Part shown: positions 1 through 30,285 of the stretch, piece after piece
How positions within the stretch are numbered: the first letter of the stretch is position 1
Layout: every line of letters starts with the position of its first letter
Source: a virus
Length of the DNA: 30,285 nucleotides
Virus record (IMG/VR): IMGVR_UViG_3300021964_000322
Span: 1-30,285 of that record
Reading direction: 5' to 3' (one strand)
The notes under the pieces: model-generated
What the model was told of the DNA's origin: nothing
Databases searched by the model: none
Seen by the model: the letters and a program-made list of their open reading frames with translations, nothing else
Position numbers and translations under genes: made by a program

Positions 1-1
1 T

Positions 2-814
2 ATAATCATGAAGGCAATAAGCCATATAAAGAAGATGGTGGTTATCGATGGGAAGGATTTTGATTTCGGAAAGTCATTCCCTTACCAGTTGGTATCAGCA
101 GACACGCAGATAATTGTGTTTGATGATGTCAAGAATAGGTTTGACTTCGAGCGTTTGTTTAGCGTTGTAACTGAAGGTATTACTTTGGAGAAGAAAAACA
201 AAGATGCTATCAAGATACCATTCTCGAAGTCTCCGAAGATAGGGATCACAACTAACTACGCCATAAGAGGTACAGGTAGTTCATTCGACAGGAGAAAGTG
301 GGAGCTAGAGCTTCATCAATATTACTCAGCTGGGTTCACCCCATATGAGGAGTTCGGTAAGTACATGTTTGACGAGTGGAATGAAGAGGAGTGGATGAAG
401 TTTGACAACTACATGATTGAATGTTTACGTAGCTACATGAACACTGGTCTTGTTAAGTCTGAGTTTGTGAACCTTAAAATCAGAAAGCTATCGGCTCAGA
501 CATGCCATGAATTTATCGAGTGGTGTGGCATCGTGGACAACGAAGATCCTACAGACAAGGCTTTGCAATTTATCCGTGGTCATAAGGTATTCAAGTCCGA
601 GCTGTATTCAGATTTCGTGGAAGAGAATCCAGACTTCGGACCTAAGTCGAAGTTAACCGTAAGCAGAAACAAGTTCTACAAGTGGCTCATAGCTTTCTGT
701 CTATATAAAGGAAAGACAATGCCTGACGAAGGGCGTGATGCAAACGGTAGATGGATACGATTAATTACCCGACATGAGTACGAGGAGGATGGGAAGATAG
801 AGTTTAAAAATTAA
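2..814 (+). CDS. SF3 primase-helicase, C-terminal part (partial, runs off left edge)
   Basis: This is the C-terminal part of a D5/P4-type superfamily 3 replicative helicase, usually the motor half of a phage primase-helicase. The frame is open to the first base of the window, so the Met at position 8 is probably internal and the Walker A motif lies upstream. Counting from that Met, the visible motifs are a Walker B strand IIVFDDV (residues 35-41), an SF3 motif C/sensor strand KIGITTNYAI (77-86, sensor Asn83) and an arginine-finger-like pair R95-R96. A helical C-terminal region follows, with a likely winged-helix DNA-binding tail (about 190-260). SF3 helicases unwind DNA at the replication fork as hexamers. 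The HNH and SF2 helicase genes lie immediately downstream on the same strand. The family is fairly sure; the full domain architecture is unknown because the N-terminus is missing. Confidence 0.8.
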   Translation: MIMKAISHIKKMVVIDGKDFDFGKSFPYQLVSADTQIIVFDDVKNRFDFERLFSVVTEGITLEKKNKDAIKIPFSKSPKIGITTNYAIRGTGSSFDRRKWELELHQYYSAGFTPYEEFGKYMFDEWNEEEWMKFDNYMIECLRSYMNTGLVKSEFVNLKIRKLSAQTCHEFIEWCGIVDNEDPTDKALQFIRGHKVFKSELYSDFVEENPDFGPKSKLTVSRNKFYKWLIAFCLYKGKTMPDEGRDANGRWIRLITRHEYEEDGKIEFKN

Positions 815-825
815 AATTTGAATTT

Positions 826-1248
826 ATGGAGGTATTAAAGGAAGAATGGGTAGATGCAGTTGGCTTTGAGAGTTTTTATGAAGTTTCAAATAAAGGTAGA
901 GTTAGAAGAAAGAAAGGTGAGACTGTATATAAAGATGGCAGGGTTGCTAGATTTAGCCAGACAATATTGAAACAAGGGAAAGATGATAAAGGATATCCTA
1001 GAGTGTACTTATCTGTTGGGTCAGTTAAGAAAACTGTTAGAGTTCATAGATTAGTAGCTCTATCCTTTATTCCTAACCTTGAATCTAAAAAAACTGTCAA
1101 CCATATAGATGGGGATAAAAGTAATAATTATGTACACAATTTAGAGTGGATGACAAACACTGAAAATATGCGTCACGCTTTTGAAATAGGACTATATGAT
1201 GAAAGAAACAAGTATTGTATAAGAAATATTCGAAATAATACAAAATAA
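826..1248 (+). CDS. NUMOD4-HNH homing endonuclease
   Basis: A free-standing homing endonuclease of the HNH class, 140 aa. The N-terminus has the NUMOD4 signature (W-x-x-x-VGFESFYEVSNKGRVRR, residues about 8-28). It is followed by an HNH_3-type nuclease core: VHRLVALSFIPN, then VNHIDGDKSNNYVHNLEWMT, which carries the catalytic His/Asn residues. Such enzymes cut a specific DNA site and spread their own gene by recombination; they have no role in virion assembly. The gene sits between two replication genes with 11 and 5 bases of spacing, and looks A/T-richer than both. No C-terminal NUMOD1 or AP2-like DNA-binding module is seen, so it is at the short end for the family. No intron boundaries are apparent, so it reads as an intergenic insertion. 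Confidence 0.9.
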   Translation: MEVLKEEWVDAVGFESFYEVSNKGRVRRKKGETVYKDGRVARFSQTILKQGKDDKGYPRVYLSVGSVKKTVRVHRLVALSFIPNLESKKTVNHIDGDKSNNYVHNLEWMTNTENMRHAFEIGLYDERNKYCIRNIRNNTK

Positions 1249-1253
1249 CAAAA

Positions 1254-2866
1254 ATGATAAAGCTAAGAGATTACCAACAAAAAATAGTCAGCTCCCTTCG
1301 GACGTCTATTGGTACCGGAAATAAAAAGGTACTGATTCACGCTCCAACGGGAGCTGGCTGACAGGCAAAACTAAGATCAGTCAGTTTATAATAGAAAGGA
1401 TAATTTCTTCCGGTAAAAAATGTTTGTTCACAACCCCTAGGATTAAGTTATCGATCCAGACTCAAGAGAGTTTTGGATTCGGTAACCTAATTCTTGGATC
1501 TAAGACTCAAGACAATGGGTCAAACTGTACGATAGCTTCTGTGCAATCGCTTTACTCTAGAAAGGTGACTCAGCATTTTGACTTCATCTTCATAGATGAA
1601 TGTCATTTTGCTCATGGTTCTAAGTATATCGATTACATCATGGAGACTTACAGTAGCTCTGTAATTATAGGGCTGTCTGCCACTCCAATAGATGAGAACG
1701 GCTACTTACTAAGTGGATACGACAGTATAATAAGTGAGGTCGGTGTAAAGGATTTGATAAAGAAGGGTTATCTCACAGATGTTGAGGTATATTCTTCCAA
1801 CGTCCAGCCAGATTTCTCAGAGGTCCCCATAGTTAACGGAGATTATAATCAGGAGCAAGCGAGTAAGGTGTTGAAGGAACAGAAAGTTCTTTCCAATACC
1901 ATGGAGGAATGGGAGAGGTTAGCTAAGAATCTAAAGACGATTGTATTCTCAAGCAGTATTGATCACTGTGAGGAGCTTCTCAGGGAGTTTAAAGAGAGAA
2001 ATGTAACTGCGTGTAGTGTTCACTCAAAAATGTCAGAGAAAGACATTGAGAAGGCTTATATGGACTTCAATAAAGACAAGTGTCAGGTTCTGATTAATGT
2101 AGATATGGCCACGTTCGGGTTCGATGAGCCAAGTATCGAGTGTATGTTGTTTGCTCGTGGTATAAAATCACTTAGGCTATACAAGCAGATGGTCGGACGT
2201 GGTATACGTATCTACGAAGGTAAAGAAAAGTGCCTCATGATAGACTGTGCTAACGTTATAGTCGACAACGGATATCCAACAGACCCTATACCATTCATCA
2301 AGAAGCCTATTGTAAACGAAACTGTTGACAAGATGGCGAGGGTTGAGAGAGATACTGACGGTTCTATAAATGAGGAAGAAGATCTTGAGCGTATAGATTA
2401 CCTGAAGAAGATCGGAAGCCTCGTTGACCTGTATAAGGATAAGGTTTATGCCAAGGAGCAGGATCTTGTAGATGACTGTAAGAAAATCTTGAAGAGGGCT
2501 GGATATTTTATGTGGAGACAGAACTCAGGGAAGCTCTTCAAGGAAGGTAGGTGGGTTCACTTTACGGATAAGAACGGACTCCCAGATATAACTCTTGTTT
2601 ACAAGGGAGTGTATATCGGACTGGAACTGAAGCTACCCAAAGGAAGGTTAACTAAATACCAGCAGGTAACGCTTCCTGAGTTAAGCTACAATGGGATCCA
2701 GTACTTTATAATCCAAAACGTAATCGACCTGTTTGAGGTACTAGAGAAAGTGCGAGCAAATATAGTAGATCATGAAGATGGTGTGATTATAAAAGATGGA
2801 TTGAAAGAACTATCCGAAACTCAGATCAGGTACAGAGACAAATACAAGTTAAGTAAACTACATTAG
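1254..2866 (+). CDS. SF2 DECH-box helicase fused to VRR-NUC nuclease, frame broken at Walker A
   Basis: An ATP-dependent superfamily 2 helicase with a C-terminal PD-(D/E)xK-type VRR-NUC domain, probably acting in phage DNA repair, recombination or replication. Frame 1 runs from ATG 1254 as MIKLRDYQQKIV...VLIHAPTGAG and stops at TGA 1359-1361. The frame resuming at AAA 1367 reads KTKISQF and continues to 2866. Joining them by skipping 1359-1366 restores the motif APTGAGKT and gives about 534 aa. In the joined numbering: DECH at 112-115, SATP at 139-142, motif VI QMVGRGIR at 309-316, and nuclease residues GLPD (439-442) and ELK (455-457). The 8 extra bases could be a real mutation, an assembly error or a programmed bypass. 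Without rejoining, the downstream piece could start only from weak codons such as TTG 1424 and would lack motif I. Confidence 0.85.
1341..1386 (+). other. Candidate translational bypass or recoding site in the helicase P-loop
   Basis: The sequence shows a Gly codon GGC (1356-1358), a TGA stop (1359-1361), two bases, a second GGC (1364-1366) and then AAA ACT, the Lys-Thr needed to finish the P-loop. Just upstream, GCTCC (1341-1345) and GGAGC (1350-1354) can pair around a four-base loop. CTGAC (1358-1362) can pair with GTCAG (1380-1384). A matched take-off and landing codon with a stop right after take-off is the known layout of the T4 gene 60 bypass. A function here is inference; a plain 8-base insertion or assembly error is the main alternative. 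Confidence 0.4.
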
Positions 2867-2893
2867 AATTATTAAAATAAAAAACAGAATATT

Positions 2894-3133
2894 ATGGTAG
2901 ACTTCGATAAGCTAAATACACAGCATCAAATCCTTGAGATAGTAAAACATAAGCATAAAGAAACAGGAGGACACTGTGGCGTCACTCCTGCTGAAATAAG
3001 GCTTCTTGTTGGATGTGATTATGCGAAGATCAAAGAAGCCTTGAATCGCTTGTATAAGCATGGTAAGATATCCGTACACCAAGGGGGGAATGGTAAGCTT
3101 GTGAAGTTTATTTCTTCTTCTTCTTCTTATTAG
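2894..3133 (+). CDS. Small winged-helix DNA-binding protein
   Basis: A 79-aa protein with the shape of a single winged helix-turn-helix domain: an N-terminal helix (QHQILEIVKHKHKE), then GVTPAEIRLLVGCDYAKIKEALNRLYKHG as helices 2 and 3, and a wing GKISVHQGGNGKLVKF. Small wHTH proteins of this kind in phages usually bind DNA as transcription or replication accessory factors; the exact role here is unknown. It is the last gene of the + strand block, 27 bases after the helicase-nuclease. Its C-terminus ends in five serines and a tyrosine, coded by TCT repeats that overlap the end of the giant virion gene on the opposite strand. The serine tail is therefore probably a by-product of that overlap rather than part of the fold. 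Confidence 0.65.
   Translation: MVDFDKLNTQHQILEIVKHKHKETGGHCGVTPAEIRLLVGCDYAKIKEALNRLYKHGKISVHQGGNGKLVKFISSSSSY
3108..3133. repeat. TTC/GAA trinucleotide tract shared by two convergent genes
   Basis: A short run of TTC repeats, about six units, forms the last codons of both convergent genes. On the + strand it reads as Ser codons ending in TAG (3131-3133). On the - strand it reads as the Lys run that ends the giant protein, with TAA at 3110-3108. The two coding sequences overlap by 26 bases, and no hairpin terminator is visible between the blocks. Confidence 0.85.
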
Positions 3134-6100
3134 ACTCCTTCTTCTTTACTATTCTTTCTATATAGTTGGAAACAGTTCCAAATTCTGAAGGAAGCGCACC
3201 GATGTTATACAGTATTGATAGTACAGCTGACAGCTGCATGTTGCTCTGACCATCCTTAGTAAGTTCATACTTAGTCCCCCACTTATTTTCATACTCACCT
3301 GTAATAGCTGTGTTACCCTTTTCAAGCATGTCACCAGCCTTACTGAAGGCTATACCTAATACTCCCCAGTCATCCCAAACACCTTTATCAACGCCTTCGT
3401 ACAATTGGAAGTTTTGCTCCTTGTCTTCTTGCTCGCCTTGTATTAAATTCAAGACCTTGTTTGCTCCAACCATGACAGGAGCGTCTAACATAGGTAGTGG
3501 AGACACTGCATCTCTAACGAAGTTCGTTGCTATCCCTTTTACTTCATACTCCATTCTTTTTTTCTTGTCCTCGTCACTTTCCTCGTATCCCAATGCGCTT
3601 GATGTCATCCCCCAGATCAGAGATCGTATCATACTTGACACAGCGTAGAACATGGCCATCTCTCCTGCTAATCCAGCTAAAGATCTAGCCGCTGTAATCT
3701 TATCCTCTTTTGAATAATATGAAGACGTTAGAGTTATTATGTCTGAATTCATTCTAGCTTTTTGGTTCATAGCGAAGTTTGCAAAAGGCATCGCTACCTT
3801 TCTTATTGTTTTTCTTAATACGTCTTTTCCAGTGAAGAACTCTCCTTGCAGGTATTCATCAGAAACGTTCTGTTGTCTGTCTACCTGTTGTTGTGCGAAG
3901 TCTAGCGCATCTTTATTAGGCTTGTGATTAGAGAAGTCTATATCTTTAGGGTTTATCCCTTGTTTTTTTAACCCTTGTTTGTAATAAGAAATAAACGAAG
4001 CTCTCGCTATGAATACATCGGCATTTTGTAAGAAGACCTTTAAGTATAATCTATTTAAATCTTCTAACTTCTTCAAGGCTTCTTTCCCTTTGCTGTCTGA
4101 TACTTGCTCAATAAGCCTGTTGATATGATCTAGCGAAGCTTGTGATGCAATACCTCTATTCGCTATCGGCATTCCAGAGTTTTCTATAAAAGCCTTTGTG
4201 TCTGGATCAAACATTGAAGCTAGGTCGAGTCTTCCAGAGTTGATTATCGTGTTTACAGCTACCGGGACAGACTGTTTTACAGACTGAGTAATTCCACCTA
4301 AAGCTTTTGAAACTCCTAATGCAGCTAGAAATTCTAAACCTTTAGAAATATTATCTAGTTCACTTCTGTCAGAGAAGTTACTTCCCTTCACGTTTCTTAC
4401 ATAGTTTTTTATCCTCCTTTCAATAAAGTCTCTGTCTTCCTTCGAACTTACAATTGAATTCATTCCATTTGAATTTAGGAATCCTTCAAGTTTCATTATT
4501 GGTGAAGCTGTGTTTATATCTGTCAATGCTGACTGTATAATGTTAGCGTTGTTCATGTCGAAATCAAGAGAGATATATCTACTAGCTTCTCCTCTTGAAT
4601 TCTTAGGTAGTGAGTTCGGCCTAGTTACTTCTCTCAAGGAACCTGACTTTGATTTATCCAAGTAGTTGTTAGCATTAAAGAATGATGACTTGTTCATGTC
4701 AACATCTTCAGACAAATCTATCTTCTTATATATATCTGGAGTATAGTTTAGATCCTTATCAAGAAGCTCGTTGTATACCTCTAGGTTTGTCTTTCTTAGG
4801 TCATCATAATGCTTAGACCATTCATTTACCCACCAGTCAACAGCTTCTAGATTTGTCTTGTCAGCCTTACTCCTAACTTCAGCAATATTATTCGAGTCCT
4901 TCAGTAACTTATCGTACACCTCTTGATAGTTTTCACCTCTCTTTACATCGGCTTCAGTACCTCTCTTTAAGGCATCTATAGATTCCTTGATGAGATTCTT
5001 TCTTCTATCAAACTCAGCTTGCTCATTACCTTCAATGGATCTGCTCATAAATGAAACGAGTCCTCTCTCATTTATATTTGTTGAGCTATTGAACACCTCT
5101 CCATTCGGTTTCTTTTTTGAGAACTTATCTGTGTAAGACTTTATTATTCTTGATGACTTCTGCTTAGCTGTTGCATAACCACTTATTACATCCGATAGCC
5201 CGGAAACTTTTTGGATTAGTCTAGCTTTCGATTTTCCAAACATTCTCTCCAAAACTATTGGCAATGTAGTGAATTGCTCTGCCATCGTTCTACCGATTCT
5301 CTTAGAAAAATACAACTTCAAAGGTCTAGATTTTATTCCCTTATTAACCAGTTTTAATGCAGCAGAATTTCCTTCTGCCTTTGAAACTATCGACTCTGCT
5401 CCAGCTAGTGATTGGTTGACTAGGAAGTTACTCATCGCATCGACAGCCTTAACTGCCTCCTCTTTACTCATAGATAAAACATCTAGGTTGGCTAATCTCT
5501 TTGCTAGATCTATTTCTGAATCTGATAACTCTAATGATTCACCAGTAAATGGATCAGAGTTTGTATTAGCCATTTCTGAAACTAAAGATGAATAGGAGTC
5601 ATAAGCTTTCTTTACGTTGGCCTTTGTGATTGGCTCCAACATTTCTGGGGTTGCACCTGTATCTTTTGATTCTTCAATAGCTTTGATCATCTCGCTTATC
5701 TCCATACCTTCTCCACTAATACCTGTAACCTCCTCGAAATGCTCATTCAGAGCTTCCCTCATTTTAGATCTCTGAGATTTCAATTGACTATTGATATATG
5801 AATCCATGTCGGATGAATCAAACTTGTCGCTAACTTTAATCTTGTTCGGACTTATTGATGTTGGTGACAATCCAGCTACTATCTCTCTAGATCTATTCAA
5901 GTATTCATCAATATCTGAAACCATCGACGGATCTATCAAAGCAAATTCATCAGCAGAAGCTCTTAGGTTCGCTGCTCTTTTCTTTGATTTTGTCATCCTC
6001 TTCATTGCAGATCTGTTCTTGTTAGCCTCCGCAAGTTTAGCTGAATAGTTGACGTCTTCCATTACATTGTTAATGTAACGTATCAACCTCTCCACCATCA

Positions 6101-9100
6101 CAGGGTTGTTTAAATTCGTTCGGTTTATCTTCTTCTGGATAGCATTTAGTTTTCTAGACTTAACCTTTGCATCATTTCTCATTCTAGAAATAATGTCACT
6201 AACCATAGAGCTGATAGCTGATCTTCTTTTGTCTTGATCCTTCTTGCTATCTCTAGCTGCTCTAGCCTCCATTCTAATCTGGCTCTTCAATGCTGATCTC
6301 TCAGTCATCGTTACCTTCTTATCTTTAGGCTCTCCAAGTATTTTCTTTACGGATGGAGATTTCTTTTCTTTCTTGCCAAGATCTTTTCTTAGTCCTCTCA
6401 TCTCTTCCTCAAACGGGTCAGACTTATTTTTATCAGCTTTAATCTCAGCGTTTGTGTAACCCATGTTTCTGAGGGCTATCTCCGTGTCTTTTTCTGATAT
6501 ACCTAGCTGCTTAGCTTTTTCTCTAACCGCCTCTATTGATGGTCTGTCATCGGATGGTTTTTGTTTTCTTCTTCTAACGGATTTTGTATTAATTTTCAAG
6601 CCTCTAGTAGAAACACCTGATGTTGGATAAATCTTTTTTCTTCTCTCAGGTTTAACGATTTCATTCGTCTCAAAGTCTTCAGTTACATCGCCCCAATCTA
6701 CTCTGTCACTCAGTATATGGAGGGTGGTTTTTTTGTCTTCAGCAGATTGAATAGCCATTGGATATGACTCGTGTTTATCTGATTTCACAGGTTTAACCTT
6801 CCCTTCCATCTCTAGCACAGCATATATTTGACCGCCACTTTCTCTTGATATATCATCTTTCAATATAGGCTCAGTCATCATTTCTGACAACGCCTGTATC
6901 ATATTCGCTTTAGAGACTTTTACTTTTCCAGTTTTAGTTACTCCCTTAAAATATTTATTTTGAATCCCTTCTGAAAAAAACTTTCCGAATTGTTCTATAG
7001 ATATATCTTTTTTGTTTATCTCTCTAGACATTTCTCCAACTAAATCTTCAACAAAAGATTTCCTGTCTTTAAAAGAACTTTTTTTTGGATCAAGCTTTTC
7101 ACTAACGCTACTCTTTATTTCACTTAATGAGTCTTTTACAGATAGGCTCATGTTTAATCCTACCTTTTTTCCGTTTACGGTCTTGACGTTGTTTGCAGCT
7201 CTTACAATAGATCTTTTTACTTGTGCTTCAGATATATTAAAGTTACTATCAAATGATTTTGAAGAGAAGAAATCCATCACAGCGTTGGACATGGTAGTAC
7301 TAGACATTAACTTTGATCTTGGAGCGCTAGTCAGAGCCATGTAAATCTTTCCTCCGTTTTGCTCCATTACTTTATTCAAGTCATCAGCCATTTTTTTTGC
7401 GACTCTATCTGTACTAGCCCAAAAATAACCGTCTTCATGGAACTTTATAGGGTAGTACATACCTCCCTTTCCTTCTACTAATAGTTCCCCATCCTTAAGT
7501 ATCTGACCAGAGAAAGCTGCGTCAGGTTGGTGAAAAAAGAAAAACTTACCGTCAAAATCAGATATACTCTTACCATCGGTTATGTACCCTTCTTTTTTTA
7601 ACTTATCAAATCTATCACTATTCTTATCGTAAGAAAACGTTAGCTTAGAAACAGCGTCTGAAAAGTTACTCTGTAATCTTCTAAGTGGCTTCTGCTCCCT
7701 GTCCCACTGTCTGGTTTGATTCTGATCTAGGTCTGCATCAGTCAACTCATCTATTGGAATGCCACCTAAAAAATCAGCCCTAGTATCCCTAGCTGGCATT
7801 GGGTCTCTTCTAATAACATCTATGTCAGACTCTTCAATTACAGACCCTTCTCTAACACTTTTTGACACGGTGTTTAACATGTCAACAACTTCGTTGTCTG
7901 TAAATAGTTTTAATCCGAATAACTTCGCTAACTTATCTAGCCATCTTTTGATCAAGTTTTGTGTTGGTCTAGGTAGCGTCTCGTATTCAGACGCTAGTAT
8001 GCCAAATAGTTCGGCAATCGACTCTTCGCTTTGTAAAGGTTGTTCGTATCTAGAACTGAACTCTTCTAACTCTGCTAAAAGCTCTGGCGATGCAGATTTT
8101 TTTACAGCGTCAAGCATCTTGTTTGTTATTGCCTGAGCTTGCTTGTCACCCATTCCCTTGCTTAGCAGAAGAGTGTGGAACACCTCGTGAGCTACAGTTC
8201 TTTCATTTGCAGCCTCCATATTAATATGTATAGTATCCGTGTCTATATCATATTCACCACCCTCATTTTGATTTCTATTTCTTCCAGATTCAGTATAATC
8301 CTTCGAAGTTTCATGGACTACTATCTTTGTCTTAGGAGATATTTTGCTTAAAGCTTTTTCTGCCTTCGCAACTTGATCTAATACTTGCTTTCTTTTCTTT
8401 GGTGTTACCTTGCTTTTTTTCGGCTTCTTGCCGAAAGCATCAAGTAGGCTTAATGCCCCTTCTGTAACTTCTGGAATTACATCGTCAGCTACCTCGAAAG
8501 TTTCTTCTGTACTTACTGTTGGTTCTTTTTTAGTTGAACTAATTTCAGAATACTTCTCTGGAAGTAGTCCCATTTTTTGTTCAGCAAACTTTCTTTCAGA
8601 TGGTTTCAAATATCCTTTGTCACCCTTCTTTAAAATCTTTCCGTCCTTCCCTCGCATCTGAGGTCCGAAGTTTACCCAAGAGTTTTGACCCTTAGTCTCG
8701 GTAGTCATCGCTCTTCTAGCCTTGTCTGAAAACATTCTAGCGTGTACATCCCAAGCATTCTCCTCGCCTATAGCTCCGAAACCATTACCTCTTTCGCTGT
8801 GACCAAAGAAGTCATGGACAGCTCTAAACAAATCATTTACCAGTAATGGCTCTCCGTTTACATCCTTAAACTCTGTTGAACCGAGCATTGCATTTTCAGA
8901 TCTTTGCTTATCTGTGATGCCAGTTTCGCCAAAGCCTCCTTCTGTAGAGAATATGTAGATATGCTTATTTTCCTTCAGGTCTTTAATCATCTCTTCAGAG
9001 TTGGCGTAAGGTTCTCCTTCCCCTTTATATATCTCAACCTCGTATCCAGCATCCATTAAAGCCTTGTACTGATCAACAGTTTCTAAAGCTAGTGCATCAT

Positions 9101-12100
9101 ACGCCTCCTTAACTTCTGGATCATTAGGGTTATCTTCCATAGCTTCGTATGCGTCTGCTATTTCTTTTGATAGATCTTCGTCAAGTTCCGTTATAGGTTC
9201 ACCTTCGTCAAACTCTATTCCTTTCTCTTCTCTGTACTTCTTAGATATTTGAGCCGTCTCTTTGTTTGGCTCGTTGAATAATCTTTTACCCGGCTCGACT
9301 ACAGTTTTGTTGGCACTATTAGAAGTTGACGTTGGCTTATAGTTCTTAGCCATCTCATAAGCCTTGTCAAAGTCGGTTATGGTTTCACCTTCACCTACTT
9401 TAGCTTTATAATCTGGGTCGTAAACAAAGAATACATTATCCGGTTTTGAAGCTAGCGTTGTATTTTCCCATCCTTTTGGAGCCATATCGGGGTCGAACGG
9501 CATACGAGCTACAGGTCTAAATCCATTCTTTACATAGATCTCCTCTAGAGTTGTTCCATCTCCCGTCTCTGGGTTTATACCAAAGGCATCAAAGAACTTA
9601 CCTCCTGCTTTTGTTCTTACTTCTTGAAGTGCTTTAGAAGCTTGATTCTTATCTGAATTAGGATCCTTAAACAAGCCACCCATATAGCCGTCAGCAGTTA
9701 CATACGCTCCAGCTTTTCCATCGCTTGTCAAGAATAGCTTTCCACCCTCATCTATAATCTTCTGTGCGTCTTGTTCCGATGTTGGATCTACTTGTAGTTT
9801 AGTGTCTGTCCTTTGTGATAAGGCTGAGGACTGAGCTTCAGCAAAAGCTTTAGCATCAGTCGACTCAGCTATATCTTTAGCAGTGTAACTCGCTACTTCT
9901 TCGGTAGTGACTTTGGGTTTTACCTCTGTTTGCACAGGCTTAAGAACAGGTAAGTCTATTTCAACTGTTGATCCTGCTAGTCTAGCTGCGCCTTTTGGTT
10001 TTGTCCAATATATATTATTCTCATTTAATCTGAGTTTTTCAAGGTATGGCAATAATGCTTCTTTTACTTTATTGAATTCTTTTTCAGTTCTAACTTTTAT
10101 ATTTTGGAAATCACCTTGCTTTACATCTATTCCTAATTCATTTACTAGTGCATCACCATTTATAGATACTCTATTTGTTATATAAAAACCTTTCTCATCT
10201 AGTGCAAATTCATATGTACCTCTATCTATTTGATTCCCCCATACTCTAAGACCATCAGTGGATATACTTGTTTTTTCTGTATATAGGTGATCAGAAGGAA
10301 GTCTCTCCTGAACAGAAGATATCATAGTTTTGAAGTTATCTTTCTTCTTACTATCTATATTCTTGTCTCCTGTATTTTGATTTTCAAACTTGGAACTCCA
10401 TTTATTAGTTGGTTTGCCGTTCTCGTATATCCTGTAATATCCTACAAAGTTGTTCTCTGAGAATCCGCTTATAACGGTATTTATGAGTCCTGTTTTTTCG
10501 TTTGCATATGTGGCAACAGCTATATCGTTTATTACATCAACACTTACAGGTAAGGCTTTCTCATTTGATCCAGTTGGTAAATTAGCCCCTATAAAAAGAT
10601 TATCAACACCTTCTTTCTTTAATCTTGCCTCTGCCTCCTTGTTTCTCTGAGTTATTTCAGATGGGTTAACCTGACTAGGATTTATTATTTCTTGTTTACC
10701 TTCTTCGGTCGGTTCGACATCTTGTTTTTGCACTTCTTCTTCGGTGCTGACATCGCCTTCTTGACTTTCTTGTACTTCATCTGTTGTTTGTTTTTGTTGG
10801 TTAATATTATCTTGTTCCTGAACAGCTAGTGCTGCATCGTATTTAGAGTTTATTTTTTGTTTCTCTTCTTTTATATTTATAGCATTACCGTTTTCATCTG
10901 TCGGTATTTCGCCTGTCTTTTCTGATTCTGCTTGTTTTGCATCTAATATCGATAACTCTTCTTGTCTTATTCTTTCTATATCAGCCTTTTGAGGTCCTTG
11001 TTTTTGTTGTTCGATAATTGATTCTATCTCTGTCTTCTGCACAGGAGATAATTGAGACTGCTGCTCTTCGGCAAACTTTTTTATTTCATTAACTATAGGA
11101 CTGTCAGACTCAAAGTTAATTACTTGTTTTGACGCCCAATCTGCCCACTCTTCATTAGACACCTGTTCTTCAGTATCTACACCTCTATTTAATGGATTCG
11201 TAAAAGTAGACACGGTAGATGTTCCCGTACCATATATTTGAGATAGTAGATATGTTAATGCGAACTTCTCCATAGCATCTTCTGGAGTTTTCCCGAAAGT
11301 TCTTTCTACTGCTTTGTCGAACCCAACATTATTTTTACTAAGCTCGTCTACAAACTGACCTGTATATTCAGCAGCAGTTTGAGATAATGCACCGCCCACA
11401 GACTTAGATAATATAGATAGCATTCGATTGTTAACCTTAAATTTCTTTAACGCTGCATCAACTAGAAATTGACCCACACCTTCTCCAGCACCACCTACAA
11501 ATCCTTCTCCAGCCATTTCAAATGCGGCACCTTGAGAAGCTGCTTCGTATATAAGATCTAAACCAAATTTTGCAACTTTATTACCCCTTGATAACGTTTC
11601 TATTAGTTTAGGAATTTTGGCTACTCCAGCCACTTTATTTACCAAAGCTAAGTCCATCATTATTTCTCCCATCACTGGGATAGACGCTCCAGCCGCTTCG
11701 CCTAATTCTTGAGTAAAGTCTTTTTTCAAAGATTCCATTTGACTCAATGGTATCTCGTATCCTAAAGACTTAATTTGATTTATAGTTCTTTCTGCTACAA
11801 CCTCGTCTACTTGAGATACACCACCCATTTCTTCTTTGAATCCCTTACCAGCGTAGGTAAAGAATCTTTCAAAACCTTTAGAATCCTCTATTCCAGCTGG
11901 ATCTTCGTTGAGCTTCAACGCTCTGTTTACCGCCATGAAATCTGCGAGTATTAGTTGAGCTTTCATAGTAACTTCATATCCAAATATATCGCTATTCATA
12001 ATCTTGAATGCGTCTGACATGTCGCCTTTACCACCTAAATCCCAACCGTGAAAATTGTAAGGATTTCCGTACATATCTATAGCGATCTGCTTTTTCTGAT

Positions 12101-13721
12101 CTTTAGTGAATTCGGCATTCAACCCTTGCGAATCGGTAGGTGTTGTCAAACCAAAAAGATTAGCGTATTTCTCCCTAGCAATGCTATTTAAGTTAGCAAT
12201 GTCTTGATCCAACATAACGTTGTTCACAAAATTCTGATACTGAAAATACAAATCATCTCTCCTCTTCTTCAGCCTACCTACATCGGTGTTCTCATAAGTC
12301 TTAACCTTTTTGTTCATCTCTTTGTTAAAACTTATAATCTCTGGATCCTTAGTGTTCCCAGATACATACTGACCTGTCTTTGGGTCAAACAAAGTATTTG
12401 CTCCGTAGTTTCCTTGATCTGTAAATTTTTTTAACTCAAGCCTTTTTATCCGTAGCATCTCCTTGCTGGCTTCAGATTGTATTGGAGTATTCTCAAGTTC
12501 AATTATAGATTTTCTCAGGTCTCTCACCTTTTTTAAATCATCACTTAGGAACATTTCACCTATGCGCTCCATTCCTTTTTCAAACTCAATCTTAGCTCCC
12601 TCAACATCCCCACCTTTTTTGTCAACTATGTTAACAAAGACCTTCTTGATCAGTTCATCTCCACCCTTTTCAATGGCTTTATTTGCAAGACTTGCTCTAA
12701 ACTCTAGTACATCATCAATGTCGAAATCCTCCATACCCTCAATCGGATCCAATTTTAATCCTGTACCTTCTGGGTCAAAGTACAAATTATACAATGCTAG
12801 GTTAGCTAAATTTTCCCTAGCATCTTCTTCAGACATATCATACACTTTTGAAATCGTTTCTACGTATGTTTTCTCTATGTCATTTTGGATCTTCTTTTTC
12901 TTAATGTTGTCAATAGCCTTTTGCTCATCTCTGATTTCTTCTTCACGCTTCAATCTTTTACCCGTATCCATATAATCCTCTGGACTCATGCCTAAATTCT
13001 CTGCCATCATTAATGTTATATCAGAGTACGACTGATCCGCTTTTACTACTTGATTAGGGTCTCCAGATCCTTTATATTGTGGGAGCTTAGGATCATCATC
13101 TGTATACGCCCTAAACGGTAATTTGATCCTCTCAAATTCCCTTGTTTTTAAATCTGATTGTCCATATGCAGGGAATCTATTTATCATAGGTTTGTAGTCA
13201 GATGGATCCGATAAATATTCTCCTAAATACACTCCCCCGTATTTTAACTCACTTTGCTGCTCTTGTGATTCTGGCAAATACGCTTCCCCGTATTTTAACT
13301 CACTTTGCTGCTCTTGTGATTCTGGCAAATACGCCGCCCCGTATTTTAACTCACTTTGCTGCTCTTGTGATTCTGGCATAAATGAAGAGCCATCCTGCTG
13401 ATAAGGTAATTCGGACGGCTCTGAAGGCTGTGATGTCAAATCTGATTCCGATGCAGGCGTACCTGTAGCAGGTTGCCCAGAAGCTTCCAAGTCGCTTCCA
13501 GTAGGTGCCAAAGTTTCTTCTTTTTTTTTTGAGGTTCCCCAAGCAGACTCGAATGTTTGGTAGTCAGTCTTTGAGCTTACAATCCTCTTACGTACACCTT
13601 CGTTATAAAGGTTTTCTATAATAGACTTGTCAGCATTTGAGAATTGCTCGAATGTTGTTTTAGGACTTAATAATCCATTCTCAATGTAGCTGTTGTAAAG
13701 TAGTTCTAATTTATCTTCCAT
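3108..13721 (-). CDS. Giant polyvalent virion-associated protein (3537 aa) with zincin and other enzymatic-looking domains
   Basis: A giant, last-in-operon protein of the kind that phages package and inject with their DNA (large polyvalent proteins; crAss-like cargo proteins are an analogue). The layout in residues is: a Pro/Ser/Gln-rich N-terminus with three 17-aa repeats (about 115-165); helical, partly hydrophobic region (about 640-860); Gln/Glu-rich linker (about 900-1060); GNAT-like domain (about 1285-1420) with Y-V-K-N-GFRPVARM; a domain with HDFFGH at 1636-1641 (about 1480-1720); a zincin metallopeptidase with HEVFH at 1845-1849 and a downstream SEESIAELFG Glu (about 1760-1950); a domain with FHQPD around 2063 (about 2010-2380); a Lys/Arg-rich coiled region; and a long helical C-terminus with a hydrophobic segment near 3350-3370 and a poly-Lys end. 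Enzymatic roles are inferred from motifs. Anti-defence or host take-over functions are plausible but unproven. Confidence 0.8.
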   Translation of the reverse strand: MEDKLELLYNSYIENGLLSPKTTFEQFSNADKSIIENLYNEGVRKRIVSSKTDYQTFESAWGTSKKKEETLAPTGSDLEASGQPATGTPASESDLTSQPSEPSELPYQQDGSSFMPESQEQQSELKYGAAYLPESQEQQSELKYGEAYLPESQEQQSELKYGGVYLGEYLSDPSDYKPMINRFPAYGQSDLKTREFERIKLPFRAYTDDDPKLPQYKGSGDPNQVVKADQSYSDITLMMAENLGMSPEDYMDTGKRLKREEEIRDEQKAIDNIKKKKIQNDIEKTYVETISKVYDMSEEDARENLANLALYNLYFDPEGTGLKLDPIEGMEDFDIDDVLEFRASLANKAIEKGGDELIKKVFVNIVDKKGGDVEGAKIEFEKGMERIGEMFLSDDLKKVRDLRKSIIELENTPIQSEASKEMLRIKRLELKKFTDQGNYGANTLFDPKTGQYVSGNTKDPEIISFNKEMNKKVKTYENTDVGRLKKRRDDLYFQYQNFVNNVMLDQDIANLNSIAREKYANLFGLTTPTDSQGLNAEFTKDQKKQIAIDMYGNPYNFHGWDLGGKGDMSDAFKIMNSDIFGYEVTMKAQLILADFMAVNRALKLNEDPAGIEDSKGFERFFTYAGKGFKEEMGGVSQVDEVVAERTINQIKSLGYEIPLSQMESLKKDFTQELGEAAGASIPVMGEIMMDLALVNKVAGVAKIPKLIETLSRGNKVAKFGLDLIYEAASQGAAFEMAGEGFVGGAGEGVGQFLVDAALKKFKVNNRMLSILSKSVGGALSQTAAEYTGQFVDELSKNNVGFDKAVERTFGKTPEDAMEKFALTYLLSQIYGTGTSTVSTFTNPLNRGVDTEEQVSNEEWADWASKQVINFESDSPIVNEIKKFAEEQQSQLSPVQKTEIESIIEQQKQGPQKADIERIRQEELSILDAKQAESEKTGEIPTDENGNAINIKEEKQKINSKYDAALAVQEQDNINQQKQTTDEVQESQEGDVSTEEEVQKQDVEPTEEGKQEIINPSQVNPSEITQRNKEAEARLKKEGVDNLFIGANLPTGSNEKALPVSVDVINDIAVATYANEKTGLINTVISGFSENNFVGYYRIYENGKPTNKWSSKFENQNTGDKNIDSKKKDNFKTMISSVQERLPSDHLYTEKTSISTDGLRVWGNQIDRGTYEFALDEKGFYITNRVSINGDALVNELGIDVKQGDFQNIKVRTEKEFNKVKEALLPYLEKLRLNENNIYWTKPKGAARLAGSTVEIDLPVLKPVQTEVKPKVTTEEVASYTAKDIAESTDAKAFAEAQSSALSQRTDTKLQVDPTSEQDAQKIIDEGGKLFLTSDGKAGAYVTADGYMGGLFKDPNSDKNQASKALQEVRTKAGGKFFDAFGINPETGDGTTLEEIYVKNGFRPVARMPFDPDMAPKGWENTTLASKPDNVFFVYDPDYKAKVGEGETITDFDKAYEMAKNYKPTSTSNSANKTVVEPGKRLFNEPNKETAQISKKYREEKGIEFDEGEPITELDEDLSKEIADAYEAMEDNPNDPEVKEAYDALALETVDQYKALMDAGYEVEIYKGEGEPYANSEEMIKDLKENKHIYIFSTEGGFGETGITDKQRSENAMLGSTEFKDVNGEPLLVNDLFRAVHDFFGHSERGNGFGAIGEENAWDVHARMFSDKARRAMTTETKGQNSWVNFGPQMRGKDGKILKKGDKGYLKPSERKFAEQKMGLLPEKYSEISSTKKEPTVSTEETFEVADDVIPEVTEGALSLLDAFGKKPKKSKVTPKKRKQVLDQVAKAEKALSKISPKTKIVVHETSKDYTESGRNRNQNEGGEYDIDTDTIHINMEAANERTVAHEVFHTLLLSKGMGDKQAQAITNKMLDAVKKSASPELLAELEEFSSRYEQPLQSEESIAELFGILASEYETLPRPTQNLIKRWLDKLAKLFGLKLFTDNEVVDMLNTVSKSVREGSVIEESDIDVIRRDPMPARDTRADFLGGIPIDELTDADLDQNQTRQWDREQKPLRRLQSNFSDAVSKLTFSYDKNSDRFDKLKKEGYITDGKSISDFDGKFFFFHQPDAAFSGQILKDGELLVEGKGGMYYPIKFHEDGYFWASTDRVAKKMADDLNKVMEQNGGKIYMALTSAPRSKLMSSTTMSNAVMDFFSSKSFDSNFNISEAQVKRSIVRAANNVKTVNGKKVGLNMSLSVKDSLSEIKSSVSEKLDPKKSSFKDRKSFVEDLVGEMSREINKKDISIEQFGKFFSEGIQNKYFKGVTKTGKVKVSKANMIQALSEMMTEPILKDDISRESGGQIYAVLEMEGKVKPVKSDKHESYPMAIQSAEDKKTTLHILSDRVDWGDVTEDFETNEIVKPERRKKIYPTSGVSTRGLKINTKSVRRRKQKPSDDRPSIEAVREKAKQLGISEKDTEIALRNMGYTNAEIKADKNKSDPFEEEMRGLRKDLGKKEKKSPSVKKILGEPKDKKVTMTERSALKSQIRMEARAARDSKKDQDKRRSAISSMVSDIISRMRNDAKVKSRKLNAIQKKINRTNLNNPVMVERLIRYINNVMEDVNYSAKLAEANKNRSAMKRMTKSKKRAANLRASADEFALIDPSMVSDIDEYLNRSREIVAGLSPTSISPNKIKVSDKFDSSDMDSYINSQLKSQRSKMREALNEHFEEVTGISGEGMEISEMIKAIEESKDTGATPEMLEPITKANVKKAYDSYSSLVSEMANTNSDPFTGESLELSDSEIDLAKRLANLDVLSMSKEEAVKAVDAMSNFLVNQSLAGAESIVSKAEGNSAALKLVNKGIKSRPLKLYFSKRIGRTMAEQFTTLPIVLERMFGKSKARLIQKVSGLSDVISGYATAKQKSSRIIKSYTDKFSKKKPNGEVFNSSTNINERGLVSFMSRSIEGNEQAEFDRRKNLIKESIDALKRGTEADVKRGENYQEVYDKLLKDSNNIAEVRSKADKTNLEAVDWWVNEWSKHYDDLRKTNLEVYNELLDKDLNYTPDIYKKIDLSEDVDMNKSSFFNANNYLDKSKSGSLREVTRPNSLPKNSRGEASRYISLDFDMNNANIIQSALTDINTASPIMKLEGFLNSNGMNSIVSSKEDRDFIERRIKNYVRNVKGSNFSDRSELDNISKGLEFLAALGVSKALGGITQSVKQSVPVAVNTIINSGRLDLASMFDPDTKAFIENSGMPIANRGIASQASLDHINRLIEQVSDSKGKEALKKLEDLNRLYLKVFLQNADVFIARASFISYYKQGLKKQGINPKDIDFSNHKPNKDALDFAQQQVDRQQNVSDEYLQGEFFTGKDVLRKTIRKVAMPFANFAMNQKARMNSDIITLTSSYYSKEDKITAARSLAGLAGEMAMFYAVSSMIRSLIWGMTSSALGYEESDEDKKKRMEYEVKGIATNFVRDAVSPLPMLDAPVMVGANKVLNLIQGEQEDKEQNFQLYEGVDKGVWDDWGVLGIAFSKAGDMLEKGNTAITGEYENKWGTKYELTKDGQSNMQLSAVLSILYNIGALPSEFGTVSNYIERIVKKKESNKKKKKK
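13237..13378 (-). repeat. Three tandem 51-bp repeats inside the giant gene
   Basis: Near-identical 51-bp units begin at about 13239, 13290 and 13341. Each encodes a 17-residue unit PESQEQQSELKYGxxYL. The unit length is a multiple of three, so copy number can change without breaking frame. The DNA identity is nearly complete apart from the two codons after the Gly, which points to recent duplication. The encoded segment is polar and probably disordered or a short interaction motif. Confidence 0.9.
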
Positions 13722-13730
13722 TGTTGTTTT

Positions 13731-15416
13731 TTAAATAGGATTTCCGAAAGCATCCGTTTTCGAAGCGTTCAAACTTTCTTCTATAGCTGTATTGACAGCT
13801 TCTAATACATCTGATCCAGACGGGTCTTTCACAAATACTTTTGGTTCGCCATTTATCGAGTAAGAGACATTACCATTATCGTACTTAAAAGTAACCTCTG
13901 GTCTTACGACTCCTGAAGGTAATTGCATTTGACTGAATATGTAATTTAAATCAGAAACCTTTGAAGGTAAACTAGATTTGGAATTAAGAGTTTCGCTTAT
14001 AGACTCATATATATTCGAACCATCTTTCATATTCACATCATATATACTCTCTATCCCATAGTCAGCTAACGATCCAAAGTCTACAGCCAATTTACCAACT
14101 TGTTTATCTCCGTATCTATCCCACTCTTTGTAAGCGACTTCAGAAGCACTAGGCCCTAAATCATTTAACGTTGCTGGACCAGTCGTATAATCAAATAGCA
14201 TCTTGGCATCTTCGATAGTGTTTCCGCTTGATTGGAGGTCTATTGTTTGGTTATTGTCAAATTGAATTGTCCATATGTCACCTTGTTTCAGAATACTTTT
14301 TACATTAGTATTTCTATACACCCTGCTTATGACCTGCTCGTTTCCTTCAGCTACATCTATAGCTGTATTGAATTCATCAGCTATTCTTTTCTTTTTATCG
14401 CTACGCTCAACTTCCCACTGATTAGGATTTCTGGTTGACTTTACTTTCTCTGGTTTCGGAGTTTCCTTGAATCCTAACTGCATTTCAAGTTGTAGATCAA
14501 CATACTTTTCAGCTTTCTCTTTTTGCTCCGGGGTAAATTCAGGTTGGTACGTCCCGTTCTTATCAGCAGTAAGTAGAATCATCTCGTTTCCATTCTCGTC
14601 TTCCTTACCCTGCATACTTTTATCTCTGGTAAAGCTATAGCCTCCAACGTAATCAGAAAGAATACTACTAGTATCTCTGTCGCTTCCAAGCAACGCTTCT
14701 ATCATCTTCTCTTTTGCTTCTTCATATACAGGATTCTCTCTAACGTCATCCATAGATAATATGCCATCCTTGTTGATAATCTTAACGACTTGACCTAGCT
14801 TTTGTACTTGGTTCTGTACTTCACCGTTGACGTCGTACTTATTGACTCTGTCTTTTAGCCTGTTGTTTAAAGCATTTATACTTAAAGGTTCTCCAGAACC
14901 ATCAGTAGTTGTAAGGTATAATCTTCCGTTTTCATTATTGGTCTTAACAGCTTTGTTAGCTATATTTCCAAACTCCTCATTCCACTCAGCCATAGCTTGC
15001 TCCATTCCTGCTGAAGTACCATCTTCCATTCTAGTTAGATATTCACTGTAGTTTTTATCCCACTCGTTGGTGACATTACTAAAAGCTTTCCAGTCATCCA
15101 TCTGAGTTTGAAGTGTGATTAACCTTTGGGTTGGATCGAGTTTGTTCTGCTTCATCAGCTTATCCTGCTCCAACAAATACCTTTTAGAATCCTCAACAGC
15201 CTTCAGCTTCAACTCGTTCATTGTTTGGCTTTCGCCCATATCAATGTCTTCGAGTGCCGTTAACGATTCTTGAGTTTTCCTATCTTGCTCGTCTCTCTTA
15301 GCTTGACGCTCCTTCTGTATTCTAACCAACTTATCACTGATATCTCCAGTGACTTTAGACCAATCTGGTAACTTGTCTATATCTCTTTCTTGGTAGTCAA
15401 AAAATTCTTGTGCCAT
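13731..15416 (-). CDS. Putative internal virion/cargo protein (561 aa)
   Basis: No catalytic motif is recognised. The N-terminal 110 residues are charged and helical, likely coiled coil (DKLVRIQKERQAKRDEQDRK and onward). The middle is acidic and hydrophilic, with repeated Asp/Asn-rich stretches. The C-terminal third looks beta-rich (VFVKDPSGSDVLEAVNTAIE near the end). There is no signal peptide or membrane segment. It lies between a hydrophobic internal protein and the 3537-aa giant, nine bases before the latter. In crAss-like and other podovirus genomes this position after the tail genes is occupied by proteins packaged in the head or tail and ejected with DNA. An internal or cargo role is therefore inferred from position and composition. 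Confidence 0.6.
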   Translation of the reverse strand: MAQEFFDYQERDIDKLPDWSKVTGDISDKLVRIQKERQAKRDEQDRKTQESLTALEDIDMGESQTMNELKLKAVEDSKRYLLEQDKLMKQNKLDPTQRLITLQTQMDDWKAFSNVTNEWDKNYSEYLTRMEDGTSAGMEQAMAEWNEEFGNIANKAVKTNNENGRLYLTTTDGSGEPLSINALNNRLKDRVNKYDVNGEVQNQVQKLGQVVKIINKDGILSMDDVRENPVYEEAKEKMIEALLGSDRDTSSILSDYVGGYSFTRDKSMQGKEDENGNEMILLTADKNGTYQPEFTPEQKEKAEKYVDLQLEMQLGFKETPKPEKVKSTRNPNQWEVERSDKKKRIADEFNTAIDVAEGNEQVISRVYRNTNVKSILKQGDIWTIQFDNNQTIDLQSSGNTIEDAKMLFDYTTGPATLNDLGPSASEVAYKEWDRYGDKQVGKLAVDFGSLADYGIESIYDVNMKDGSNIYESISETLNSKSSLPSKVSDLNYIFSQMQLPSGVVRPEVTFKYDNGNVSYSINGEPKVFVKDPSGSDVLEAVNTAIEESLNASKTDAFGNPI

Positions 15417-15422
15417 ATCTTA

Positions 15423-16283
15423 TTAATTACCGTTAGGATAGAATGAATTTTTACCGTAAACACCTCGTCTCTCGTTTTGTCGTATCTCTTCTTCTACACT
15501 TAAGTTTGAATTATTTGCATCGAAGCCCTTAGATAAATTATTGTTAGGCTCACCGCTTGTAGAAGTTGTAGAGTACTTCCCTTGGTTGAATAAGTTAGGG
15601 TCAAACCCATTAAGTGCTTCTATTAATTGCGTGTATTCATCCTCAGTTCCAGATGTTTCTCCACCTTCAGTGCTTCCAGATGTATCTGGAGTCTTCTTTC
15701 CTAATCCTCCTCCTGCGTATAACCTCATAGCGCCTAGCCCTGTTGCAGCAGCACCACCTAAAGCACCTATTCCTTGCATCAAATTTCTTTGCCTCATTTC
15801 TTCAGCTTGAGCAGCAGCTTTTTGCGCTCCACTAGCAGTCATAAGATCTATATTAGCTAAAGTATCTGAAATAGCTCTACTTTCATCTGCAACTCTTTTT
15901 TCGTACTCCTCTAATTTACCTGTGTATACATCCCTCATCCGTTGGTTAGCTATGTCTCCAGCTGCTACAGTTCTTCCTACGCCACCTATTAAAGCTCTCT
16001 GACCAGCGTTTCTCATTGCGTCTATATTCTGAGATTGGACAGCTGCATTTGCTTGAGCTGCTAATTCAAAAGGCTCCTTTCTTATTACCTGTTGCTCACT
16101 AAAGTTTGTGACAAGTTTGTTCTTTGCGTCAACCACAGCTTTTGCTGCTGCTGCATCAGCTTTAGCTTTTAATTCCTTTTGTTTTTTAGCTTCAGCAAAA
16201 GACATACCTGCTCCAACCACCTGAGTAGCTGCTCCTATACCGCCTATTATCGCTGGTGCTGCTGCTATTACTGCTGCTCCCAT
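15423..16283 (-). CDS. Putative internal virion protein, Gly/Ala-rich with hydrophobic segments
   Basis: A 286-aa protein starting with a strongly hydrophobic Gly/Ala segment (MGAAVIAAAPAIIGGIGAAT, residues 1-20, extending to about 28). A long Ala-rich amphipathic helical region follows (about 30-165), then a second Gly/Ala hydrophobic stretch (GIGALGGAAATGLGAM, about 172-187) and a Ser/Gly/Asn-rich hydrophilic tail. This pattern recalls small podovirus ejection proteins such as T7 gp14 or P22 gp7 that insert into the cell envelope, a parallel drawn from composition and not from clear homology. The start overlaps the end of the upstream GNAT-like gene by 16 bases, and the next gene begins six bases after its stop, so it is part of one tightly packed operon. 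Confidence 0.6.
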   Translation of the reverse strand: MGAAVIAAAPAIIGGIGAATQVVGAGMSFAEAKKQKELKAKADAAAAKAVVDAKNKLVTNFSEQQVIRKEPFELAAQANAAVQSQNIDAMRNAGQRALIGGVGRTVAAGDIANQRMRDVYTGKLEEYEKRVADESRAISDTLANIDLMTASGAQKAAAQAEEMRQRNLMQGIGALGGAAATGLGAMRLYAGGGLGKKTPDTSGSTEGGETSGTEDEYTQLIEALNGFDPNLFNQGKYSTTSTSGEPNNNLSKGFDANNSNLSVEEEIRQNERRGVYGKNSFYPNGN

Positions 16284-16690
16284 ATCTTCTTGATCATTTC
16301 GTTAAACCTAATTGAGTTATGTATGTATCCCTGATTTAAACTTACGTCAATCAAAGATCTATTATCTTCTTTCAAAAGCGAATATACGTATTTTTTGTTT
16401 AATTTCCTTGCTAATGATGTAATAGTTGTATCAAGCATAGCTAGTGCTTCTCTTCTTTTTGCTCGATCGGTGTAATTTATATTGCTCACAATGAACTCTA
16501 TCCATACCATACTTGAGTTTGTGTTATACATAAAACCAGCGCATACAGGTATGTCTTCATCGTAAACTATAAACCCACCTGTCCCATCGTCTGGCAGAAC
16601 ATCTCTAGGTGGTGCAGGCTTTCTCCAATCCTTCCACCACTTACACAAAATGTTTTCATAGTCGTCTGGCTCTAATGGTCTTACGTTCAT
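16268..16690 (-). CDS. GNAT-like acetyltransferase encoded among tail genes
   Basis: A protein of about 140 aa with the fold pattern of a GCN5-related N-acetyltransferase: an N-terminal strand-helix (NVRPLEPDDYENILCKWW), the strand pair GGFIVYDEDIPVCAGFMYNT and VWIEFIVSN, a helix with basic residues after it (DRAKRREALAMLDTTITSLARK), and a closing YVYSLLKEDNRSLIDVSLNQGY. GNAT enzymes transfer an acetyl group from acetyl-CoA; the substrate is unknown. ATG 16690 is chosen because it overlaps the previous stop as TGATG; a TTG one codon upstream (16693) is less likely. Similar small GNAT-like genes occur among virion genes in several podoviruses, where a role in modifying virion or host proteins has been suspected but is not established. 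Confidence 0.65.
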   Translation of the reverse strand: MNVRPLEPDDYENILCKWWKDWRKPAPPRDVLPDDGTGGFIVYDEDIPVCAGFMYNTNSSMVWIEFIVSNINYTDRAKRREALAMLDTTITSLARKLNKKYVYSLLKEDNRSLIDVSLNQGYIHNSIRFNEMIKKIWEQQ

Positions 16691-17529
16691 CAAGGGAAGC
16701 TTTTAAATATATCTGCCTCAACCAAGAATAATTCTGATTGAGTTCGTTCGTAGTTCTCGATCAAGAAATCTAGGTAGTACCCACGGAGTCCGTGAGATTC
16801 CGATATAGCATTCTTTATGTAGAACGTATAATCCCCAGATAATATCGCTGTTGACCCTCCAACTGGAGTTGTCGAATCTATTGTTATCTCGCTTGTAACT
16901 GTAAGTCCAACGGTCTTTCTTTTCGTGATAGACGTCACTACTCCGCATAAAGTAAACGTACCTCCATTCAAAAAATATACCAAGTCCCCTACGCTTATTA
17001 TGCTATCGATCACTCCGTATGGATAGGCCACTATGATGTTAGCTGGGTCTGCTACATCTACAGACGTGCTAGATCCTATACCTTGAGAAGACCTGAGTGG
17101 TAGTTCTGTTTCCTGAACTGGAACAGAGTCTATCCCTCTTATGTATGCAAACCAATCACCCTCCTTCTGCTCGAAGTAATCAGAGTCGATATCTCCGCTT
17201 TCCAAGTCAGTTAATGAATCGTACCCCCATGCATGAGTACCATCTAATGCTATGGTCTTAAATACCTTGACATCAGATGGAGCATCATTGAATACAGTCC
17301 TTACATTCATTGGTGTGTAGGTTCCGTAAAAAGTACACCTGTCTACGTTGTCTGAGTTGTGGATATATAAATTTCCTTCATCGAATGTAAACAAGTTTTG
17401 GTTCATCCCAATTATTTCCTCTGGATAATAAGAGTAAAACGAAGGAAACCCGTTAGAAGACGGGGAGTATGTTAATGTATACGCCTGTCTAGTTGGTGCT
17501 GTCGATTCTGTTATTGTTGGTTTTGCCAT
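16690..17529 (-). CDS. Tail stabilization-associated protein (partner or C-terminal piece of the muzzle protein)
   Basis: A 279-aa beta-rich structural protein. The segment FPSFYSYYPEEIIGMNQNLF (residues 28-47) followed by YIHNSDNVDRCTFYG resembles what I recall from the C-terminal part of stabilization (P22 gp10-like) proteins in crAss-like and related phages. The start codon overlaps the stop of the 1445-aa gene as TAATG, so translation is probably coupled and the two may be a split form of one protein. The middle contains a short EGDWFAYIRG segment, and the C-terminal half is rich in beta strands. It is therefore likely to be part of the tail muzzle or to attach to it. There is no catalytic motif, signal peptide or membrane segment. 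Confidence 0.65.
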   Translation of the reverse strand: MAKPTITESTAPTRQAYTLTYSPSSNGFPSFYSYYPEEIIGMNQNLFTFDEGNLYIHNSDNVDRCTFYGTYTPMNVRTVFNDAPSDVKVFKTIALDGTHAWGYDSLTDLESGDIDSDYFEQKEGDWFAYIRGIDSVPVQETELPLRSSQGIGSSTSVDVADPANIIVAYPYGVIDSIISVGDLVYFLNGGTFTLCGVVTSITKRKTVGLTVTSEITIDSTTPVGGSTAILSGDYTFYIKNAISESHGLRGYYLDFLIENYERTQSELFLVEADIFKSFP

Positions 17530-20500
17530 TATCTATAGTCGTAAATTAAGTAAATATACGGACTGAATTGTGGAGTCTGCGTATAAGTTATGTCGTAGTA
17601 GTAAACCCCTGTCGATGGGTTTTGTATAGGTGTCAGCGTGGTTGCAGCAGAGAGCATACTTGCTATGTCTACATCACTATCTGAATAGTCTGTCGTGGAA
17701 AGTAAGTACTTCAGCGAACTTGATCCAAAGTCAAAGTTATCAAACCCTTTCTTAGTAGACTGAATTCTTATTGTCACCTGACCCCCAGATTCAGGTGGTA
17801 TCATACCAGCCCCTGCGCTTCCTTCGAATGATTGGAATAGAGACACGTTGTATGTGTTGTCTGTATTCTGAAGGGTAGCTAAGTTACTCTGAGTTGGACT
17901 AACGTATGTTCCCTGAGTCCAGTAAAAGTCGTTATGTATGTACTGAGGTGTCTCGTCATCTGGAGCTAGTACAACCTGAGTCATTCTAGGTCCGTTTTCA
18001 GTGGCGCATCCTACTTCAACAGCGTATGATGTGGTGAATGAACTTGATAGTGTAACTTCAACTGTAGCTATGTCTACGCCAACCGACTTTGTGAATGTAA
18101 ACGACCCACCTGACGTAACAGCTCCAGAAGAATACGTAGATCCGTCATGAATGATTTCAAACGTGACATCCTCTCCCATCGGGAGTATGCCAACTGTATA
18201 GTCTACTGTAATCTCTCCTGACCCCGGAGCTAATATTACCTCCCAAGTTCTGAACGTTTCATCAGTAGTTACTGTAACTTCCTCTCCACAAGAGGAAACG
18301 AATGGATCTGAAGGAACTGTGTTTAGATTTCCTGCTATAACGTATTCTCCCATATAAGGATCATAACCTCCTAGCTTTTGAGTATTCGGAGTTAACCTGA
18401 AGTAGTCTCTAAACCATGACTTCATACCAAATTCAGAAATGACTGAGAGCTGTTCAGCTTGTCCACTTCCAGTAAGCTTTATAACAGCACCTCTTTTAGG
18501 GTCTACAAAATATTTGTCATATCCATATTCAGTATAACTCTCTGGGTTATTTCCAATACCGAAGTTTTCTATCCTAGCTATCTGTGTACCAAGCACTTCT
18601 GGAATATCAACTACAGTTCCTCCTCCTTGTGATGAACTGATCAAGTTCTTGCTTGACAACACGTAGGATACTTTATCTTCCTGTAGAACTAATATATCGT
18701 TTGCTCTCCCAGATATAACCCTAATCGGACCGAAAGATCTTTCCAGCTGTTTGAAGTTTGCTAACGATAGGTTGAACTCATTTAGCCTGTTTACGTTAGT
18801 TTCTTCATTGTATATACCACTATAAGTAAGGTCAGAATATCTGTCTGCCTCTTTATAATCCTCCTGAGATACAGCGTAAAATCTTTCGCCTAATCTAAAT
18901 GAAGGCGTAGCTAATCGATCACCTATCTTGTAACTCTCGACACCATTACCAAAGGAATAGCAATCGAAGAAGTTCAGGTCTATTATAGCTGGAAGTGATG
19001 TCGTTTGGTTTTGCACGTTCCCTTCGTGTCTTCCTGCTGTGATGTTAAATGTTTGGCTTCCTTCGTAATAGATATCGTTGTCTGCCTCTTGAGGTATTGT
19101 TTCAAAGACGAATAGATTTCCTCCTGTAATTATCTTGACTCTGCACTCTGTCTTCTGGAAAATCCCTGTACCATCATCATTGTTTCTAAGTCCAAGATAC
19201 ATTTGACCTGTTTGTGCGTCTCCAGCTGAATCATCAGGGTTCCACCATCCAAATTGTATCCTAAATTCGGTATCTACTATCGGATTCCTGATGTAGTCTG
19301 TACCTGTTCCAGTTATGTTTTCGTATAATTCATTGAAATATACTGTTTCTATTCCAACTCCATCGGTAGTTGAGATACCATTTGTTAGATCGATATTCTC
19401 GGCTTCAACCATATCGTACAAACTACTGTAATCTTTAGTGGCCGTCACTTGTCTCTCTAAAGTGTACGTCCTTACGTCCCCATCTAGATTAGTTCCTTCG
19501 AATTTTATATATATTTCTACTATACTACCAGCAGGTATTTCCCAAGGTAAGTATGGCGGATTGCTTGAACTTATAGGATCTGTAGCGTTATAGTTAGGGT
19601 TATCGCTGTATATAGGATATATTATGAATGGATTACCTGTAACCGTATCCGATTGCTTCTCTAGACCACTGTCAAGTATATAGTCTTTTGAATACGATGT
19701 GTTTATATCTGAAGACTTAATTTTCATATACAACCCAGATGGTTCTTCATCAATAAGTATAGTGTCTAAAAAATCCCTTTGTTTAGCAGATATATCTATG
19801 ACAGTAACTTCTACGTCATTGTCAAGTGCACCTGATAGATCTTTTTTGATTCTAAGCTTGTCACCTTCTGAACATTTATTCTGGTTATCACCTTCCAATA
19901 AAAAGTAAGTGGATCCATCTGAAATGTCATTGAAATATATATTAGAGTATATAATCTCATAATCTAGTTCAGATGGTTTCAATGCAAATTTATATTTAGT
20001 TGCCCATTCAGGAGGGTTTTGACTGTCAGGTATTGTTACCCTTATACTATTTTTTTTGTCTGAATTTATAGTCGGTACATACACGGTGTTGTTTGGACTC
20101 ACTAAAGCTGTTGTTGACCTGTTGTATTCGTCCATATAAATAATCGCTACCTCGTAATCTCTTTTACTATGCAAGCTTTCTCCAATTGTATATTTGTAAA
20201 ATTTAGCCGAGGAATAGACCACATCAAAATATTCATAAACATACTGCCCCGGAGAGCCGTTTTCTCCAAATCTCATTGCTACGAATTGCAATGTTATCTG
20301 ATTTGAAGAAACGCTTATCGATATCCCTTGTCCCGGAGATGTTATACCACTGGATTCCTTTGTCCACCCCGGAGACGGAAGTAGAGGTGTAAATGATCCA
20401 CAATTTATTTGATCAGTCAAAGAGTTACCTGCATCAACAGTTCCGCAATCACTTATTGGGGTGAAAGAACTCACTGCTTCAATAAATTCCGCACTAGCAG

Positions 20501-21866
20501 CAAAAGCTGCTACAGATCCATATGTACTCTGTAGTGTTATAGTTTTACTTATACTTAACGGAGGAGGTGTTTCTGATGGAGTAGTCGTTGTAGTCGATAC
20601 ATACTTGTTATGTCTTAAAGTAAATGATAAATCAAGCACTGCGCCTTCTATCAGATCAGAAGCTACCTCGTCTAAGTCGATTATAACTTTCGCATTGTTT
20701 ATATCTTCAGATCCAGCTATAGTATAATTACCTATATTTCTGTTTACAAGTAAATCGGTTTTTTCTATATCATTTTCCACTAGTTCAGCAGTATAAACCA
20801 AACGAGTAGAATCACCGTTCTCATCAACCACATCGTATCCATCAGTGTAGTTACCCATAACTAGTCTATTACCCATTATGGTTTGAGCTTGCGCTTTGTG
20901 TGGTACATTATCAAACAGCCTGTACAGTTCTTCTTCTGGAAGAGTCGTGTATACTTTTTTGTTTACAAAAGTTACTGATACTGTAGAGTTATCGGACCAT
21001 CCTAAATCAGCCTTGTCGTACTTTTCTACGATGTTTAGTATGCTTGAGTTTGAAAACTTAAATACCAAGTCAATGCCTACGACGTTGCTAGAAGAAGTGT
21101 CAAGATCTATGATTGCAGAATTAAATGCATTACTCATACCCTTATTCTCCATTGTGCTGTAATCCAACTCGAATGTGTTCGGAGAGAATGCTATCGGAGA
21201 AAATTGAGACAACGCAGAATACTGGCCGTCCACGTACTTATATCTATAGGCAAATGAAATAAACCTAGTGTCCATATAGGTCTCTTGTCCAGTCTGTTTG
21301 ATTGGCGTGACAGTTGGAGCTGCGCTAGGTGGTTTTACTATCAGGTTTATATCTTCATCTGAAGGTTCATTGTAAACTCTTTTGGTGTTAAATATTCTTG
21401 GTGGGTTGTTATTGTCGTTTATAATCAAGTAATCCTCAATTATATCCATCGCATTCACCCTGTACTCCTCACTGAAATTCAACACAGTTCCTGTGCCGGA
21501 TGGATGAGTTGAACTTATTACGTGATATATCAACGTCCCAGAGACCACGTTGTAAGATACAATCATATCTAGCACACCGCTAAGAACAGTCGGGTTACTA
21601 GGGTCGTGCACACACCAATAAATAGTGTCTCTAGCTGAGTCTGCCACTGAACCGATACAAACAGCATCAGCAGATAAATCACTACCTCTGTATCCTAGTG
21701 TTGTTATCTGTTCATTACCTTTTGAGTTTTCGATAGCCCCCATTTCACTTTCTTCGGTAGAGCTAACCCTTACATTCATTGCGCTTAAATACTCACCATT
21801 AGCTATAAGTCTTTCGTCGAACATTGTATTCATTCGACCTTTAATGAAATTCCTTTTTATCTTCAT
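17529..21866 (-). CDS. Tail stabilization/muzzle protein (P22 gp10-like), 1445 aa
   Basis: A large structural protein that forms the distal end of the short tail. Its N-terminus carries a pattern typical of phage stabilization proteins: KGRMNTMFDERLIANGEY, then AMNVRVSSTEESEMGAIENS. The rest is Ser/Thr-rich and beta-rich. A proline-threonine linker (TTTTTPSETPPP) lies near residue 430, a positive Gly/Asp-rich middle follows, and an Ig-like segment sits near 1190-1290, just before a Cys (VGCATENGP). At 1445 aa it is in the range expected for the muzzle proteins of crAss-like virions. It starts with TAATG overlap to the ring protein gene and ends with TAATG overlap to the 279-aa gene. The Ig-like stretch may bind carbohydrate or host surface, but this is inference. 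Confidence 0.85.
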   Translation of the reverse strand: MKIKRNFIKGRMNTMFDERLIANGEYLSAMNVRVSSTEESEMGAIENSKGNEQITTLGYRGSDLSADAVCIGSVADSARDTIYWCVHDPSNPTVLSGVLDMIVSYNVVSGTLIYHVISSTHPSGTGTVLNFSEEYRVNAMDIIEDYLIINDNNNPPRIFNTKRVYNEPSDEDINLIVKPPSAAPTVTPIKQTGQETYMDTRFISFAYRYKYVDGQYSALSQFSPIAFSPNTFELDYSTMENKGMSNAFNSAIIDLDTSSSNVVGIDLVFKFSNSSILNIVEKYDKADLGWSDNSTVSVTFVNKKVYTTLPEEELYRLFDNVPHKAQAQTIMGNRLVMGNYTDGYDVVDENGDSTRLVYTAELVENDIEKTDLLVNRNIGNYTIAGSEDINNAKVIIDLDEVASDLIEGAVLDLSFTLRHNKYVSTTTTTPSETPPPLSISKTITLQSTYGSVAAFAASAEFIEAVSSFTPISDCGTVDAGNSLTDQINCGSFTPLLPSPGWTKESSGITSPGQGISISVSSNQITLQFVAMRFGENGSPGQYVYEYFDVVYSSAKFYKYTIGESLHSKRDYEVAIIYMDEYNRSTTALVSPNNTVYVPTINSDKKNSIRVTIPDSQNPPEWATKYKFALKPSELDYEIIYSNIYFNDISDGSTYFLLEGDNQNKCSEGDKLRIKKDLSGALDNDVEVTVIDISAKQRDFLDTILIDEEPSGLYMKIKSSDINTSYSKDYILDSGLEKQSDTVTGNPFIIYPIYSDNPNYNATDPISSSNPPYLPWEIPAGSIVEIYIKFEGTNLDGDVRTYTLERQVTATKDYSSLYDMVEAENIDLTNGISTTDGVGIETVYFNELYENITGTGTDYIRNPIVDTEFRIQFGWWNPDDSAGDAQTGQMYLGLRNNDDGTGIFQKTECRVKIITGGNLFVFETIPQEADNDIYYEGSQTFNITAGRHEGNVQNQTTSLPAIIDLNFFDCYSFGNGVESYKIGDRLATPSFRLGERFYAVSQEDYKEADRYSDLTYSGIYNEETNVNRLNEFNLSLANFKQLERSFGPIRVISGRANDILVLQEDKVSYVLSSKNLISSSQGGGTVVDIPEVLGTQIARIENFGIGNNPESYTEYGYDKYFVDPKRGAVIKLTGSGQAEQLSVISEFGMKSWFRDYFRLTPNTQKLGGYDPYMGEYVIAGNLNTVPSDPFVSSCGEEVTVTTDETFRTWEVILAPGSGEITVDYTVGILPMGEDVTFEIIHDGSTYSSGAVTSGGSFTFTKSVGVDIATVEVTLSSSFTTSYAVEVGCATENGPRMTQVVLAPDDETPQYIHNDFYWTQGTYVSPTQSNLATLQNTDNTYNVSLFQSFEGSAGAGMIPPESGGQVTIRIQSTKKGFDNFDFGSSSLKYLLSTTDYSDSDVDIASMLSAATTLTPIQNPSTGVYYYDITYTQTPQFSPYIYLIYDYR

Positions 21867-22789
21867 TACTTGATGTGTTTATCCATACCTCTCATATTCA
21901 TGAGTAGTCGTCCCGGATGTAAGTTGCTCATTCTTATCTTCGCATTTCTAAGTAAAGCTGTAGATTTCTTTCTAGCTCTACCAACTATATATTCTTGAAC
22001 CCCTGTCTTCTGATCAAGCAGCTCGTAGTTTATGTATGCGTACACGTATCTCTCAAATAACTTATTTACAGATATAAGAGATTCATCTCCATTCTCCATA
22101 CCATCGCTAACATATTCCAATATACACTTCTCACCGTCCATTCCTGAACTGAAGTTAATAACTCCTGACTTGTTATCTATCTTGAATGTTGGATTGAAGT
22201 TTGCTGTCTCCGTGTTTAAACCATACCTCTCTCCTACTGCGTAATCGAAGTACCATCTTCCATCTAGGCAGTACCCTTCATGTTCATTAAAAATAGAATC
22301 CTCATTTAAGTAAATACTTTTCTTTTGACCAGTAATTCTGTCGAAATCTATTTGAGAGTATTCAGGCTTTAATACATTGCCATCTTCATCAAACAATATC
22401 TTGCAATCATTATCTTGAAGGTAGGCGTCGCTGTAATTGGTTTGAATATTTTCAGTCAGTGGTCTCAACAACCCGTCCTTGTAGAGTGATATCCTAACCC
22501 AGTTCACATAGTCTGGTGGAAGTACAAATCTAAGTTGGTCACATACGTCTAGCTCAAGTATCTTGATCTCCTTGAACGCATCGTAGTTCAACTCTTGTAT
22601 AGCCCTCTTAGCGTGGAAGAGTATCTTATATCTAGGTTCGTTGTTTATTAATGAATGATTTCCAGCATACATTAACTGGAAATTGTTTACAATATCTGTA
22701 AGAGATACATACTGGTATGACCCCCAATTTGCATCTTCTGGTGCGGCACCACTATTCTCGTAATATGCGTAAGCTGATATATAAGCCAT
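21866..22789 (-). CDS. Head-tail connector/ring protein (307 aa)
   Basis: A tail ring protein that links the portal to the tail. It closely fits the conserved connector family seen in crAss-like and marine Bacteroidota podoviruses, with segments DIVNNFQLMYAGNHSLI, FHAKRAIQELNYDAFKEI and DQLRFVLPPDYVNWVRISLY (residues about 32-105). The C-terminal part is helical (VNKLFERYVYAYINYELL) with a basic tail (GRARKKSTALLRNAKIRMSN). No enzyme motif is visible. It lies after the Lys-rich small proteins and overlaps the muzzle gene as TAATG. The structural role is fairly sure; whether it corresponds to ring 1 or another ring of the crAss001 virion cannot be settled here. Confidence 0.8.
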   Translation of the reverse strand: MAYISAYAYYENSGAAPEDANWGSYQYVSLTDIVNNFQLMYAGNHSLINNEPRYKILFHAKRAIQELNYDAFKEIKILELDVCDQLRFVLPPDYVNWVRISLYKDGLLRPLTENIQTNYSDAYLQDNDCKILFDEDGNVLKPEYSQIDFDRITGQKKSIYLNEDSIFNEHEGYCLDGRWYFDYAVGERYGLNTETANFNPTFKIDNKSGVINFSSGMDGEKCILEYVSDGMENGDESLISVNKLFERYVYAYINYELLDQKTGVQEYIVGRARKKSTALLRNAKIRMSNLHPGRLLMNMRGMDKHIK

Positions 22790-22793
22790 CTTC

Positions 22794-22915
22794 TTATTTC
22801 TTAATGATTTCTCCTGTTGTTGAGTTTACGGTTATTTTTTTACTATACTTCTCCTCAAGAGAAGCATTTAGTTTTAGGTTTGCTTTTTTTTTACTGTTTT
22901 CTTTTTAGCTTCCAT
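22794..22915 (-). CDS. Small Lys-rich gene needing a -1 frameshift (about 40 aa)
   Basis: ATG 22915 lies one base after the stop of the 103-aa gene (TAATATG). The first frame reads MEAKKKTVKKK and then stops at TAA 22876-22874. An A-run of nine bases followed by G (22892-22883, read on the - strand) contains the heptamer A AAA AAG in the zero frame, the same slip site as E. coli dnaX. A -1 slip there gives 29 more residues, beginning ANLKLNASLEEKYSKKITVN and ending at TAA 22796-22794, four bases before the next gene. The product would be Lys-rich at the N-terminus with a short beta-hairpin-like C-terminal part. A one-base homopolymer error would give the same extended frame. The function is unknown. 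Confidence 0.5.
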
Positions 22916-22916
22916 A

Positions 22917-23228
22917 TTACCATTTTACTTTATTTGCCCAATAAGCTGCAGACATTTTACCTTTTTTAATATTTTTAGCATGTCTAGCTTTAAATGATGC
23001 TCTTTTCTTTTTCATTTTATCACTTTCACCTGCTTTAGGTTTACCAGCAGTTTTTGCACCTTGTTCTCCAAAACGTATAGTTTTAATCTTATCACCTACT
23101 TTAGCTACAACAATATGTGACTTTTTTGGATGACTAGGAGTTCTCTTAGGTTTATTGTAACCAGATACTCCAGCTCTAGTTAATCTTGAGTCTTTCTTCT
23201 TACCTGATGTTTTTTTCTTAGCTGCCAT
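22917..23228 (-). CDS. Lys-rich conserved phage protein, DUF6321-like (103 aa)
   Basis: A very basic 103-aa protein. The N-terminus is a Lys run (MAAKKKTSGKKK). It is followed by a conserved pattern RAGVSGYNKPKRTPSHPKKS and, at the C-terminus, ASFKARHAKNIKKGKMSAAY ending in WANKVKW. This resembles a small uncharacterised protein family in cyanophages and other marine phages that I associate with DUF6321; the assignment is from memory. The high charge suggests nucleic acid binding, possibly packaged DNA or RNA, but the conserved aromatic C-terminus implies a compact fold. The gene lies between two connector genes, 11 bases after the upstream one. Confidence 0.7.
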   Translation of the reverse strand: MAAKKKTSGKKKDSRLTRAGVSGYNKPKRTPSHPKKSHIVVAKVGDKIKTIRFGEQGAKTAGKPKAGESDKMKKKRASFKARHAKNIKKGKMSAAYWANKVKW

Positions 23229-23239
23229 AGTTAATAATC

Positions 23240-24205
23240 TTATCTTTCTAGGTTAGTTTCTCTATCTTCTAATTTAGCAGAGATGTCAGTCATCTGAATC
23301 TCTCTGATCGACATACCTGCGTATTGCAATATCTTTTGAACTAAAACATGTTCATCAACTTCTGGTAACTCAAAGTCTTGATAGTCTGGTTGAGTTGAGT
23401 CAAACAATGGTTCCCCAGTAGCTGAAGGAACATCTGAATACGTCCACTTAGGAGTCTTTGGATATCTTGTGTACTGTATCACTACAGATCCAGTAACTGT
23501 TATCGATGATGGATATACAGCTACTGTTTCGCCAAACCCAGTTGACTCTGATTCGCTCATTACGTAAACTGGAAAAGTAGCCGTAGGAGCTGTAAGGTTA
23601 GAATTGTTAAGCATCATTATCTTGCTCTGTGTGACCTTATCCAACTCTCTGTGTATTGTGGATCTGAATACTGCGTACTCTGGAGACGCTAGTTCAAATA
23701 TGTCTTTCGTAAGTATAATCTCGGTATCACTCACAACTCTAACAACAAAGGCTACCGCCCCTGTAGTTTGGCTGACTACTACATCACCACTCGATATACC
23801 ATCTGAAGTAAACGTTGCTCCTGAATCAACTAGCCTCCCTGCTGTAACAGATGTTATGCTTCCAGAAGAAAGTAAGCTAGAGTAATAACTCATACGATCA
23901 ATATTGTAGTAGTCTTCAGGTAAAGTCATGAAGTGACTCACCTCTCCAGATACCTTTGGTAATAGTGCTGCTGCCTTTGAAAATCTTTCTATAGTCTCTC
24001 CCAGTGCTCCTGTAATGTCAGCGTAACCTGTTCCTGATCGTCTGGCATTCTCCTTCGTTATCTGCCTGTTATACCTGTCGAAGTATTTCTCGAATATTTC
24101 TATCTGAGCTTGTTTGGCAAACAGATTAAAGTCTGCTGGGCTTATATAGCCGTAGTTATTCTTATTTAATATGGATAGTACCGTATTTCTTACTGAGTTT
24201 ATCAT
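23240..24205 (-). CDS. Head-tail connector/ring protein (321 aa)
   Basis: A structural protein of the neck. An N-terminal helical region (VRNTVLSILNKNNYGYISPA, then DFNLFAKQAQIEIFEKYFDR, residues 5-44) resembles adaptor and ring proteins of crAss-like and marine podoviruses. The middle (about 110-170) is a Ser/Thr/Gly-rich beta domain (GSITSVTAGRLVDSGATF). Residues 220-260 contain VAVYPSSITVTGSVVIQYTR and YPKTPKWTY, typical of this connector group. The C-terminal helix is DEHVLVQKILQYAGMSIREI. The gene starts just downstream of a terminator hairpin and a possible promoter box. Naming it as a specific ring protein is not possible from this evidence. Confidence 0.7.
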   Translation of the reverse strand: MINSVRNTVLSILNKNNYGYISPADFNLFAKQAQIEIFEKYFDRYNRQITKENARRSGTGYADITGALGETIERFSKAAALLPKVSGEVSHFMTLPEDYYNIDRMSYYSSLLSSGSITSVTAGRLVDSGATFTSDGISSGDVVVSQTTGAVAFVVRVVSDTEIILTKDIFELASPEYAVFRSTIHRELDKVTQSKIMMLNNSNLTAPTATFPVYVMSESESTGFGETVAVYPSSITVTGSVVIQYTRYPKTPKWTYSDVPSATGEPLFDSTQPDYQDFELPEVDEHVLVQKILQYAGMSIREIQMTDISAKLEDRETNLER

Positions 24206-24220
24206 CAGGTAGTTTTACAG

Positions 24221-24228
24221 CAAATATA
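24221..24228 (-). promoter_or_regulatory. Possible Bacteroidota -7 promoter box (TATATTTG)
   Basis: On the - strand this reads TATATTTG, matching the Bacteroidota -7 consensus TAnnTTTG. It lies 16 bases upstream of the ATG of the 321-aa connector gene and just downstream of the terminator at 24231-24262. A clear -33 TTTG is not visible, so the call rests on position and on the same spacing before the scaffold gene. Confidence 0.35.
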
Positions 24229-24230
24229 AG

Positions 24231-24262
24231 AAAAAAAATAGGGCGAATGTTTTTTCGCCCTA
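24231..24262 (-). terminator. Rho-independent terminator after the 252-aa gene
   Basis: TAGGGCGAA (24239-24247) pairs perfectly with TTCGCCCTA (24254-24262) around a six-base loop. On the - strand the hairpin is followed by eight U residues (24238-24231). This is a strong intrinsic terminator placed 25 bases after the stop of the 252-aa gene and before the connector gene. Confidence 0.9.
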
Positions 24263-24286
24263 CTTAATGTTTATATGACTATCATG

Positions 24287-25045
24287 TTAGCCTTCCGATA
24301 CCTTGGATTTTAACAGCTCTAAGATTTCTAAACCTTCGTCTGTCTTCAAAAACTTACCTAACCTTTCAACAGGGCTTTCACCATATTGAATGTTCATGAG
24401 TTTGTTTTTGTTTGAATCTAGGTTATACCAAATCTCAGTGTCGTTTCTTCGTGTAGTCAAGAATCCTTTATGGAATACTTGAGCAGCAATATCCATAACC
24501 TCTAAGTCTGAGTCATCGATTGCTTGTAAGAACTCATCTGGGTTGTTTTTAGCGTACACCAAGATGTCTCTCTTAATTTCGCTAGACGTCATCTTGTCAG
24601 TGTTAGACCCCATAAGTACTCTGGCAATCATAAGCTTCTGATCGATATCTAACTTTCTAGCCATCTCAGTAGCTGTACTTGACTTCTCTAGTTCTTCGTA
24701 TTCAGTCTGAGCGTCTTTCTCCTTATCTTGGATAACGAAGTCTTTCCCAAACTTAGGGTGTAACTGTAAAAACTGTTGAAGTGCTGGATTTGTTTTTGGC
24801 ACCTGAAGCATACCATCATTGAAAATGATTGGCTCTATAATGGCTGTCCCGTCTTGCTCGTCTTCAAAACAACTCTTTTGATTGCTAGCATACCTTAGAA
24901 CTCTGTTCTCGTTGTTCTCTTCATCGTAGTAGTGAAGAGGATTCGCTGTAGTGTTTCTAGAATTTACCATCCAACTTAGTGGTGGATTCTTTCTAGTCAT
25001 TACGAACGTTAAATCTTTTGGTTTGTTTCTCTTTGATCTATTCAT
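24287..25045 (-). CDS. Unknown conserved-looking phage protein downstream of the capsid gene (252 aa)
   Basis: I do not recognise a named family. The N-terminus is basic (MNRSKRNKPKDLTFVMTRKN) and is followed by NPLHYYDEENNENRVLRYAS and an acidic segment around DEQDGTAIIEPIIFNDG. The middle has HPKFGKDFVIQDKEKDAQTE and a helical stretch (STATEMARKLDIDQKLMIAR). The C-terminus (SPVERLGKFLKTDEGLEILE) is helical. There is no signal peptide, membrane segment or catalytic motif. It follows the capsid gene and sits alone between two terminators, so its expression may be set separately from its neighbours. By position it could be a head decoration, head completion or internal protein, but this is not shown by the sequence. 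Confidence 0.7.
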   Translation of the reverse strand: MNRSKRNKPKDLTFVMTRKNPPLSWMVNSRNTTANPLHYYDEENNENRVLRYASNQKSCFEDEQDGTAIIEPIIFNDGMLQVPKTNPALQQFLQLHPKFGKDFVIQDKEKDAQTEYEELEKSSTATEMARKLDIDQKLMIARVLMGSNTDKMTSSEIKRDILVYAKNNPDEFLQAIDDSDLEVMDIAAQVFHKGFLTTRRNDTEIWYNLDSNKNKLMNIQYGESPVERLGKFLKTDEGLEILELLKSKVSEG

Positions 25046-25070
25046 TTTATTTTGATTTTACTTGATTTAA

Positions 25071-25099
25071 AATAAGGGCTAGAGATCACTCCCTAGCCC
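25071..25099 (-). terminator. Rho-independent terminator after the major capsid gene
   Basis: GGGCTAG (25076-25082) pairs with CTAGCCC (25093-25099) around a ten-base loop. On the - strand the stem is followed by TTATTTT. It lies 20 bases after the capsid stop codon, a common place for a terminator that limits read-through from a highly expressed capsid transcript. The loop is long and the U-tract interrupted, so it may be leaky. Confidence 0.7.
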
Positions 25100-25118
25100 C
25101 TGTTGGTTTTTAGGTATA

Positions 25119-26525
25119 TTATCCTTCGAATAATACGAAGTTGTTTGCTCCTAAAGTACAAACACATCTTTCAGAAAGGAAGTTAACTTCCATTGCATCA
25201 AGATCGCTTGTAGCTGCTCCTCCTGCTGACCCAGTGATCCAAGTCTTGTATCGTCTGTCCTCAGCTTTTGAAGCTCTGTATCGAACGTGCAAGAATGGAC
25301 GCTTTGCGTTTTTACCCATTACTTGGTCGTATACAGAAGTTGTACCTGCTGGTACCAACAATCCGCTAACGATTCCTGCTGACAAACCTCCACGCATTGA
25401 CTCGTCATTCAAGTATTTCCAGTCAGTCTTGTAGAAATCGTAACCTCTACGGAATCCTGAGAATCCTAAGTTTAAAGCCATGTCTTTGTCGTTGTCAAAC
25501 AAACCGAATGAAGCTCCAGTAGTTGTAGACTGATCAGCCAACATGTCATCGATAGCGAATCCGAAAGCTCTGTTTACGAATAATGCGTTCTCTTCGATAG
25601 CACCTTGCTTATCTAATCGAGCTACAATTGTATCCCAGTCAGACAAAGTAGTTGGGTAACCACCTGACCATACGTTACCTCTGTCGTTAACAGAGTAGAA
25701 TACACCGTCTGATCCATCAACACCTGCTGTATCTAAAGCTCCTGAAGCAGCTTCCGCTGGTACAGCTTCAATCATTGCAGTCTCTAGGTAGTCATCGAAT
25801 CTCAAACGAGTCTCATGCTCAGACTTCAAATACCATAAGTAACCAGTTGCTCCATTCTCAGTAGTAACTTCTACCCATCCGATTTGAGCCATGTCTGATC
25901 CAGAAACCTCATAGTTGTCTTTGATTATGATTGGCTTGTTATCAAGAATTAAGTCGTCAGCCTCTAATGAGCCTACCATTCCGTTAGTACCTTTGTTGAA
26001 TTCTGAACCGTAGATGAACATTTCGTAGATATTCGTAGCATCGGAATTGGTCATACCGTCAGCCTCATAGAATGCAACATCTATTTCCCCTAGTGAAGTG
26101 TCAACCGATGTAACGATAGCCTTATTAGTTGTTGCTGTTCCAGAAGCTAAAGTTCTTACACTTAAATGAATAGTCTGACCCACTCTTACAGCAATACTTC
26201 CAGTACCCGGATCTAGCGTATCGTTTATTGTGAACGTAGCTGTGTCAGCATTAGAAAGCACTGTAGTCGTACAGTCAATATACTTCGTGTGTAAACGTCC
26301 TTGTTCAGCCCACTTGATAAGGTCTGATGTAGACGGTAATTCAGCACCAACTTGTCTCATGAATCCAGATACTGATCTGTTTCCGTATCTCTCGAATTCT
26401 TTCTCATAAGTATCAGGAAGATACTGATCTAAGAAATTAAAGTTAGTGATGTAGTTTGTGGACAATGCCACTTGTTCTGATGATGGTTGAAGATTTACTC
26501 CTCCAACCGATAATGATCCTGCCAT
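25119..26525 (-). CDS. Major capsid protein (468 aa)
   Basis: Probably the shell protein of the icosahedral head. Position decides the call: it follows the portal and a scaffold-like gene and is followed by a terminator. The N-terminal arm (NYITNFNFLDQYLPDTYEKE, then GNRSVSGFMRQVGAELPSTS, residues about 24-67) and DLIKWAEQGRLHTKYIDCTT resemble capsid proteins of crAss-like and marine Bacteroidota podoviruses. A Thr/Gly-rich beta insertion (about 90-150, TATFTINDTLDPGTGSIAVR) looks like a surface domain. The C-terminal half contains YDFYKTDWKYLNDESMRGGL and KRPFLHVRYRASKAEDRRYK. An HK97 fold is expected for the family but cannot be seen directly from the sequence. Codon choice is more C-rich than in neighbours, consistent with high expression. 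Confidence 0.85.
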   Translation of the reverse strand: MAGSLSVGGVNLQPSSEQVALSTNYITNFNFLDQYLPDTYEKEFERYGNRSVSGFMRQVGAELPSTSDLIKWAEQGRLHTKYIDCTTTVLSNADTATFTINDTLDPGTGSIAVRVGQTIHLSVRTLASGTATTNKAIVTSVDTSLGEIDVAFYEADGMTNSDATNIYEMFIYGSEFNKGTNGMVGSLEADDLILDNKPIIIKDNYEVSGSDMAQIGWVEVTTENGATGYLWYLKSEHETRLRFDDYLETAMIEAVPAEAASGALDTAGVDGSDGVFYSVNDRGNVWSGGYPTTLSDWDTIVARLDKQGAIEENALFVNRAFGFAIDDMLADQSTTTGASFGLFDNDKDMALNLGFSGFRRGYDFYKTDWKYLNDESMRGGLSAGIVSGLLVPAGTTSVYDQVMGKNAKRPFLHVRYRASKAEDRRYKTWITGSAGGAATSDLDAMEVNFLSERCVCTLGANNFVLFEG

Positions 26526-26545
26526 TTTCTTTTTGTTTTAGGTTA

Positions 26546-27667
26546 TTATTTTTTAAATTTCAACCCACGTCCTGATGGCTCTGATACGGCTCTTATTGTT
26601 GTTTTACCTACCACTTGAGTCTCAGGTTTACGTCTAGCTCCTAACGTGATGTTTTTATCTTCAGCAGCCGATTCGGATACTGTGTCTGAAACACCTTGCT
26701 CGTAAAAGAACTTAGCGTATTTTTCTGGGTTCATTGCAATTGATAACGCTCTATGGTATCCAGCCGTATCTTCCATCAACCCATCGTCATTCAAGAATTT
26801 TGATATAAAGTTACTGATGTCTTTTTGACTCTCTCTAACTTTGTCAATCTCTTGTATCGGATAAGTAAACTTCTTGTCATCAATACTGAATTCAAAACCT
26901 TTGAATTCATTACTGAACAACTCGTCTGTCTTACTCTTAAACCATTCAGCTTTTTTAGCTGCCTGCTCTTGTTGAGTCTTAGCGTTACTCATTTGCTCTT
27001 TAAAGGCTAGATACTCTGGATCATCTGGAGCACTTGATCCATTAGACTCTAATGGAGTATAGTATTTCTCTTTCTGACCTTCGAAGTATTTCTTAGCCTT
27101 TACTATTTCTTTCTTCTTGTCTCTTTGTCTTTTCCTGATTAATGAATCTTCATCTAGATCTTCGTCGTAAGCGAAGTTGTCTTCGATGTATCCATTAATA
27201 TCCTCTTGGTCCCAACCATCTTCAGTCTCAGCATAAAACCTAGACAACAATGAATTGTCATTCATCTCATCAAAGTTCTCATTCAACCTCATATAGTCTT
27301 CCATCCCTCTTCCAGTTTCATTTCTGTACTGAATGAACTTGGATATATCTTCAGGAATTTCATTGCTTGGTGACGCTTCACTAGCAAATAATGAATCAAT
27401 CGATTCTATTTCTTTTCCGTACTTCTCCTTAATGAAGCTCATTACGGATTCTTCGTTAATCTCTGCTTGAGCAATATTATCTTCTGCTTCTTGGTTACCT
27501 TCTTGGTTACCTTCTTGGTTACCTTCTTGGTTACCTCCTTGGTCGTTATCTTGGTCGTTATCTTGGTTGTCGTTTTGACTAGCAGCGTGATCCTCAATAA
27601 TTTCCCTCTCTAACTCTTGCTTTGACTTTTCATTAACTGAGTCTACAGCTTTTACTTGAATTTTCAT
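26546..27667 (-). CDS. Putative scaffolding protein (373 aa)
   Basis: A hydrophilic, strongly acidic, mostly helical protein located between portal and capsid genes, the usual place of the scaffold. Residues about 33-65 form a low-complexity acidic/Asn/Gln tract with DNDQ and NQEG repeats. Coiled, charged segments follow (KEKYGKEIESIDSLFA; RKRQRDKKKEIVKAKKYFEG). The C-terminus is basic (KTTIRAVSEPSGRGLKFKK), as expected for a capsid-binding tail. No protease motif is visible, so it is probably not a fused maturation protease. A -7-like box lies 16 bases upstream of the start. The call rests on context and composition, not on a recognised family signature. Confidence 0.65.
   Translation of the reverse strand: MKIQVKAVDSVNEKSKQELEREIIEDHAASQNDNQDNDQDNDQGGNQEGNQEGNQEGNQEAEDNIAQAEINEESVMSFIKEKYGKEIESIDSLFASEASPSNEIPEDISKFIQYRNETGRGMEDYMRLNENFDEMNDNSLLSRFYAETEDGWDQEDINGYIEDNFAYDEDLDEDSLIRKRQRDKKKEIVKAKKYFEGQKEKYYTPLESNGSSAPDDPEYLAFKEQMSNAKTQQEQAAKKAEWFKSKTDELFSNEFKGFEFSIDDKKFTYPIQEIDKVRESQKDISNFISKFLNDDGLMEDTAGYHRALSIAMNPEKYAKFFYEQGVSDTVSESAAEDKNITLGARRKPETQVVGKTTIRAVSEPSGRGLKFKK
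27488..27575 (-). repeat. 12-bp tandem repeats in the scaffold gene (NQEG and DNDQ units)
   Basis: Four perfect copies of a 12-bp unit (TTCTTGGTTACC on the + strand, 27488-27535), encoding Asn-Gln-Glu-Gly, are followed by related units encoding DNDQ. Each unit is a multiple of three, so copy number can vary in frame. The encoded tract is acidic and probably disordered. Confidence 0.9.
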
Positions 27668-27682
27668 TTGATTTGATTTTTA

Positions 27683-27690
27683 CAAAGTTA
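27683..27690 (-). promoter_or_regulatory. Possible Bacteroidota -7 promoter box (TAACTTTG) upstream of scaffold
   Basis: On the - strand this reads TAACTTTG, matching TAnnTTTG, in an A/T-rich gap between the portal stop and the scaffold ATG. It is exactly 16 bases upstream of the ATG, the same spacing as the box before the connector gene at 24205. The -33 position shows no clear TTTG. Confidence 0.4.
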
Positions 27691-27717
27691 AAAATAATAT
27701 TTATTATATTTTTCGGT

Positions 27718-30153
27718 CTATCTTGGGTCGAATTCCGCTAGATCAAAGCCATCTAAAGAGTCCTCGTTAGATTCAAAATTTAAAGAAGGTAGGTCGAACT
27801 TTCTTTGGCTTACCATCTTTGACTGCATAGTAGCCTGCTCACGCTGTCTTCTGTCTTTAGCCTTCTCCTTTTTATCCTCCAATGATTGTTTTACTTGCAT
27901 CTCCATAGACTTTAATCTAGTGTTTAAGTCGAACTCTTTTTGCATCAGATCGAACTTGAGTTGAGCCTGTCTCTCTAGAACTCTTATCTCGTTATCACCT
28001 TCAGCGTTCTTAACTTGAATCTTAGCTTGAGCCTCCATCTGTACCTTTTGAGCAGCGTTCTGAGCAGCCATCTGTTGCTGCTGCATCTGAATTTGAGCGA
28101 TAGACTGCTGTTCCTTCTCTTTTATTTGCTGGTCATAATCACGCTTTCTTTTTCTCTTAACTTTTAGTAACTGGTTGGCTAACTTTATGTTGTTTATTTC
28201 TCGGATATCAATAGCGTCCTCAAGATCTATACCACCTTCTCTCAAAGCGATTTGTATATTCTCCTCTAGCTTTTGCTTCTGCTCTTCATCTGGAGATACC
28301 TCTATGAATATACCAAAGTCGGAAAGGTACAAGTCTTTTACATCTTCAAGAATAGAAACGTTTTGTTTTCCTATCTTATTTATAAACTCCTCTTTGTAAT
28401 CTGAGTACTCTAATAAGTCAGAAATTCTACATGAGAGACCTTCAGCTAATGTTCTTGTTATAAATATAGACCCCTCCAATATATGTCTGGTAGCTACATT
28501 TGATGATAGTGCTGCCATCTTCTGTAAACCAACTAATGCATCCTTGTGCGGTGTAGAAGCATCCATAGAGTCATTGGCTCCTATAGCTCCCTTCATAAGG
28601 TTCAAGTAATGATTGAACTGAGCAATAAGAGAATTGATCTTACCTCCAGCACTAGACTTGGTTAATTCCTGAATAGGAGTCCTAGCATTATTGAAGTCTC
28701 CATCTTGCGTGTAACTTCTACCAATAACACTACCTGTTTGGAAGTAAAGCCTTAAAGCGTCTTCTGGATTATAAGCAGCCCCAGTTCCTAGGTCTACCTC
28801 ATTTATACCATCAGCATCAATGAATACTCCGTCAGGAACCATTTTACTAGATACCTGCTGAAACTTCATGTGGTTTAACTGCAACATGTCAGCAAAAGGG
28901 ATCATCCTTAACCCGATAGAATCAATAGCTCCTTTATACAATCTAGGGGCGCAAGCGACATAGTTTGACATCACACGTTGAGATGCTGACTTAGGTCTAA
29001 CCATATTTTCTTGAAGTTCCCATTTCAAGATAAAATTAGTACCTGCGACCATAATCCCTTCATACCAAACTTCGATTCTCTTTTCAACTTTCTCAAACCC
29101 TCTTTCCTCCATCATTTCTTGAGGCGGATTAAAGTCATCGTCTTTTCTTATAACTCTGGAAGCATCGTCAGAAACCTTCTTCTTCTTATATACATACTTC
29201 TTAGTAGTCTTGTATGAGAAGTTTATGAGTGTAACTGTCTCGCTTGAAAGTTCAGAGTTCTGTCTATCTCTTTCTGTAGGGAACTCTCTCATCCATGCTT
29301 GAGAATAAGACTTTAATTCTGCTAGATCCTCATTGGTTAAATCAGGGTCTATCTTTACAAGTTCCGATACAGGAACTGTTTCAACGTCTCCCCAATAATA
29401 GCAATCCTTAAACATTGGATCCTCTGTATAGCTATGTATAACTTTTGATGGATCTAAATAAGTAATATCTATACCGCCACCTCTTAGGAATCTATGGCGA
29501 AGAGCACCTATACCTAAGACGACCAAGTCGTATTTAAACCTCTTAGCTATGTCTTCGTAATGATTCTCATTAAACACGGTTTGTATAGCTATCTCTTCAG
29601 CTATTTCTATCCCCGGCTTGTATTCCAATTCCATGTACAACTGAAGCTCCTCGTCTGTCTTCGGTAAAGTTTCCTTGTCGTTTATAAATGGGTTAATTCC
29701 GAAATCCTTTTCTACTTGTTCCAATAATGGCTTAGAGACCATCTCTGATTCTATTACATCTTGAAACTCTTGCTTTCTTTTTATAGATAATGAATCCTGA
29801 GACTCTACTTTAATTGAAAATATCCTATCCTCCAGACCATTGCATACAATGTCTATAAACTTAGGCATCACCGCTATTGGTGTCCAATCTAAGTTTAGAT
29901 GAGAAAGATCTCCATCGACAGATAGCTCGTCTTTATATTTCTGGATCGGTTGTTCAGCTCTTGCGTATAACCTCCTTCTGTTAAATTCTGTCCATCGATC
30001 ATAATACCTACAACCACCTCCATCTTTTTTAAACCACTCGTATTGAATAGCTTGCCCTATCTTTAGACCGAACTCTTTTTTATTCTTGTCAGAATCGCTG
30101 ACATTATCATCAGGGAATCCGGGATCGGTTATAGTTATTTTGATATCATCCAT
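27718..30153 (-). CDS. Portal protein (811 aa)
   Basis: The portal forms the dodecameric ring at one head vertex through which DNA is packaged and ejected. The N-terminal part is characteristic of the crAss-like and marine podovirus portal family: YYDRWTEFNRRRLYARAEQP, then YKDELSVDGDLSHLNLDWTP and AVMPKFIDIVCNGLEDRIF (residues about 48-112). The core continues with the mixed alpha-beta stem region. The C-terminal part (about 665-785) is a long Gln/Lys-rich coiled coil (QQIKEKEQQSIAQIQMQQQQ) followed by a charged end, consistent with a barrel or internal extension. The length of 811 aa fits the large portals of this group. The ATG at 30153 lies three bases after the stop of a short upstream ORF. 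TerL is not in the window. Confidence 0.9.
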   Translation of the reverse strand: MDDIKITITDPGFPDDNVSDSDKNKKEFGLKIGQAIQYEWFKKDGGGCRYYDRWTEFNRRRLYARAEQPIQKYKDELSVDGDLSHLNLDWTPIAVMPKFIDIVCNGLEDRIFSIKVESQDSLSIKRKQEFQDVIESEMVSKPLLEQVEKDFGINPFINDKETLPKTDEELQLYMELEYKPGIEIAEEIAIQTVFNENHYEDIAKRFKYDLVVLGIGALRHRFLRGGGIDITYLDPSKVIHSYTEDPMFKDCYYWGDVETVPVSELVKIDPDLTNEDLAELKSYSQAWMREFPTERDRQNSELSSETVTLINFSYKTTKKYVYKKKKVSDDASRVIRKDDDFNPPQEMMEERGFEKVEKRIEVWYEGIMVAGTNFILKWELQENMVRPKSASQRVMSNYVACAPRLYKGAIDSIGLRMIPFADMLQLNHMKFQQVSSKMVPDGVFIDADGINEVDLGTGAAYNPEDALRLYFQTGSVIGRSYTQDGDFNNARTPIQELTKSSAGGKINSLIAQFNHYLNLMKGAIGANDSMDASTPHKDALVGLQKMAALSSNVATRHILEGSIFITRTLAEGLSCRISDLLEYSDYKEEFINKIGKQNVSILEDVKDLYLSDFGIFIEVSPDEEQKQKLEENIQIALREGGIDLEDAIDIREINNIKLANQLLKVKRKRKRDYDQQIKEKEQQSIAQIQMQQQQMAAQNAAQKVQMEAQAKIQVKNAEGDNEIRVLERQAQLKFDLMQKEFDLNTRLKSMEMQVKQSLEDKKEKAKDRRQREQATMQSKMVSQRKFDLPSLNFESNEDSLDGFDLAEFDPR

Positions 30154-30156
30154 TTC

Positions 30157-30285
30157 TTATCTAATAATTTTACTCTGTCCTCCAGAGTTGTCGTACCTTG
30201 CAAAGGTAATACTTATTTTTGAATTTTCTTTTTTAGGTTTGTAAAGGTTTTTCATACAAGCTATCCTAGATAACCCTGAAGATAT
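30157..30285 (-). CDS. C-terminal end of an unknown ORF (partial, runs off right edge)
   Basis: The - strand frame is open from the window edge to TAA 30159-30157, three bases before the portal ATG. It ends in SKISITFARYDNSGGQSKII-R. An internal ATG at 30255 would give a 32-aa peptide, but the frame continues to the edge, so it may be the end of a longer gene such as one upstream of the portal. Tight spacing supports a real operon neighbour. No function can be assigned. Confidence 0.5.
   Translation of the reverse strand: MSSGLSRIACMKNLYKPKKENSKISITFARYDNSGGQSKIIR
30194..30208 (-). promoter_or_regulatory. Inverted repeat containing a TACCTTTG -7-like box upstream of portal
   Basis: TACCTT (30194-30199) and AAGGTA (30203-30208) form a perfect inverted repeat with a three-base centre. 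The - strand reading TACCTTTG (30208-30201) matches the Bacteroidota -7 consensus TAnnTTTG, 48 bases before the portal ATG. It lies inside the short upstream open frame and has no clear -33 element, so it could be coincidence. Confidence 0.3.

Follow-up and report, generated by a model that had tools for sequence, protein, structure and literature searches.

An SF2 phage helicase gene in the window (the whole stretch of DNA that was analysed, an IMG/VR record of 30,285 bases) is interrupted within its Walker A codons by eight nucleotides that begin with an in-frame stop codon, and stop-containing inserts of this type recur at the same motif in other phages, including cultured isolates. Judging from the sequences, we consider it likely (probability about 0.7) that the helicase is expressed through short programmed translational bypassing, a putative stop-hop, and that the insert probably spoils the target of an endonuclease. 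The likeness to phage T4 gene 60 proposed in a first-pass annotation of this DNA is supported by the recurrence of the inserts at one motif in unrelated phages, their gap lengths, a covarying stem-loop, selection on the downstream frame and endonuclease neighbours. The gap proved far from unique to the contig that was annotated, and that annotation missed the link to homing endonucleases.

The split helicase frame that it described is real. All features of this locus lie on the plus strand. ORF1 (positions 1254–1358) comprises 35 codons that begin MIKLRDYQ and end in APTGAG (full translation MIKLRDYQQKIVSSLRTSIGTGNKKVLIHAPTGAG), followed by the in-frame stop TGA at 1359–1361. The take-off codon GGC (1356–1358) and the landing codon GGC (1364–1366, a position occupied by GGN in 13 of the 15 interrupted contigs) match across the gap, as had been pointed out, and the extra bases can equally be described as TGACAGGC (1359–1366) or as GGCTGACA. 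Eight bases after the start of the stop codon, ORF2 (1367–2866) restarts at AAA ACT (Lys-Thr) and stays open for 499 codons up to 2863, its stop codon following; the annotation's estimate of some 500 open codons with helicase and nuclease motifs thus holds. The helicase matches Pfam ResIII and Helicase_C and PHROG 16 and 93, which identify it as an SF2 phage helicase with a nuclease-like C-terminal region. Joined across the gap, the two ORFs form one conserved protein with exactly the Walker A motif of the relatives. An intron or intein in the window is ruled out, the insert being only 8 nt long. No tRNA genes were found in the window. Elsewhere, the minus strand carries a single ORF of 3537 codons (3108–13721), in which short repeats (PESQEQQSELKYG) occur close to the N-terminus.

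Aligning relatives over the site, a check that the annotation had suggested, showed that the eight bases are missing from the two closest (L002 and L003), which read GGGGC(T/A)GGCAAAACT and also lack the HNH gene found upstream in the window. The window is 96–97% identical to these two relatives in ORF2 and roughly 86–97% per 100 bases in the upstream gene, whereas its 5' helicase tract shows only 67% nucleotide identity between flanks of about 90–97%, and the insert sits precisely at the jump in identity. Given these mosaic breakpoints, the 5' tract and insert of the window appear to have been imported recently; in L055 and L056, the 5' tracts are 99% identical and the remainder 80%. Our first impression of the window insert as a recombination scar was dropped given its recurrence elsewhere. 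Since the mosaic tracts show that some inserts are recent, the argument from selection is weaker at those loci.

Altogether, stop-containing Walker A inserts were recognized in 19 phage records, namely 15 contigs including the window and four isolates; the IMG/VR scans were run without TAG-type stops, so this number is a lower bound. A search for relatives of the HNH gene, which was blind to the insert, yielded L005, L006, L007 and L009, all with a Walker A insert. Pattern scans then gave L004, L048, L050, L051, L055, L056, L087, L091, L098 and L115. Throughout, the stop codon comes first, the insert measures 5–8 nt, and its excision restores an exact Walker A motif. When the spacer from the stop to the second GGN was allowed to vary (0–30 nt, later 0–12), helicase matches had spacers of 0, 1 or 2 nt only, corresponding to gaps of 6, 7 and 8 nt; in matches outside helicases the spacers were longer and the flanks made no sense. 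The pattern matches L049, L052 and L053 represent one unrelated locus and were set aside. A scan of 84,980 genomes of bacteria and archaea for the 8-nt pattern produced 25 chance matches, none of them in a helicase. Three different phages from a single metagenome (3300020045; L006, L098, L115) all carry the 6-nt form GGN TAA GGN.

Among the isolates, Nonlabens phages P12024S and P12024L have a 5-nt gap (GGC GCA GGA TA GGT AAA ACC) in which the stop, TAG, borrows its G from the start of the landing codon, and P12024S infects the marine host Persicivirga (Nonlabens) sp. IMCC12024; Listeria phage B025 also has a 5-nt gap (TGT GGT TA GGT TCA GGC AAA), and Staphylococcus phage phiSP15-1 an 8-nt gap from Ala to Ala (TCG CCT GCC TGA AT GCA GGA AGC GGT AAA). 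The helicases of all four are annotated in GenBank from internal starts past the P-loop and look truncated, a mis-annotation that the present comparison exposes. Their unannotated true N-termini lie at 1433–1543 of L197 (P12024S), 1503–1625 of L199 (phiSP15-1) and 1114–1290 of L200 (B025). Cultured relatives with an intact motif include Vegas, BCJA1c, Dulem 35, Acjo_20, phi46:1 and Javan400.

Gap lengths over all loci are 5, 6, 7 and 8 nt, the 5-nt class coming from the isolates, so that three reading-frame relations lead to one product. The landing triplet belongs to the codon family of the take-off codon in 18 of the 19 records, with the L007/L009 type as the exception and counted as one design; the window itself reads GGC-TGA-CA-GGC. 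Restricting the count to inserts detected independently of the GGN pattern leaves six matches out of seven (the window, L005, L006, P12024S/L, phiSP15-1 with Ala/Ala, and B025; L007/L009 again differs), for which the chance expectation at 1/16 each is about 4e-7, a value to be read with the proviso that some inserts may share ancestry. The match is at the level of the codon family (GGN/GGN, GCN/GCN) and not of the tRNA isoacceptor, where 8 of 13 contigs agree, about as expected by chance and without enrichment. In L007 and L009, the insert TAATCT follows CCT ACA at another Walker A position and leaves a mismatched landing (ACA to TCT); a hairpin and purifying selection are nonetheless present.

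RNA structure provides the strongest new evidence. In the window, a 5' stem-loop spans 1287–1358 (MFE -36.6 kcal/mol), its outer stem pairing 1287–1296 with 1349–1358 so that the 3' arm includes the take-off codon; the z-score at the site is -5.18 against a mean of -0.31 for the same gene. The hairpin that the annotation had placed at 1341–1354 (GCTCC AACG GGAGC) is able to fold, but the evidence favours a larger structure of about 70 nt. A stem-loop that ends at the codon immediately preceding the stop is found at 16 of 18 distinct sites, the exceptions being phiSP15-1 and B025, in which the structure test detected none. For the region that begins 80 nt before the Lys codon and ends 45 nt after it, the mean z is -4.4 for the 15 contigs versus -0.8 for 76 intact relatives (0.2 in L002 and -0.4 in L003); when the 66 nt preceding the gap were randomised synonymously, the means were -4.2 versus -0.6, the intact controls belonging mostly to one helicase family. 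In 16 loci, 266 segments from other parts of these genes were compared with the site, and only 1 was as structured as its own site.

In alignment A5 (the window, L004, L005, L087, L006 and L091), every cell of the nine-pair outer stem is paired (54 of 54), with double-sided changes at five of the nine pairs, a result that no shuffled or slid alignment approached; these compensatory changes occur in six sequences whose helicases are only 26–65% identical, and RNAalifold recovers the same outer stem. L048, L051, L055, L056, L098, L115, L007 and L009 have a compact hairpin instead, and in this subtype covariation across families is weak. The second weak stem proposed over the TGA received no support beyond chance: for a downstream or gap-RNA stem-loop, z is -0.75 in the window and averages -0.18 over the loci, compared with -0.01 in controls. 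The 5' stem-loop known from gene 60 is found here, and a take-off or A-site stem-loop formed from gap RNA is not supported, for which reason we classify these loci as working like gene 60 and not as the same element.

The part of the helicase that follows the gap is under purifying selection. L007 and L009 share their insert by descent, since they are as similar around the site as elsewhere in the compared region, the HNH gene alone having been swapped; after the gap omega is 0.094 (77 synonymous and 31 non-synonymous changes). P12024S and P12024L are identical in the 5' tract and insert and have a pN/pS of 0.18. Progressive decay of the downstream frame in relatives, which the annotation had named as a counter-test, was not seen at any interrupted locus.

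Directly upstream of the window helicase lies a NUMOD4-HNH homing endonuclease gene (826–1248; Pfam PF07463 and PF13392; PHROG 59/959). An endonuclease gene occupies this place in 10 of the 15 interrupted contigs and is of at least three kinds: NUMOD4-HNH in the window, L005, L006, L007, L009, L087 and L115, other HNH in L048 and L051, and GIY-YIG in L098. By comparison, in 48 intact relatives the 2 kb upstream never contain an HNH_3 or GIY-YIG gene. The HNH genes of L005 and L007 are 85–99% identical over most of their length between flanks of about 60–80%, indicating that the gene has moved horizontally; members of a homing endonuclease family both adjoin the presumed target gene and show the expected mobility. 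Despite the near identity of these HNH genes, the inserts of L005 and L007 differ and must have arisen separately, both with the stop first. In P12024S, the gene that precedes HNH in L005 (72% identical) stands directly before the helicase; HNH is absent and the insert is retained. L012 has the same HNH subfamily (around 772–830) before an intact SNF2-type helicase (GCGLGKT), which shows that an upstream HNH gene is not always paired with an insert. NUMOD4-HNH genes were also seen directly before a Sak4-like ATPase with an intact GPTMSGKS in L031, L033, L036 and L040 (after about 3028). Two relatives of the L055 helicase, L135 and L196, carry an intein-like insertion in the same Walker A (C-terminal ...DFTITHN|CGKT), just before locus position 1501. 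Inserts and intein-like insertions at a single motif mark the Walker A codons as a repeated target of mobile elements.

On the proposed bypassing mechanism, ribosomes would come to a halt after about 35 codons, the P site holding the Gly codon of APTGAG and the A site the stop. Reaching into the take-off codon with its 3' arm, the 5' stem-loop would re-form behind the ribosome and pull on the mRNA; by capturing the GG vacated at the take-off codon, this zipper step would drive the ribosome forward by 8 nt (5–8 nt in the relatives). Peptidyl-tRNA-Gly would then re-pair at the next GGN, and decoding would resume at Lys-Thr, yielding an exact Walker A. At the DNA level, helicase genes without an insert would be cleaved by the homing endonuclease encoded next door, and in the course of repair they would acquire a copy of its gene together with the 5' tract and the insert. 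Cleavage presumably falls in the conserved Walker A codons, where the insert would destroy the target and so probably persists. A role of the insert in shielding the helicase gene from mobile DNA-cutting enzymes is suggested by its position, its neighbours and the T4 precedent.

Several other readings deserve consideration. The inserts could be inactivating scars of homing-endonuclease repair in dead helicase genes, too recent for the downstream frame to have decayed, and the apparently recent import of the 5' tract and insert in the window, like the nearly identical tracts of L055 and L056 in otherwise diverged genes (99% versus 80%), is compatible with this. Such scars, however, predict neither a stop right after the take-off codon, nor exact restoration of Walker A, nor a covarying stem-loop; moreover, L007/L009 and P12024S/L have been under purifying selection while interrupted, and no decayed frame was seen, so that we regard this explanation as unlikely. 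Still less probable is some other recoding, by readthrough at 6-nt sites, a -1 or +2 frameshift at 8-nt sites and +1 at 5- and 7-nt sites, by which Walker A would gain additional residues. The -1 frame of the 8-nt cases does read [LIM][TNK]GKT, although this is largely dictated by the stop codon. Readthrough or an alternative genetic code calls for a gap that is a multiple of three and fails for gaps of 5, 7 and 8 nt; taken together, the four lengths fit neither readthrough nor any single frameshift. A separate event would be needed for each length and extra residues would enter a rigid P-loop, whereas one hop accounts for all, and bypassing is preferred because a single process serves the 5-, 6-, 7- and 8-nt gaps alike.

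That the stop and hairpin form a regulatory or DNA-level device (an attenuator, or an endonuclease or recombinase signal), with a short peptide and an internally started fragment as products, seems improbable enough to rank below both. Internal starts of this kind are indeed annotated in GenBank, but a fragment beginning past the P-loop would lack the mode of ATP binding known from SF2 helicases, helicase residues are kept in ORF1, and the loci do not all share a start codon. An assembly or sequencing error is scarcely credible: the window is one metagenomic contig and its eight bases border a diverged tract, yet the same feature occurs in many independent metagenomes and in the isolates P12024S and P12024L, and this recurrence rules out a lone error as well as a lone scar. 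The landing mismatch of L007/L009 and the lack of a 5' stem-loop in phiSP15-1 and B025 do speak against the hop, which leaves them unexplained, as do the chance-level isoacceptor agreement and the unsupported downstream stem-loop. Beyond the window, we lean only slightly towards the broader proposition that natural short stop-hops of 5–8 nt are widespread, powered by an upstream stem-loop that absorbs the take-off codon once it is vacated, and have arisen repeatedly as tolerance of nuclease-proof inserts in phage helicase P-loops. If this is true, a recurrent minimal form of bypassing exists in cultured phages and offers many natural variants to dissect; such variants would reveal if a hairpin together with a stop is enough, and bypassing as tolerance of nuclease-proof inserts would become directly testable.

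We found no earlier report of such helicase stop-hops in the open-access literature, and a 2016 review was not aware of any natural in-frame example (PMC5009743). In E. coli, synthetic stop-hops with matched codons around a stop and 9 nt for one amino acid have the same layout as the 6-nt GGN TAA GGN sites of L006, L091, L098 and L115; the sites described here differ in being natural, in having a stem-loop and in existing also in 5-, 7- and 8-nt versions. The byps of Magnusiomyces capitatus mitochondria are likewise short non-coding inserts skipped by ribosomes and tolerate imperfect codon matches (PMC5009743), but they belong to yeast mitochondria, are longer and have no reported dependence on mRNA context, in contrast to the single motif and dedicated stem-loop seen here. 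Walker A inteins, to judge from the insertions of L135 and L196, hit the same codons; unlike the 5–8 nt inserts with their stop codon, inteins undergo translation and are then spliced out of the protein.

The closest parallel is T4 gene 60, where forward movement is aided by a 5' stem-loop that folds in the wake of the ribosome and the stop beside the take-off codon matters (PMC5009743, PMC11194080). Shared with it are a Gly take-off codon followed by a stop, a matched Gly landing codon and a 5' stem-loop (PMC5009743, PMC3014915, PMC11194080), a stretch of about 35–46 codons before the hop (ORF1 measures a similar 33–44 codons here and is an ordinary helicase N-terminus in sequence), and a nearby HNH homing endonuclease, mobA in T4, with an insert proposed to be nuclease-protective. 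There are also differences. Here the gap is 5–8 nt, far below the 50 nt of T4, as the annotation had remarked; the 3' arm of the stem-loop includes the take-off codon, and no take-off or downstream stem-loop is supported; the gene encodes an SF2 helicase P-loop and not a topoisomerase; and the arrangement recurs in many phages, while bypassing in gene 60 has been described as apparently unique among T4-related phages (2010 review, PMC3014915). The best explanation is that these helicase genes work like T4 gene 60 but represent a distinct, short-gap form.
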